Assembly (NCBI RefSeq): GCF_009755665.1
Contig: NZ_CP046622.1
Span: forward strand, 2,418,001-2,482,000
Source: Variovorax paradoxus
Lineage (GTDB): Bacteria; Pseudomonadota; Gammaproteobacteria; Burkholderiales; Burkholderiaceae_C
DNA length: 64,000 nt
Reading direction: 5' to 3'
This document shows positions 1-64,000 of this stretch, piece by piece. The position numbers and the translations under genes are program-made. The notes under the pieces are model-generated. The model did no database searches and was not told where the DNA came from. It saw only the letters and a list, made by a program, of their open reading frames with translations. Positions within the stretch are counted from its first letter, which is position 1, and the number at the start of each line of letters is the position of its first letter.

Positions 1-794
1 AGCCTGGCTTCTTCTTCGCGCAGCGCGAGGATCTCGTTGATGAGCGCGGTGTTGTCGAAGGCCGGATCGCCGAGTTCGCTGGCGCGCGTGACATACGCGC
101 GGTATAGCGTTTCGCGCAGCGCGCTGCTCTTGGCAAACTGCATCACGGGCAGGTAGCAGGGCATCTTGAGCGTGAGCTTGTAGCCTTGCTTGCCCTCGGC
201 TTCGGCGGCTGCGCGTGCAGCGCCAATCACGTCTTCGGGCACGCCTTCGAGTTCACCAAGCGCTGCGTAGTATGAGAAAGCGTCCGTGGCGTCGAGCGCG
301 TTCTCGCTGAATTTCTGGCTCAGCTCGGCCTGGCGTTCCTGGATATCGGCAAAGCGCTTTTTCGCATCGCCCTGCAGCTCCGCGCCGCCGAGCACAAAGT
401 TGCGCACGGCATTGCGATGCGCCTGGCGCTGCTCGGGGTTGAGGGTGGCCACGTCGATGGCCTTGTACTTGGCGTACAGGCGCTCGTCGGAGCCCAGTCG
501 CGTCCAGAACGCGGTGACGCGGGGCATGGCCTCGTTGTAGGCGGCGCGCAGCTCCGGCGTATCGGCCACGGCGTTGAGGTGGCCCACGGCGCCCCAGGCG
601 CGGCTGAAGCGTTCGGATGCGACGTCGAGCACCTTGGAAATTGCATTCCAGTCGGCCGGAAAGTTGGCCGCCGTGACGGTTTGCAGCGCCGCCTCGGCAT
701 CGGCCAGCAAGATGTCGACCGCGGGCGCGACGTGCTCGGGCTTGATGCGGTCGAACAGCGGGAGATCGGCGAAGTCGAGGAGGGGGTTGGTCAT
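1..794 (-). CDS. prlC: Oligopeptidase A (M3 family metallopeptidase), 3' part outside window
   Basis: Cytoplasmic zinc endopeptidase of the M3 (thimet oligopeptidase) family, which degrades signal peptides and other short peptides. The first 264 residues are visible, beginning MTNPLLDFADLPLFDRIKP, which matches the family's N-terminal helical region (… AIDVATLNPEQRQAHRNAV … further on). The HExxH zinc motif would lie in the missing C-terminal part, so catalysis cannot be confirmed here. The start ATG lies only 5 bases after the folD stop on the same strand, so the two genes are very likely one transcript. The product name rests on recognition of the N-terminal sequence; the alternative is another M3 oligopeptidase (Dcp-like), which I think less likely. 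Confidence 0.88.
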   Translation of the reverse strand, partial: MTNPLLDFADLPLFDRIKPEHVAPAVDILLADAEAALQTVTAANFPADWNAISKVLDVASERFSRAWGAVGHLNAVADTPELRAAYNEAMPRVTAFWTRLGSDERLYAKYKAIDVATLNPEQRQAHRNAVRNFVLGGAELQGDAKKRFADIQERQAELSQKFSENALDATDAFSYYAALGELEGVPEDVIGAARAAAEAEGKQGYKLTLKMPCYLPVMQFAKSSALRETLYRAYVTRASELGDPAFDNTALINEILALREEEAR

Positions 795-799
795 GGAAA

Positions 800-1651
800 T
801 CACTTTGCGGCGCGTTCCGCAGCTTCAAGAGTGTTGGCGAGCAGCATTGCGCGCGTCATGGGGCCGACGCCGCCGGGCACGGGGGTGATCCAGCTGGCCA
901 CTTCCTTGACGCTATCGAAGTCGACGTCGCCGGCCAGCTTGCCGTCTTCCTTGCGGTTCATGCCCACGTCGATCACCACGGCGCCCGGCTTCACCATGTC
1001 GGCCGTCAGCAGGTTGCGCTTGCCCACGGCAGCAACAATCACGTCGGCCTGCCGGGTGATGGCGGCCAGGTCTTGCGTGGCGCTGTGGCAGATGGTGACG
1101 GTGGCGTTCTTGGCCAGCAGCATCATGGCCATGGGCTTGCCGACGATGTTGCTGCGGCCGATGACCACTGCGTGCTTGCCGCGCAGGTCGTAGCCGATGG
1201 ATTCGAGCATCTTCATGCAGCCGTGCGGCGTGCAGGGCCAGAAGCCCGGCTGCCCGACCATCAGCGCGCCGGCGCTGGCCACATGAAAGCCGTCGACGTC
1301 CTTGGCCGGAGAGATGGCTTCGATGACGCGGTGGCTGTCCATGTGCTTGGGCAGCGGCAGCTGCACCAGGATGCCGTGCACCTGGGGGTCGTCGTTGAGT
1401 GCCTCGATGCGGGCCAGCAGTTCGGGCTCGGTCATGCTGGCGGAATGGCGCTCGAGATGCGCTGTGAGCCCCGTCTGGCTGCTGTCGTTGACCTTGTGCT
1501 TCACGTAGACCTGGCTCGCCGGATCTTCACCCACCAGGACGATGGTCAGCGTGGGTTCCACGCCGCGCGCCTTCAGGGCGGCAATGCGGCCGGCAACATC
1601 GGTGCGGATTTTCTGGGCCAGCGCGTTGCCATCGATCAATTGAGCGGTCAT
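800..1651 (-). CDS. folD: Bifunctional methylenetetrahydrofolate dehydrogenase / methenyltetrahydrofolate cyclohydrolase
   Basis: 283-residue cytoplasmic enzyme that interconverts 5,10-methylene-, 5,10-methenyl- and 10-formyl-tetrahydrofolate with NADP, supplying one-carbon units for purines. Visible family hallmarks: the catalytic segment [14 protein letters not shown] with its Tyr/Lys pair near residue 50, the DVDGFH segment, the nucleotide-binding [14 protein letters not shown] stretch, and [10 protein letters not shown] near the C terminus. Length is normal for FolD (about 285). The start MTAQLIDGN is chosen because the frame remains open upstream only across unrelated sequence. A strong terminator lies just upstream at 1671-1694 for the preceding response-regulator gene, so folD probably has its own promoter and is co-transcribed with prlC. 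Confidence 0.96.
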
Positions 1652-1670
1652 CGGTTTCGATTTTCCAAGT

Positions 1671-1694
1671 AAAAACGCCCGCTTGCGCAGGCGT
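1671..1694 (-). terminator. Intrinsic terminator downstream of the response regulator
   Basis: Read on the minus strand, an 8-base-pair stem (ACGCCTGC / GCGGGCGT, one G-T wobble) with a GCAA tetraloop is followed directly by five T residues. It sits 38 bases past the response-regulator stop and before folD, so it should end the kinase/regulator transcript and separate it from folD-prlC. Confidence 0.75.
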
Positions 1695-1731
1695 GGGGAA
1701 CATTCGTCGCTATCGAGGAGATAGCTGGTTT

Positions 1732-2364
1732 TCAGGCCTTGGCTGCGGGCGCCGCCTGCCCGAGCGCGATCTTGAGCAGATCGGCCACGGTATTGGCGTT
1801 GAGCTTTTCCATGATGTTGGCGCGGTGCGCCTCGACCGTCTTGATGCTGATGCCGAGGTCGTCGGCAATCTGCTTGTTCAGGCGGCCGGCGACGATGCGC
1901 TCGAGCACCTGGGCTTCGCGGCCGGTGAGCTTGGAAAGCAGTGCATCGCGGCTGGCCGACTGCTGGTGCTGGGTGAACGCGCCGCGTGCGTGCTCGAGCA
2001 TGCGCTCGACCAGCGTGACGAGCTCTTCGTCGTTGAAAGGCTTCTGGATGAAATCCATGGCGCCTTTCTTCATGCTGTCGACCGCCATCGGCACGTCGCC
2101 ATGGCCGGTGATCACCACGATGGGCAGCGGGGAGCGCCGCTCGATCAGCCGGTCTTGCAGTTCGAGCCCGGTCATGCCGGCCATGCGGATGTCGACGATC
2201 AGACAGGCGACTTCGCGCGGGTCGTATCGGGAAAGAAAAGACTCGGCTGAATCGAAGCAGCGAACCCTGTAGTCCTTGCCCTCGAGCAGCCATTGCAGCG
2301 AATCTCGTACGGCCTCGTCGTCGTCGACGACATAGACAGTGCCCTTCTTCGGAATCAAACTCAT
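1732..2364 (-). CDS. FixJ/NarL-family two-component response regulator
   Basis: 210-residue DNA-binding response regulator. The receiver domain (about residues 8-122) has the acidic pocket VVDDD near the N terminus, the phospho-acceptor Asp58 in the LIVDIR segment, and the conserved Lys in FIQKPF. A LuxR-type helix-turn-helix (about residues 142-200) carries the typical [12 protein letters not shown] and [16 protein letters not shown] segments. The start ATG overlaps the stop of the histidine kinase by four bases (ATGA), so the pair is translationally coupled and surely cognate. It lies divergent from the pyruvate dehydrogenase operon, which makes aceE a candidate target, although the sequence does not prove this. 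FixJ/TtrR-like architecture is certain; the stimulus is unknown. Confidence 0.93.
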
Positions 2365-4901
2365 GCAGGTACCTTTGCCTCGTCGCTTGCTACGGAACTG
2401 GGAGCGTCCAACACCGGAATCCAGAAGGAAAAGCGGCATCCGATCACATCCGGGCCATTGTAGATGTTCTCCGCCTGCATCCGTCCGCGGTGCGACTCGA
2501 CGATGGTGCGGCACAGATTCAGCCCGATACCCATGCCTTCGGGCTTGGTGGAGAAGAAGGCCTCGTAGAGCCGGTCCATCACTTCGGGCGCCAGGCCCTT
2601 GCCGGTGTCCTGCACCGAGAACTCGATGGCGTTGTGGCCTTCGATCACCTTGGGCAGCACGCGCAACTCCACGCTCCGTCGGGCGAGCGGGCGCTCGGCA
2701 ATGTCGATGGCCTCGGCGGCGTTCTTCAGCAGATTGACCATGACCTGCTCGATCAGGATGGGATCCACGCGCACCACCGGCAGCCGCGCCGCCACGTAGT
2801 GGTTGAGCCGCACATTGCGCCGCCGCAGCTCGATGCCCGCCAGTTCGACCGCCTCGCTCACCATGGTGGCAACGTCGGCGGGCGTGCGGTTGGGTTCGCT
2901 GCGTTTTACGAAGGAGCGGATGCGCTGGATGATCTGGCCCGCGCGCTGCGCCTGCTTCGAGGTCTTTTCGAGTGCCGCGAGCAGCGCCTCGGTGTCGATC
3001 GACTGCCCCTTGATGCGGGACATCATCCCGTTGCAGTAGTTGGTGATGGCCGTGAGCGGCTGGTTGAGCTCGTGCGCCACGCTGGAGGCCATTTCGCCCA
3101 TCGTGATCAGGCGGCTGGCGGCCTGGGCGCGGTCGGCCTGCGCGGCGGCCTGTTCCTCGGCATCGCGCCGCGGCGTGATGTCGGTGGCAATTACCAGCTG
3201 GGCGAGCCGGCCGTCGACCCAGGTGAGATAGCGCGATCGCACTTCGAGCCACTTGCCCAGGTGCGGCACGAAGATCTCGTTGTTGGCGGTCTGGGCGGCC
3301 GTCAGGGTGTCGATCGGCAGGCCCGCGTAGGGGTCGACGTCGTCCAGGCCCTCGTCGTGCGCATTGGAGGCCGGCACACCCGCCTGCGCCACCATGCCCA
3401 GGTGCCCCACGGTGTCGGAACCGAACCAGAGCCGGTACAGCTTATTCGCGAACAGCAGTTCTTCGCTGCCGATGGGGGCCACCGACACCGCGGCGTCCAG
3501 CGCCTCCAGCACCGTGGTGAAGCGCTCGTACGAAGCCGACAGCTGCTCGCGGATGCGCGTGGGCTCCGTGATGTCGGTCATCGACGTCATCCAGCCCGTC
3601 TGGTGCCCGCGCGCATCGATCAGCGGCGACACATACAGCCGCGCATTGAACACGCTGCCGTTCTTTCGCTTTACGCGCACCTGGAAGCCGCCCGGCAGCG
3701 CGCGCCCGTGCAGCTCTTCCTCGAGCCGCTCGTTCATGACTTCGCGGTCCGATTCCAGCCAGTAGGGGAAGGGCGGGGTCTGGCCCACCAGTTCGGCTTC
3801 GCTCCATCCCGTCATTGCGCAGAAAGCGGCGTTCACGTAGGTGATGCGCCCCTGCAGGTCGAGCACGCGCATGCCGGTGAGCATGGAGTTTTCCATCGCG
3901 CGCCGGAAGTTGGTTTCGGCAACCAGCCGCTGCTGCGCCTGCTGGCGCCGCCGGGTGTGCCGCCAGGTACCGATCAGCATCCAGCTGGTGAGCACGCTGA
4001 GCGCGCAAACCAGCCAGAACAAGCCGTTGCCGACCACCCCCTGCGAGGTGCGATAGGCCTGGGCCCGCAGCACCAGCGCATTGCCGACGGGCGACACCGG
4101 TACTTCGTATTCGTTGGTTCTTTCGGACCAGGGCAGCAGGCGCGTGCCGCCTTCCCTCGGGCTCACGGTGTTGCCCGCAATCGGATTGCCCTTGGCGTCG
4201 AGCAGCGACACCGCATAGCGCGCCTGCACCTCCGATGGCATGCCGTAGCGCAGCAGGCCGTCGATCGAAAACTCGCCCAGCACCACGCCCGCGAACAGGC
4301 CCTGGTCGAAAAGCGGGATGTGCAGCTGCAGCATGGCCGTGGGGTCGCCGCCCGCCATGGGCTGGGAGAACACCGGTTGGCGCAGTTCGCGCGCCAGCGC
4401 GTAGTTGCTCTCGATATCGCCAGGCCGCAGCACGTCGCCGATGAGGTGCTGCTGCGCGGGGTGCACGCTCGGCGCGGAATAACCGGCCTTGAAACGGCGG
4501 CGGTCGTCGATCCAGGTGACCGTTTGCAGTTCAGGGAACTGGCTCACCAGCGATTCCGCTCGGCTCGCGAATTCGACCGGATCGATCTCGCGGTTCGAGG
4601 CGTCGCGCGCAATGCGCATCAGCTGTTCCTGGCGCTCCAGCAGGCGCAGGCGCATGCGCTGCTGCGCGTACTCAACGTCCCGCCGTACCGATTCCTGCTC
4701 GCGCTCGACTTCTTCGGTGCGCAAATACCAGAACGCCGAAACGATGGCCGCAAGGAACAGCAGCACCGCCGCAATGGGCGCGAGCATGGCGACGGCGTCC
4801 TGCAGCACCGGCGTTTGCCGGCGCCACCAGCGGCGCCACCAGGAAAGAGGTGACGCGGTCACGGCGCTGCGGGCCACCGCCAGCGGAGAGGAAAGAGGCA
4901 T
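2361..4901 (-). CDS. Membrane PAS-domain sensor histidine kinase
   Basis: 846-residue sensor kinase. A first membrane helix lies at about residues 38-60 and a second at about 293-312, enclosing a periplasmic domain of some 230 residues that probably is the input module. Two PAS-type regions follow (about 330-450 and 458-575), then a HisKA domain with phospho-acceptor His610 in [17 protein letters not shown], and a HATPase domain with the N box [12 protein letters not shown]1 box DTGKGL and G2 box GMGIGLNL. The C-terminal layout is that of the FixL/DctB group. It overlaps the downstream response regulator by four bases. The gene starts 215 bases from the divergently transcribed aceE, so the intergenic region must hold both promoters. 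Its ligand cannot be read from sequence. Confidence 0.93.
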
Positions 4902-4999
4902 CTTGCGAGTTTAGGGGATGCTCCCCCACGAAGTGCGCCAAAGGCCCGGTGCCATTGGTCCGGCGCGGTTGCGGCCAACACAATTTGGATCACGAATAT

Positions 5000-5019
5000 C
5001 ACATTAAGAAATCAATGTG
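5000..5019. promoter_or_regulatory. Inverted repeat upstream of aceE (candidate operator)
   Basis: CACATT and AATGTG form a perfect 6-base inverted repeat separated by 8 bases, a geometry fitting a dimeric DNA-binding protein. It lies in the 215-base region between the divergent histidine kinase and aceE genes, about 100 bases before the aceE start. Function is inferred only from symmetry and position. Confidence 0.4.
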
Positions 5020-5030
5020 CGCCATTTGAA

Positions 5031-5046
5031 ATAGAAGCATTTCTAT
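5031..5046. promoter_or_regulatory. Second inverted repeat upstream of aceE (candidate operator)
   Basis: ATAGAA-GCAT-TTCTAT, a perfect 6-base inverted repeat with a 4-base centre, 11 bases downstream of the first repeat and 70 bases before the aceE start. The local sequence is distinctly more AT-rich than the surrounding genes. It does not resemble the PdhR box of enterobacteria. I could not identify a convincing -35/-10 pair. Confidence 0.4.
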
Positions 5047-5116
5047 GCGAAACTCGCCCGCGTTTATCGAAGACCGCACTTAAATTACAGCCACAGCCCC
5101 AATAGGAGAGACAAGC

Positions 5117-7831
5117 ATGTCGGCAAATCCCGAGAACCTGTTCGGCTCGGCCGCGAACGACGCGGACGCCCAGGAGACCCGTGAATGGATGGATGCACTG
5201 TCCTCCGTTATTCAGAGCGAGGGGCCTGAGCGGGCTCACTTCCTTCTAGAGCAGTTGCTCGAGCATGCGCGGCAGCACAGCATCGACAAGCCGTTCTCGG
5301 CCAACACTGCCTACGTCAACACCCTGGAACCCGATCAGGAAGAGCGTTGCCCCGGCAATCTCGAGATCGAAGAGCGCCTGCGCGCCTACATGCGATGGAA
5401 CGCCATGGCCATGGTGGTCAAGGCCAACCGCCATCATCCGCCCGAAGGCGGCGACCTGGGCGGCCACATCGGCTCCTTTGCTTCGCTGGCCAACATGTTC
5501 GGCGCCGGCTTCAACCATTTCTGGCACGCTGAAAGCGAAAACCACGGCGGCGACTGCCTCTACATCCAGGGCCACGTGTCGCCCGGCATCTATGCCCGCG
5601 CCTACCTGGAAGGCCGCCTGACCGAAGAGCAGTTGCTCAACTTCCGCCAGGAAGTCGACGGCAAGGGCCTGTCGAGCTACCCGCATCCGAAGCTGATGCC
5701 CGAGTTCTGGCAGTTCCCGACGGTGTCGATGGGCCTCGGCCCGTTGATGGCCATCTACCAGGCCCGCTTCCTCAAGTACTTGCACGCCCGCGGCATTGCC
5801 AACACCGAGAACCGCAAGGTATGGGTGTTCTGCGGTGACGGCGAAATGGACGAGGTCGAGTCGATGGGCGCCATCGGCCTAGCGGCACGCGAGAAGCTCG
5901 ACAACCTGATCTTCGTGATCAACTGCAACCTGCAGCGCCTGGATGGCCCGGTGCGCGGCAACGGCAAGATCATCCAGGAGCTCGAAGGCGAATTCCGCGG
6001 TTCGGGCTGGAACGTCATCAAGCTGATCTGGGGCAGCAACTGGGATCCGCTCCTGGCGCGCGACAAGGAAGGTGCGCTGCGCAAGATCATGATGGAAACC
6101 AACGACGGCGACTACCAGGCCTTCAAGGCCAACGACGGTGCCTACGTTCGCAAGCATTTCTTCGGACGCGACCCGCGCACGCTCGAAATGGTTTCCAAGA
6201 TGAGCGACGACGACATCTGGCAGCTGCGCCGCGGCGGCCACGATTCGCAGAAGGTCTACGCCGCGTTCGATGCGGCCGTGAAGCACGAAGGCCAGCCCAC
6301 GGTGCTCCTGATCAAGACGGTCAAGGGCTTTGGCATGGGCAAGATCGGCGAGGGCAAGAACAACGTGCACCAGACCAAGAAGCTCAGCGACGAGGACATC
6401 ATGGCCTTCCGCGACCGCTTCAACATTCCGATTCCGGACAGCAAGATCGCCGACCTGCCGTTCTACAAGCCGGCCGACGACACGCCGGAAATGAAGTACC
6501 TGCACGAGCGCCGCAAGGCACTGGGCGGCTACTTGCCGCATCGCCGCACCAAGGCCGACGAGAGCTTTACCGTGCCGTCGCTCGACACCTTCAAGTCGGT
6601 GATGGAGCCGACCGCCGAAGGCCGCGAGATTTCCACCACGCAGGCTTACGTGCGCTTCCTCACGCAACTGCTGCGCGACAAGGCGCTGGGCCCGCGCGTC
6701 GTTCCCATTCTTGTGGACGAAGCGCGCACCTTCGGCATGGAAGGGTTGTTCCGCCAGATCGGCATCTACAACCCCGCAGGCCAGCAGTACACCCCGGTCG
6801 ACAAGGATCAGGTCATGTACTACAAGGAAGACAAGGCCGGTCAGATCCTGCAGGAAGGCATCAACGAAGCAGGCGGCATGTCGAGCTGGATTGCTGCGGC
6901 CACCTCGTACAGCACCAACAACCGCATCATGGTGCCGTTCTACGTGTACTACTCCATGTTCGGTTTCCAGCGCATCGGCGACCTGGCCTGGGCGGCGGGC
7001 GACATGCAGGCGCGCGGCTTCCTGCTTGGCGGCACCTCGGGGCGCACCACGCTCAACGGCGAAGGCCTGCAGCACGAAGACGGCCACAGCCATATCCTGG
7101 CCAACACCATTCCCAACTGCGTGAGCTACGACCCGACCTTTGCGCACGAAGTGGGCGTGATCCTGCACCACGGCCTGAAGCGCATGGTCGAGAAGCAGGA
7201 CAACGTCTACTACTACCTGACACTGCTTAATGAGAACTACGCGATGCCCGGCCTGCAGCCCGGCACCGAAGAGCAGATCATCAAGGGCATGTACCTGTCG
7301 AAGCAGGGCCCCGCACTCAAGGCCAAGGCACCCACGGTGCAACTGCTGGGCAGCGGCACCATCCTGCGTGAAAGCTTTGCCGCGCAAGAGCTGCTCGAAA
7401 AGGATTGGGGCGTGTCCGCCTCGGTGTGGAGCTGCCCGAGCTTCAACGAGCTGACGCGCGACGGCCAGGACGCCGACCGCTGGAACCTGCTGCATCCGGA
7501 CCAGACGCCGCGCGTGCCTTTCGTGGCCGAGCAACTCGCGCCTACCGCCGGCCCGGTGATCGCGTCGACCGACTACATGAAGGCCTACGCGGAGCAGATC
7601 CGTCCCTTCATTCCGAAGGGCCGCAATTACAAGGTGCTGGGCACCGACGGCTTCGGCCGCAGCGACTTCCGCAACAAGCTGCGCGAGCACTTCGAGATCA
7701 ACCGCCATTACATCGTGGTGGCCGCGCTCAAGGCGTTGAGCGAAGATGGCACCGTGCCCGTAGCCAAGGTGGTGGAAGCGATCAAGAAGTACGGCATCAA
7801 TGTCGACAAGGTCAACCCGCTTTACGCCTGA
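5117..7831 (+). CDS. aceE: Pyruvate dehydrogenase E1 component, homodimeric type
   Basis: 904-residue thiamine-diphosphate enzyme that decarboxylates pyruvate and acetylates the lipoyl groups of E2 in the cytoplasmic pyruvate dehydrogenase complex. Length and sequence match the single-chain AceE of proteobacteria (E. coli about 887). The ThDP/Mg motif GDGEMDE begins near residue 240 and is closed by [11 protein letters not shown] about 28 residues later. The [20 protein letters not shown] N-terminal segment (here [16 protein letters not shown]) is also typical. A good ribosome-binding site AGGAGAG ends 6 bases before the ATG. It is the first gene of aceE-aceF-BPH-lpdA, with 49 bases to aceF. 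Two inverted repeats upstream and a divergent two-component system suggest transcriptional control. Confidence 0.98.
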
Positions 7832-7880
7832 ACATCAACAACCAACGAACGAACGGCGCCTCACGGCGGGAGACAACGAT

Positions 7881-9551
7881 ATGGCAGCAGTGGAAGTGAA
7901 GGTGCCGGACATCGGCGATTTCGATGAAGTCGCGGTGATCGAGGTGCTTGTGAAGGTGGGCGACACGGTCAAGGCCGAGCAGTCGCTCATCACCGTCGAA
8001 TCGGACAAGGCCTCGATGGAAATTCCGTCGTCGACCGCCGGTGTGGTGAAGGAAATCAAGGTCGAAGTCGGCGGCAAGGTGAAAGAGGGCTCAGTGGTCC
8101 TCGTGCTCGAGGCGGAAGGGGCTGCCGCGGCACCGGCGCCTGCAGCGGCTCCGGCTCCTGCGGCCGCCGCCCCGGCGCCCGCAGCCGCGGCCCCCGCACC
8201 GGCAGCAACGCCGGCGGCTTCCGGACCCATCGAGATCAAGGTGCCCGACATCGGCGATTTCAAGGATGTCGCGGTCATCGAGTTGCTGGTGAAACCCGGC
8301 GACACGATCGCGGCCGACCAGTCGCTGATCACTGTCGAATCGGACAAGGCTTCGATGGAAATTCCGTCGTCGGCGGCGGGCGTGCTCAAGGAGCTCAAGG
8401 TCAAGGTGGGCGATACGGTCAACATCGGCGACCTGATTGCCGTGCTTGAAGGCGCAGCAGGTGCTGCGGCGCCTGCGCCTGCGCAGGCTGCTGCAGCCGC
8501 GCCGGCAGCTGCGACCGCCACTGCGCCAGCTCCGGTTGCCGCTCCGCCGGCGGCCGCTGCAACTCCGTCGGCTGCTGCCGCACCGCACGAACCCACAGTT
8601 GCACCCACCGGCAAGCTGCCGCATGCGTCCCCCTCGGTGCGCAAGTTCGCCCGCGAACTCGGCGTGCCACTCGAAGAAGTCAAGGGTTCCGGTCCCAAGG
8701 GCCGCATCACTCAGGAAGACGTCCAGAGCTTCACCAAGGCCGTAATGAGCGGCCAAGCGAGCACCAAGGCATCCGCAGCCAAGGCGCCAGCCGGCGGTGG
8801 CGGCGCAGATGGTGCGGCATTGGGCCTCATTCCCTGGCCGAAGGTCGACTTCGCGAAATTCGGCGCGGTCGAGCGCAAGGACCTGTCGCGCATCAAGAAG
8901 CTCAGCGGTGCCAACCTGCACCGCAACTGGGTGATGATCCCGCACGTCACCAACAACGACGAAGCCGACATCACCGAGCTGGAGGCCTTCCGCGTCTCCA
9001 CCAACAAGGAAAACGAAAAGTCTGGCATCAAGGTCACGATGCTGGCCTTCGTGATCAAGGCGGTGGTTGCGGCGCTCAAGAAGTTTCCTGACTTCAACGC
9101 CAGCCTCGACGGCGACCAGCTCGTCTACAAGCAGTACTACAACATCGGCTTTGCGGCCGACACGCCCAACGGGCTCGTGGTGCCGGTGCTGAAGGACGCG
9201 GACAAGAAGGGCATCCTGCAGATCAGCGCGGAGATGGGCGAACTCGCTAAGAAAGCGCGCGACGGCAAGCTCGGCTCGGCCGACATGCAGGGCGGCTGCT
9301 TCTCGATCAGCTCCCTCGGCGGCATCGGCGGCACGCATTTCACGCCCATCATCAACGCCCCCGAAGTGGCCATCCTCGGCCTCTCCAAGGGCCAGATGAA
9401 GCCGGTGTGGGACGGCAAGCAGTTTGTGCCGCGCCTGACGCTGCCGCTGTCGCTGTCCTACGACCACCGCGTGATCGATGGTGCCCTGGCTGCGCGCTTC
9501 AACGCCTACCTGGGCCAGGTGCTCGCGGATTACCGTCGAATCCTGTTATGA
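7881..9551 (+). CDS. aceF: Dihydrolipoyllysine acetyltransferase (E2 of pyruvate dehydrogenase)
   Basis: 556-residue core of the pyruvate dehydrogenase complex; it carries acetyl groups on lipoyl-lysine and transfers them to CoA. Domains in order: lipoyl domain 1 (residues 3-77, lipoyl-Lys43 in ESDKASMEI), Ala/Pro linker, lipoyl domain 2 (117-190, Lys156), a long Ala/Pro linker, the peripheral subunit-binding domain (about 247-284), another flexible linker, and the catalytic domain ending with His529 and Asp533 in SYDHRVIDG. The start [14 protein letters not shown] is preceded by a CGGGAGA Shine-Dalgarno sequence. E. coli AceF has three lipoyl domains; two is normal in many betaproteobacteria. 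The stop overlaps the next gene by ATGA. The two lipoyl domains are nearly repeated at DNA level. Confidence 0.98.
7974..8033 (+). repeat. Lipoyl-domain coding repeat, copy 1 (aceF)
   Basis: Sixty bases encoding the lipoyl-lysine hairpin ([20 protein letters not shown]). It differs from copy 2 at four positions and from copy 3 in lpdA at three positions by direct comparison. All but one difference are silent. Confidence 0.9.
8313..8372 (+). repeat. Lipoyl-domain coding repeat, copy 2 (aceF)
   Basis: Second copy of the 60-base lipoyl-lysine hairpin coding segment, within lipoyl domain 2 of aceF; 56 of 60 bases match copy 1. The one amino-acid change from copy 1 is Glu to Asp. Confidence 0.9.
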
Positions 9552-10141
9552 CCACCGTAGTGGCCGTCCGCAAAGGCGGCCAGGTCACGATGGCGGCGGA
9601 TTCCCTGGTGACCTTCGGCGACACGCGGCTTTCGCACCGCGCCGAGGCGAACCAGAAGATCTTCACCATCGACGATGCGGCGGGGCAGAGCCTCTTTGCC
9701 GTGGCCGGGGCCGCCGCGCACTTTCTGGTGCTGCAGCATGCATTGGCCGCGCAGCCGCGCGAGGCGTTGCTGTTCGGCAGCAAGCACGAGATCTTCCGCA
9801 CCTTCACGCTGCTGCACCCGGTGCTGAAAGACTCGTTCTTCATGCAGACCAAGGAAGACGAGCATGAGCCCTACGAGTCGAGCCAGTTCACGATGCTGAT
9901 GGCCAACCAGAGCGGCATCTACGGCATCTACAGCTACCGCGAGGTGTTCGAGTTCAAGCAGTTCTGGGCCATTGGCTCGGGGCGCAGCTTTGCACTTGGC
10001 GCCATGCACGCGGCGTACGACATGAAGTCGCGCACCTCGCGCGACGTGGCGGAGGCGGGGATTGCCGCCGCCTGCGAATTCGATCGCAATTCGGCCCCAC
10101 CGGTCGACGTTCTCACACTCAAACTGAAAGTGTCCAAATGA
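9548..10141 (+). CDS. Proteasome-like Ntn hydrolase (HslV / BPH type) inside the pyruvate dehydrogenase operon
   Basis: 197-residue protein related to HslV and proteasome beta subunits. After Met removal it would begin Thr-Thr, the Ntn nucleophile; the mature protein then has Asp17 (AADS) at the canonical proteasomal position, a Lys at mature position 37 in ANQKIF near the HslV Lys33 site, and a late [15 protein letters not shown] segment matching the HslV IGSGG region. This fits BPH, the betaproteobacterial proteasome homologue known to form self-assembled double rings, better than HslV proper, because it is longer and has no hslU beside it. Such genes are often misnamed MFS transporter; there is no membrane helix here. 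It overlaps aceF and lpdA by ATGA on both sides, so its synthesis is tied to the complex. Function and substrate are unknown. Confidence 0.82.
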
Positions 10142-11961
10142 GCGAACAACAAATCAAGGTGCCGGACATCGGCGACTTCGACGAAGTCGCGGTCATCGAG
10201 GTGCTGGTCAACGTCGGCGACACGGTCAAGGCCGAGCAGTCGCTGATCACGGTCGAATCGGACAAGGCCTCGATGGAAATTCCATCGTCGGCTGCCGGCG
10301 TGGTGAAGTCGCTCGCAGTCAAGGTGGGTGACAAGGTCAAGGAAGGCTCCGTGGTGTTGACGCTGGAGGTGGACGGTGCCGCAGCGCCCGCGCCCGCAGC
10401 AGCGGCCCCAGCGCCAGCCGCTGCGGCGCCCGCGCCCAAGGCGGCTCCTGCGCCCGCGCCGGCCGCAGCGCCCGTTGCTTCCACCTACGGCGGCAAGGTC
10501 GATGTCGAGTGCGACGTCGTCGTGCTCGGCGCCGGCCCTGGCGGGTACTCGGCCGCATTCCGCGCTGCCGATCTCGGCTTGAAGGTGGTGCTGATCGAGC
10601 GCTACGCCACGCTTGGGGGCGTTTGCCTCAACGTGGGCTGCATTCCGTCGAAGGCGCTGCTGCACGTGGCGTCGGTCATGGACGAGGTCAAGCACTTTGC
10701 CGACCTGGGCGTGAGCTTTGCAGCCCCCACGGTCGACCGCGCCAAGCTGCTCGGCCACAAGAACAAGGTGGTGGGCAAGCTCACCGGCGGCCTCACGGCC
10801 ATGGCCAAGATGCGCAAGGTGACGGTGCTGCGCGGCGTCGGCAACTTCATCGACCCCTACCACCTGGAAGTGGACGAGACGTCCGGCACCAGCTGGGACA
10901 CCACCGGCAAGAAGCAGACCGTCAAGTTCCGCAACGCGATCATTGCGGCCGGGTCGCAGGCCGTGAGCCTGCCGTTCATGCCGAAGAACGATCCGCGCGT
11001 GGTCGACTCCACCGGCGCGCTCGAGATGGGCACCGATCCCAAGCGCATGCTGATCCTCGGCGGCGGCATCATCGGTCTGGAGATGGGCACGGTGTATTCC
11101 ACGCTGGGCGCGCGCCTCGACGTGGTCGAAATGCTCGACGGCCTGATGCAGGGCGCCGACCGCGACCTGGTCAAGGTGTGGCAGAAGATGAACGCGCCGC
11201 GCTTCGACAACATCATGCTCAAGACCAAGACGGTCGGCGCCGAAGCCACGAAGGAGGGCATCAAGGTCACCTTCGAGGGCGAGAACGCGCCGAAGGAGCC
11301 GCAGGTGTACGACCTGGTGCTGCAGGCCGTTGGCCGCAGCCCGAACGGCAAGAAGATCGGGGCAGAGAAAGCCGGCGTGACGGTGAGCGACCGCGGCTTC
11401 ATTCCGGTCGACATCCAGATGCGCACCAACGTGCCTCATATCTTCGCCATCGGCGACATCGTGGGCCAGCCCATGCTGGCGCACAAGGCGGTGCATGAAG
11501 CACACGTGGCGGCCGAGGTGATTGCCGGCGAGCAGAAGGGCGACAAGGAGCTTTCGAGCGCCGCCTTCAACGCCCGGGTGATCCCGAGCGTGGCCTACAC
11601 CGACCCCGAGGTGGCATGGGTCGGCCTCACCGAAGACCAGGCCAAGGCGGAAGGCATCAAGATCAAGAAGGGCCACTTCCCGTGGAGCGCTTCGGGCCGT
11701 GCCATTGCCAACGGCCGCGACGAAGGCTTCACCAAGCTGCTGTTCGACGCCGAGACGCACCGCATTCTCGGCGGCGGCATCGTCGGCACGCACGCGGGTG
11801 ACATGCTCGGCGAGATCGCGCTGGCCATTGAAATGGGCGCCGACGAGATCGACATCGGCAAGACCATTCACCCCCACCCGACGCTGGGCGAAAGCATCGG
11901 CATGGCGGCCGAAGTGGCGCACGGTACCTGTACTGACCTGCCGCCGGCAAAGAAGGCCTGA
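10138..11961 (+). CDS. lpdA: Dihydrolipoyl dehydrogenase (E3) with N-terminal lipoyl domain
   Basis: 607-residue FAD enzyme that reoxidises dihydrolipoyl groups with NAD in the pyruvate dehydrogenase complex. Residues 1-78 form a lipoyl domain with lipoyl-Lys43 in ESDKASMEI; an Ala/Pro linker follows; the flavin domain starts with [15 protein letters not shown]; the redox-active disulfide is Cys163/Cys168 in [13 protein letters not shown]; an NAD-binding [12 protein letters not shown] segment and a C-terminal HPHPTLGES catalytic His/Glu region are present. The extra lipoyl domain explains its length against the usual 470-480. It overlaps the preceding proteasome-like gene by ATGA. A second, plain E3 for 2-oxoglutarate dehydrogenase lies at 21969-23399, so this copy is probably dedicated to pyruvate dehydrogenase. 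Confidence 0.97.
10231..10290 (+). repeat. Lipoyl-domain coding repeat, copy 3 (lpdA)
   Basis: Third copy of the lipoyl-lysine hairpin coding segment, 57 of 60 bases identical to copy 1 in aceF and encoding the identical 20 residues, although it sits in a different gene about 2.2 kb away. Confidence 0.9.
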
Positions 11962-11999
11962 GCGGCCGTTGAGCCGCTCCGGGCAATCGGAGCGGCCAT

Positions 12000-12029
12000 A
12001 AAAAAATCCCGCCGCGGCGGGATTTTTTT
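12000..12029. terminator. Bidirectional intrinsic terminator between lpdA and the NlpC/P60 gene
   Basis: A GC-rich palindrome (TCCCGCC / GGCGGGA with a two-base centre) flanked by seven A on one side and seven T on the other, so it can terminate both converging transcripts. A second stem (GCCGCTCC / GGAGCGGC, 11973-11996) lies just upstream. Confidence 0.93.
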
Positions 12030-12050
12030 ATGGCTTGAAGGGCGGACGGA

Positions 12051-12635
12051 TCAGTCGCCGGAACGGGTTGCGGCTGTGGCCGCGGTCTTGACCTCGTCGT
12101 TGGGCGCGCCGCCCAGCACGCGGCGGGCTCCGTCGAAGCGGCGGCTCCAGTAGCTGCCGTTCATGTCTTCCACCCGCACTTGGGCGCCGGTGCGCGGCGA
12201 ATGGATGAACTTGCCTTCACCGACATAGATGCCGACATGGCTGAAGGCGCGGCGCATGGTGTTGAAGAAAACGAGATCGCCCGGCTTGAGTTGGCTGCGG
12301 TCGATTTTTTCCGTGGCCGCCGCTTGTTCCTCGGCACGGCGGGGCAGCAAATGGCCGACCGTCTGGTTGTACATGGCACGAACGAAGCCGCTGCAATCGA
12401 AGCCCGACTCCGCCGTATTGCCGCCGCGGCGATAGGGAACGCCAAGGAAGCCGATGGCGGTCACTACCAGGTCGGAAGTCCGTTCTGTGACTGTTTGGCG
12501 AACCTGCTGGAGTTGCCCGATCAAGCCCTTGTCGGCAAGGAGGCGGGCCAGTTCGTCATCGGTTCGGTCCTGTTGAGGAGCGGCCTGGACGGCGACGGCA
12601 AACAGGAGGGAAGCGGGTAGGACGAAAAAACGCAT
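12051..12635 (-). CDS. Secreted NlpC/P60 family peptidoglycan endopeptidase
   Basis: 194-residue exported cysteine peptidase likely to cut peptidoglycan cross-peptides. A signal peptide is visible (hydrophobic residues about 3-18, cleavage after VQA). The NlpC/P60 domain shows catalytic Cys81 in GFDCSGFVRAMY, His133 in FSHVGIYVG and third polar residue His145 in FIHSPR. It ends with a short Thr/Ala-rich tail. It is monocistronic, converging on the pyruvate dehydrogenase operon over a shared terminator. The precise bond cut cannot be told; Spr/MepS-like DD-endopeptidases are the closest well-known relatives. Confidence 0.93.
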   Translation of the reverse strand: MRFFVLPASLLFAVAVQAAPQQDRTDDELARLLADKGLIGQLQQVRQTVTERTSDLVVTAIGFLGVPYRRGGNTAESGFDCSGFVRAMYNQTVGHLLPRRAEEQAAATEKIDRSQLKPGDLVFFNTMRRAFSHVGIYVGEGKFIHSPRTGAQVRVEDMNGSYWSRRFDGARRVLGGAPNDEVKTAATAATRSGD

Positions 12636-12876
12636 GGCGCGTAGGATATTGATGACGCGCGGTTATGTCAACCTCATCCCAATTGGTGAATGTATCTGCA
12701 AATGATTGATTTGCCTGAGATTTTCCGATTTGGTTGAAGAAAAAATGTAACGGTCGACCTTTATGAACCATAAGCGATTGCGCGCGAATGAACCTCCGCA
12801 CGAAAGGTGAATCAGCTAACGGCGAGAGTTTGATCGACAAAATCTCGCAACATTGCCGCAACTTCCCGCAAAAACC
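12636..12876. promoter_or_regulatory. AT-richer divergent intergenic region with a 6-bp inverted repeat
   Basis: About 240 bases between the divergent NlpC/P60 and sugar dehydrogenase genes, the most AT-rich stretch of the first third of the window, so it probably holds both promoters. GCAAAT-GATTG-ATTTGC at 12698-12714 is a perfect inverted repeat with 5-base spacer. A 15-codon ATG reading frame (12763-12810) is present but has no support as a gene. Confidence 0.35.
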
Positions 12877-14007
12877 ATGAACTTGCAAATTGGACCGAAC
12901 TTTCGGCTCATGGGCCGCACTGCTGTCCTCGCTGGGCTGGCCCTTGCGGGCACCGTTGTAGCGCAGATACGTCCTGAGACCATTTCGTCCGGTCTTGAGA
13001 ACCCATGGGGCGTGGCCTTCTTGCCGGACGGCCGTTTTGCGGTGACCGAGCGAGCCGGCAGGCTGCGGGTGATTGCAGCGGACGGAAAAATCAGTGCACC
13101 CGTGGCCGGTTTGCCCGCCATTGCGGCGGGCGGCCAGGGCGGCCTGCTCGACGTGCTGGCGGATTCAGCCTTCGACAAGAACCGCACACTGTATTTCTGC
13201 TTCTCCGAGCCGGCGGCCGGGGGCTCGGCCAACAGCACTGCGCTGGCTCGTGCACAGCTTTCGAAAGACGGCGCAAAGCTGGAGAACCTGCGCATCATCT
13301 TCAGCCAGCAACCCAAGGTGGCCAGCCGCAATCACTTTGGCTGCCGCATCGTCGAGGCGCGAGACGGAACGCTGTTTCTCACGCTCGGCGACCGGTACAG
13401 CCGCAAGGAAGACGCGCAGAAGCTCGACAGCCACATTGGGAAGGTTGTGCGCATCGCAAAGGATGGAACCGTGCCCAAGGACAACCCGTTCGTCGGCAGG
13501 GCGGGTGCGCTGCCCGAAATCTGGAGCTACGGCCACCGCAATGGCCAAGGCGCGGCGCTCGGGCCCGACGGGCGTTTCTGGATGACGGAGCATGGTCCGC
13601 AAGGCGGCGACGAAATCAATGTGCCCCAGGCCGGGCGCAATTACGGCTGGCCGGTGATCACCTATGGCGAAAACTATGGCGGCGGCAAGATCGGCGACGG
13701 CATTACTTCCAAGGACGGCCTGGAGCAGCCGCTGCACTACTGGGTGCCGTCGATTGCGCCGTCGGGCATGGCGTTTCTGACCAGCGACCGCTACGGCGCG
13801 GGGTGGAAGGGTAACCTCTTCGTCGGGTCGCTCAAATTCGGCTATCTCGACCGCATCGAGCTGAAGGACGGCAAGGTGGCTGCCGAGCACAAGCTGCTGG
13901 CCGACGGCAGGGCACGCATTCGCGATGTGAAGCAGGGGCCGGACGGTTTGCTCTATGTGCTGACCGACGAATCCGACGGCAAGCTGCTGCGTCTTCGGCC
14001 GAATTGA
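12877..14007 (+). CDS. PQQ-dependent aldose sugar dehydrogenase-like protein (YliI family)
   Basis: 376-residue exported beta-propeller protein of the soluble PQQ sugar dehydrogenase / YliI group, which oxidises aldoses in the periplasm with pyrroloquinoline quinone. Residues about 12-29 make a signal peptide (TAVLAGLALAGTVVA then QI). Typical segments are LENPWGVAFLPDGRF, the GHRNGQGAALGPDG strand, EHGPQGGDEIN and NYGWPVITYGENY, which form the propeller and calcium/PQQ site in the family. No PQQ biosynthesis gene is in the window. The start is uncertain: no clear ribosome-binding site precedes this ATG, and the ATG at 12910 would also leave an intact signal peptide. It converges on the esterase-like gene 19 bases away. 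Confidence 0.88.
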   Translation: MNLQIGPNFRLMGRTAVLAGLALAGTVVAQIRPETISSGLENPWGVAFLPDGRFAVTERAGRLRVIAADGKISAPVAGLPAIAAGGQGGLLDVLADSAFDKNRTLYFCFSEPAAGGSANSTALARAQLSKDGAKLENLRIIFSQQPKVASRNHFGCRIVEARDGTLFLTLGDRYSRKEDAQKLDSHIGKVVRIAKDGTVPKDNPFVGRAGALPEIWSYGHRNGQGAALGPDGRFWMTEHGPQGGDEINVPQAGRNYGWPVITYGENYGGGKIGDGITSKDGLEQPLHYWVPSIAPSGMAFLTSDRYGAGWKGNLFVGSLKFGYLDRIELKDGKVAAEHKLLADGRARIRDVKQGPDGLLYVLTDESDGKLLRLRPN

Positions 14008-14026
14008 GGCCGCGATTCGCCTTTAT

Positions 14027-14833
14027 TCAGCCGGGGCATCCCGGCAGAGGCAGCGTCGGCAGCATGCGGCGCCAGAGCCGCATCCACTCGGGCCAGTCAT
14101 GCCCGCCCTCGGTCGTGAACACGCGATCCTCAGGCATCGCCGCGGCCAGCAGCCGGTGGCTGAAAGCAAAGCGGTCGTCGATGCCGTAGCCCAGGTAAAG
14201 CGGCGGGCGCGCGCCGAATGTGGCGCTGTAGCCCACGTAACCCCGCAGCCATTGCCAAAGCTGCGTTTCGTTCGGTGTTCGCAGGTCGCTGCCCGGCGGA
14301 GCGTCCAGCGGCCCGGTCCAGCGGGCCACGCCGCCCGCATTGGCGATGTCCAGGCCGAGCGCGCGTTCCCCAAGGTAGGGCGCAATGGCCGCCAGGCCGG
14401 CCAGTTCACCGGGGTGGGTTTGTGCATAGAGGAGCCCGCCGAAACCTCCGACCGAGATGCCGACGATCCAGATCGACTTGTAGCCCTTGCCGCGTGCCGG
14501 CGCCATCACATCCTTGCTCAGGCGGTCGAGGATGGTCTTGTTGTTGTAGTAGCCGAGGTGCGCATCGACCAGCATCACGTCTACGGCGAGCCTGTTGTCG
14601 CCCAGCGCCTTCACGAAACCTTCGCGCATGAATTCGTCCGGGTGCGAATACGCGCCGGGCAGCAGCACCAGCAGCGTGTCGGCATTCGGCGTGCAGCTGC
14701 TCTTTTCGAGCGTGCTCTTCAGCGGTGCGTTGGCCGTTCGCAGCCCGCCGCAGCCGGCGACCAGGAGCACGGCGCAAAGACTCAACAGCGAGAGAGGGCG
14801 CCGCGCCGAAAGGCGCCGTGAAAAGATCCGCAT
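14027..14833 (-). CDS. Lipoprotein with alpha/beta-hydrolase fold
   Basis: 268-residue predicted lipoprotein: an Arg-rich N terminus, hydrophobic stretch and lipobox LVAGC give lipidation at Cys28. The rest looks like an alpha/beta hydrolase, with nucleophile Ser127 in the elbow GISVGG, a hydrophobic strand LLVLLPGAYSHP bearing the oxyanion-hole region, and a late GGHDW with His245; an acidic candidate is in YGIDDRF. Substrate is unknown; esterase or thioesterase activity is only an inference. It is divergent from the isochorismatase-family gene, with 75 bases between starts. Confidence 0.82.
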   Translation of the reverse strand: MRIFSRRLSARRPLSLLSLCAVLLVAGCGGLRTANAPLKSTLEKSSCTPNADTLLVLLPGAYSHPDEFMREGFVKALGDNRLAVDVMLVDAHLGYYNNKTILDRLSKDVMAPARGKGYKSIWIVGISVGGFGGLLYAQTHPGELAGLAAIAPYLGERALGLDIANAGGVARWTGPLDAPPGSDLRTPNETQLWQWLRGYVGYSATFGARPPLYLGYGIDDRFAFSHRLLAAAMPEDRVFTTEGGHDWPEWMRLWRRMLPTLPLPGCPG

Positions 14834-14908
14834 CCAGCGGAGTCTAGGTGCACGGCGTTTCGGTGGTACGGTCTAGCCCAATCAATTTTCATCTGAAAGA
14901 ATCTGTGC

Positions 14909-15511
14909 ATGCTGCTCGACGCCTCGCAATCCCAACTCGTGCTGATCGACTACCAGGCGCAGCTGATGCCTGCGATCTTCGAGGCCGATGCCGTGGCGCA
15001 GAACGCCGTGCGCCTGGGCAAGATGGCGCGCCTGTTCGAAGTGCCAGTCTGGGGCACCGAGCACAACCCGTCGAAGCTCGGCGAAACGGTGCCGGATATT
15101 CGCGCGCTGTATCAGCGAACCTTGCCCAAGATGCATTTCAGCGGCATGGAGGAGGGCCTTGGCGAGTGGCTGCGCGCGCCGCCCAAGGCGCCGCAGGGCA
15201 ATGCCCGCAGCCTGCCGAAGCATCTGCAAAAGCCCGCGGCCGCGGCCGAAGAGCGCAATACCATCGTGATTGCGGGATGCGAGGCCCATGTGTGCCTGCT
15301 GCAGACCGCGCTCGATCTGCTGGAAGACGAATTCGAAGTGTGGGTGGTAACCGACGCCTGCAGCTCTCGCACCGAGCGCAACCGCGACGCTGCCTTCGAT
15401 CGGTTGGCTGGCGCGGGTGCCGAACTGGTGACCACCGAGATGGTTGGGTTCGAATGGCTGCGCACGGCCGAGCACCCGGCGTTCCCCGAGTTGCTGAAGA
15501 TCGTTCGATAG
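14909..15511 (+). CDS. Isochorismatase-family cysteine hydrolase
   Basis: 200-residue cytoplasmic hydrolase of the isochorismatase/nicotinamidase superfamily. The catalytic triad is readable: Asp14 in VLIDYQ, Lys74 in TLPKMHFS and Cys129 in GCEAHVCLLQT. The length and the Ala/Pro-rich insertion (about residues 90-115) match the YcaC/hydrolase subgroup rather than nicotinamidase, whose metal-binding Asp/His set is not evident. No biosynthetic neighbours point to a substrate. It may stand alone, as prpE begins 157 bases later. Confidence 0.87.
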   Translation: MLLDASQSQLVLIDYQAQLMPAIFEADAVAQNAVRLGKMARLFEVPVWGTEHNPSKLGETVPDIRALYQRTLPKMHFSGMEEGLGEWLRAPPKAPQGNARSLPKHLQKPAAAAEERNTIVIAGCEAHVCLLQTALDLLEDEFEVWVVTDACSSRTERNRDAAFDRLAGAGAELVTTEMVGFEWLRTAEHPAFPELLKIVR

Positions 15512-15668
15512 CCTTGCGATCGGCCCCTTGGCAGGGCTGGACTTGCACGGGCGAAACCTGATTGTCCGGCCCGTCAGCTTGCTGCAAGATCGACCTCCAT
15601 AATTATGAATTCAGTTTTAGGCGGCGCTGATCGCCGGAGCTGACTTCCAAAACAAGGAGACATCGCAA

Positions 15669-17582
15669 ATGAGCCGCTACGAAGAGTTCTATCGCCAGTC
15701 GGTGGACGCGCCCGAGGCCTTCTGGGCCGAGCAGGCCAGGCTGATCGATTGGAAGACGCCGCCGGCCCGGGTTCTGGACGCCAGCCAGCCGCCATTTGCC
15801 CGCTGGTTCGTGGACGGAACCACCAACCTGTGCCACAACGCGGTCGACCGGCACCTGGCCGCACGAGGCGATCAGCCTGCGTTGATCTTCGTATCGACCG
15901 AAACCGGCACCGAAAGAACCTACAGCTTCCGCGAGCTGCATGCCGAAGTGCAGCGCACCGCGGCCAGCCTGGTCGCGCTCGGGGTGGGCAAGGGCGACCG
16001 CGTGCTCATCTATATGCCGATGATTCCGGAGGCCGCATTCGCCATGCTGGCCTGCGCACGGATCGGTGCGATCCACTGCGTGGTTTTCGGCGGTTTTGCG
16101 AGCGGCTCGCTGGCGGCGCGCATCGAGGACGCAGAACCCAAGGTGGTGGTGAGCGCCGATGCGGGCTCGCGCGGCGGCAAGGTCATTGCGTACAAGCCGC
16201 TGCTGGACGAGGCCATCCGGATTTCGAAGCACAAGCCGTCGGCCGTGCTGTTGACCGATCGCGGCCTGGCTCCCATGGCGCTGACCGCCGGCCGCGACCA
16301 TCTGGCTGCCGAGCTGAACCTGAAGCACGGCGACACCGAGATCCCGTGCACCTGGCTGGCTGCCACCGACATCAGCTACACCATCTACACGAGCGGCACC
16401 ACGGGCAAGCCGAAGGGCGTGCAGCGCGATGTCGGCGGCTATGCGGTGGCGCTGGCCGCCAGCATGAAGCACATCTTCGACGGACGGCCGGGCGAAACCT
16501 ATTTTTCGACCAGCGATATCGGGTGGGTGGTGGGCCACAGCTACATCGTCTATGGACCGCTGATCGGCGGCATGGCCACCCTCATGTACGAGGGACTCCC
16601 CACGCAGGGCATCGACAAGCAGCCCGACGGCGGCATCTGGTGGCGCCTGGTCGAAAAGTACAAGGTCACCGTAATGTTCAGCGCGCCCACCGCGGTGCGC
16701 GTGCTCAAGAAGCAAGACCCGGCGCTGCTGAAGAAGTACGACCTGTCGAGCCTGCGCGCGCTGTTCCTGGCGGGCGAACCGCTCGACGAGCCCACCGCGC
16801 GGTGGATCGCCGACGGGCTGGGCGTGCCGATCATCGACAACTACTGGCAGACCGAATCGGGCTGGCCGATCATCACCATTGCCAACGGGGTCGAGCAAAA
16901 GCCCAGCAAGTTCGGCAGCCCCGGCGTGCCGATGTACGGCTTTCGCGTGAAGATCCTGCACGAGTCCACCGGCGAGGAGCTGACCGGCGCCAACGAGAAG
17001 GGCGTGGTCGTGATCGAAGGCCCCACGCCGCCGGGCTTCATGCAAACGGTGTGGAAAGACGACAAGCGCTTCGTCGACACCTATTGGAAATCCATACCCG
17101 GCAAGATGGTCTATTCGACCTTCGACTGGGGCATTCGCGACGAAGACGGCTACTTCTACATCCTCGGCCGCACCGACGACGTGATCAACGTGGCCGGCCA
17201 CCGCCTCGGCACGCGCGAGATCGAGGAGAGCATCTCGGGCCATGCAGGTGTGGCCGAGGTGGCGGTGGTCGGCGTGGCCGACGCGCTCAAGGGGCAGGTG
17301 GCCATGGCCTTTGTCGTGCCCAGGGACGGCGGGGCGGCTACCAATGCCGATGCAGCGCTGAAGCTGGAGGGCGAAATCATGAAAGTGGTGGCCGACCAGC
17401 TCGGCGCCCTGGCACGGCCGGCTCGCGTGCGCTTTGTGAACGGGCTGCCCAAGACCCGCAGCGGCAAGCTGCTGCGGCGCGCCATCCAGGCCGTGTGCGA
17501 GCAGCGCGACCCCGGCGACCTGACCACCATCGACGACCCCGCCACGCTGCAGCAGATCAAACAGCTACTTTCTTCTGACTGA
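15669..17582 (+). CDS. prpE: Propionate--CoA ligase (PrpE-type acyl-CoA synthetase)
   Basis: 637-residue adenylate-forming enzyme making propionyl-CoA (or related short acyl-CoA) from acid, ATP and CoA. It shows the AMP-binding P-loop YTSGTTGKPKG, the WWVVGHS-like motif here as DIGWVVGHSYIVYGPL, NYWQTESGWP, the hinge/A8 segment YILGRTDDVINVAGHRLGT and the C-terminal acetylation-site lysine in LPKTRSGKLLRR. Length and the N-terminal SVDAPEAFWAEQARLIDW match PrpE more closely than acetyl-CoA synthetase (Acs), but substrate choice is inferred. A good Shine-Dalgarno AAGGAGA lies 8 bases before ATG. No prpB/prpC genes are near. Confidence 0.93.
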   Translation: MSRYEEFYRQSVDAPEAFWAEQARLIDWKTPPARVLDASQPPFARWFVDGTTNLCHNAVDRHLAARGDQPALIFVSTETGTERTYSFRELHAEVQRTAASLVALGVGKGDRVLIYMPMIPEAAFAMLACARIGAIHCVVFGGFASGSLAARIEDAEPKVVVSADAGSRGGKVIAYKPLLDEAIRISKHKPSAVLLTDRGLAPMALTAGRDHLAAELNLKHGDTEIPCTWLAATDISYTIYTSGTTGKPKGVQRDVGGYAVALAASMKHIFDGRPGETYFSTSDIGWVVGHSYIVYGPLIGGMATLMYEGLPTQGIDKQPDGGIWWRLVEKYKVTVMFSAPTAVRVLKKQDPALLKKYDLSSLRALFLAGEPLDEPTARWIADGLGVPIIDNYWQTESGWPIITIANGVEQKPSKFGSPGVPMYGFRVKILHESTGEELTGANEKGVVVIEGPTPPGFMQTVWKDDKRFVDTYWKSIPGKMVYSTFDWGIRDEDGYFYILGRTDDVINVAGHRLGTREIEESISGHAGVAEVAVVGVADALKGQVAMAFVVPRDGGAATNADAALKLEGEIMKVVADQLGALARPARVRFVNGLPKTRSGKLLRRAIQAVCEQRDPGDLTTIDDPATLQQIKQLLSSD

Positions 17583-17728
17583 ATGAGCAAGGGCTATCTT
17601 GCGAAGTTGCGCCGAGCCGTCATATGTCTGACGTGGCACAATGCCAGGGTACTCAGGCCCTTCCCCAGCCACAGTCGCATCCGCCAACCGGTTCAGCCGT
17701 GTCGCGGAAGGTTTCTTAACCAGCTAGT

Positions 17729-17745
17729 GCTTCCTTCAGGGAAGC
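17729..17745 (+). promoter_or_regulatory. Stem-loop immediately before the sucA ribosome-binding site
   Basis: GCTTCC-TTCAG-GGAAGC forms a perfect 6-base-pair hairpin in the sucA leader. It abuts the weak Shine-Dalgarno AAGG (17747-17750) ten bases before the ATG, so it could affect translation of sucA. The role is inferred from position only. The 178 bases between prpE and sucA contain no gene and no clear -35/-10 pair. Confidence 0.35.
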
Positions 17746-17760
17746 GAAGGTCAGCGGAAT

Positions 17761-20637
17761 ATGAGCGATTCTTCTACGCCATCGGCGTACACCGCCTATC
17801 AAGGCAACACCTACCTCTTCGGCGGCAACGCGCCCTATGTCGAGGAGATGTACGAAAACTACCTTGCCAACCCCGGTAGCGTGCCTGACAACTGGCGCTC
17901 GTATTTCGATGCGCTGCAGAATGTCCCCGCCGTCGACGGCACCAATGCGCGCGACGTGCCGCACCAGCCGGTCATCAACGCCTTTGCCGAACGTGCCAAG
18001 CAGGGCACCACCCGCGTGGTCCAGGCCAGCGGCGCAGACTCCGAGCTCGGCCGCAAGCGCACCGCTGTCCAGCAGCTGATTGCCGCCTACCGCAACGTCG
18101 GCGCCCGCTGGGCCGACCTCGACCCGCTCAAGCGCGCCGAGCGCCCGGCCATTCCGGAACTCGAGCCCTCGTTCTACGGCTTCACCGACGCCGACCTCGA
18201 GACGGTGTTCAACACCAGCAATACCTTCTTCGGCAAAGAGACCATGTCGCTGCGCGACCTGCTCAATGCCCTGCGCGAAACGTACTGCGGCACCATGGGC
18301 GCCGAGTACATGTACACCACCGACCAGAACCACAAGCGCTGGTGGCAGCAAAAGCTCGAAAGCGCCCGCACCAACCCCAAGCTGACGGCCGAGCAGAAGA
18401 AGCACGTGCTGAACCGCCTGACCGCGGCCGAAGGCCTCGAGCGCTTTCTTCACACCAAGTACGTCGGCCAGAAGCGCTTTTCGCTCGAAGGCGGCGAGAG
18501 CTTCATCGTCTCGATGGACGAGCTCATCAACCAGGCGGGCATCAAGGGCGTGCAGGAAATCGTGATCGGCATGGCCCACCGCGGCCGCCTGAACGTGCTG
18601 GTCAATTCGCTGGGCAAGCTGCCGGCCGACCTGTTCGCCGAGTTCGACCATACCGCTCCTGAAGACCTGCCGAGCGGCGACGTCAAGTACCACCAGGGCT
18701 TCAGCTCCGACGTGACCACCCCTGGCGGCCCGGTGCACCTGAGCCTTGCGTTCAACCCCTCGCACCTCGAAATCGTGAACCCCGTGGTCGAGGGCTCCGT
18801 GCGTTCGCGCATGGACCGCCGCGCCGACCCGCAAGGCAAGCAGGTGCTGCCCGTGCTCGTGCACGGCGACGCCGCCTTCGCAGGCCAGGGCGTGGTGATG
18901 GAAACGCTGGCGCTGGCCGAAACGCGCGGCTACTTCACAGGCGGCACGGTTCACATCGTCATCAACAACCAGATCGGCTTCACCACCAGCGACCCGCGCG
19001 ACAGCCGCTCGACGCTGTACTGCTCGGACATCGTCAAGATGATCGAGGCGCCGGTGCTGCACGTGAACGGCGACGACCCGGAAGCCGTGGTGCTGGCAAC
19101 CCAGCTCGCCCTCGAGTTCCGCATGGAGTTCCAGAAGGACGTGGTCGTGGACATCGTCTGCTTCCGCAAGCTGGGCCACAACGAGCAGGACACCCCCTCG
19201 CTCACCCAGCCGCTCATGTACAAGAAGATCGCCCAGCACCCCGGCACGCGCAAGCTGTACGCCGACAAGCTGGCCGCTCAGGGCCTGGGTGACACGCTCG
19301 GCGACGACATGGTCAAGGCGCAGCGCGCGGCCTTCGACGAAGGCAAGAACACCATCGACCCGGTGCTCACCAACTTCAAGAGCAAGTACGCGGTCGACTG
19401 GAGCCCCTATCTCAACAAGAAGTGGACCGACGCCGGCGACACGGCCATTCCGTCGAGCGAGTGGAAGCGCCTGGCCGAGAAGATCACCACGGTGCCGGCC
19501 GGCTTCACGGTGCACCCGCTCGTGAAGAAGGTGCTGGACGACCGCGCCGCCATGGGCCGCGGTGACGTGAACGTCGACTGGGGCATGGGCGAGCACATGG
19601 CTTTCGCCTCTCTGGTGGCCAGCGGCTACCCGGTTCGCCTCTCGGGCGAGGACTCGGGCCGTGGCACCTTCACGCACCGCCACGCCGTGCTGCACGATCA
19701 GAACCGCGAAAAGTTCGACGTTGGCACCTACACGCCGCTGCAGAACGTGGCTGAAAACCAGGCACCGTTCGTCGTCATCGATTCCATCCTTTCGGAAGAA
19801 GCCGTGCTCGCGTTCGAATACGGCTACGCCTCGAACGATCCGAATACGCTGGTCATCTGGGAAGCCCAGTTCGGCGACTTCGTGAACGGCGCGCAAGTGG
19901 TGATCGACCAGTTCATTGCCTCGGGCGAAGTGAAGTGGGGCCGCGTCAACGGCCTGACCATGATGCTGCCGCACGGCTACGAAGGCCAGGGCCCGGAGCA
20001 CAGCTCGGCACGCCTGGAGCGTTTCATGCAGCTGAGCGCGGACACCAACATGCAAGTGGTGCAGCCGACCACGGCCAGCCAGATCTTCCACGTGCTGCGC
20101 CGCCAGATGGTGCGCAACCTGCGCAAGCCGCTCATCATCCTCACGCCCAAGTCGCTGCTGCGCAACAAGGACGCAACGTCGCCGCTGTCCGAGTTCACCA
20201 AGGGCAGCTTCCAGACGGTCATTCCGGACACCAAGGGCCTGAAGGCGGAGAAGGTCAAGCGCCTGATCGCCTGCTCGGGCAAGGTCTACTACGACCTGTT
20301 CAAGAAGCGCGAAGAGCAGGGCAACGAGGACGTGGCCATCATCCGCGTCGAGCAGCTCTACCCGTTCCCGCACAAGGCTTTTGCCGCCGAGATCAAGAAG
20401 TACCCGAATCTCGTCGACGTGGTCTGGTGCCAGGACGAGCCGCAGAACCAGGGCGCCTGGTTCTTCGTGCAGCACTACATCCACGAAAACATGCAGGAAG
20501 GCCAGAAGCTCGGCTACTCCGGCCGTGCCGCTTCGGCGTCGCCGGCGGTGGGCTACTCGCACCTGCACCAGGAACAGCAGAAGGCGCTCGTCGATGGCGC
20601 ATTTGGCAAGCTCAAGGGCTTCGTGCTGACCAAGTAA
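17761..20637 (+). CDS. sucA: 2-oxoglutarate dehydrogenase E1 component
   Basis: 958-residue thiamine-diphosphate decarboxylase of the TCA cycle enzyme complex, handing succinyl groups to SucB. Signature segments: the N-terminal E2-binding region [18 protein letters not shown], substrate-site [11 protein letters not shown], the ThDP/Mg motif beginning [11 protein letters not shown] and closing [27 protein letters not shown], and the C-terminal [14 protein letters not shown]. Length is normal (E. coli 933). It is first of sucA-sucB-lpd, with 55 bases to sucB. An upstream stem-loop abuts its weak ribosome-binding site. Confidence 0.98.
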
Positions 20638-20692
20638 TCAAAAGCCTCTTTTCACACGAACACCCTCAAGAACAAAACGGAGCTCACTCCAA

Positions 20693-21955
20693 ATGTCTAT
20701 CGTAGAAGTCAAAGTCCCCCAGCTTTCCGAATCCGTGGCCGAGGCCACCATGCTCACCTGGAATAAGAAGGCCGGCGAAGCCGTCGCCATCGATGAAATC
20801 CTGATCGAGATCGAGACCGACAAGGTCGTGCTCGAAGTGCCCGCGCCCTCGGCCGGGGTGCTGGCTGAAATCGTGCAGCCCGATGGCGCCACCGTGGTGG
20901 CCGATCAGCTGATCGCCAAGATCGACACCGAAGGCAAGGGTGCGGCCGCCGCACCTGCGGCAGCGCCCGCTGCCGCTCCGGCTCCCGCCGCTGCACCGGC
21001 CCCCGCGGCCGCTGCCGCAGCCGCCGGCGGTTCGAAGTCCGACGTGGCGATGCCCGCCGCCGCCAAGCTGCTGGCCGACAACAACCTGAAGACCAGCGAC
21101 GTGGCCGGCACCGGCAAGGACGGCCGCGTCACCAAGGGCGACGTGCTCGGCGCCGTGGCTTCGGGCGCCAAGCCCGCCGCCACCGTGGCCGCACCGGCCG
21201 CCAAGCCGGCGCTGCCGCAGGTTTCCGCACCCAGCAGCGCGGCCGACCTGGGTGAACGCCCCGAGCAGCGCGTGCCAATGAGCCGCCTGCGCGCCCGCAT
21301 TGCCGAGCGCCTGCTGCAATCGCAATCGACCAACGCCATCCTCACGACGTTCAACGAAGTGAACATGGCGCCCGTCATGGAACTGCGCAAGCGCTTCCAG
21401 GACAGCTTCACCAAGGAACACGGCGTGAAGCTCGGCTTCATGAGCTTCTTCGTGAAGGCCGCGGTGCATGCGCTGAAGAAGTACCCGGTGATCAACGCGT
21501 CGGTCGACGGCAACGACATCCTGTACCACGGCTACTTCGACATCGGTATTGCCGTCGGTTCGCCGCGCGGCCTGGTGGTGCCCATCCTGCGCAACGCCGA
21601 CCAGATGAGCTTTGCCGACATCGAGAAGAAGATTGCCGAATACGGCAAGAAGGCGCAAGACGGCAAGCTCGGCATCGAAGAGATGACCGGCGGCACGTTC
21701 TCCATTTCGAACGGCGGCACCTTCGGCTCGATGCTTTCGACCCCGATCATCAATCCGCCCCAGTCCGCGATCCTCGGCGTGCACGCCACCAAGGACCGCG
21801 CCGTGGTCGAGAACGGCCAGATCGTCATCCGCCCGATGAACTACCTTGCCATGAGCTACGACCACCGCATCATCGACGGCCGCGAAGCCGTGCTGGGCCT
21901 GGTCGCCATGAAGGAAGCGCTGGAAGATCCGTCGCGCCTCTTGTTCGACATCTGA
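20693..21955 (+). CDS. sucB: Dihydrolipoyllysine succinyltransferase (E2 of 2-oxoglutarate dehydrogenase)
   Basis: 420-residue E2 core. One lipoyl domain (residues 2-77, lipoyl-Lys44 in [10 protein letters not shown]), an Ala/Pro linker, a peripheral subunit-binding domain (about 113-150, [16 protein letters not shown]…), and the catalytic acyltransferase domain with [15 protein letters not shown] and His391/Asp395 in SYDHRIIDG. The IETDK lipoyl context is characteristic of SucB and differs from the ESDK of aceF and lpdA in this window, so the two systems are distinguishable. The lpd start follows 13 bases after its stop, whose codon overlaps the lpd Shine-Dalgarno. Confidence 0.98.
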
Positions 21956-21968
21956 GGAGACTGATCAG

Positions 21969-23399
21969 ATGGCAAACAAACAATTCGACGTCATCGTCAT
22001 CGGCGGTGGCCCCGGCGGCTACATCGCCGCCATTCGCGCGGCGCAACTCGGCTTCAACGTCGCGTGTATCGACGAGTGGAAGAACGGCAAGGGCGGCCCG
22101 GCACCGGGCGGCACCTGCACCAACGTCGGCTGCATTCCGTCGAAGGCGCTGCTGCAATCGTCGGAGCACTTCGAGCAGGCCGGCCACCACTTTGCGGACC
22201 ACGGCATCAAGGTCGAGGGCCTGGGCCTCGACATCGACAAGATGCTGGCCCGCAAGGACCAGGTCGTGAAGCAGAACAACGACGGCATCCTGTACCTGTT
22301 CAAGAAGAACAAGATCAGCTTCTTCCATGGCCGCGGCTCGTTCGTGAAAACCGACGAAACCGGCTATGAAATCAAGGTGGCGGGCGCCGCCGAAGAATCG
22401 ATCAGCGGCAAGCACATCATCGTGGCCACGGGCTCCAACGCCCGCGCATTGCCCGGCACGCCTTTCGATGAAGAGAACATTCTCTCGAACGACGGCGCGC
22501 TGCGCATCGGCGCGGTGCCGAAGAAGCTGGGCCTGATCGGCTCCGGCGTCATCGGCCTCGAAATGGGCTCTGTGTGGCGCCGCCTCGGTGCCGAAGTCAC
22601 GGTGCTCGAAGCCCTGCCGACCTTCCTCGGCGCGGTGGACGAGCAGATCGCCAAGGAAGCCAAGAAGGCCTTCGACAAGCAGAAGCTCAAGATCGAACTC
22701 GGCGTCAAGGTCGGCGAGATCAAGTCGTCGAAGAAGGGCGTGAGCGTTGCCTGGACCAATGCCAAGGGCGAAGCCCAGACGCTCGAGGTCGACAAGCTGA
22801 TCGTCTCGATCGGCCGCGTGCCCAACACCATTGGCCTGAACGCCGAAGCCGTGGGCCTGAAGCTGGACGAGCGCGGTGCCATTGCCGTGGACGACGATTG
22901 CAAGACCAGCCTGCCCAACGTGTGGGCCATCGGCGACGTGGTTCGCGGTCCGATGCTCGCGCACAAGGCCGAGGAAGAGGGCGTTGCGGTTGCTGAGCGC
23001 ATTGCGGGCCAGCATGGCCATGTCAACTTCAACACGGTTCCGTGGGTCATCTACACCAGTCCCGAGATCGCGTGGGTCGGCCAGACCGAGCAGCAGCTCA
23101 AGGCCGCGGGCCGCGCCTACAAGGCCGGTACCTTCCCGTTCCTGGCAAATGGCCGCGCACGCGCGCTGGGCGACACCACGGGCATGGTCAAGTTCCTGGC
23201 CGATGCCGCAACCGACGAGATCCTCGGCGTGCACATCGTGGGTCCTCAAGCCAGCGAACTGATCTCCGAAGCCGTGGTGGCCATGGAGTTCAAGGCGAGC
23301 GCCGAAGACATCGCACGCATCTGCCACGCGCACCCGTCGCTGTCGGAAGCCACGAAGGAAGCGGCACTTGCCGTGGACAAGCGCACGCTGAACTTCTGA
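21969..23399 (+). CDS. lpd: Dihydrolipoyl dehydrogenase (E3) of the 2-oxoglutarate dehydrogenase cluster
   Basis: 476-residue flavoprotein without lipoyl domain. FAD site [19 protein letters not shown] (residues 8-26), redox disulfide in [16 protein letters not shown] site [19 protein letters not shown], and C-terminal [10 protein letters not shown] with the catalytic His-Glu pair. A GAGGAGA Shine-Dalgarno overlaps the sucB stop. Its placement directly after sucB suggests it serves 2-oxoglutarate dehydrogenase, while lpdA at 10138 serves pyruvate dehydrogenase; both could in principle exchange. Confidence 0.97.
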
Positions 23400-23403
23400 T
23401 CCA

Positions 23404-24504
23404 TTGACCAGCGTCAAAGAGGCCTACGAGGCGGAACTCGCGGTGCGCGGGTTCCAGAGCGATCCCGCGCAACTGCGCGCCGTGGAGGCGCTGGATCGCT
23501 GCGCGCGGGAGTGGGCCGGCTACAAGGCCCAGCGCTCCAACGCGCTGAAGAAGTTCATCAACCGGCCGGAGCTCCCGCGCGGCGTCTACATGTATGGCGG
23601 CGTCGGGCGGGGCAAGAGCTTCCTGATGGACTTGTTCTTCAACGCCGTGCCGCTGCGCCGCAAGACGCGCCTGCACTTTCACGAGTTCATGCGCGAGGTG
23701 CACCGCGAACTGCGCGAGCTGCAGGGCACGGTCAACCCGCTCGACGAGCTTGGGTTGCGTATTTCCAAGCGCTACAAGCTGATCTGCTTCGACGAGTTCC
23801 ACGTCGCGGACATCACCGACGCGATGATTCTTCATCGTCTGCTCGTGTCGCTGTTCGAGAACGGCGTGGGCTTTGTCACCACCTCCAATTTCAGGCCCGA
23901 CGACCTGTATCCCGGCGGGCTGCACCGCGACCGCATCCTGCCTGCGATTGCGCTACTGAACGAGAAGCTCGAAGTGCTGAGCGTGGACAACGGCACCGAC
24001 TACCGGCGCCGCACGCTCGAGCAATTGCGCATGTACCTCACGCCCAACGATGCGGCGGCCGAGAAGGAAATGCGCAAGGCTTTCGACAAGCTGGCCGAAA
24101 CGGCTGACGAAAGCCCCATCCTGCACATCGAGCAGCGCGAGATCCGCGCAAGGCGCAAGGCGGGCGGCGTGGTCTGGTTCGACTTCAAGACGCTGTGCGG
24201 CGGACCGCGCTCGCAGAACGACTATCTCGAAATTGCCAGCCAGTTCCATACGGTGCTGCTCTCCGATGTGCCGCACATGCCGGTGCGCATGGCTTCCGAA
24301 GCACGCCGTTTCACCTGGCTGGTCGACGTCTTGTACGACCGGCGCGTCAAGCTCATCATGTCGGCTGAGGTAGCGCCGGAGGCGTTGTATACCGAGGGGC
24401 CGCTTGCGCATGAATTCCCGCGCACGGTTTCGAGGCTCACCGAAATGCAATCGAGCGAATTCCTCTCCCTGGAGCGCCGGATCGTCGACACTCGACTGAC
24501 ATGA
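23404..24504 (+). CDS. zapE: Cell division ATPase ZapE (AFG1 family)
   Basis: 366-residue AFG1-like P-loop ATPase; in E. coli ZapE associates with the Z-ring late in division. Walker A is in MYGGVGRGKSFLMDLFF (about residue 60), Walker B in KLICFDEFHV (about residue 124), and the sensor-like TSNFRPDDLYP follows. Start codon appears to be TTG, four bases after the lpd stop; no in-frame ATG exists before the Walker A region that would keep the family's N terminus. The last codon overlaps the ATG of the following coiled-coil gene. Its position after sucAB-lpd is common in betaproteobacteria. Confidence 0.93.
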   Translation: MTSVKEAYEAELAVRGFQSDPAQLRAVEALDRCAREWAGYKAQRSNALKKFINRPELPRGVYMYGGVGRGKSFLMDLFFNAVPLRRKTRLHFHEFMREVHRELRELQGTVNPLDELGLRISKRYKLICFDEFHVADITDAMILHRLLVSLFENGVGFVTTSNFRPDDLYPGGLHRDRILPAIALLNEKLEVLSVDNGTDYRRRTLEQLRMYLTPNDAAAEKEMRKAFDKLAETADESPILHIEQREIRARRKAGGVVWFDFKTLCGGPRSQNDYLEIASQFHTVLLSDVPHMPVRMASEARRFTWLVDVLYDRRVKLIMSAEVAPEALYTEGPLAHEFPRTVSRLTEMQSSEFLSLERRIVDTRLT

Positions 24505-25175
24505 AAAATATCGTTTTCGCCGTGCTGATGAGCTTGGGCAGCTTGCCGGTCTGGGCGCAGTCCAATGCGGCCGCCGGCAGTACCGACTTCGAGGCCGAAC
24601 GCAGCAGGCTGGCCGCCGAGCGCGCCGCCATCGAGGCACGCTTCGAAAAAGAGCGTGCGGCCTGCTATCAGAAGTTCGCGGTCGAAGACTGCCTGCGCGA
24701 CAGCCGCAGGCGCCGCCGCACCGAAACCGATCACATCAAGCGCCAGGAAACGGCCATCAACGACATCGAGCGCCAGCGGCGCGGTGCGGCCGAACTCGAA
24801 AAGCTCGATCAGAAGGCCGCCACACGGCGCCCGCAAGACACGCCCGAAAAGCAGGACGAATCCCGCCAAGCGCAAAAAGACCGCGAGCAGCGTGCTGCCG
24901 ACCATGCGGCGAGCCGCGCCGCCACGGCTGCCGAGGCGGACGAGCGCCGGCGCCAGCTCGAGGCCAAGCAGAAGGCAAACGCCGAAGACCAGGCCAAGGC
25001 TGCCCAGCGCCGTGCCGAGGCGCCGGCGGAGGTCGAGCGCTTCGAGAGCAAGCAGCAGAAGGCAGCGGAGCGTCGGGCCAGCCGCGAGCGGCAGAACGCC
25101 GATCGCAGCAGACCCCGTGGGGCGCCTTTGCCCCCGCCGCCACCGGCATCGCCGGCGTCGTCGCCTTCTCGTTGA
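24501..25175 (+). CDS. Secreted coiled-coil protein of unknown function
   Basis: 224 residues, not a family I can name. A signal peptide is clear (residues 1-20, cleavage after VWA, giving QSNAAAG). The mature part is almost entirely charged helix, rich in Arg, Glu, Gln and Ala, strongly predicted to be coiled coil. Two cysteines eleven residues apart (ACYQKFAVEDC) could make a periplasmic disulfide. It ends in a Pro-rich segment with a run of five prolines. It overlaps the zapE stop by ATGA, so it is translationally coupled to a cell-division ATPase. Low complexity will limit homology searches. Confidence 0.75.
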   Translation: MKNIVFAVLMSLGSLPVWAQSNAAAGSTDFEAERSRLAAERAAIEARFEKERAACYQKFAVEDCLRDSRRRRRTETDHIKRQETAINDIERQRRGAAELEKLDQKAATRRPQDTPEKQDESRQAQKDREQRAADHAASRAATAAEADERRRQLEAKQKANAEDQAKAAQRRAEAPAEVERFESKQQKAAERRASRERQNADRSRPRGAPLPPPPPASPASSPSR

Positions 25176-25183
25176 GCACGGGG

Positions 25184-25204
25184 GCCGAGCGAGCACCGCT
25201 CGGC
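25184..25204. terminator. Stem-loop between convergent genes
   Basis: GCCGAGCG-AGCAC-CGCTCGGC, a perfect 8-base-pair stem with 5-base loop in the 37 bases between two convergent stops. No T tract follows on either side, so if it terminates it is not a textbook intrinsic terminator. Confidence 0.45.
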
Positions 25205-25212
25205 GTCGGACG

Positions 25213-25983
25213 TCAGGCTTCGGCTGGAAGCGCTTCGAGTTTCAACACCGCAATGGAAATGTTGTCGCCCGTACCCCGGGCGCGGCGGCGCGCCTCGCCC
25301 ACCAGGATTTCAACCGCGTCGCGCGGTGGCTCCGCATACAGCACGCTGGCCAGTTCCTCGGGGCTGAAGTAGTGCCAGAGTCCGTCGCTGCACGCCATGA
25401 GCAGGTCGCCAGGCTGCATCGCCGGAATGTAGTGGGGTTCGATCGGCGGCGGAGTCGTTGTCATGCCCAGGCAGCCCAGCAGAATGTTGCCCTTGGGATG
25501 AACGTTGGCCTCGGCCTCGCTGATTTCGCCCCGGTCGATGAGCACCTGCACATACGAGTGGTCGCGCGTGCGCGTGACGAGCTCGCCGTCCTGAAAGTGA
25601 TAGATGCGGGAGTCGCCCGCGTGAATCCAGGCGCAGTCGCCCTTGGGGTTCATGAGAAAAGCCGCCAGCGTGCTGTGCGGCTCCTGCTCGCTCGACAGGG
25701 CCGTGAGCTTGATGACCGTGTGCGCGTCTTCCAGCAATTGCCGCAGCACCGCCGTGGAGCTGTCGCGATCGGGGTGGTAGCGCGTGAAGAGCTGGCGCGC
25801 CGTCATCAGCACCTGGTCGGACGCCTTGCGGCCGCCGCTGCGCCCGCCCATGCCGTCGGCAATGACGCCCAGCATGCAGCCAGGCACGCGCGGATGGCTC
25901 ATCATCAGCACCTGGTCCTGCTGGTAGGGACGGTCTCCCTTGTGGAGACCGGTGGCGGCGGCAAGTCGAAAGCCTAGGGTCAT
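25213..25983 (-). CDS. PP2C-family serine/threonine phosphatase
   Basis: 256-residue metal-dependent protein phosphatase, a compact PP2C domain with no membrane segment or partner domain. Metal and phosphate-site motifs are in order: DRPYQQD (family norm RxxNED, here Gln-Gln-Asp), VIADGMGGRSGG, WIHAGDSRIY, LMACSDGLW and GTGDNISIAVL. All the aspartates needed to hold the two metals are present. No Ser/Thr kinase or FHA gene is nearby, so its substrate is unknown; such solitary PP2Cs sometimes accompany type VI secretion genes, but none is seen here. It is divergent from the DUF465-helicase pair. Confidence 0.92.
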   Translation of the reverse strand: MTLGFRLAAATGLHKGDRPYQQDQVLMMSHPRVPGCMLGVIADGMGGRSGGRKASDQVLMTARQLFTRYHPDRDSSTAVLRQLLEDAHTVIKLTALSSEQEPHSTLAAFLMNPKGDCAWIHAGDSRIYHFQDGELVTRTRDHSYVQVLIDRGEISEAEANVHPKGNILLGCLGMTTTPPPIEPHYIPAMQPGDLLMACSDGLWHYFSPEELASVLYAEPPRDAVEILVGEARRRARGTGDNISIAVLKLEALPAEA

Positions 25984-26089
25984 GAGCGCAATGCGCCAAT
26001 GGCGCGCTTTCTGTCTTCTCGTGAATTCGTGTCAGGACGTATTATCGAGTGAACACGAGTGCGCGCGGAATACGCTCGCATCGCCCACG

Positions 26090-26293
26090 TTGGACTCCAA
26101 TCTCCACTCCCTTTCCCGCCAATTGATCGAGTTGCGCATCGAGCATGCCGACCTTGATGCCACCATCGACCGACTGGCCGAGGCTTTGCCGCAAGACGAA
26201 CTCCTGCTGCGGCGCCTGAAGAAACGCCGCCTCGGGTTGCGCGACCAGATCGTGCGGCTCGAAAACTTGCTCGATCCGAGAGAACCCGCGTGA
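26090..26293 (+). CDS. Small DUF465 (YdcH-family) protein
   Basis: 67-residue helical hairpin protein of the YdcH/SlyX-like DUF465 family, function unknown. Start is assigned to TTG because the protein then begins MDSNLHSLSRQLIELRIEH, which matches the family length of about 70; no in-frame ATG lies closer. The charged helices ending LGLRDQIVRLENLL suggest a two-helix coiled coil. Its stop overlaps the GTG start of the helicase (GTGA). Confidence 0.75.
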   Translation: MDSNLHSLSRQLIELRIEHADLDATIDRLAEALPQDELLLRRLKKRRLGLRDQIVRLENLLDPREPA

Positions 26294-28356
26294 CCGACAC
26301 ACTCGAGGACAAGGTGCGCGACGCCTTCGCGCACGGTGGGGCGCTTTCCCACGCCGCCGAGCAGTTTCGCGAACGCTCGGGACAGACCGAAATGGCGCTG
26401 GCCGTGGCACGCACCATCGAAGACGGCGGCGTGCTGGTGGTGGAGGCCGGCACCGGCGTGGGCAAGACCTTTTCGTATCTGGTGCCGGCGTTGCTGAGCG
26501 GCGAACGCGTGCTGCTGTCGACCGCCACCAAGACCCTGCAGGACCAGCTGTTCGGCCGCGACTTGCCGCGCCTGGTCGAAGCGCTCGAACTGCCGGTGCG
26601 AACGGCGCTGCTCAAGGGCCGCGCGAGCTATCTGTGCCTGCACCGGCTCGATCTTGCGCGCCACGATGCATCGCTGCCCGAACGGGGCAGCCTGCGAACG
26701 CTCGCCAAGATCGAGCAATGGTCGAAGGCCACACGAACCGGCGACCTGGCAGAGCTGCCCGGGCTGGACGAGCGATCGCCGCTCATTCCGCTGATTACTT
26801 CCACGCGCGAGAACTGCCTGGGCGCCCAGTGTCCGCAGTTCAAGCCATGCCACGTCAACCTGGCGCGGCGCGAGGCGCTGGCCGCCGATGTGGTGGTCAT
26901 CAATCACCACTTGTTCTTTGCGGATCTCGCCGTGCGCGAGACCGGCATGGCGGAGCTGCTGCCGACCGTGAGTGTGGTCGTGTTCGACGAGGCCCACCAG
27001 CTCAACGAAACCGGCGTGCAGTTTCTCGGGGCGCAACTCGGCAGCGGCCAGGCACTCGATTTCGCGCGCGATCTGCTTGGCGCGGGCCTGCAGCATGCGC
27101 GCGGACTGGTCGATTGGCAGCAGCTGGCAGCGGCCGTGGAGCGTGCGGCGCGCGAGCTGCGCCTTGCGGTCGGCAAGCAGTGGCCCGGCACCAAGCTGCG
27201 CTGGGTGGGGCCGTCGCCGGAAGGCATCGATCCGGGCATCTGGCAGGGCGCCCTCGACGACTTCCAGCATGCATTCGAAATGGCGGCCGAAGGGCTCGAT
27301 ACCGTCAGCGAGATATCGCCCGACTTCGTGCGCCTGTACGAGCGGGCGCAGCAGCTCGCCAAGCGCGCGGCGCGTTTCGCGTTGCCTTGCGAGGTCGAAT
27401 CGGTGCGCTGGGTCGACGTGGGCACGCAATTGCGCCTGGTCGAGTCACCGCTCGACATTGCGGAGGCGATGCGCACGCGCGTGCTCAAGATCAGCCATGG
27501 CGAGCGTGAACTCGATGCCTATGGCGAAGAACAGGAAGACGGCCACCCGGCGCCGGAAGACAGCGGCCGCGCCTGGATCTTTACTTCCGCCACGCTGGGC
27601 GACGAGCCCACGCTGCGCTGGTTCACCGAACCGTGCGGCCTGGGCGATGCCGAGGTGCTGCGCGTGCAGAGCCCCTTCGACTATGCCGCCCAAGCGGGGC
27701 TTTATGTGCCGCGGGCTTTTCCGAAACCCAACGATGCTTCTCACAGCGCGAGGGTTGCGCAACTCGCTGCGCGGGGCGCGAGCGAACTCGGCGGGCGCAC
27801 GCTGGTGCTGACGACCACGCTGCGTGCCTTGCGCACCATCGGCGACGAGATGAAGCAGCAATTCGAGCGGCTCGAATCCGACGTGCGGCCCGAGGTGCTG
27901 GTGCAGGGCGAACTGCCCAAGCGCGTGCTCATGGATCGCTTTCGCGAAGGCGCGCAAGGCGGCCGCGCGGGTTGCGTGCTGGTGGCATCCGCATCGTTCT
28001 GGGAAGGCTTCGACGCACCGGGCGACGCGCTGCAGCTGGTGGTGATCGACAAGCTGCCGTTTCCTCCGCCGAATGACCCGCTGGTCGAGGCACGCTCGCA
28101 GCGGCTCGAAGCCCAGGGCCGCAGTTCGTTCAGCGACTACTCGCTGCCCGAGGCGGCCGTGGCGCTGAAGCAGGGCGCGGGGCGGCTGATTCGCCGCGAA
28201 ACGGATTGCGGGGTGCTTGCGATCTGCGACACCCGCCTGGTGGCGATGGGCTACGGACGGCGGTTGCTGTCCGCGTTGCCGCCGATGCGCAGGCTGGAGA
28301 GCGAAGCGGATTTCGAGGCCGCCATCAGCGACCTGAAGAATTCGCTCTCGGCCTGA
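26290..28356 (+). CDS. ATP-dependent DNA helicase, DinG/YoaA (XPD-like) family
   Basis: 688-residue superfamily 2 helicase with 5'-3' polarity expected from the family. Walker A AGTGVGKTFSYLVPALL near residue 55, four cysteines for a 4Fe-4S cluster (YLCLHR, then NCLGAQC and KPCHV), the DEAH box FDEAHQLNET, motif III-like FTSATLG and the late QGAGRLIRRETDCGV motif VI. The YoaA group is the closer match; YoaA in E. coli works with the Pol III chi subunit in damage tolerance. Start codon is GTG overlapping the DUF465 stop, so it is translationally coupled. Confidence 0.93.
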   Translation: MTDTLEDKVRDAFAHGGALSHAAEQFRERSGQTEMALAVARTIEDGGVLVVEAGTGVGKTFSYLVPALLSGERVLLSTATKTLQDQLFGRDLPRLVEALELPVRTALLKGRASYLCLHRLDLARHDASLPERGSLRTLAKIEQWSKATRTGDLAELPGLDERSPLIPLITSTRENCLGAQCPQFKPCHVNLARREALAADVVVINHHLFFADLAVRETGMAELLPTVSVVVFDEAHQLNETGVQFLGAQLGSGQALDFARDLLGAGLQHARGLVDWQQLAAAVERAARELRLAVGKQWPGTKLRWVGPSPEGIDPGIWQGALDDFQHAFEMAAEGLDTVSEISPDFVRLYERAQQLAKRAARFALPCEVESVRWVDVGTQLRLVESPLDIAEAMRTRVLKISHGERELDAYGEEQEDGHPAPEDSGRAWIFTSATLGDEPTLRWFTEPCGLGDAEVLRVQSPFDYAAQAGLYVPRAFPKPNDASHSARVAQLAARGASELGGRTLVLTTTLRALRTIGDEMKQQFERLESDVRPEVLVQGELPKRVLMDRFREGAQGGRAGCVLVASASFWEGFDAPGDALQLVVIDKLPFPPPNDPLVEARSQRLEAQGRSSFSDYSLPEAAVALKQGAGRLIRRETDCGVLAICDTRLVAMGYGRRLLSALPPMRRLESEADFEAAISDLKNSLSA

Positions 28357-28406
28357 GAGGCGAGGAGGCCGGGCGGGGAGGGGCCTGCCCCCGTCCAGAC
28401 GAAGAA

Positions 28407-28424
28407 AAAGCCCCGAAGGGCTTT
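28407..28424. terminator. Terminator between the helicase gene and bamD
   Basis: AAAGCCC-CGAA-GGGCTTT hairpin, followed by a T-rich stretch (GTTCTTTAT) on the plus strand. It lies 50 bases after the helicase stop and 14 bases from the convergent bamD stop, so it may serve both. Confidence 0.7.
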
Positions 28425-28437
28425 GTTCTTTATCGAG

Positions 28438-29247
28438 TTACCAGACTTTCCACCACGGATCGTCCTTGCCCTTGAAGCCGCGGGCCAGGTACTCGCTTTG
28501 CGGGTAGTTGGTGGTCAACACGCGCTGGGCGTCGTCGCGCAGGTCCTTCATGCCGAGCGCGTCGTAGGAGCGCACGATGATGTACAGCGCTTCTTCGAGT
28601 GCGGGCACTTCGCGGTAGTCGGACAACGCAAGCTGTGCCCGGTTGATGGCCGCGAGGTAGGCGCCGCGGGAGTAGTAGTAGCGTGCCACGTGCACTTCGT
28701 ACTGCGCGAGCGAGTTCACGATGTAGTTCATGCGCTGGCGCGCGTCGGGGGCGTAGCGCGACGCGGGGAAGCGCGTCACGAGCTCCTTGAACGACTCGAA
28801 CGATTCCTTGGCCGCCTTCTGGTCGCGTTCGGACAGGTCTTGCCGCGTCAGGAACGAGAACATGCCCAGGTCGTCGTTGAAGTTGATCACGCCCTTGAGG
28901 TACAGCGCATAGTCGAGAGCCGGGCTCGCCGGGTGCAGCTTCATGAAGCGGTCGAGCGTGGAAACCGCGTTGGCTTTTTCACCGGCCTTGTACTGCGCGT
29001 AGGCCTTTTCGAGCTGGGCCTGCTGGGCGAGCGGCGTACCGGCGGCGCGGCCTTCGAGCTTCTCGTACAGGGGCACGGCCTTGTCGTAGGCGCCGGAGCC
29101 GGCTTCGTCCTTGGCTTCGGCGTAAATGCGGTTGGGGCTCCAACTTGCCGTCTTGTCGGCGGTGGGGGTGGAGGAGCAGCCGGCTGCAAGCAGCGCTGCT
29201 GCGCTGAGCGCGATCCAGGAGGGGACCGATAATTTGGCGCGAAACAT
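28438..29247 (-). CDS. bamD: Outer membrane assembly lipoprotein BamD (ComL)
   Basis: 269-residue outer-membrane lipoprotein, essential partner of BamA in outer-membrane protein insertion. Signal peptide with lipobox LAAGC puts the lipid on Cys24. The mature part holds tetratricopeptide repeats, with AEAKDEAGSGAYDKAVPLY the first and FKELVTRFPASRYAPDARQR typical of BamD. Start chosen at MFRAKLSVPSW, which gives a normal signal peptide; an ATG 33 bases upstream would intrude on the divergent rluD start. bamD and rluD starts are only 14 bases apart, a conserved proteobacterial arrangement. Confidence 0.96.
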   Translation of the reverse strand: MFRAKLSVPSWIALSAAALLAAGCSSTPTADKTASWSPNRIYAEAKDEAGSGAYDKAVPLYEKLEGRAAGTPLAQQAQLEKAYAQYKAGEKANAVSTLDRFMKLHPASPALDYALYLKGVINFNDDLGMFSFLTRQDLSERDQKAAKESFESFKELVTRFPASRYAPDARQRMNYIVNSLAQYEVHVARYYYSRGAYLAAINRAQLALSDYREVPALEEALYIIVRSYDALGMKDLRDDAQRVLTTNYPQSEYLARGFKGKDDPWWKVW

Positions 29248-29261
29248 CACATACGGCTTTC

Positions 29262-30287
29262 GTGAAACAGTTGCCTTCAATTATATCGACCGACCCCCTG
29301 GACCTGGCGCCTGAAACAGCCGAGGGCGAGGAGGGCGCCGATCCGGTCGAATCCAGCGAGCTGCGGCCCTTTGCCATGGGCGCTGCCGAGCACGGCCAGC
29401 GGCTGGACCGCGCATTGGCCGTCCTGGTGCCGGAATTTTCTCGCAACTATCTGCAACAGCTGATCGAAGCCGGGGCGGTGGAGCTGGAGGGGCGCACGGT
29501 GCTGAAGGCATCGGCCACGGTGCGGGCCGGGCAGGCCGGCCGCATCGAACTGCGGCCGACGCCGCAAAGCCAGGCGTTCCGGCCCGAGGCCATGGACATC
29601 GTGACGGTGCACGAGGACGAGCACCTGCGAATCATCGACAAACCCGCGGGCCTGGTGGTGCACCCGGCGCCGGGCCATTGGAGCGGCACGCTCCTGAACG
29701 GGCTGCTGGCGCTCGACCCCAAGGCTTCGCTGCTGCCGCGGGCGGGCATCGTGCACCGGCTCGACCGCGACACCAGCGGGCTGATGGTGGTGGCGCGCAC
29801 GCGGGCTGCCATGGATGCGATGGTGGCGCTGATTGCAGCGCGAGAAGTCAAGCGGCAATACCTGGCCGTCGGGCACAAGCCTTGGGCGGGCGCAGCCGCC
29901 CGGCAGGTCGATGCCCCCATTGGCCGCGATCCGCGCAACCGTTTGCGCATGGCGGTGGTCGATCTGGAGCGCCACGCCGGCAAGACGGCACGTACCCTCA
30001 TCGAGCGGCTGGACAGCAATGCGCAGGGTTGCGCCGTGCGGTGCACGCTCGAAACCGGCCGAACTCACCAGATCCGGGTTCATATGGCGTCCATCGGGCA
30101 TCCGCTGGTCGGCGATGCGCTTTATGGAGGCGCGCCCGCCGCCGGGCTGGAGCGGCAGGCGCTGCATGCCTTCAGGCTGGCGTTCGTGCACCCGGTCACG
30201 CAGGCGCCGCTGGAGTTCCGCTCCCTTCCGCCCGCGGATCTTGTTCATGCGCTGCAGACCTGGGGGCTGGATTACAATCGCGCCTGA
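29262..30287 (+). CDS. rluD: 23S rRNA pseudouridine synthase RluD (1911/1915/1917)
   Basis: 341-residue enzyme that makes pseudouridines in helix 69 of 23S rRNA. N-terminal S4 RNA-binding domain (about residues 45-105, GQRLDRALAVLVPEFSRNY), then the RluA-family catalytic domain with Asp in GIVHRLDRDTSGLMVVA and the GRTHQIRVHMASIGHPLVGD motif. Start codon is GTG, 14 bases from the divergent bamD start. Length and the N-terminal acidic extension (ETAEGEEGADPVE) are slightly longer than E. coli RluD (326). Confidence 0.95.
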   Translation: MKQLPSIISTDPLDLAPETAEGEEGADPVESSELRPFAMGAAEHGQRLDRALAVLVPEFSRNYLQQLIEAGAVELEGRTVLKASATVRAGQAGRIELRPTPQSQAFRPEAMDIVTVHEDEHLRIIDKPAGLVVHPAPGHWSGTLLNGLLALDPKASLLPRAGIVHRLDRDTSGLMVVARTRAAMDAMVALIAAREVKRQYLAVGHKPWAGAAARQVDAPIGRDPRNRLRMAVVDLERHAGKTARTLIERLDSNAQGCAVRCTLETGRTHQIRVHMASIGHPLVGDALYGGAPAAGLERQALHAFRLAFVHPVTQAPLEFRSLPPADLVHALQTWGLDYNRA

Positions 30288-30416
30288 CGGCCCGAGGGCC
30301 GCGCCGGCCACTCGATGCCGGCCTTGCGTTGCACTCGCCGCGTGCCGGCAACGCCTACTCCTTCCATCCTTGTGAGCCAGCGTCCAACAGACGCCTTTTC
30401 CCGGATAACGCGAACC

Positions 30417-31337
30417 ATGAATACGGCGGATGCCAAGCGCATTCTAGAAACCGCCTTGATCTGTTCGAGCCAGCCGCTGCCAGTGCGCGACATGCGCGTG
30501 CTGTTCGACGACGAGCTGGGCGTGGACACCATCAAGGTGCTGTTGCTTGAACTGCAGGAAGACTGGGCGCAACGCGGCCTGGAGCTGGTGAATGTCGCCA
30601 GCGGCTGGCGCTTTCAGAGCCGGCCCGAGATGCGCGACCACCTCGATCGCCTGCACCCCGAGAAGCCGCCGCGCTACACGCGGGCCGCCCTAGAAACGCT
30701 GGCCATCATCGCCTACCGCCAACCGGTCACGCGCGGCGACATGGAAGACATTCGCGGCGTCACCATCAATTCCCTCATCCTGAAGCAGCTCGAGGACAGA
30801 GGCTGGGTCGAGGTGATCGGCCACCGCGAAACCGTGGGACGGCCGGCGCTCTACGCCACCACGCGGCAGTTCCTCGACGATCTCGGCCTGGCCTCGCTGG
30901 ACCAGCTGCCGCTGATCGAAACGCCGGCCCAGCAGGCGGCATTGGTCGACGCGCTCGACCAAGCCTCGGGCAACCAGCCCGGCCTGCCGATGGAAATCGC
31001 CAGCGAATCCGATGCCGACGCTTCCGCTGCGACGGATGCGGCGCTGGAAGCAGAATTGACCTTGCCCGGTGCCGAGGGTCCCGAGGCAACGGAAAATCAG
31101 GCGCAAGACGAGCCTCAGGCCGCCGAGGCGCACGCCGAAGTGCTCGATGCGGCTGAAGCCATCGAAGCGGTCGACGCCGCTGCCGCGCAATTTGCCGAGG
31201 ACGCGGCCTCGCCCGAAGAGCCTTCGGAAATTCCCGCCCCCCAGGAAGTCGAGCCTCCCGTTGCGCTCGAGTCCGAAGAAGTCCCGTCGCCCGACGAGAC
31301 CGATCCCCACGCTGTTTCTCCCGGAAAAACCTCATGA
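30417..31337 (+). CDS. scpB: Segregation and condensation protein B with acidic tail
   Basis: 306-residue partner of SMC-ScpA in chromosome condensation. The N-terminal 185 residues hold the two winged-helix domains ([19 protein letters not shown] … [20 protein letters not shown] … [18 protein letters not shown]). The remaining 120 residues are a low-complexity Ala/Glu/Asp-rich tail, likely disordered; ScpB proteins are usually near 190-200 residues, though betaproteobacterial ones often carry tails. The start [10 protein letters not shown] is chosen because upstream sequence is unrelated. It overlaps rluB by ATGA. Confidence 0.93.
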
Positions 31338-33136
31338 GCTCCTCCGACACCGACGACGCGGCAATCGTGCCGGTCCAGCCCGAATCCGATAAAAAAGCGG
31401 TCGCGGAAGTGTCCGGCCCCTCTTCGGATGCCGATGCTGGCGCATCCGCTCCAGCCGCCGGCGAGGGTGAAGCTCCCAAGAAGAAGCGTGCTCCGCGCCG
31501 CAAGAAGACCGTGGAGCCGGCTGCAGAGAGTGAAGCTGCGGCAGCACCTGCGGAAGGTTCCGAGCCGGTGATCGAAGCCGCCGCTGAAGCCGCCTCTGCA
31601 GCAGCTCCCGCTTCGGAGCCAACCACTGCCGCTCCCGTCAAGGCTGCCGCCCCAGTGGCAGCGGCTGAGCAGCGCGAAGAGCGCCGCGAGGAAGAGGGAG
31701 CTCGAGGCCAGTACGACGACGAAGAAGAGGAAGACGAACCCGACGAGGAAGAGGACGACCTCGACCGCGCACGCCGTGCCGCCGAGCGCGAGCAGCGCAA
31801 TGCGCTGCCGCCCGAGCCGATCCGTTTCGCGGACGTCATTTCAGGCCAGTTCGACGCCGACGAGGAAAGCCCCGAAGTCCCGCCGCTCAAGCGCGTGCTG
31901 CTGCCGGAGGCCGACTCGCCCAAGCTGCACAAGGTGCTGGCCCAGGCTGGCCTCGGTTCGCGGCTCGAAATGGAAGCGTTGATCCTCCAGGGCCGCATCT
32001 CGGTCAACAACGAACCGGCCCACATCGGCCAGCGCATCCAGTACGGCGACCAGGTCAAGATCAACGGCAAGCCCATTCGCTACCGCATCGCGCCGCCTCC
32101 GCCGCGCGTCATCGCGTACCACAAGCCTGTGGGCGAGGTCGTGACGCACGACGACCCGCAGAACCGTCCCACGGTGTTCCGCAAGCTGCCGCGCCTGCAG
32201 CAGGGCAAGTGGCAATCGGTCGGCCGGCTCGACCTGAACACCGAAGGCTTGCTGTTGTTCAGCAGCTCCGGCGACCTCGCCAACCAGCTGATGCACCCGC
32301 GCTTCGGCCTGGAGCGCGAATACGCTGTGCGCGTGCTCGGTGCGCTCAGCGCCGACGAAAAGAAGAAGCTGCTCGAAGGCGTGCGCCTCGACGATGGCAT
32401 GGCCCAGTTCGGCACCATCGAAGAGGGCGGCGGCGAAGGCTCGAACTGCTGGTACCGCGTCACCATTTCCGAAGGCCGCAACCGCGAGGTGCGGCGCCTG
32501 TTCGAATCGGTCGGCCACGCGGTCAGCCGCCTGATCCGCATCCGCTACGGCGCCATGGTGCTTCCGCGCGGGCTGAAGCGCGGTGCCTGGATGGAGCTCG
32601 ACGAGCGCGACATCAGCGCTTTGTTCCAGGCATCGGGCGGCGGCGCGCCGCGCCCGCAGCAGCAACGCGGCCCGGGCGGGCAGGACGGTGCCGGCGGCGG
32701 CCGCAACGGGCGCAACAAGAAGCGCCGCGGCAACAACCGCAACGCCGGCGGCGCGCAGCAGCAGCCCCGCGACATGCGCGATGACGGCCGCGAGGCGCCC
32801 ATTCCGAACCCGCTCGGCGAAGGCCGGCCGCCGCGTGGAGAGCGCGGGGGGCGCGGCAACCGAGGCGGTGGTGGTGGCGGCAACGCTGGCATGCAGCCGC
32901 AAGGCCGCCGTGGCAACAACAACAACCGTGGCAACCGCCAGGGTGAAGAGCGTCCGCCAGGCGGCGCGAACCAGCCGGATCCGATGAAGACCTCGCTCGG
33001 CTACATCGGCGCCGACAGCTTTTCGCGCCAGCGCAAGGAGCAACGCCAAGGCCCAGGCCGCCGTGGTGGCGGTCCGGCGGGCGGAGGCTTCGGCGGGCAG
33101 GGCGGCCCGGGCGGAAACCGCCGCCGCGGACGCTGA
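31334..33136 (+). CDS. rluB: 23S rRNA pseudouridine synthase RluB with long disordered ends
   Basis: 600 residues, about twice the core enzyme. Residues 1-190 are Ala/Glu-rich and acidic with a basic patch [11 protein letters not shown]4 domain about 193-245 ([20 protein letters not shown]); catalytic domain about 250-435 with Asp in [13 protein letters not shown] and the [20 protein letters not shown] motif; residues 440-600 are Gly/Asn/Arg/Gln-rich RGG-like sequence that probably binds RNA. The enzyme makes pseudouridine 2605 of 23S rRNA. The scpB-rluB overlap (ATGA) is a common pairing. The extensions are usual in Comamonadaceae. Confidence 0.93.
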
Positions 33137-33286
33137 AAGCCAGCTGCCAGCGCAGCCTTTCGCGGGGTTTTCACCAAGGCCCCGGGCTGCGCCGGTTAAA
33201 ATCAGAGGCTTTGTCGCCGTAGAGTGCAACATATTCGTTGCAGCCGTGACAAAACACTTCAAAATTAAAGCTCAGGAAGCACTTCA

Positions 33287-33712
33287 ATGGCTATCGAACG
33301 TACCCTCTCCATCATCAAGCCCGACGCCGTTGCAAAGAACGTCATCGGCAAGATCGTTTCCCGCTTCGAAGCTGCCGGCCTCAAGATCGTCGCCGCCAAG
33401 CTGGTGCACCTTTCGCGCAACGAAGCCGAGCAGTTCTACTCGGTCCACAAGGAGCGTCCCTTCTTCAAGGACCTCGTCGAGTTCATGATCTCCGGCCCCG
33501 TGTTCGTGCAAGTGCTCGAAGGCGAGAACGCAATCGCCAAGAACCGCGACCTGATGGGCGCCACCGACCCGAAGAAGGCCGCCCCCGGCACCATTCGCGC
33601 CGACTTCGCCGACAGCATCGACGCCAACGCGGTGCACGGTTCGGACGCTCCCGAAACCGCAGCGAACGAAGTGGCCTTCTTCTTCGCCGGCCTCAACGTC
33701 TACGCGCGCTGA
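33287..33712 (+). CDS. ndk: Nucleoside diphosphate kinase
   Basis: 141-residue enzyme that balances NTP pools by gamma-phosphate transfer through a phospho-histidine. The sequence has the expected [15 protein letters not shown] start, [14 protein letters not shown], and the active-site His in [12 protein letters not shown]. It follows a 150-base non-coding stretch after rluB and starts a new run (rlmN follows after 21 bases). An AGGAAG ribosome-binding site precedes the ATG. I see no confident -35/-10 pair in the gap. Confidence 0.98.
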
Positions 33713-33733
33713 AGCCGTATCCCGGCTGATTTC

Positions 33734-34885
33734 ATGACCACGGCCAACCTGCTCGAATTCGATCTCGAGGGGCTGGCTGCGTTCTGCGAAAAGCTCGGCG
33801 AGAAGCGATTCCGCGCCACGCAGCTGTTCCGCTGGATCCACCAGCGTGGCGCCAGCGACTTCGCCCAGATGACCGATCTGGCCAAGTCGCTGCGCGAGAA
33901 GCTCGCCACAACCGCTCGCGTCGAGGCCCTCTCGGTTCTCACGCAGCACGAATCCAAGGACGGCACGATCAAGTGGCTGTTCGACGTCGGCGATGGCAAT
34001 GCCGTCGAAGCCGTATTCATTCCCGAAGACGACCGCGGCACGCTGTGCGTGTCGTCCCAGGCCGGCTGCGCGGTGGGTTGCCGTTTTTGCTCCACGGGGC
34101 ATCAGGGCTTCAGTCGTAACCTGAGCACGGGCGAAATCGTCGCCCAGCTGTGGTTTGCCGAGCACTTCCTTCGCAAGCACCTGAAACGCGACGAGCGCGT
34201 CATTTCCAATGTGGTGATGATGGGCATGGGCGAGCCGCTGCAGAACTACTCGGCGCTCGTGCCGGCGCTGCGCACCATGCTCGACGACAACGCCTATGGG
34301 CTGTCGCGCCGCCGCGTGACCGTGTCGACCTCCGGCGTGGTGCCGATGATCGACCGCCTGGGCGCCGATTGTGCAGTGGCCATGGCCGTGTCGCTGCACG
34401 CGCCCAACGATGCGCTGCGCGACGATCTCGTGCCGCTCAATCGCAAGTACCCCATCGCCGAACTGATCGGGGCCTGCAAGCGCTACCTGGCGCATGCGCC
34501 ACGCGACTTCATCACTTTCGAGTACTGCATGCTCGACGGTGTGAACGACCAGCCCGAGCATGCGCGGCAACTGGTGGAACTCGTTCGCACGCATGGCATT
34601 TCGTGCAAGTTCAACCTGATTCCGTTCAACCCGTTTCCGGCCTCGGGCTTGCTGCGTTCGCCGCAGCCGCGGGTGCTGGCGTTTGCCAAGACGCTGAGCG
34701 AGGCCGGCCTCGTGACCACCGTGCGCAAGACGCGCGGCGACGACATCGACGCGGCCTGCGGACAGCTGGCCGGCGACGTGAAGGACCGCACGCGCGCCGC
34801 CGAACGCATGGCCCAGCGCCGTGCCGTGTCGGAGCGCCCTGTTGTTCTGCATCCGGTTCGAAAGACCACCCCCCAGGAGCACTGA
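33734..34885 (+). CDS. rlmN: Dual-specificity 23S rRNA/tRNA adenine-C2 methyltransferase
   Basis: 383-residue radical-SAM enzyme methylating A2503 of 23S rRNA and A37 of some tRNAs. The radical-SAM cluster motif is CAVGCRFC, followed by [20 protein letters not shown] and the late methylation cysteine region ([29 protein letters not shown]) match RlmN. It lies between ndk and a PilW-type lipoprotein gene, a conserved order in betaproteobacteria. Confidence 0.97.
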
Positions 34886-34889
34886 TCCA

Positions 34890-35744
34890 ATGAGCATGGC
34901 CTTTCCGATGACCACCGCGAGCGCGCAGCGGCTGCTGACTGCAAGCTTTGCCGGTGTGGCCGTGGCGTTTCTGCTCGTGGGCTGCGTCAACACGCGGACC
35001 ACCACCACCAGCCTGGCCGACACCAGCTCGGGCAAGGGTGCGGAGATCGTCACCGAGTCGGACGAAAGCAGCCGGCAGCGCCGCGCGCGGCTGCGGCTTG
35101 AGTTGGCCTCGGGCTACTTCGAGCATGGCCAGAACACCGTCGCGCTCGACGAAATCAAGCAGGCGCTGGTCGCCGACCCCAACTACGCGGATGCCTACAG
35201 CCTTCGGGGCCTCGTCTACATGCGGCTCGACGATGCCGGCATGGCCGAGGACAGCTTCCGCCGCGCCATCGCCATCAACCCGCGCGATCCCAACGTGCGG
35301 CACAACTACGGCTGGCTGCTGTGCCAGCAGAACCGTTATGGCGACGCGGCCCAGCAGTTCAACGCCGCGCTCGCGGTGCCGAGCTACACCGACCGGGCCA
35401 AGACGCTCATGACGTTGGGTGTTTGCCAGCTCAAGGCCGGCCAGCGCCCGGAGGCGGAGCGCAGCCTGATGCAGGCCTATGAGATGGACGCCGGCAATCC
35501 GGTGGTCGGGTTCAACCTGGCCTCGCTGCTGGCGCAGCGCGAAGAATGGTCGCGCGCGCAGTTCTACATTCGCCGCGTCAACAACAGCCCCTCGGCCAGC
35601 GCCGAGACGCTGTGGCTCGGCATCAAGATCGAACGACGGCTCAACAACCGCGAGGCAGTTGCGCAGTTGGGAGGACAACTGCAACGGCGCTTTCCGCAGT
35701 CCCGGGAGGCAATAGCGTACGAGCGCGGGAATTTCAATGACTGA
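34890..35744 (+). CDS. pilW: Type IV pilus biogenesis lipoprotein PilF/PilW, TPR protein
   Basis: 284-residue outer-membrane pilotin-type lipoprotein. A signal peptide with lipobox LLVGC (Cys32) is followed by at least four tetratricopeptide repeats (for example ALVADPNYADAYSLRGLVYM and AIAINPRDPNVRHNYGWLLC). Family members help the PilQ secretin assemble. The gene lies four bases after rlmN and overlaps rodZ by eight bases. Other ATGs six and eighteen bases in would give the same mature protein. Confidence 0.9.
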   Translation: MSMAFPMTTASAQRLLTASFAGVAVAFLLVGCVNTRTTTTSLADTSSGKGAEIVTESDESSRQRRARLRLELASGYFEHGQNTVALDEIKQALVADPNYADAYSLRGLVYMRLDDAGMAEDSFRRAIAINPRDPNVRHNYGWLLCQQNRYGDAAQQFNAALAVPSYTDRAKTLMTLGVCQLKAGQRPEAERSLMQAYEMDAGNPVVGFNLASLLAQREEWSRAQFYIRRVNNSPSASAETLWLGIKIERRLNNREAVAQLGGQLQRRFPQSREAIAYERGNFND

Positions 35745-36719
35745 ACGGGTTTCGGAGTTCGGCACTTCCGCGGCGCTGCCGCTCGAGGAAGGCGACATCA
35801 CGCACAAGACGGCCGGCGACATGCTTCGCGAGGCGCGCGAGGCCCATGGCCTGCATATCGAAATGGTGGCCGCGGCGCTGAAGGTGCCGCCGCAGAAGCT
35901 CATGGCATTGGAGGCGGACGATATCGATTCGCTGCCCGATCCGGTCTTTGCGCGCGCGCTGGCAAGCAGCGTCTGCCGCGCCTTGCGCATCGATTCCGCT
36001 CCGGTGCTGGCAAAGCTGCCGGGAGCGCAGCGCGCGCCGCTGGCAACGGCCGACCGCACGCTCAAGAGCAATATCGTTTCCGGTACGCCGCGCTGGAACG
36101 GCAGCCGCTCCAACGGTCTTCCATCGCGCGCATTGCTGATCGTCGTCGCTTTGCTGCTGGTGGGGGCAGCGGTGCTGTTCTGGCTGCCGCAGTCGGCTTT
36201 CGACCAGGTCGGCGCCGCCGTCTCGCGTTGGACGGCGCGCGGCGAAACCGAAACAGGCTCGGTTACCGAGGCGCCTGCAGTCGCAGCGGCTCCAGGCGGA
36301 GCCTCCGTCATCGAGAACGCACCGGTGTCGCCTGTGCCGCCTGCGGCAACCGGCCCGGCGAATGCGGCGCCCGGAACGCCTGCGGCAGCACCTGCCGCAC
36401 CGGGTGCGCCATCCGCCACGGCCTTGCCAGCAGCCAATGCAGCTGCCACCGTTGCGGCGCCGTCTGCCGCTGCCGGCGGAGGCCAGCCGCTGGTCTTCGT
36501 CGCTCGCGAAGACTGCTGGATCACGGTGACGGAGGCGGGCGGCAAGCAGTTGCTGCGGCGCATCGTGCAAGCCGGCGAAACCGTGGGGTTGTCCGGCGCG
36601 CTGCCGCTGTCGGTGGTGGTCGGGCGCGCTTCGGCGGTCGATGTGCAAGTGCGCGGAAAGCCCTACGATCTGAAGCCGGTCACGCGCGGCGGCGGCGTGG
36701 CGCGTTTCGAGGTGACATC

Positions 36720-36723
<4 letters not shown>
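35737..36723 (+). CDS. rodZ: Cytoskeletal protein RodZ-like, HTH and DUF4115 domains
   Basis: 328-residue bitopic membrane protein. A helix-turn-helix domain (about residues 25-95, [19 protein letters not shown]) sits in the cytoplasm, one membrane helix at about 131-150 ([19 protein letters not shown]), then an Ala/Pro-rich periplasmic linker and a C-terminal DUF4115 domain (about 250-325). RodZ links MreB to the wall synthesis machinery. The start overlaps the pilW stop by eight bases and the stop overlaps the ispG TTG start. Confidence 0.92.
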
Positions 36724-37997
<1,274 letters not shown>

Positions 37998-38012
37998 CAC
38001 CTCCGCAGACTC

Positions 38013-39323
38013 ATGGCTGAAAAATTGAATGCCGTCAAAGGCATGAACGACATATTGCCGTCCGAATCGGCGCGCTGGGAGTGGCTGGAGGCCACCGTGC
38101 GCGACCTGATGGGGCGCTTTGCATACCGCAACGTGCGCACGCCGATCCTGGAGCGCACGGCCTTGTTCGTGCGCGGCATCGGCGAGGTGACCGACATCGT
38201 CGAGAAGGAGATGTACTCCTTTGAAGATCGCGCCGACAAGCACGGCAAGTTCGAGCATCTCACCATGCGTCCCGAGAACACCGCCGGCCTGGTGCGCGCG
38301 GTGATCGAGCACAACATGCTGTACGAAGGCCCCAAGCGGCTCTGGTACACCGGACCGATGTTCCGCCGCGAGAACGTGCAGCGTGGACGCTTCCGCCAGT
38401 TCCACCAGATCGGCGCGGAAGCCCTGGGCTTTGCAGGCCCTGACGTCGATGCGGAGCTGATCCTGCTGGCCAATGCGCTCTGGAAGGCCATTGGCTTGAC
38501 CGACGTGCGGCTCGAACTCAACAGCCTGGGCCAACCCGCCGAGCGCGCGCTGCACCGCGCCCAACTCATTGCCCATTTCGAGAAGCATGCCGACAAGCTC
38601 GACGAGGACGGCAAGCGCCGCCTGCACAGCAATCCGCTGCGCATTCTCGACACCAAGAATCCGGCCATGAAGGACGTCGTCGAATCGGCACCGAAGCTGA
38701 TCGACTTTCTCGGGGCTGAATCGCTTGCGCACTTCGAGGGACTGCAAGCCATCCTCAAGGCCAACGACATCGCATTCACGATCAACCCGCGTTTGGTGCG
38801 CGGACTCGACTACTACAACCTCAGCGTGTTCGAGTTCGTGACCGACCGGCTGGGTTCGCAGGGGACGGTGTGTGCCGGCGGCCGCTACGACGACCTGATT
38901 GCGCAAATCGGCGGCAAGCCGGCGCCGGCCGTGGGATGGGCAATGGGCGTCGAGCGCGTGCTCGATCTGCTGAAGGAGCAGGGCGCCGAGGTTTCCGCGC
39001 CCGCACCCGATGCCTATGCCGTGGTGCCTGATGCCGCGTCGATGCCTGTTGTGTTGCGTACCCTGCAGCAGTTGCGTGAGTCGGGTGTCAGCGTGCAGAT
39101 GCATGCGGCCACGGCGGACGGCCTGAGCAGCTTCAAGGCACAGATGAAGAAAGCCGATGCCAGTGGCGCCACCTATGCGCTGATTTTCGGCGCCGATGAA
39201 CTTGCGCGCGGCGAAGTGACTCTCAAGTCGTTGCGCGACGGAAGCGGTGCGCAGAGCGCCCGCGCTCTTGCCGAAGTGGCCACCTGGGCCGCCACCCTAC
39301 AATCGCCGGCTCCCAACACCTGA
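38013..39323 (+). CDS. hisS: Histidyl-tRNA synthetase
   Basis: 436-residue class II aminoacyl-tRNA synthetase. Motif 1 region [15 protein letters not shown], motif 2 [20 protein letters not shown], the histidine-specific [13 protein letters not shown] and motif 3 [12 protein letters not shown] are all present, followed by an anticodon-binding domain. A second HisS-fold protein, HisZ, lies at 46813, so the window contains both the tRNA synthetase and its regulatory paralogue. It is in the ispG-der run, with 15 and 5 bases to its neighbours. Confidence 0.98.
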
Positions 39324-39328
39324 TACGC

Positions 39329-40021
39329 ATGGCAACCCATCTCGATCTCGACGAACAGGAACAGCTCGACCAGCTCAAGCATTTCTGGAACACCTACGGC
39401 ACCCTGATCACCTGGGTGGTATTGCTTGCGGCCGGAGCCTTCGTGGCCTGGAACGGCTGGCAATATTTCCAGCGCAGCAAGGCGGCGCAAGCCGCAGCGC
39501 TCTACGACGAGGTCGAGCGCAGCGCGCAGTCCGGCGACGTGGAACGCATCCAGCGCGTGCTGGGCGACATGAAAGAGCGCTTCGCCAAGACGGCCTATGC
39601 GCAGCAGGCCGGCCTTCTCGCCGCCAAGGCGCTGTACGAGAAGGGCAATCTGGACGCTTCGCGCGCAGCCCTTGGCTGGGTTGCCGAAAGCGCTGTCGAT
39701 CCGGGCTACAAGGCGGTGGCCAAGCTCCGGCTGGCGGCCGAACTGCTCGACAGCAAGTCGTATGACGAAGCGCTCAAGCAACTCTCCGGCGACGTGCCCA
39801 GGGAATTCGAGCCGCTCGTGGCCGATCGCAAGGGCGACATCTACATGGCCCAGGGCAAGCGCAACGAAGCGCAGGCCGAATACCGCAAGGCCTGGACCGG
39901 CCTTGGCGCGACGTCCGACTACCGGCGCCTCGTCGAATTCAAGCTCAATGCCTCCGGCGTCGATCCGAAGAGCCTGGCACCCGTGATCACGGTCACGCCG
40001 GCAGCCCCCCAAAAATCCTGA
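39329..40021 (+). CDS. yfgM: YfgM-like ancillary SecYEG/TPR membrane protein
   Basis: 230-residue bitopic inner-membrane protein: cytoplasmic N-terminus HLDLDEQEQLDQLKHFWN, one helix (about residues 23-43) and a periplasmic TPR-like domain. YfgM in E. coli binds the SecYEG translocon and the chaperone PpiD. It is always found between hisS and bamB in this gene order. Confidence 0.93.
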   Translation: MATHLDLDEQEQLDQLKHFWNTYGTLITWVVLLAAGAFVAWNGWQYFQRSKAAQAAALYDEVERSAQSGDVERIQRVLGDMKERFAKTAYAQQAGLLAAKALYEKGNLDASRAALGWVAESAVDPGYKAVAKLRLAAELLDSKSYDEALKQLSGDVPREFEPLVADRKGDIYMAQGKRNEAQAEYRKAWTGLGATSDYRRLVEFKLNASGVDPKSLAPVITVTPAAPQKS

Positions 40022-40033
40022 TCGCATCGCATT

Positions 40034-41176
40034 ATGAATTTCAAGCGTTTCATGCCTGAGTCGTCTGTCCTGCGTGCGGGTTCGGCTATTGTTCTGGCCG
40101 CCATGTTGGCCGCCTGCTCCGGCACCAGCAAGCCCAAGCCCGCCGAATTGCCGCCGAATCCCGCCTTGTTTGGGGTGCGCCAGGCCTGGAACGTGCGCAT
40201 TCCCGCCGTGAGCTTCCCGCTCGCAGTCGATGTCAGCGGCGACATCGTGACCGTGGCGGGCACCGACGGCACCGTGGTCGCCATCGATGCCCGTGCCGGC
40301 CGCGAAACATGGCGCGGCAACGTCGGCGCCAAGCTGGCGGCAGGCGTCGGCAGCGACGGTTCGCTGGCCGCTGTCGTCACCGCTGACAACGAACTGGTCG
40401 CCATCGAAGGCGGCAAGGTCCTCTGGAAGCAGCGCCTCTCGGCCCAGGCCTTTACCGCGCCTCTGGTGGCTGGCCGGCGTGTCTTCGTGCAAACGGCCGA
40501 CCGCAGCATCAGCGCCTGGGATGGCCAGAGCGGCCGCCGCCTCTGGCTGCAGCAGCGCACCGCCGAAAACCTGGTGCTCAAGAAGTCGGGCGTGCTGATC
40601 GCGGTGGGCGACACGCTGGTGTCGGGCATCGGCGGCCGCCTGGTCGGCATGAACCCGGGCAACGGCACTTCGCGCTGGGAAGCGCCGATTGCCGCACCTC
40701 GCGGCACCAACGACGTCGAGCGCCTGGTCGACCTGACCGGCAGCGTGAGCCGTGTCGGTGACACCGTCTGCGCCCGGGCCTACTACGCCAACGTCGGCTG
40801 CGTCGACACCATTCGCGGCCAGCTGCTCTGGACCAAGCCGGCTTCCGGCGCCGAAGGCGTGAGCGGCGACGAAAGCTTTGTGTACGGCACCGAATCGGAC
40901 GGCAGCGTCACGGCATGGCGCCGCGCCGATGGTGAGCGCGCCTGGCAATCGACGCGCTTCAAGAACCGCGTCCTGACCGGCCCGCTGGCCGTGGGGCGTT
41001 CGCTCGTCATTGGCGAAAGCACCGGAACGCTGCACTTCGTCTCGCGCGAAGACGGCTCACTGCTCAATCGCGTCACGCCCGACGGCTCCGCCATCGGCGT
41101 CACCCCGGTGATGGCCGGCAATACGGTTGTCGTCGTGACGGCCAACGGCGGTGTGTTTGGCTATCGCCCTGAATAA
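40034..41176 (+). CDS. bamB: Outer membrane assembly lipoprotein BamB
   Basis: 380-residue lipoprotein of the BAM complex. The lipobox LAAC places the lipid on Cys28; the mature part is an eight-bladed PQQ-like beta propeller, with repeating blades such as GTVVAIDARAGRETWRGNVG and VTAWRRADGERAWQS. It helps deliver beta-barrel proteins to BamA, with BamD encoded at 28438. It sits 12 bases after yfgM and 48 before der. Confidence 0.96.
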   Translation: MNFKRFMPESSVLRAGSAIVLAAMLAACSGTSKPKPAELPPNPALFGVRQAWNVRIPAVSFPLAVDVSGDIVTVAGTDGTVVAIDARAGRETWRGNVGAKLAAGVGSDGSLAAVVTADNELVAIEGGKVLWKQRLSAQAFTAPLVAGRRVFVQTADRSISAWDGQSGRRLWLQQRTAENLVLKKSGVLIAVGDTLVSGIGGRLVGMNPGNGTSRWEAPIAAPRGTNDVERLVDLTGSVSRVGDTVCARAYYANVGCVDTIRGQLLWTKPASGAEGVSGDESFVYGTESDGSVTAWRRADGERAWQSTRFKNRVLTGPLAVGRSLVIGESTGTLHFVSREDGSLLNRVTPDGSAIGVTPVMAGNTVVVVTANGGVFGYRPE

Positions 41177-41224
41177 CTTTCTCGAAGGCCCGCCCATGAA
41201 AACCGCGCCAATGAAAGGCCGGCC

Positions 41225-42568
41225 ATGAAGCCGGTCGTGGCCCTGGTCGGGCGTCCCAACGTCGGCAAGTCGACCCTTTTCAACCGCCTGACGCAGACGC
41301 GCGACGCCATCGTCGCCGACTTTGCGGGGCTCACGCGCGACCGCCACTACGGCAACGGCCGGCTGGGCAAGCACGAGTTCATCGTGATCGACACCGGCGG
41401 CTTCGAGCCCGATGCCGGCAGCGGCATCTACAAGGAAATGGCCAAGCAGACGCGGCAGGCCGTGGCCGAGGCCGACGTGGTGATCTTCGTCGTCGACGCG
41501 CGCGAAGGCCTTTCGGCGCAAGACCACGACATTGCCAACGAATTGCGCAGGCTGGGCAAGCCGTGCGTGCTGGCGGCCAACAAGGCTGAAGGCATGCATG
41601 ACGGCACCAAGCTCGTCGACTTCTACGAGTTGGGCTTTGGCGACGTGCACGGCGTTTCCGCCGCGCACGGGCAGGGCATGCGCGACCTGGTCGAACTGGC
41701 GCTCGCGCCGCTCAACCTGCCGGATCCCGAAGACGACACCGACGAAGACGACGTCAACAAGCCGATCAAGCTGGCCGTGGCCGGACGGCCCAACGTCGGC
41801 AAGTCCACGCTGATCAACACCTGGCTTGGCGAAGAGCGCCTGGTGGCCTTCGACATGCCGGGCACCACACGCGATGCCATTTCGGTGCCGTTCGAGCGTA
41901 ACGGCCAGCGCTTCGAGCTCATCGACACGGCCGGCCTGCGCCGCAAGGGCAAGGTGTTCGAAGCAATCGAGAAGTTCTCGGTGGTCAAGACGCTGCAGGC
42001 CATCGAGTCGGCCAACGTGGTGCTGTTGCTGCTCGATGCCACCCAGGGCGTGACCGACCAGGACGCGCACATTGCCGGCTACATCCTCGAAAGCGGACGG
42101 GCGGTGGTGATTGCCATCAACAAGTGGGACGCGGTCGACAGCTACCAGCGCGAGCAGATCCAGCGCCAGATCGAAACCCGCCTGCCGTTCCTCAAGTTCG
42201 CATCGCTGCATTTCATCTCGGCCATCAAGCGCCAGGGTCTCGGCCCGGTATGGCAGGCGATTGCGCAGGCCCATAAATCGGCCACCCGCAAGATGTCCAC
42301 ACCCGTGCTGACCCGGCTGCTGCTGGAGGCGGTGCAGTTCCAGTCGCCCAAGCGCGCGGGCATGTTCCGCCCCAAGCTGCGCTATGCGCACCAGGGCGGC
42401 ATGAACCCGCCGGTGATCATCATTCACGGCAATTCGCTGGAGCACGTGACCGAGGCGTACAAGCGCTTTCTCGAAGGGCGCTTCCGCAAGGAATTCGACC
42501 TCGTGGGCACGCCCTTGCGCATTCAGTTCAAGAGCTCGCAGAATCCCTTTGCGGACAAGGACGACTGA
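41225..42568 (+). CDS. der: Ribosome assembly GTPase Der (EngA)
   Basis: 447-residue GTPase with two tandem G domains, each opening GRPNVGKST (near residues 9 and 183), and a C-terminal KH-like domain (about 360-447, [19 protein letters not shown]). It acts in 50S subunit maturation. Switch and base-recognition motifs [16 protein letters not shown] and INKWDAV are intact. It closes the ispG-bamB-der run; hfq follows after a 164-base non-coding leader. Confidence 0.98.
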
Positions 42569-42732
42569 GCGCGCTTGTCGACCGATGGCAGCCGATGAGC
42601 TGCGGCTGCGCTGGAAGTTCCGGCTTTTGAGAGACGTTATTTTTCAAAGGCTTTTGACCCCGCCTGCTGCGGCGCAGAAACCCTGTGTTAAGGTCATCTC
42701 TCCAACAACTACTCTTGAACACGGAGAATATC

Positions 42733-42978
42733 GTGAGCAATAAAGGGCAACTTCTACAAGACCCGTTTCTGAACACCCTGCGTCGCGAGCATGTGCCGGT
42801 TTCCATTTACTTGGTGAACGGTATCAAGCTGCAGGGCCAGATCGAGTCTTTCGACCAGTACGTCGTGTTGCTTCGCAACACGGTGACACAAATGGTCTAC
42901 AAGCACGCCATTTCCACTATCGTGCCGGGTCGTGCCGTCAACTTCTCGGCTGCCGAGAACGACGACGCCGCAGCCTGA
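42733..42978 (+). CDS. hfq: RNA chaperone Hfq
   Basis: 81-residue Sm-like protein that forms hexamers and pairs small RNAs with mRNAs. Sequence is canonical: [20 protein letters not shown], Sm1 and the Sm2 [12 protein letters not shown]. The C-terminal tail after the core is short (about 14 residues, acidic). The start is GTG, fixed by the invariant SNKGQ N terminus and a GGAG ribosome-binding site nine bases upstream. A strong terminator follows the stop, so hfq may also be expressed as a short transcript. The 164-base leader contains no gene. Confidence 0.97.
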
Positions 42979-42986
42979 TCGCGCGG

Positions 42987-43016
42987 AGCGCGGCGGTACC
43001 CACCGCCGCGCTTTTT
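42987..43016 (+). terminator. Strong intrinsic terminator between hfq and hflX
   Basis: An 11-base-pair perfect stem (AGCGCGGCGGT / ACCGCCGCGCT) with an ACCC tetraloop, followed by five T in total. It begins nine bases after the hfq stop and ends 17 bases before the hflX start, so downstream genes depend on read-through or their own promoter. Confidence 0.85.
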
Positions 43017-43032
43017 CCATATTTGATCCCGC

Positions 43033-44202
43033 TTGTCTGAACTGAACTCCCGCCAGGAAGGCGCCGCCGTTCTCGTCGGCGTCGATTTCGGGCTGCCCCA
43101 TTTCGACAGCGAACTCGAGGAACTCGGCCTGCTCGCACAGACCGCGGGCCTGGAGCCTGTCGCCCGACTCATCTGCAAACGCAAGGCGCCCGACGCAGCG
43201 CTCTTCGTCGGAAGCGGCAAAGCCGATGAAATCAAGGAACTGGCTGCAATGCACCAGGCCAGCGAGGTCATCTTCGACCAGTCGCTGAGCCCCGCGCAGC
43301 AGCGCAATCTCGAGCGCCAGCTCGACGTGGCGGTGTATGACCGCACCTTCCTTATTCTGGAAATCTTCGCGCAGCGTGCCCGCTCCCATGAGGGCAAGCT
43401 CCAAGTCGAGCTGGCGCGACTGCAATACCTCAGCACGCGCCTGGTTCGCCGCTGGTCCCACCTGGAGCGCCAGACTGGCGGCGCCGGTGTGCGAGGCGGC
43501 CCCGGTGAAAAGCAGATCGAGCTCGACCGCCGGATGATCAGCGAGTCGATCAAGCGCACGCGCGAGCGCCTCGCCAAGGTGCAGAAGCAGCGCGGAACGC
43601 AGCGCCGCCAGCGCGAGCGCCGCGAGACCTTCAACATCTCGCTCGTGGGCTATACCAACGCAGGCAAGTCTTCGCTGTTCAATGCACTGGTGAAAGCCCG
43701 CGCGTATGCGGCCGACCAGCTTTTTGCAACGCTCGACACCACCACGCGCAACCTGTACCTGGGCGACGCCCGCCGGCAGGTTTCCATTTCAGACACCGTC
43801 GGCTTCATTCGCGACTTGCCTCACGGCCTGGTCGACGCGTTCAAGGCCACCCTGCAAGAGGCGGTCGACGCCGACTTGCTCCTGCACGTGGTCGATGCCT
43901 CCAACCCGCATTTCCCCGAGCAGATGGCCGAAGTGCAGTCGGTTCTTCGCGACATCGGGGCCGATGCCGTTCCGCAGCTTCTGGTGTTCAACAAGCTCGA
44001 CGCCCTTGAAACTGCACAGCATCCGCTGCATCTGCAGGACGAGATGGAAATCGACGGCGTGCAGGTTCCGCGCATCTTCCTGAGTGCGCGAAGCGGCGAG
44101 GGCGTTCCCCTGCTGCGAGCCGAACTGGCCCGCCGGTCGGGTTCCGTGGGCGATACGATGACCCCAGAAGCCGACACTGAATTGCACGATACCGCCAATT
44201 GA
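43033..44202 (+). CDS. hflX: Ribosome-associated GTPase HflX
   Basis: 389-residue GTPase that splits stalled or heat-damaged ribosomes. N-terminal HflX domain (GFLVG-like FVGSGKADEIKEL, ERQLDVAVYDRTFLILEIFAQR), glycine-rich GGAGVRGGPGEKQIELDRR, and a G domain with Walker A GYTNAGKSSLFNAL, DTVGFIRDLPHGL and FNKLDAL. Start taken as TTG (then SELNSRQEGAAVLVG); no in-frame ATG fits better. It follows the hfq terminator. Confidence 0.94.
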   Translation: MSELNSRQEGAAVLVGVDFGLPHFDSELEELGLLAQTAGLEPVARLICKRKAPDAALFVGSGKADEIKELAAMHQASEVIFDQSLSPAQQRNLERQLDVAVYDRTFLILEIFAQRARSHEGKLQVELARLQYLSTRLVRRWSHLERQTGGAGVRGGPGEKQIELDRRMISESIKRTRERLAKVQKQRGTQRRQRERRETFNISLVGYTNAGKSSLFNALVKARAYAADQLFATLDTTTRNLYLGDARRQVSISDTVGFIRDLPHGLVDAFKATLQEAVDADLLLHVVDASNPHFPEQMAEVQSVLRDIGADAVPQLLVFNKLDALETAQHPLHLQDEMEIDGVQVPRIFLSARSGEGVPLLRAELARRSGSVGDTMTPEADTELHDTAN

Positions 44203-44240
44203 TTGGGCACAATCCCGCCACTGACAAGAGAACGAAGCGA

Positions 44241-45641
44241 ATGAATGCAAAGCCAGCGTGGAGAGGGTTTCTGGGCATGTTCAACCTGAACGATGGCCGG
44301 TGGGGGCGTGGCGATGAGCCCGCATCCAACGGCGACCGCCCGACCGGCAACCGACCTCCCGACGCAGACCCACCGGGCGCCCCGACGCCCCCGCCTTCGG
44401 GCAACAGCAACCAGAACAACGGCAACCGCCCTCGCGGGCAGGGCCCCAACCAGGGGCCGCCGGATCTCGACGAACTCTGGCGCGACCTCAATCGCAAGCT
44501 CGGCGGCTTCTTCGGTGGCAAGGGTGGCGGCAACCGCCCCAGCGGCAACGATGGCGGCGGTAACGGCTACAGGCCCGACATGAAGAATGCGGGCTTCGGC
44601 ATCGGCCTCGTGGCCATCGTGGCCGTTCTCATCTGGCTGGGTACCGGCTTCTTCATCGTGAACGAAGGCCAGCAGGCCGTGGTTACCCAATTCGGCCGCT
44701 ACAAGGCGACGGTGGGCGCGGGCTTCAACTGGCGCCTGCCGTACCCGATCCAGCGCCACGAAGTTGTCGTGGTCACGCAGATCCGTTCCACCGACGTGGG
44801 CCGCGACGCCATCGTGCGCACGACGGGCCTGCGCGAGTCGGCCATGCTGACCGAGGACGAGAACATCGTCGAAATCAAGTTTGCCGTGCAGTACCGCCTG
44901 AGCGATGCGCGCGCCTACCTGTACGAGAGCAAGTCGCCCACGGAAACGGTGGTGCAAGTGGCCGAAACCGCCGTGCGCGAAGTGGTCGGCAAGATGAAGA
45001 TGGATGCGGCCCTTGCCGAGGAGCGCGACCAGATCGCGCCTCGCGTGCGCGCGCTGATGCAGACCATCCTCGACCGCTACAAGGTCGGCGTCGAGGTGGT
45101 CAACATCAACTTGCAGCAGGGTGGCGTTCGCCCGCCCGAGCAGGTGCAGTCCGCATTCGACGACGTGCTCAAGGCCGGACAGGAACGCGAGCGCGCCAAG
45201 AACGAAGCCCAGGCCTATGCCAACGACGTGGTGCCGCGTGCAACGGGTACCGCATCGCGCCTGAAGGAAGAGTCCGAGGCCTACAAGGCGCGTATCGTCG
45301 CGCAGGCGCAAGGCGATGCAGGCCGCTTCGCCGCCGTGCTGGCCGAATACCAGAAGGCCCCGCAAGTCACGCGCGACCGCATGTACACCGACGCCATGCA
45401 GCAGATCTACGCCAGCACCACCAAGGTGCTGGTCGACACCAAGCAAGGCTCCAACCTGCTGTACCTCCCGCTGGACAAGCTCATGCAGATGAGCGGCAAC
45501 AACCAGGCAACGCCGGTCGATGCAGCCAGCCCCAGCGTGGCCGGCACCGCGCCCGCCCAGTCCTCGGTGATTCCCGTGGCCCCCTCCGCCGGCGACAACC
45601 GCGCCCGCGACGGCCGTTCGCGCGACCGCGACGTGCGTTGA
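44241..45641 (+). CDS. hflK: FtsH regulator HflK (SPFH/prohibitin family)
   Basis: 466-residue membrane protein that with HflC forms the large cage round FtsH. N-terminal 110 residues are a Gly/Asn/Pro-rich cytoplasmic segment, followed by a membrane helix (about 117-140, GFGIGLVAIVAVLIWLGTGFF), the SPFH domain (IVNEGQQAVVTQFGRYK), and helical C-terminal region rich in coiled coil. The start MNAKPAWRGFLGMFNLND is the first ATG; an upstream TTG overlaps hflX. Confidence 0.96.
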   Translation: MNAKPAWRGFLGMFNLNDGRWGRGDEPASNGDRPTGNRPPDADPPGAPTPPPSGNSNQNNGNRPRGQGPNQGPPDLDELWRDLNRKLGGFFGGKGGGNRPSGNDGGGNGYRPDMKNAGFGIGLVAIVAVLIWLGTGFFIVNEGQQAVVTQFGRYKATVGAGFNWRLPYPIQRHEVVVVTQIRSTDVGRDAIVRTTGLRESAMLTEDENIVEIKFAVQYRLSDARAYLYESKSPTETVVQVAETAVREVVGKMKMDAALAEERDQIAPRVRALMQTILDRYKVGVEVVNINLQQGGVRPPEQVQSAFDDVLKAGQERERAKNEAQAYANDVVPRATGTASRLKEESEAYKARIVAQAQGDAGRFAAVLAEYQKAPQVTRDRMYTDAMQQIYASTTKVLVDTKQGSNLLYLPLDKLMQMSGNNQATPVDAASPSVAGTAPAQSSVIPVAPSAGDNRARDGRSRDRDVR

Positions 45642-45657
45642 AAAGGCTAAGAAGAAC

Positions 45658-46560
45658 ATGAACAGAATCGGATTCATCGCCTCGTCGATCCTCGTGCTGC
45701 TGGTGCTGCTGAGCTCGACCCTCTTCGTGGTCGACCAGCGCCAGTTCGGCGTGGTGTACGCCCTGGGGCAGATCAAGCAGGTCATTACCGAGCCAGGCTT
45801 GCATTTCAAGCTGCCGCCGCCGCTGCAGAACGTCTCGTACATCGACAAGCGCCTGCTCACGCTGTCCAGCCTCGACACCGAGCCCATGCTCACGGCCGAG
45901 AAGCAGCGCGTGGTGATCGACTGGTATGTGCGCTGGCGCATCACCGATCCGCAGGCCTACATCCGCAACGTCGGCCTCGACGAGAGCGCGGGCGCCACGC
46001 AGCTCAACCGCGTGGTTCGCAATGCCTTCCAGGAAAACATCAACAAGCGCACCGTGCGCGACCTGATCTCCGTGCGCCGCGAGGCGCTCATGTCCGACGT
46101 GCAGCGCGAAGTGCTGGCCGTGGTGAAGGGTGCCAAGCCTTGGGGCGTGGACGTGATCGACGTGCGCATCACGCGTGTCGACTACGTGGAAGCGATCACC
46201 GAATCGGTCTACCGCCGCATGGAGGCCGAGCGCAAGCGCGTTGCCAACGAGCTGCGTTCGACCGGTTTTGCCGAAGGCGAAAAGATCCGCGCCGACGCCG
46301 ACCGCCAGCGCGAAGTGATCGTGGCCAACGCCTACCGCGACGCCCAGAAGATCAAGGGCGAGGGCGATGCCCAGGCCGCCGCTGCCTACAGCGAGGCCTT
46401 CGGCCGCGATGCGCAGTTCGCGCAGTTCTATCGCAGCCTCGAAGCCTACAAGCAGAGCTTCAACAAGAAGAGCGACGTGATGGTGCTCGATCCGTCGTCC
46501 GACTTCTTCCGCGCCATGCAGAGCGCCGGCACGCCAGCAGGCAACGCGCCGCGCCGCTGA
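45658..46560 (+). CDS. hflC: FtsH regulator HflC (SPFH/prohibitin family)
   Basis: 300-residue partner of HflK. N-terminal membrane helix (FIASSILVLLVLLSSTLFVV, residues 5-24), SPFH domain (DQRQFGVVYALGQIKQVI), then coiled coil (RRMEAERKRVANELRSTGFA) and the conserved YRSLEAYKQSF end. It lies 16 bases after hflK and 19 before the small DUF2065 gene. Confidence 0.97.
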   Translation: MNRIGFIASSILVLLVLLSSTLFVVDQRQFGVVYALGQIKQVITEPGLHFKLPPPLQNVSYIDKRLLTLSSLDTEPMLTAEKQRVVIDWYVRWRITDPQAYIRNVGLDESAGATQLNRVVRNAFQENINKRTVRDLISVRREALMSDVQREVLAVVKGAKPWGVDVIDVRITRVDYVEAITESVYRRMEAERKRVANELRSTGFAEGEKIRADADRQREVIVANAYRDAQKIKGEGDAQAAAAYSEAFGRDAQFAQFYRSLEAYKQSFNKKSDVMVLDPSSDFFRAMQSAGTPAGNAPRR

Positions 46561-46579
46561 TCCGTCGGCCGGCTTCGTC

Positions 46580-46768
46580 GTGAGCGCCGAAATCTTCTGG
46601 AGCGCGCTGGCGCTCGTGCTGGTGATCGAAGGCATCCTGCCTTTCGTGTCGCCGGGCGGGTGGCGGCGCGGCTTCGGCCAGCTGATGCAGCTGCGCGACG
46701 GACAGCTGCGTTTCTTCGGACTTTGCAGCATCTTGCTGGGTTTGCTCCTCCTTTGGGTTTTGGGGTAG
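46580..46768 (+). CDS. Small DUF2065 inner-membrane protein
   Basis: 62 residues with two predicted membrane helices (about 7-23 and 45-61) joined by a short basic, Arg/Gln-rich loop. DUF2065/YjeT proteins lie next to hflC in many proteobacteria; function unknown. The start is GTG. Its size and placement in the hfl run make it a real gene rather than a chance frame. Confidence 0.88.
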   Translation: MSAEIFWSALALVLVIEGILPFVSPGGWRRGFGQLMQLRDGQLRFFGLCSILLGLLLLWVLG

Positions 46769-46812
46769 CTCGGTCCCGGTAGAATCCCGGTTTAACCACG
46801 CCCCCGATCCCC

Positions 46813-47973
46813 ATGTCCGCCTGGGTCCTCCCGGATCACATTGCCGATGTGCTGCCTTCCGAGGCGCGCCACATCGAAGAACTTCGACGCCAGCTGCTCG
46901 ATACCGCCCGTGGCTATGGCTACGAGCTGGTGATGCCGCCGCTGCTCGAGCATCTCGAGTCGTTGCTGTCGGGCACCGGCGAGGCGCTCGACCTCCAAAC
47001 CTTCAAGCTCGTCGACCAGCTCTCCGGCCGCAGCATGGGCCTTCGTGCCGACACCACCCCCCAGGTGGCGCGCATCGACGCCCACTTGCTGAACCGCGAG
47101 GGCGTGGCGCGCCTGTGCTACTGCGGGCCGGTGCTCCATACCCGCCCCGACCGGCCGCATGCCACGCGCGAGCCCCTGCAGTTCGGCGCCGAAATCTATG
47201 GCCATGCCGGGCTCGAAGCCGACACCGAAACCCTGCTGCTAGCACTCGATTGCCTTCATGCGGCCGGCGTCGGCAATGGGCTGATCGTCGACCTGGCGGA
47301 CGCGCGCATCGTGCGGGCGCTGTTTGCCGGCGTGCCGGTCGATGCCTCGGTGCTGGCGCGCGTGCACGCGGCGCTGGTTGCCAAGGACGCGAGCGAGTTG
47401 CATGCGCTCACGCGCAACTTCCCGGCGCCGTCGCGCGACGGCTTGCGCGCCCTGGTTCAACTGTACGGCGATGCGTCGGTGCTCGACGAGGCTGCCAAGG
47501 CCCTCAAGGGCACCCCCGCCGTGAGCGCGGCGCTCGCCGGCCTGAAGAAGCTTGCCGACAGCCTGCAGGGCGACTCGGGGCGGCAGATCAGCTTCGACCT
47601 TGCCGACCTGCGCGGCTACGCCTACTACAGCGGCATGCGGTTCGGCATCTATGTGCCGGGTGCGGCCGATGCGCTGGTGCGCGGCGGCCGCTACGACGAA
47701 GTCGGTGCCGTGTTCGGCCGCAACCGCCCCGCGGTCGGCTTCAGCCTCGACGTGCGCGAACTGGTCGGCGTGCTGCCGGCGCGGCCGCTGCGCGCGGCCA
47801 TCCGTGCCCCGTGGAGCGACGCCGCCGGCCTGCGCCAGGCCATTGCCGGGCTGCGCAAGGCCGGCGAAACCGTGGTCTGCGTACTGCCCGGCCACGGCAG
47901 CGAAATCGATGAATTCCATTGCGACCGCGAGCTCGTCGAGCAAGCAGGGCAGTGGCAAGTCCGAGCCATCTGA
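46813..47973 (+). CDS. hisZ: ATP phosphoribosyltransferase regulatory subunit HisZ
   Basis: 386-residue HisS paralogue lacking the anticodon domain. It is required with short-form HisG for the first step of histidine synthesis. Class II-type motifs are recognisable: [37 protein letters not shown] and the late [17 protein letters not shown], while the catalytic signature for histidine activation seen in hisS is changed. Its presence implies the genome carries a short HisG elsewhere. It lies between the hfl genes and purA, as in other betaproteobacteria. Confidence 0.95.
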
Positions 47974-47981
47974 ATTTTTGA

Positions 47982-49328
<1,347 letters not shown>

Positions 49329-49346
49329 ACAGGAACGAACCAGACC

Positions 49347-49871
49347 ATGTTGACCGAAGACGGCAAACATCTCTACGTCAGCTACGACGAGTACCACAAC
49401 CTGATCGAGAAGCTCGCAATCAAGGTGCATCAGTCGGGCTGGGAGTTCGACACCATTCTTTGCCTCGCGCGCGGCGGCATGCGCCCCGGCGACGTGCTCT
49501 CGCGCATCTTCAGCAAGCCGCTCGCCATCATGTCGACCAGCTCGTACCGCGCCGACGCCGGTACGGTGCAGGGCCACCTCGACATTGCCCGCTACATCAC
49601 CACGCCCAAGGGCGAGATCGCAGGCAAGGTGCTGCTGGTGGACGACCTGGCCGATTCGGGCCACACGCTGCATGCGGTGATGGACATGCTGCGCAACAAC
49701 TACAAGCCGATCACCGAACTGCGCAGCGCGGTGCTCTGGACCAAGGCGCTGTCGACCTTCACGCCTGACTACTCGGTCGAGTACCTCGCGACCAACCCCT
49801 GGATCCACCAGCCCTTCGAAGGCTACGACTCGCTCGGGCCTGAAAAGCTGCTCGAGAAGTGGTCGGTCTGA
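49347..49871 (+). CDS. Purine phosphoribosyltransferase family protein
   Basis: 174-residue type I PRTase. The PRPP-binding loop is KVLLVDDLADSGHTL (about residues 95-109) and CLARGGMRPGDVLS provides the pyrophosphate loop. It resembles xanthine-guanine/hypoxanthine phosphoribosyltransferases; placement after purA supports purine salvage, but base preference cannot be read. The N terminus (MLTEDGKHLYVSYDEYHNLI) is that of a widespread betaproteobacterial group annotated only as phosphoribosyltransferase. Confidence 0.9.
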   Translation: MLTEDGKHLYVSYDEYHNLIEKLAIKVHQSGWEFDTILCLARGGMRPGDVLSRIFSKPLAIMSTSSYRADAGTVQGHLDIARYITTPKGEIAGKVLLVDDLADSGHTLHAVMDMLRNNYKPITELRSAVLWTKALSTFTPDYSVEYLATNPWIHQPFEGYDSLGPEKLLEKWSV

Positions 49872-50051
49872 CCTGATCTTGCCCCCGGGCGGCGACTCAT
49901 CAACAGCCCGGGCGCGCGCGCATGTAGGCGCACTGCGCGTATGCGTCACCATGGCTTGCAGTACCCGATGCAGCGATGTAGAACGATAGCGTTAAAGCTT
50001 GAAGTTCACAGGCAGTTTTGGAGCAGGGCAGCAGCTCCAAAGGAGTCAGGC

Positions 50052-50585
50052 ATGTTGGCAGCAGAATGCGCGTGGGCCATCTTGCGCGCCGAGCACGTTC
50101 GCACCCGGGAATTGCTGGATTGCCTCCGCGAGGCGATGAAGGCAGGGGGCGAGGCGAGCGTTCGGCAACGCGCAACGTCCGCCATCGAGATCATCGAGCG
50201 GCTTCGGGCCTTCGAAGAAAACACGCATCGCCCCAAAGGCGTTGTGATGCTGAACATACTGCGCGGCAGGTCGCGCGAAGCCGACGAGCTCCTTGAGCAG
50301 CTCGATGCCGAGAGCGAGTGCTGCAATGGCCTCATCTCGCAGGCGACGCTGCTGCTCGAGCGGGCCCGGTCCGGCGACCCGGATGCGGCTGGACAGGCCG
50401 GGGCCCTGTTGCGGCAGCACCGGCAGTTCATGTCCACGCATCTGGACAAGGAAGACACGCTCCTGCATTCGCAAACCGCGCTGCTGCTCACGGCCGAGGA
50501 GTGGGCGACCGTGGTCTCGTCCATCTCGAAGGAAGTAGGCGCCGCGAGAAAGCGCGAGCATCGGCGCTTATCGGTGCGCGGGTAA
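50052..50585 (+). CDS. Hemerythrin-like (HHE cation-binding) domain protein
   Basis: 177-residue helical protein. Metal-ligand pattern of a four-helix HHE domain can be picked out: His15, His59, His123, then His130 with Glu134 (HLDKE), and His139. It may bind a di-iron centre for oxygen, NO or redox sensing. A strong AAAGGAG lies seven bases before the ATG and fixes the start; reading frame stays open upstream without need. It follows a 180-base stretch after the phosphoribosyltransferase gene that holds no gene I can support. Converges with the VOC gene. Confidence 0.8.
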   Translation: MLAAECAWAILRAEHVRTRELLDCLREAMKAGGEASVRQRATSAIEIIERLRAFEENTHRPKGVVMLNILRGRSREADELLEQLDAESECCNGLISQATLLLERARSGDPDAAGQAGALLRQHRQFMSTHLDKEDTLLHSQTALLLTAEEWATVVSSISKEVGAARKREHRRLSVRG

Positions 50586-50614
50586 GCCTCGCGAGGAGGC
50601 CCCGCGACCTCTGC

Positions 50615-51067
50615 CTACGCTCCGCTGGAATCGAACATCGCGGTGTAGCGCCGCTGCATCTCTTCCGGCGTCAGCTTCTCGATGCTGTGGCCCACGTTCC
50701 AGCGATGCCCGAACGGATCGCGGAACACGCCCGATCGCTCGCCGTAGAACTGGTCCTGCGGCGCCATGTCGAGCGTGGCGCCAGCCTCGACGGCCCGCGC
50801 CACCACGGCATCGGCGTCGTCCACGTGCAGATGCAGCGTGACCGCGGTGCCCCCGAGCGTCCTGGCGCTGTGGATGTTGTATTCGGCGAACTCGTCAGAA
50901 AGCATCAGGATCGCGCCGTTATGGAAGTCGAGTTCCGCATGCCCGATGCGGCCGTTCGGTTCGGTCAGCCGGAAGATCTCCTTGACCTCGAAGACCTTGC
51001 AGTAGAAGTCGATGGCGGCGCCTGCATCGTCGACGCAGAGGTATGGAAAAAGTTCGTGGATGGCCAT
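50615..51067 (-). CDS. VOC-superfamily (glyoxalase/PhnB-like) protein
   Basis: 150-residue protein with two beta-alpha-beta-beta-beta modules of the vicinal-oxygen-chelate fold. The segments FPYLCVDDAGAAIDFYCKVF and DPFGHRWNVGHSIEKLTPEE are typical of PhnB-like members, which are often of unknown activity. It is transcribed the same way as, and 63 bases after, an AraC-type regulator, which may control it. Confidence 0.9.
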   Translation of the reverse strand: MAIHELFPYLCVDDAGAAIDFYCKVFEVKEIFRLTEPNGRIGHAELDFHNGAILMLSDEFAEYNIHSARTLGGTAVTLHLHVDDADAVVARAVEAGATLDMAPQDQFYGERSGVFRDPFGHRWNVGHSIEKLTPEEMQRRYTAMFDSSGA

Positions 51068-51130
51068 GGTGGTTGCCTTTCGAGAGGGGGAACGCAGTTG
51101 TCGTGGCGCCGATTCTGGGCCGCTGCACCG

Positions 51131-51997
51131 CTAGCGTCTTGAACGAATTTGACCTGTTGTCGTGCCCGCCGGAACATGCCGCGGCGACGCGGCCCCCGCC
51201 CGCCGCCACGCCTGCGGCGACATGTCCGCCAGCGCTGAGAACTCGCGGCTCAGGTGCGCCTGGTCGCTGTAGCCGGCGGTGAGTGCAATCTCGGCCCAGC
51301 TTTGCGCGGGGTCGCCTGCCAGCGTCAGCGCACGATTGAAACGCATCACGCGTGCGTATTCCTTGGGGCTGAGGCCGATGGCGCCGCGAAAGAGCGCGAT
51401 GAAGCGGCGGTGGCTGTACCCGCTGCGAGTTACCAGTCCCTCGATCGAAGGGCTTCCATGGGCCAGCGGTCCGAGAGTTGCGGCGATGCCCGGGTGCAGG
51501 CCGCGCAGACCGGCGCCGAACGAGTCGATGGCACGCTGCGCGAGCAAGGCTTCGAAGACTGTGAGCTGTCTGTCGAGGCCGCCCGCGGCATGAACCTGCT
51601 CGAGCGCGGCATCGGTCTGCCGCGCGCCCCACAACGCATCGAGCGGCGTGTGCTGGCTGGCCAGTGCGTCTTCCGGCGCACCCAGCAGGGCTCGGGCTGC
51701 GCCGGGCTGAAGCTGCGCGCCGACGGAGCGCGTGGCCACCGACACGTCGCGCATGTACGAGGCGGCGCGCGCGCCGCCGACGATCGCGTAACCGCAGGTC
51801 TGGCCGCGCGTGTCGTCAGCGCTACCGAATAACTTCAGCGGCGGACCCGACAAGCGGAACACCACGTGCATGCCGCCCGTAGGCAGCACGTGTTCGCGCG
51901 CGCCCGGCCGTTCGGTCGGCACGCCTTCAGGCGCCGAGGCCCACAGCAGCTTCACGAAGGGCTGCAGATGGGGAGGAGGAGGCCGCGTCAGCTGCAT
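51131..51997 (-). CDS. AraC-family transcriptional regulator
   Basis: 288-residue regulator. N-terminal about 150 residues are an AraC-type ligand domain beginning HLQPFVKLLWASAPEG; the C-terminal double helix-turn-helix (about 180-270) includes GYSHRRFIALFRGAIGLSPK, LTLAGDPAQSWAEIALTAGY and SDQAHLSREFSALADMSP, where the second HTH and its FxxxxG-like end are clear. The start MQLTRPPPPHLQPF is chosen because the longer upstream frame is Arg-rich noise. It is divergent from the cystathionine lyase-like gene (53 bases) and upstream of the VOC gene. Confidence 0.9.
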   Translation of the reverse strand: MQLTRPPPPHLQPFVKLLWASAPEGVPTERPGAREHVLPTGGMHVVFRLSGPPLKLFGSADDTRGQTCGYAIVGGARAASYMRDVSVATRSVGAQLQPGAARALLGAPEDALASQHTPLDALWGARQTDAALEQVHAAGGLDRQLTVFEALLAQRAIDSFGAGLRGLHPGIAATLGPLAHGSPSIEGLVTRSGYSHRRFIALFRGAIGLSPKEYARVMRFNRALTLAGDPAQSWAEIALTAGYSDQAHLSREFSALADMSPQAWRRAGAASPRHVPAGTTTGQIRSRR

Positions 51998-52050
51998 CAG
52001 CGCATTGTGAGGCGGAAGCCGCGGCAGCCCAGTCGCGCTAGCATTCACCC

Positions 52051-53244
52051 ATGAGCAAGCCCTCCACGACCCTGATTCACCATCCCTACAAGCCGCCAGC
52101 CAACTTCGCTGCGCCGCAGCCGGGGATCTACAAGGCCTCGACCGTGTTCTTCGCCGACGTGGCCGCCATGCGCGCACGCGACTGGAAAACCAAGGCCGGC
52201 TACACCTACGGCCTGCACGGCACGCCGACCACCTTCACGCTCGAGGAACGCCTGGCCACGCTCGAAGGCGGCACCGAATGCCTGCTGGTGCCAAGCGGGC
52301 TTGCTGCCATCTCGCTGGTCGCCTTCGCTTTCCTGAAGAGCGGCGACGAGGTGCTGATTCCCGACAACGCCTACGGGCCCAACAAGGCGTTGGCGACCGG
52401 CGAATTAGCCAACTTCGGCATCACGCACCGCATGTACGACGCGATGAACCCGGCCGACCTGCAGGCCAAGCTCTCGGACCGTACGCGGCTCGTGTGGGTC
52501 GAGGCGGCGGGCTCGGTGACGATGGAGTTTCCCGACCTGCCGGCCCTGGTGGACGTCTGCCGCGCCCGCGGGGTGGTCACGGCGCTGGACAACACCTGGG
52601 GTGCGGGCCTGGCGTTTGCCCCCTTCGATTTCAACGGAAGCGGGCAGGGCGTCGACATCTCGGTGCATGCGCTCACCAAATACCCGAGCGGCGGCGGCGA
52701 CGTGCTGATGGGCAGCGTGATTACGCGCGACGAGCGGCTGCACCGTGCCCTCAAGCTGACCCACATGCGCATGGGCTTTGGCGTGGGCGTGGGCGATGTG
52801 GAGACGCTGCTGCGTTCGCTGCCCAGCATCGGGCTGCGCTACGCCGCCCACGACCGCACCGCCCGAGAACTGGCACGTTGGCTCAGCGGCCGCGAAGAAA
52901 TCGCCCAGGTGCTCCACCCGGCGCTGGAGGAGTCGCCGGGCCATACGAACTGGCGCGCCCTCTGCGGCGAAACCGACTTGGCCGCGGGCCTGTTCTCGGT
53001 CGTGTTCGACGCACGCTACAGCACCGAACAGGTCGACCGCTTCTGCGACAGCCTGAACCTGTTCCGTCTCGGCTACTCATGGGGCGGCCCGGTCAGCCTG
53101 GTGGTGCCCTACGACATCGGCCTGATGCGCGATGCGAACGTGGCTCCCTGGCCGCACAAGGGCACGCTCGTGCGCTTCTCGATCGGCCTGGAGGACGTGG
53201 AAGACCTGCGCGCCGACCTGCAGCAGGCGCTGCTGCAGATGTAG
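52051..53244 (+). CDS. Cystathionine beta-lyase-like PLP enzyme
   Basis: 397-residue Cys/Met-metabolism PLP-dependent enzyme. The PLP lysine is Lys210 in VHALTKYPSGGGD, Asp180 (ALDNTW) holds the pyridine nitrogen, and the phosphate-binding GTPTTFTLEERLATLEGG and PSGLAAI stretches are in place. The segment after Lys210 reads SGGGDV where typical MetC/MetB have GHSDV, so substrate choice may differ; cystathionine beta-lyase is the best label. It may pair with the downstream membrane protein gene, 15 bases away. Confidence 0.9.
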   Translation: MSKPSTTLIHHPYKPPANFAAPQPGIYKASTVFFADVAAMRARDWKTKAGYTYGLHGTPTTFTLEERLATLEGGTECLLVPSGLAAISLVAFAFLKSGDEVLIPDNAYGPNKALATGELANFGITHRMYDAMNPADLQAKLSDRTRLVWVEAAGSVTMEFPDLPALVDVCRARGVVTALDNTWGAGLAFAPFDFNGSGQGVDISVHALTKYPSGGGDVLMGSVITRDERLHRALKLTHMRMGFGVGVGDVETLLRSLPSIGLRYAAHDRTARELARWLSGREEIAQVLHPALEESPGHTNWRALCGETDLAAGLFSVVFDARYSTEQVDRFCDSLNLFRLGYSWGGPVSLVVPYDIGLMRDANVAPWPHKGTLVRFSIGLEDVEDLRADLQQALLQM

Positions 53245-53259
53245 GCCTTGCCCAGGCGC

Positions 53260-54225
53260 ATGGCAAGAAAAAATCGCAAGAGCCAGTCCATCGCCGCGTC
53301 CGCCGCGCGCGGCATGGCACCGGCACGCGCGGCCGATACCCATACCGCTGGGCCGCGCGTGCTCGAGGTTCCCGCGCACGTGCTGAAAGCGCTGGCAGGT
53401 GAGGGGCCGTTGGAGGGTGTGCCGGACCTCGCGGCCACCCGGCTCCTGCTCGGCGGGCTGGTGGCGATTTTCGCGTTGCTGGCGCTCTCCCTTGGGGCCG
53501 CGGTGCTGCTGCAGGACGACTGGTCGAACCTGCACGGCAACGAGGGGATCGTCGCGCTGGCCGTGCTCGCGCTTGTTGCCGGGCTGGGTGGCGGGCTCTG
53601 GTATCTGCTGCGGCAGTTTGCGCAGGTGGGCCAGGGCTCGATCCGGATCGACGCCGAAGGCATGCGTTGGGGCGATCCCGCGTCGCCGCAGGCCGTGGCC
53701 TGGCGCGAGGTCTGCCGCGGGCGCGCCGGCCTGCAGGATGTGAAAACCGAATTCACTTCGAGCGATGCGATCGTCAAGCGGCTTGTCTTCCAGCGGGCCG
53801 CAGGCGGCGGCGAAACCATCGATGTGAAGCTGCCCCTGGCGCTGACCATGGACGCCCCGCGCGTGGTGCGCTTTCGCAACCGCGCCGCGCTCCTGCGTGC
53901 GTTGCTCCTGCGGCTCGCCACGCAGCCCCGGCCGCGCCTGCGCTTTGCCGCCGAGGTGTTCATCGACGCCGGCATCGATCCGCAAACCTGGGAGCCCATG
54001 CTGGCGCCAAGGCGCTGGATGTGGCTTTCGTCCCTTGCCGCGCTGCTGCCGGTGTTGGCCGTGTTTCTCTTCTGGCCTCTGGGCGAACACGTCGGCTGGA
54101 TGATTGCGGCCCTGGTCCTGGCGATGGTGGCCGGCGCCGGTGCCATGGGCTGGTTCATGGACCAGCGCTATCCGGGTTTGCAAGGTGTGTTCGAGTTCGA
54201 AACACCCTCCGGCCCCATGCCTTGA
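53260..54225 (+). CDS. Four-helix membrane protein of unknown function
   Basis: 321 residues, no family name that I recognise. A basic, Ala-rich N terminus leads to two membrane helices (about 62-84 and 96-117), a soluble domain of about 130 residues (120-245) with beta-rich GSIRIDAEGMRWGDPASPQ and IDVKLPLALTMDAPRVVRF, then two more helices (about 246-266 and 272-292). The helix pairs flanking a PH-like domain recall bacterial bPH proteins, but this is inferred from layout only. Start ATG at 53260 is preferred over a TTG twelve bases earlier. It is 15 bases after the PLP enzyme gene. Confidence 0.7.
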   Translation: MARKNRKSQSIAASAARGMAPARAADTHTAGPRVLEVPAHVLKALAGEGPLEGVPDLAATRLLLGGLVAIFALLALSLGAAVLLQDDWSNLHGNEGIVALAVLALVAGLGGGLWYLLRQFAQVGQGSIRIDAEGMRWGDPASPQAVAWREVCRGRAGLQDVKTEFTSSDAIVKRLVFQRAAGGGETIDVKLPLALTMDAPRVVRFRNRAALLRALLLRLATQPRPRLRFAAEVFIDAGIDPQTWEPMLAPRRWMWLSSLAALLPVLAVFLFWPLGEHVGWMIAALVLAMVAGAGAMGWFMDQRYPGLQGVFEFETPSGPMP

Positions 54226-54283
54226 GACCGCACCGTTATCGCTTACAGTAGGCTACGCACAGTCACCGTGACTGTCTCGCCTC

Positions 54284-54290
54284 AAGGAGA
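54284..54290 (+). promoter_or_regulatory. Ribosome-binding site that sets a GTG start
   Basis: AAGGAGA, four bases before GTG at 54295. It selects GTG over an upstream ATG (54268) in the same frame, giving the 67-residue protein. Confidence 0.65.
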
Positions 54291-54294
54291 AGCA

Positions 54295-54498
54295 GTGGCA
54301 ACACCAAATTACGGCTACGAAAAGCGCCAGAAGGAGCTGGCCAAGAAGAAGAAAAAGGAAGAGAAGCTCCGCGAGAAGGCCAATCGCAAGCTCTCTCCAA
54401 GCAGCGAAGGACTCGCCCCGGGCGACCCGGAAACCGATGTGGCCTCGCTCGAACGCGACCCGCCGACGGTGCCCGAGCTGCCGACCAAGAACGGCTGA
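54295..54498 (+). CDS. Small lysine-rich conserved protein
   Basis: 67 residues. Starts ATPNYGYEKRQKELAKKKKKEEKLREKANRK (split here by a five-lysine run), a very basic helix likely to bind nucleic acid or membrane, followed by an acidic Pro-rich tail ending LPTKNG. I recognise this as a recurrent small protein in betaproteobacteria but know no function. GTG start with a strong ribosome-binding site; a bidirectional terminator follows. Confidence 0.75.
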   Translation: MATPNYGYEKRQKELAKKKKKEEKLREKANRKLSPSSEGLAPGDPETDVASLERDPPTVPELPTKNG

Positions 54499-54520
54499 TT
54501 CGCCGATCGACACTTTCGAC

Positions 54521-54562
54521 AAAAAAGCCGCTGCAGGCCTTTGGGCATGCAGCGGCTTTTTT
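54521..54562. terminator. Bidirectional terminator
   Basis: A 15-base-pair perfect stem (six A-T pairs followed by GCCGCTGCA / TGCAGCGGC), with a 12-base loop and T tracts on both strands. It lies between the convergent small basic protein and TesA-type esterase genes. Confidence 0.93.
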
Positions 54563-54575
54563 GTTTGCGGCCGGC

Positions 54576-55256
54576 TTACTTGGCGGCAAGCAGCTTGCGC
54601 AGTTCCGGCCACACGTTCTCGAGCAACCGGGGCTGCGCCGCGGCCGTGGGATGAATGCGGTCCGCCTGGAAGAGCGCAAGCGCGTCTGGCGCATCGGCCA
54701 CGCCCTTGAGAAGAAAGGGCACCAGTGCCGCCTTGGTGGCGCTGGCCACCTTGCCGAACACCGCCTCGAAGCGCCGCGTGTAGTCGCCGCCGTAGTTGGG
54801 CGGCACCTGGATGCCGACGATCAGCACCTTGGCTCCGGCCGCCTGTGCCGCCCTGGTGATCTGCAGCAGGTTTTCCTCGGTGTTCTGGAGCGGCAGGCCG
54901 CGCAGGGCGTCGTTGGCGCCAAGCTCCACCACCACGTGGCTGGGCTTGTGCTGCGCCAGCAACGACGCAAAGCGGGCGCGCCCGCCCGAGCTGGTGTCGC
55001 CGCTGATGCTGGCGTTGACCACCGTGGCCGGGATCTTTTGCTCAGCAAGCCGCTTCTCAAGCAGGGGCACCCAGCCTTCGCCGCGCTTCAGGCCGTATTC
55101 GGCGCTCAGCGAATCGCCGAGCACCAGAATCACCGGTTTGCGGGGCGCCGCAGCCTGTGCGGTCTGGGCGTGTGCCGTTGCCGATGCCCCTGCAATGCCG
55201 GAAGCGGCGGCGGTCAAGATAAAGTCACGTCGATTCAAAACGAAAAGCCTTTCCAT
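54576..55256 (-). CDS. TesA-type SGNH esterase / arylesterase with Tat-like signal
   Basis: 226-residue exported esterase (thioesterase I / arylesterase / lysophospholipase group). Residues 9-14 give a twin-arginine motif NRRDFIL and residues about 13-30 the hydrophobic signal, cleaved after AHA. SGNH residues: Ser49 in LGDSLSAEYG, Gly in SISGDTSSGG, Asn in GANDALRG and Asp199/His202 in DRIHPTA. The chosen ATG overlaps the divergent ABC gene's ATG by two bases. A TTG at 55238 with AAAGG upstream would also leave the whole Tat signal intact and remains an alternative. In E. coli tesA is also divergent from ybbA. Confidence 0.88.
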   Translation of the reverse strand: MERLFVLNRRDFILTAAASGIAGASATAHAQTAQAAAPRKPVILVLGDSLSAEYGLKRGEGWVPLLEKRLAEQKIPATVVNASISGDTSSGGRARFASLLAQHKPSHVVVELGANDALRGLPLQNTEENLLQITRAAQAAGAKVLIVGIQVPPNYGGDYTRRFEAVFGKVASATKAALVPFLLKGVADAPDALALFQADRIHPTAAAQPRLLENVWPELRKLLAAK

Positions 55257-55977
55257 GTCCCAACTCCCGTCTGAAGCCATTGTCGCCGTCGAGCACGTGT
55301 TCAAGTCCGTTACAGACTCGACCGGTACGCTGGACATTCTGCAGGACATCGATTTCACCCTGGGCGCGCGGGAAACCGCCGCCATCGTGGGGGCTTCGGG
55401 CTCCGGCAAGAGTACCTTGCTGTCGATCATCGCAGGGCTGGACACGCCCACGCGCGGCACCGTCAAGCTCGCGGGCGACGACATCTTTGCCATCGACGAA
55501 GACGCACGCGCCGCTCTCCGGGCCCAGCGCGTGGGGTTCGTCTTCCAGAGCTTCCAGCTGCTCGGCAACCTGAGCGCACTCGAAAACGTGATGCTGCCGC
55601 TGGAGCTGGCCGGCCGCAAGGACGCGCGCAAGGCCGCTACCGAAATGCTCGGACGGGTGGGGCTCGGGCAGCGGCTCGGGCACTATCCCAAGGTACTCTC
55701 AGGTGGCGAACAGCAGCGCGTGGCCTTGGCTCGGGCATTTGTGGTTCAGCCGGCCCTGCTGCTGGCCGACGAGCCCACCGGCAGCCTCGACTTTGCGACC
55801 GGCGAGCAGGTGATGCGCCTGATGTTCGACCTGAATCGCGAACTCGGCACCACGCTCGTGCTCGTCACGCACGACCGCGGCATTGCGGCCCAGTGCGAGC
55901 GCCGCATCACCATCGAAGCCGGGCGCATGGCGCTCAACGAGTCCAAGCCCGTGCTGGTGGCCTCGCTCGAGGCATGA
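55255..55977 (+). CDS. ybbA: ABC transporter ATPase, YbbA/LolD type, without its permease
   Basis: 240-residue ABC ATPase. Walker A GASGSGKST, Q loop FVFQSFQLL, signature LSGGEQQRVALARA and Walker B LLLADEPTG are intact. It belongs to the MacB/LolD/YbbA branch. In E. coli ybbA is divergent from tesA and followed by the large permease gene ybbP; here that permease is absent and the next gene is an unrelated two-helix membrane protein, overlapped by ATGA. Start shares two bases with the esterase start on the other strand, and no clear ribosome-binding site precedes it. The product could pair with a permease elsewhere. Confidence 0.87.
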   Translation: MSQLPSEAIVAVEHVFKSVTDSTGTLDILQDIDFTLGARETAAIVGASGSGKSTLLSIIAGLDTPTRGTVKLAGDDIFAIDEDARAALRAQRVGFVFQSFQLLGNLSALENVMLPLELAGRKDARKAATEMLGRVGLGQRLGHYPKVLSGGEQQRVALARAFVVQPALLLADEPTGSLDFATGEQVMRLMFDLNRELGTTLVLVTHDRGIAAQCERRITIEAGRMALNESKPVLVASLEA

Positions 55978-56954
55978 TCGTTCCCAGGTTCTGGGCCGAA
56001 GGCCGAATCCAGGAGCGGGTGGAGGGCAAGCAGATCACCGTGCGGCGCTACGGCTGGTCCGACGACAGCCCGATTGCCGCGCAGGCGCATGCCGACCAGC
56101 GCACGCAGGAAGCCTTCGAGCGCATTGCCCGCGGCGAGCAGCTCGACCGCCGCGAGCGCAAGCTGGCCTACAACGGCGCCCAGGGCGTGCCCATCCGCGA
56201 GGAAATCGTCGAGCGGCAAGGCGACACTGTCATTACCCGCAACAGCTACGGCGCGCGATGCCTCAACACGCCCGATGTGCTGTTCGTGGACATCGACTTC
56301 GAGGAGCCGCTGCGCGGCAGCGTGTTCGGCTTTGCGCTGGCGCCCGCGCTGATTGCGGGCGTCGTCGGTGGATGGACCGCCAAGACCTGGGTGGGCGGGC
56401 TGATCGCGGCCCTCGTGGTCTTCATCGTTGCCTACCGCATCGGCCTCGCCAAGAAGCGCGGCGAGGCCAGCACCAACCCCTCGCCTGAAAAGCGCGCGGC
56501 CGAGCGTATCGGCCGCTTCGTGCACCAAAACCCGGACTGGCACCTGCGCCTCTACCGCACCCCGGCCGGCTTTCGCGTGCTGGCGATGCACGACGTCTTC
56601 AGCCCGGCCGACCCGGCGGTGGCGGAATGCTTCGAGGCGCTGGGCGTCGACAAGACCTATGCGCGCATGTGCCGCAACCAGAACTGCTTTCGCGCCCGGC
56701 TGAGCGCCAAGCCCTGGCGCATCGGCATCGGCGAACACATGCGGCCGCAGCCGGGCGTCTGGCCCGTGTCGCCCGAGAAGCTGCCGGTGCGCGACGCCTG
56801 GGTGGCGCGCTACGAAAAAGCCGCTGAAAGCCATGCCGCATGCCAGTACCTGGAAAGCGCCGGCAACTGCGGCCGGGTGCATCCGAACGCGCTGGCCGTG
56901 CAGGAACTGCACGACGAAAAAGCCGGGGCGCACAGCGGTTTGCCGATTGCCTGA
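55974..56954 (+). CDS. Two-helix membrane protein of unknown function, coupled to the ABC ATPase
   Basis: 326 residues, family not named by me. A soluble N-terminal part of about 112 residues ends DVLFVDIDFEEP, two membrane helices follow (about 116-134 and 138-156) with almost no loop, then a C-terminal domain: NPDWHLRLYRTPAGFRVLAM, two cysteines six apart (Cys233 and Cys238, CRNQNC), FRARLSAKPWRIG, and HAACQYLESAGNC. The hhDhD pattern in VDID and the YRTPAGFR strand-turn recall the order of motifs in primase-polymerase-like folds, but the membrane insertion and missing His make that a weak guess. It overlaps the ATPase by ATGA. Confidence 0.72.
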   Translation: MIVPRFWAEGRIQERVEGKQITVRRYGWSDDSPIAAQAHADQRTQEAFERIARGEQLDRRERKLAYNGAQGVPIREEIVERQGDTVITRNSYGARCLNTPDVLFVDIDFEEPLRGSVFGFALAPALIAGVVGGWTAKTWVGGLIAALVVFIVAYRIGLAKKRGEASTNPSPEKRAAERIGRFVHQNPDWHLRLYRTPAGFRVLAMHDVFSPADPAVAECFEALGVDKTYARMCRNQNCFRARLSAKPWRIGIGEHMRPQPGVWPVSPEKLPVRDAWVARYEKAAESHAACQYLESAGNCGRVHPNALAVQELHDEKAGAHSGLPIA

Positions 56955-56987
56955 AAGGCAGGGCGCGCCGCCCTCGATAATCGAGGG

Positions 56988-57734
56988 ATGTCTTCCCCTA
57001 AAGTGATCTTCGGCTTCCATGCCGTGGGCGTGCGCATCAAGACCGCGCCCAAATCGGTGCTCGAAGTGATGTTCGACACCAGCCGGCGCGATGCGCGCAT
57101 GAAACAGTTCATTGCGCGCGCGCAGGAAGCCGGCGTGCGGCTGGTCGAGGCGGACGGCCTGCGCCTCGCCAAGCTCAGCGGCAGCCACGGCCACCAGGGC
57201 GTGGTGGCGCGGGTCGAGCCCGTTGCGCAGGTCCGCTCGCTCGACGAACTGCTCGAGGGCCTCGAAGAAGCCGGCACCGTGCCCCTTCTGCTGGTGCTCG
57301 ACGGGGTGACCGACCCGCACAACCTGGGCGCCTGCCTTCGCGTGGCCGACGGCGCCGGGGCGCATGCGGTCATCGCGCCCAAGGACCATGCGGCGGGCAT
57401 CAACGCCACTGTGGCCAAGGTGGCGAGCGGCGCTGCCGAAACCGTGCCGTACTTCATGGTGACCAACCTGGCGCGCACGCTGAACGAGCTCAAGGAACGC
57501 AACATCTGGTGCGTGGGCACCAGCGACGATGCGCCCGGCACCCTCTACCAGAGCGACTTGAAGCGCCCGCTGGCACTGGTGCTCGGCGCCGAAGGCGAGG
57601 GCATGCGCCAACTCACCCGCAAGACCTGCGACGAGCTCGTGAGCATTCCGATGGCCGGAGCGGTCGAAAGCCTGAACGTCTCGGTGGCAAGCGGCGTGTG
57701 CCTGTACGAGGCGATGCGCCAGCGCAGCGCCTGA
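56988..57734 (+). CDS. rlmB: 23S rRNA (guanosine-2'-O)-methyltransferase RlmB
   Basis: 248-residue SpoU/TrmH-family enzyme methylating G2251 in the peptidyl-transferase P loop. N-terminal substrate-binding domain (IFGFHAVGVRI), then the SPOUT domain with DGVTDPHNLGACLRVADG, LVLGAEGEGMRQL and PMAGAVESLNVSVASG, the trefoil-knot motifs 1-3. It is followed by a stem-loop (57747-57769) and an opposite-strand gene. Confidence 0.96.
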   Translation: MSSPKVIFGFHAVGVRIKTAPKSVLEVMFDTSRRDARMKQFIARAQEAGVRLVEADGLRLAKLSGSHGHQGVVARVEPVAQVRSLDELLEGLEEAGTVPLLLVLDGVTDPHNLGACLRVADGAGAHAVIAPKDHAAGINATVAKVASGAAETVPYFMVTNLARTLNELKERNIWCVGTSDDAPGTLYQSDLKRPLALVLGAEGEGMRQLTRKTCDELVSIPMAGAVESLNVSVASGVCLYEAMRQRSA

Positions 57735-57746
57735 CGCCGATTACTT

Positions 57747-57769
57747 GCGCCAGCGTGGCCTGCTGGCGC
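57747..57769. terminator. Stem-loop between convergent rlmB and oxidoreductase genes
   Basis: GCGCCAGC-GTGGCCT-GCTGGCGC, a perfect 8-base-pair stem with a 7-base loop and no T tract, in the 40 bases separating two convergent stops. Confidence 0.45.
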
Positions 57770-57774
57770 GCTAG

Positions 57775-58986
57775 CTAGTTCCTGCCCAATGGGCTGGCCT
57801 TGCGATGAAAGTACACCAGCTCCGCCACTCGCCGCAGCTGCGGCGTACCGAGCAGGCGATTGAACATCCAGTCGCTCTGGAAGTGATCGAAAGCCCAGCG
57901 CATCGCTCGCTTGAGCCTAAACCTCGGATAGCTGCGCACGAACCAGCCGGCTGGGTCTTGCGCCTTGCCTCGAACAAACTGCGCGATGGCTTCGCCGGCA
58001 CGTTCCCCGTGCTGCAGTGCCGTGTGAATGCCGCCGGCCGTCACCGGCGACACCATGCCGGCCGCATCGCCCACCAGCAGCGCTCGCTCGCGGGCGACCA
58101 CGGGCAGCACGCCGCCGCAGGGGATCATCCCGGCGCGAATCGCCACGGGTGGCGCGTCGCCGGGCGACACGACCGAGGCGATCTTTCGCAGCAGTGGATC
58201 GAGCCGGAGCGCCGCCGCGTCCTGCATGCCCATGCGGCGCGCGAGCCCGATCTGGCTCACGCCGAACCCGTCGAGCGCCCATCCGATGTAGCCCGGCGCC
58301 AGCCGGCGGTCGACGAAGCAGTGCAGAAAACCAGGCGCCATGCTCGCGCCTCGGTATTCGTGCTCGACGCCATAGAGAAAGCGCGTGTTGCGCGACAGGC
58401 CGAGGGCCTTGGCAACGCGCGAGTGCGGCCCGTCGGCCCCCACGATGTAACGGGCTGAAATGCAGGTGCCCTGGCCAGGGCTGTGGGCCAGCGGGATCTC
58501 CCAGCGGTCGTTCATCCAGAGCGCCTGCTCGAACAGCGTGCCAAGACGCACGTCGACGCCGCTGGCACGGGCCGAGTCGACCATCCAGTCGAGCAGGGCG
58601 GGCGCATCGGTGGCCCAGAACCAGTAGCCCGGCGCATGCAGGTCCACGTGGCGCATATCGGGCGAATAAAGCCGAACGCCATCGATGCGGCGTACCAGCG
58701 CGGGCGGCACTTCCGCAAGCCACGGCACCGTATCCACCGCATCCTTCACGATGATGCCGGTGGTGTGCAGCTTGGCGCCGGCGCTGGACTTTTTCTCCAG
58801 CACCATCACGCTGAGGCCGGCCAGCGCTGCGGCGCGTGCGCAGGCCAGGCCGGCAAAGCTGGCCCCAACCACGAGCAGGTCGACCTGGGTGGTCGAAACC
58901 CGTTCGGCCACCATCAACGAGGCAGGCGTGGCAACAAGGGGAGAGGGGGCGTCGTCGAGACGGGCGAAGGAACTTGAGGCGGACAT
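57775..58986 (-). CDS. FAD-dependent oxidoreductase (geranylgeranyl reductase-like group)
   Basis: 403-residue flavoprotein of the PHBH fold. FAD/dinucleotide site LLVVGASFAGLACARAAAL (about residues 37-55), the second FAD motif ALLVGDAAGMVSPVTAGG (about 305-322) and the IVGADGPHSRVAKALGL segment identify the group. Substrate unknown; relatives reduce isoprenoid chains or hydroxylate aromatics. The N-terminal 30 residues are Ser/Ala-rich and not conserved-looking, so the true start may be Met24. A C-terminal extension (LKRAMRWAFDHFQSDWMF) carries amphipathic helices. Confidence 0.85.
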   Translation of the reverse strand: MSASSSFARLDDAPSPLVATPASLMVAERVSTTQVDLLVVGASFAGLACARAAALAGLSVMVLEKKSSAGAKLHTTGIIVKDAVDTVPWLAEVPPALVRRIDGVRLYSPDMRHVDLHAPGYWFWATDAPALLDWMVDSARASGVDVRLGTLFEQALWMNDRWEIPLAHSPGQGTCISARYIVGADGPHSRVAKALGLSRNTRFLYGVEHEYRGASMAPGFLHCFVDRRLAPGYIGWALDGFGVSQIGLARRMGMQDAAALRLDPLLRKIASVVSPGDAPPVAIRAGMIPCGGVLPVVARERALLVGDAAGMVSPVTAGGIHTALQHGERAGEAIAQFVRGKAQDPAGWFVRSYPRFRLKRAMRWAFDHFQSDWMFNRLLGTPQLRRVAELVYFHRKASPLGRN

Positions 58987-59102
58987 GGGCGAGCTGACTT
59001 GTAGCGATGCGCACCGCGACCTGCGGTGCGCACGCGAAGTTAGCTACGCCATGTGCGCGCGGCGTGAAGCCTGTGTGAAATGAGCGGCAGCCAGCATCGA
59101 AC

Positions 59103-59273
59103 TCAGGAAGGGTCCTTGCTGCGTGTGCGCCCCACTGCGCTGAAGATGCCGATGCCCAGGATGATCAGCGCGCCAATGCCGATGTAGAGCGTGGGCACGC
59201 CGGCGACCGAGGCGCCCCAGGCGAGGCCACCCAGGAAAATCAGAAACCCGATCATGTAGAGCACAAATGACAT
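59103..59273 (-). CDS. Small two-helix membrane protein
   Basis: 56 residues with two hydrophobic helices (about 2-22 and 28-47) and a basic tail SAVGRTRSKDPS. Begins MSFVLYMIGFLIFLGG. GGAAAC upstream may act as ribosome-binding site. It lies upstream of the FAD oxidoreductase on the same strand with 116 bases between. Function unknown. Confidence 0.72.
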   Translation of the reverse strand: MSFVLYMIGFLIFLGGLAWGASVAGVPTLYIGIGALIILGIGIFSAVGRTRSKDPS

Positions 59274-59394
59274 GCTTGTTTCCTCGAAACTGTGATGCCT
59301 TGCAGTATCTCGGCCGGTGCCGGGGCCAGCACAGGCCTTCGTCGCCAGTCGCTGTGGGAACTTGCCTACTACTTCTAGGCCGGCCAGCGCCGGC

Positions 59395-59982
59395 TTACGG
59401 GGGCGATGCAACCAGCAGGTAGCGGCAGCCAGTGCGGCCAAGAGCCTTGAAAACCAGCGGGCGATCCACGCCAAAATCCAGGCAATCACCCTCGGCCAGT
59501 TCGAAACGCTCGTCGCCATAGTCCACCCGCAGCGCGCCTTCGAGCATCCAGAGGCATTGGCGATACGGCTTGCCGCTCCATCGCGGATAGCCGACCTGCG
59601 CCGAGCGCGGCAATTCGATCTCCACCATCTCCACGCCGCCGTTCGCACCGCGCTCAAAAATTTGCCGGCGCAAATAGCCGGCCTCGGGGTCGCGCCATAC
59701 CTCCTGCTCAGCCCGGGTGCGCAGCCGGCGCGCCGAGCCCTTGTCTTCGGTCAGCAACTGCGCAAGCGGCACGCCCAGTCCGGCGGCAAGCCGGCCCAGC
59801 AACACGGCGGTCGGGCTGCTTTCCGCACGCTCGACTTTCGAGATCATCGCCTTGCTGACGCCCGAAAGCCCGGCCAGCTCCGCAAGGCTCAGCCCCTTGG
59901 CTCGGCGCAGCGCATTAAGCCGGTCCGCGATGAGCGAGTCGATGCCGGCGGGTTCATCGGGCGGAGAAGAATTGTTTCTCAT
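59395..59982 (-). CDS. XRE-family regulator with C-terminal cupin
   Basis: 195-residue transcription regulator: helix-turn-helix of the XRE type (about 20-75, LRRAKGLSLAELAGLSGVSK) and a cupin domain (about 110-190, with YPRWSGKPYRQCLWMLEGAL). Such XRE-cupin proteins (PuuR/SutR-like) usually repress the neighbouring operon and sense small metabolites. It is divergent from a GNAT acetyltransferase gene, and a palindrome overlaps its own start. Confidence 0.92.
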   Translation of the reverse strand: MRNNSSPPDEPAGIDSLIADRLNALRRAKGLSLAELAGLSGVSKAMISKVERAESSPTAVLLGRLAAGLGVPLAQLLTEDKGSARRLRTRAEQEVWRDPEAGYLRRQIFERGANGGVEMVEIELPRSAQVGYPRWSGKPYRQCLWMLEGALRVDYGDERFELAEGDCLDFGVDRPLVFKALGRTGCRYLLVASPP

Positions 59983-59988
59983 ATGAGA
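59977..59988. promoter_or_regulatory. Palindromic operator candidate between regulator and acetyltransferase
   Basis: TCTCATATGAGA is a perfect 12-base palindrome covering the regulator's start codon. A weaker related element (TCTCCTATATTAGA, 59996-60009) lies 8 bases on. The position fits autoregulation and control of the divergent gene. Confidence 0.5.
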
Positions 59989-60051
59989 CCATTATTCTCC
60001 TATATTAGACAATCTGCCCCACATGTCGCCGCCAGTTCGAAAGGAACCAAC

Positions 60052-60576
60052 ATGCGCCTGATTACCTGCACGGAGGAGGCCCACGCGGGCTCCATCCTCG
60101 CCATCCTCAACGAAGCCATCGTCAGTTCGACCGCGCTGTACGACTACAAGCCGCGCACGCCCGAGAGCATGGTCGCGTGGTTTGCGACCAAGCGCGCCAA
60201 CGGGTTTCCGGTGATCGGCGCCGAGGACGAGGAGACCGGCAAGCTGCTGGGCTTTGCGAGTTACGGCGCGTTCAGGGCCTTTCCGGCCTACAAGTACACG
60301 GTGGAGCACTCGGTGTACGTCGAGGCCGGGCACCGCGGCGCTGGTCTCGGCCGCACGCTCATGGAGGCGATCGTTGCGGAGGCGGTCGCGCGCGATGTGC
60401 ATGTGATGGTCGGTGCCATCGATGCGGCGAACGCCGGCAGCATCGGCCTGCACGAACGGCTGGGCTTCGAACATGCCGGCACCGTGCGGCAGGCCGGGTT
60501 CAAGTTCGGCCGCTGGCTCGACGTGGCCTTTTATCAGCGGATTCTTTCGACCCCGCTGAATCCGGTCGACGGCTAG
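60052..60576 (+). CDS. GNAT acetyltransferase, phosphinothricin-acetyltransferase-like
   Basis: 174-residue N-acetyltransferase. The acetyl-CoA loop is VYVEAGHRGAGLGRTLMEAI (about residues 90-110), with the family's GFASYGAFRAFPAY strand and LHERLGFEHAGTVRQAGFKFG end. N-terminal ILNEAIVSSTALYDYKP is close to the Pat/Bar group, whose members acetylate glutamate analogues such as methionine sulfoximine. A GAAAGGAAC ribosome-binding site precedes the ATG. Its stop overlaps the convergent aldo/keto reductase stop by four bases. Confidence 0.92.
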   Translation: MRLITCTEEAHAGSILAILNEAIVSSTALYDYKPRTPESMVAWFATKRANGFPVIGAEDEETGKLLGFASYGAFRAFPAYKYTVEHSVYVEAGHRGAGLGRTLMEAIVAEAVARDVHVMVGAIDAANAGSIGLHERLGFEHAGTVRQAGFKFGRWLDVAFYQRILSTPLNPVDG

Positions 60577-61532
60577 CTTTCTTCGCTGGCGCGGTCCAGC
60601 ATCTGGATGGTGCCGGCATCCAGCTTGAGCTGGGTGGCCACGACCAGTTCCTCCAGCTGCGCAATCGAGGTTGCGCTGGCAATGGGGGCGGTGACCGAAG
60701 GCCGTGCAATTTGCCAGGCGATGGCCACCTGGCCCGGCTTGGCGTTGTACTGCTGGGCCACCTTGTCGAGGGCCTCGAGAATGCGCAGGCCGCGCGGGTT
60801 CAGGTACTTCTTGGTGGTGTTGGCACCGCGCGCGCTCTTCGACGCGTCGGCTTCGGTGCGGTACTTGCCAGTCAGAAAACCGGCCGCGAGCGCATAGAAG
60901 TTGATGACGCCCACCTCGCGCTTCACGCACAGCGGTTCCAGTTCGTCTTCGAACACCGCGCGGTCGTACAGGTTGTAGAGCGGCTGCAGGCTTTCGTAGC
61001 GTGCAATGCCGAGCCGTTCGGATATGTCGAGTGCTTCAGCCAGCCGAGGCGCGCTGTAGTTCGAGGCGCCGATGGCGCGCACCTTGCCGGCCTTGATCAG
61101 CTCGTCGAAAGCGCCCAGCGAATCCTCCAGCGGCGTGGCGGTATCGTCATCGTGCGCCTGGTACAAGTCGATGAAGTCTGTCTGCAGGCGCTTGAGCGAA
61201 GCCTCGACCGCTTCGCGGATGTATGCGGGCGACAGGCCTGACTTGCCTTCGCCCATCGGCTTGCCGACCTTGGTGGCCAGCACCACGCGGTTGCGCTTGC
61301 CGCTTTGCTTGAGCCATTTGCCGATGATGGTTTCGGACTCGCCTCCGGTATGGCCCGGCACCCAGCTCGAATACACGTCGGCCGTGTCGATGAAGTTGAA
61401 GCCCGCATCGAGCCAGGCGTCGAGCAGGCGGAACGAGGTGGCTTCGTCCACCGTCCAGCCGAACACATTGCCGCCGAAGGCGAGCGGTGAAACCAGGAGG
61501 CCCGAGCGGCCCAGCGAGCGAAGTTGCGACAT
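60573..61532 (-). CDS. Aldo/keto reductase
   Basis: 319-residue NADPH-dependent TIM-barrel reductase. Catalytic tetrad: Asp49 and Tyr54 in FIDTADVYSSW, Lys88 in LATKVG and His127 in YQAHDDD. The NADP-binding end IPGASxxxQ is here IASATSIAQLEELV. Substrate unknown. Its last codon overlaps the GNAT stop. A chromate transporter subunit gene precedes it on the same strand with 27 bases between. Confidence 0.93.
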   Translation of the reverse strand: MSQLRSLGRSGLLVSPLAFGGNVFGWTVDEATSFRLLDAWLDAGFNFIDTADVYSSWVPGHTGGESETIIGKWLKQSGKRNRVVLATKVGKPMGEGKSGLSPAYIREAVEASLKRLQTDFIDLYQAHDDDTATPLEDSLGAFDELIKAGKVRAIGASNYSAPRLAEALDISERLGIARYESLQPLYNLYDRAVFEDELEPLCVKREVGVINFYALAAGFLTGKYRTEADASKSARGANTTKKYLNPRGLRILEALDKVAQQYNAKPGQVAIAWQIARPSVTAPIASATSIAQLEELVVATQLKLDAGTIQMLDRASEES

Positions 61533-61559
61533 GAGTTTCTTCCCTAAAAAGAGCGAGGA

Positions 61560-62168
61560 TCAGACAAAACCGATGGCACCGAGCAGCGCGCCCGCGCCGA
61601 GCAGCCACAGCAGGTGAATGCGCGTGCGCCACACGACAAGCGTTGCCGCCGCGCTCAGCAGCCACAAATGCCAGGCGGGCGCGTCGCCCGAATGGTTGCC
61701 CGCCGCGAGCACCCAGCCGGTGGCAATCAACAGGCCCACCACCACCGGCGCCATGCCTTGCTTGAAGGCGCGCACGCCGCGCTTGTCGCGGTTGCGGTGG
61801 CCCCAGCGGGTGGCAAGATAGGTGAGGGTGGTGCTCGGCAGCATGATGCCGACCATGGTGACCATGAGCCCCAGGAAGCCGAGCATCCACGCGCTCGGCC
61901 CGGCGCCGATGCCGCCGCCCGCGTTGAGGCCGACGTTCCAGCCCATGAGCGCGACAAAGAGCACGTTGGGCCCCGGCGCGGCCTGGGCTATGGCGACCGA
62001 CGAGCTGAACTGCGCGTCGGTCAGCCAGCCGTGCTGCGCGACAAGGTAGCGGTGCATGTCGGGCACCGTGGTGATCGCGCCGCTGATCGACAGCAGCGAC
62101 AGCAGCAGGTACTGGCCGAAGAGCGCAAGCCAGTCGTGCCATTGCATCACGATCGTTATATGGCTCAT
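61560..62168 (-). CDS. Chromate transporter, second half (ChrA family, short form)
   Basis: 202-residue inner-membrane protein, one ChrA domain with about six hydrophobic helices. The ChrA motif FGQYLLLSLLSISGAIT and AQAAPGPNVLFVALMGW repeat those of its partner. Two half-length proteins (short-chain CHR pair) form one transporter that expels chromate or related oxyanions. It overlaps its partner by ATGA; the first subunit is translated first. Confidence 0.92.
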   Translation of the reverse strand: MSHITIVMQWHDWLALFGQYLLLSLLSISGAITTVPDMHRYLVAQHGWLTDAQFSSSVAIAQAAPGPNVLFVALMGWNVGLNAGGGIGAGPSAWMLGFLGLMVTMVGIMLPSTTLTYLATRWGHRNRDKRGVRAFKQGMAPVVVGLLIATGWVLAAGNHSGDAPAWHLWLLSAAATLVVWRTRIHLLWLLGAGALLGAIGFV

Positions 62169-62755
62169 GGCGCAATCCTCCGCCACGTCCAGGCGCAAGC
62201 CACGCCGCCCACGGCCAGCAGCACCCAGCCGAGCGGGATTTTCAGTACCGCGATGGCGCCGAACACCAGTGCCACGAACACCAGGCAGGCGGCAAAGCCC
62301 AGCGGGTGCTTGCGCAGTTGCGGAATCAGCTTGATGCCGGTAGCGGCAATCAGGCCGCCCGACACCGCCCCCATGCCGCGGAGCGCGCCCGCCACCTGCG
62401 GGTTGCCGGCGTAGTGGGCGTACAGCACGGCCAGCATCAGAATGACGACGAGCGGTATTGCGAGCATGCCGGCCACGGCGGCTATGGCACCGCGCAGTCC
62501 GAAATAGCGGTCGCCGATCATCAGCGCGAGGTTGACCACGTTCGGGCCCGGCATCACCTGGGCCACGGCCCAATCCTCCAGAAACTGCTCGGGCGTGAGC
62601 CAGCGCTTTTTCTCGACCATTTCGCGCTGCACGATGGCCAGCACGCCGCCGAATCCCTGCAGCGCAAGCCAGGTGAATGAAACAAAAAGGTCGCGTGGCG
62701 ACTTCGGTTGCGGAGGGGCGGATGGCGCCGCCGCGTCTGAGGGAGACGGATGCAT
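62165..62755 (-). CDS. Chromate transporter, first half (ChrA family, short form)
   Basis: 196-residue membrane protein with ChrA domain. LVSFTWLALQGFGGVLAIVQ-like segment (visible as SFTWLALQGFGGVLAIVQRE), AVAQVMPGPNVVNLALMIGD and about six helices match the N-terminal half of long ChrA. Substrate is inferred; some pairs transport sulfate-like ions. It is translationally coupled to the second half and divergent from yihY. Confidence 0.92.
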   Translation of the reverse strand: MHPSPSDAAAPSAPPQPKSPRDLFVSFTWLALQGFGGVLAIVQREMVEKKRWLTPEQFLEDWAVAQVMPGPNVVNLALMIGDRYFGLRGAIAAVAGMLAIPLVVILMLAVLYAHYAGNPQVAGALRGMGAVSGGLIAATGIKLIPQLRKHPLGFAACLVFVALVFGAIAVLKIPLGWVLLAVGGVACAWTWRRIAP

Positions 62756-62835
62756 GTGGAGCGATTATCGTAGCCCTACCTGCAACACGCCGGGCACCGG
62801 GCTGACATGCCCTGTGTCATTCAAAGGGAGACTTC

Positions 62836-63753
62836 ATGCTCATGCAAATGCGCGCGCTTTTCGATCTGTGCAAAGAGGCCGTGGCCTCATGGTCGAACGA
62901 CTATGCCCCCAGCATGGGCGCCGCGCTGGCCTACTACACGGTGTTCTCGATTGCGCCGCTGCTGCTGATTGTGATTGCCGTGGCGGGCCTGGTGTTCGGG
63001 CAGGAGGCCGCGCGAGGCGAAATCTTCCTGCAGCTTTCGGGCCTCATGGGCGAGCAGGGCGCGGCCGCGGTGCAGAGCATGCTGCAGGCGGTCAACAAGC
63101 CGGCCGAAGGCATCGTGGCCACGGTGGCCGGCATCGGCCTGCTGGTGATCGGCGCGACCACCGTCTTCGGCGAACTTCAAGATGCGCTCGACCGCATCTG
63201 GCGTGCACCGGCCCGTGCGAAGAACAAGGGGCTCTTCAACTTGCTGCGCGTGCGGCTCTTGTCGTTCAGCATGATCATGGGCATCGGCTTTCTGCTCATG
63301 GTGTCGCTGGTGGCGAGCGCGGCGCTTGCCGCGCTCAGCAAGTGGTGGTCGCCGGTGTTCGGCGCCTGGGCGACGCTGGCGCAAGCGGTCAACTTCGTCT
63401 TCAGCTTTGCAATGGTGACGGTGATCTTCGCGATGATCTACAAGATCATGCCGCGCGCCAAGGTCCAATGGCGCGACGTGTGGGTGGGCGCCGCGGTCAC
63501 GGCGCTGCTCTTCACCGTCGGCAAGCATCTCATCGGCCTGTACATCGGCAAGAGCAGCGTGGCCTCCGGCTATGGCGCCGCGGGCTCGCTGGTGGTGGTG
63601 CTGGTGTGGGTGTACTACTCGGCGCAGATTTTTCTTCTGGGCGCCGAGTTCACCTGGGTGTATGCCAAAACCTACGGCTCGCTCAAGAATGCCAGGGACA
63701 GCGCCAGCCAGAATCCTTCGCCCACCCGTTCGGAGCCGCTGCCCCAGCGCTAG
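62836..63753 (+). CDS. YihY/BrkB-family membrane protein
   Basis: 305-residue inner-membrane protein with about six helices. The N-terminal SMGAALAYYTVFSIAPLLLI and TVFGELQDALDRIW, and C-terminal GSLVVVLVWVYYSAQIFLLGAEFTWVYA are YihY/BrkB signatures. It was once thought to be RNase BN, which is wrong. Function remains unknown, with a transport role suspected. The start has AAGGGAG nearby. Its stop shares four bases with the opposite-strand DUF924 stop. Confidence 0.93.
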   Translation: MLMQMRALFDLCKEAVASWSNDYAPSMGAALAYYTVFSIAPLLLIVIAVAGLVFGQEAARGEIFLQLSGLMGEQGAAAVQSMLQAVNKPAEGIVATVAGIGLLVIGATTVFGELQDALDRIWRAPARAKNKGLFNLLRVRLLSFSMIMGIGFLLMVSLVASAALAALSKWWSPVFGAWATLAQAVNFVFSFAMVTVIFAMIYKIMPRAKVQWRDVWVGAAVTALLFTVGKHLIGLYIGKSSVASGYGAAGSLVVVLVWVYYSAQIFLLGAEFTWVYAKTYGSLKNARDSASQNPSPTRSEPLPQR

Positions 63754-64000
63754 CCGGCAAAGCCGCCTTCGTCGAGAAAGCGCTGTTCCTCGGCGCTGCT
63801 GGTGCGGCCGAGCAGCTTGTTGCGGTGCGGAAAGCGGCCGAAGCGCGCAATGATGTCGCGGTGCAATACCGCAAAGCGCTGCGTGTTGGCATCGAGCGCC
63901 GCGTTGAGCTCGACCGAACGCTCCTGGTCGGCCAGCGATTCGGAGTGCATGAAGGGCAGGTAGAAAAAGCGGCGCAACTCTTCGTCCACCTTCAGATCGA
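63750..64000 (-). CDS. DUF924 family protein, start outside window
   Basis: C-terminal 83 residues of a DUF924 protein. FYLPFMHSESLADQERSVEL and IARFGRFPHRNKLLGR are the family's most conserved segments. DUF924 has an alpha-helical TPR-like fold with no known function. The N-terminal part lies beyond 64000. Overlaps the convergent yihY stop over CTAG. Confidence 0.87.
   Translation of the reverse strand, partial: DLKVDEELRRFFYLPFMHSESLADQERSVELNAALDANTQRFAVLHRDIIARFGRFPHRNKLLGRTSSAEEQRFLDEGGFAG

Follow-up and report, generated by a model that had tools for sequence, protein, structure and literature searches.

The pyruvate dehydrogenase operon and the gene inside it

The window, by which we mean the whole 64,000-nucleotide stretch of Variovorax paradoxus DNA analysed here (contig NZ_CP046622.1), contains a pyruvate dehydrogenase (PDH) operon on the forward strand, to which all window positions refer unless stated otherwise. 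The aceE gene (5117..7831) codes for the pyruvate dehydrogenase E1 component of the homodimeric type, with 1427 bits to TIGR00759 (cut-off 860). The aceF gene (7800..9551, mechanical ORF limits) codes for the E2 acetyltransferase with two lipoyl domains; it scores 758 bits with TIGR01348 (cut-off 552) and matches the lipoyl family (Pfam: PF00364) in two stretches. The lpdA gene (10138..11961) codes for the E3 dihydrolipoyl dehydrogenase (TIGR01350, 478 bits) and carries an N-terminal lipoyl domain (PF00364 at residues 5-76). Judged by the NCBIfam models, these are the predicted E1, E2 and E3 genes of a PDH complex with homodimeric E1. Between aceF and lpdA lies the gene of a proteasome-like Ntn hydrolase of 197 amino acids, BPH (9548..10141), which was identified by its sequence, by profile and structure matches and by a structural model.

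The BPH gene overlaps both of its neighbours by an ATGA, as the earlier note had described: the aceF stop at 9551 overlaps the BPH start at 9548 (9548..9551), and the BPH stop at 10141 overlaps the lpdA start at 10138 (10138..10141). We can also confirm that no ATPase partner is adjacent, as the direct neighbours are aceF and lpdA and no AAA+ ATPase was found among the neighbours scanned. Rfam gave no match over positions 4800-12100, and a scan over 4800-12200 found no promoter-like site (1.0 expected) and six terminator-like sites (6.1 expected). Divergently upstream of aceE, a PAS-domain sensor histidine kinase is encoded on the reverse strand (2361-4901).

A proteasome-family protein closest to characterised BPHs

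The BPH frame matches the proteasome family (Pfam: PF00227) with 45 bits (cut-off 22.4). Among structures, the BPH of PDB entry 5ovu is matched at an E-value of 6.7e-59 and 5ovs at 1.8e-31, while HslV follows at 1.3e-5 or weaker, so that the characterised BPHs rank above HslV as the closest sequence relatives of the product of 9548-10141. Membership in the Ntn/proteasome family, as the earlier note proposed, is therefore well above chance, and its identification as BPH is correct. The nearest named relatives are all from Variovorax, with 94-100% identity. The protein is under purifying selection, with a median dN/dS of 0.127 (53 comparisons of the named loci with locus L172), and PADLOC found no match to defence families.

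BPH was reportedly first described in 2008. It is a known, HslV-related member of the proteasome family. In the available parts of PMC5777263, three prevailing operon settings are given for BPH genes, namely argG, the PDH operon (in Cupriavidus metallidurans) and hsp33, so BPH in a PDH operon was already in print. The C. metallidurans protein (Rmet_1198; PDB: 5ovu) is from another species and likewise encoded in a PDH operon, whereas the gene of the Thiobacillus denitrificans BPH (PDB: 5ovs, 5ovt), with 37% identity to the window BPH, shares an operon with argG and not with PDH genes (PMC5777263, same parts). HslV (ClpQ) shares 19-24% identity with the window BPH among the matches listed, and the window protein stays below the NCBIfam HslV cut-offs (41 vs 137 bits and 39 vs 157.75 bits). 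According to the available text of PMC5777263, HslU is the partner of HslV, whose pore loop is short; the window BPH, in contrast, has a long acidic loop, and its gene is not beside hslU. In the accessible excerpts of PMC8665760, BPH is grouped with HslV-like homologues, and it is stated that no contexts hinting at a function were found for the new homologues. Later than that paper (2021), the literature covered, mostly from non-subscription journals, held only two papers with single mentions of BPH (PMC8138137, PMC6213913).

Active site and pore loop

The reading frame starts with Met-Thr-Thr and, counting the Met as 0, has an Asp at 17 and AIGSGR at residues 140-145. We compared these positions across 177 BPHs. 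Thr1 (codon 9551..9553), the predicted nucleophile once the Met is removed, is modified by epoxomicin in a published BPH; 149 of the 177 have Thr here and the other 28 have Ser. Asp17 (9599..9601) is conserved in 175, Ser143 of the IGSG segment (9977..9979) in 159, and both Lys36 (9656..9658) and Gly53 (9707..9709) in all 177. Lys36 is taken as the equivalent of Lys37 of the T. denitrificans BPH and of proteasome Lys33, and Gly53, by analogy with the published Gly-50, as the probable oxyanion-hole glycine. The window protein thus shows the hallmark of BPHs, a Thr (or Ser) directly after the Met with no propeptide, together with the active-site residues Asp17, Lys and Ser.

According to a published rule, Ser1 marks BPHs outside Betaproteobacteria. 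Apparent exceptions are L141, which belongs to the window's order and has Ser1, and five loci of other orders with Thr1 (L026, L027, L029, L030, L170). A further Ser1 BPH (L226), with 39% identity, comes from a contig labelled as a Chloroflexi MAG.

The long acidic pore loop lies between H2 and S7, at model residues 101-112 between a helix (79-98) and a strand (115-120). Its segment TKEDEHEPY (9848..9874) has low confidence in the monomer model (pLDDT < 50 at residues 101-109). The mean charge of the loop is net acidic in all six context groups of the 177 BPHs.

In the available parts of PMC5777263, BPHs form double rings of 14 subunits and their Thr1 binds epoxomicin, but two purified BPHs were inactive on the substrates tried, even with Thr1 exposed. 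Because of this inactivity, the label peptidase, which the earlier note had used, rests on the fold, the residues and inhibitor binding, and the note is to be corrected on this point.

Genomic settings of BPH across relatives

We searched 150 genomes of the window's family, 299 of its order and 276 of its class. In the family sample BPH is present in 37 genomes, while an AceE homologue (E-value 0) is present in all 150. In all 37 the BPH gene shares its strand with aceF and lpdA and sits between them, and the same location is found in eight genomes of other families, so the position is not unique to one strain. Neither of the two outcomes that the earlier note named as refuting, a single-strain location or a protein outside the Ntn/proteasome family, therefore applies. 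At the named PDH loci, aceF precedes and lpdA follows BPH in 53 of 54, the remaining one being cut by a contig end.

The tight double-ATGA coupling is mainly a Variovorax trait. It occurs in 44 of the 54 named loci, mostly from Variovorax, but among the 45 PDH loci from whole-genome samples it is seen in four, including the window and a genus mate. Across the latter 45 loci the distances range from -4 to 168 bp between aceF and BPH and from -4 to 426 bp between BPH and lpdA. With so few ATGA pairs and such wide gaps elsewhere, tight coupling is no condition for the PDH linkage. At L189, where the contig ends 179 bases past BPH, the apparent BPH-lpdA gap of -2255 is impossible, the match being to the lipoyl part of aceF.

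BPH was found in 107 of the 299 genomes of the order sample, with PDH genes in 12, hslO in 45, hslR in 12, argG and/or yajQ in 27 and other neighbours in 11. A context label is given here when the 1.5 or 3 kb fetched per side (less at contig ends) contains a member of the neighbour cluster, which is not always next to BPH. Cluster representatives were assigned to families with NCBIfam or Pfam, and the hslR label is based on a match below the cut-off (93 vs 148 bits).

The class sample gave matches in 40 of 276 genomes. Besides the window's own genome, 31 were fetched, and eight with short or weak matches were left out (G167, G160, G042, G134, G150, G245, G222 and G207). Among these 31 loci, all from outside the window's order, 23 show a further setting with the riboflavin genes ribD and/or ribE, and the other eight lie elsewhere. 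All 23 BPHs in this setting (L002-L013, L015-L025) have a Ser nucleophile, and nrdR lies within many of the fetched stretches. The words riboflavin, ribD and ribE are absent from the text of PMC5777263.

Other neighbours were found in 20 of the 177 rows (11 from the order sample, eight from the class sample and L226), and were inspected in eight of these (L026-L030, L113, L170, L171); the neighbours of L170 and L171 gave no match. In one genome (G122, L026), rtcB and prfH, the gene for peptide chain release factor H, are located upstream of BPH. The rtcB-prfH pair is linked to ribosome repair.

Origin of the linkage and absences of BPH

On the BPH tree of 177 rows, the 50 PDH-linked rows need a single change (SH-aLRT 97), and all six context labels together need 13 changes compared with 105.5 in shuffles; the tree comes from a quick search without bootstrap and has weak support at 62 of its 171 inner branches, and thinning had removed 49 of the 54 named PDH loci before it was built. 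The PDH linkage of BPH therefore looks like a single event. No row with another context lies among the PDH-linked rows, so a move away from the junction is not seen.

All 113 family genomes without a BPH match have an AceE homologue. We fetched 60 of their operons, of which 58 were readable (L241 lies at a contig end and L265 has no usable lpdA match). Of these, 56 have -4 to 162 bp between aceF and lpdA. The two others have wider separations (389 and 1101 bp), and there other frames occupy the junction at which relatives have BPH (L255 and L285, with frames of 294 and 123 amino acids). No remnant of BPH was found at E-values up to 1 in the 60 fetched stretches, one of which was shortened by a contig end.

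On the LpdA tree (103 rows), the presence or absence of BPH requires no fewer than 19 changes, with seven or more on starred branches; this count is blind to gain versus loss, and the tree is a single-gene stand-in for the species tree from a quick search without bootstrap. Loss is the simpler reading, since PDH-linked BPHs exist in other families and the linkage forms one branch of the BPH tree. Across the 37 carriers, BPH distances correlate with those of LpdA (Spearman 0.51) and AceF (0.33), and AceF with LpdA (0.43), each correlation exceeding all 1000 permutations. This is expected from vertical inheritance and is also compatible with co-evolution.

BPH and HslU

HslU scores above its family cut-off in 130 of the 150 family genomes. 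In one of the remaining 20 the HslU gene is divided between two contigs; the other 19 genomes have no HslU, and six of these carry BPH. HslU is thus missing from six of the 37 genomes with BPH and from 13 of the 113 without it, which shows no association between the two (Fisher p 0.57), and BPH therefore neither tracks nor replaces HslU in this sample. The genome of the window has its own HslU match over the cut-off at C1:929794-931113, about 1.5 Mb from BPH.

Discussion

A proteasome-family protein with conserved active-site residues and under purifying selection is located between aceF and lpdA, in a position with one origin on the BPH tree, and is recurrently absent from genomes that keep the PDH operon. 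This pattern suggests that BPH is a gene neighbour that is inherited and often lacking, and not a working component of PDH. We consider it reasonably probable, on the whole, that BPH is a self-compartmentalising hydrolase without a dedicated ATPase, whose PDH site is ancestral and serves expression, with no role in PDH itself. The protein would be a homo-oligomeric, Thr-dependent Ntn hydrolase in which removal of the initiator Met exposes Thr1 as the nucleophile, assisted by Lys36 and Asp17; by homology to the crystallised BPHs, it may assemble into a double ring of 14 subunits whose pore loop is acidic. Most likely it acts without a dedicated ATPase, and its substrates would be a limited range of polypeptides that are small or unfolded beforehand, perhaps damaged by stress. 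The position between aceF and lpdA would go back to a single ancestral insertion, which may have given constitutive co-expression with a housekeeping operon, and BPH would be neither a subunit nor a dedicated protease of the PDH complex. One observation sits less easily with this reading, namely that BPH is not seen to leave the PDH junction, which a functional tie would predict as well.

The earlier note had left open whether BPH acts on the dehydrogenase complex or uses the operon for steady expression. If BPH were a peptidase dedicated to quality control or processing of the complex, it might for example clear damaged or unassembled E2 or E3 chains, and the strict position between the E2 and E3 genes in every family carrier agrees with this, as does the ATGA on both sides in Variovorax and its near kin. 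However, 113 of 150 family genomes have the AceE homologue and no BPH match, the linkage arose once, BPHs of other lineages lie near unrelated genes, and C. metallidurans pull-downs contained no PDH subunits, even with a cross-linker, as described in the available parts of PMC5777263. We therefore regard such a peptidase as very unlikely; action on the complex is left unsupported, and steady expression is the better fit. A variant in which BPH was captured in one lineage as an optional PDH quality-control peptidase, with contacts too transient for a pull-down, we hold to be highly improbable; if true, it would explain why BPH, though lost many times, was not seen to move from the aceF-lpdA junction.

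The inertness of the published BPHs on the substrates tried despite an exposed Thr1 could also mean that they depend on a cofactor or unfoldase whose gene lies elsewhere. Of the 37 family carriers 31 have HslU, but the other six do without it and HslU does not track BPH. The available parts of PMC5777263 report no partner ATPase and no HslU in a pull-down with nucleotide, and no AAA+ ATPase appeared among the identified recurring neighbour clusters (part of the clusters were submitted, and two gave no match). Such a dependence seems unlikely to us. The same inertness would fit a specific transferase or ligase, for which the proteasome relative connectase is a precedent (PMC8665760, in the excerpts available). 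Connectase, however, is monomeric according to these excerpts, in contrast to the closed double ring of BPH, and the accessible text of PMC5777263 describes for BPH an S1 pocket that is hydrophobic and epoxomicin binding like that of the proteasome, so there is only a slim chance that BPH is an enzyme of this kind.

For BPH, a proteasome-family protein that has been crystallised, the operon settings provide some of the few clues to a role. Because the PDH setting arose once and BPH is often missing where the operon is kept, the PDH hint loses most of its weight, and a dedicated PDH role of BPH has little support. The search for BPH substrates is thereby pointed away from the PDH complex, and the survey yields natural pairs of close relatives with and without BPH for comparison.
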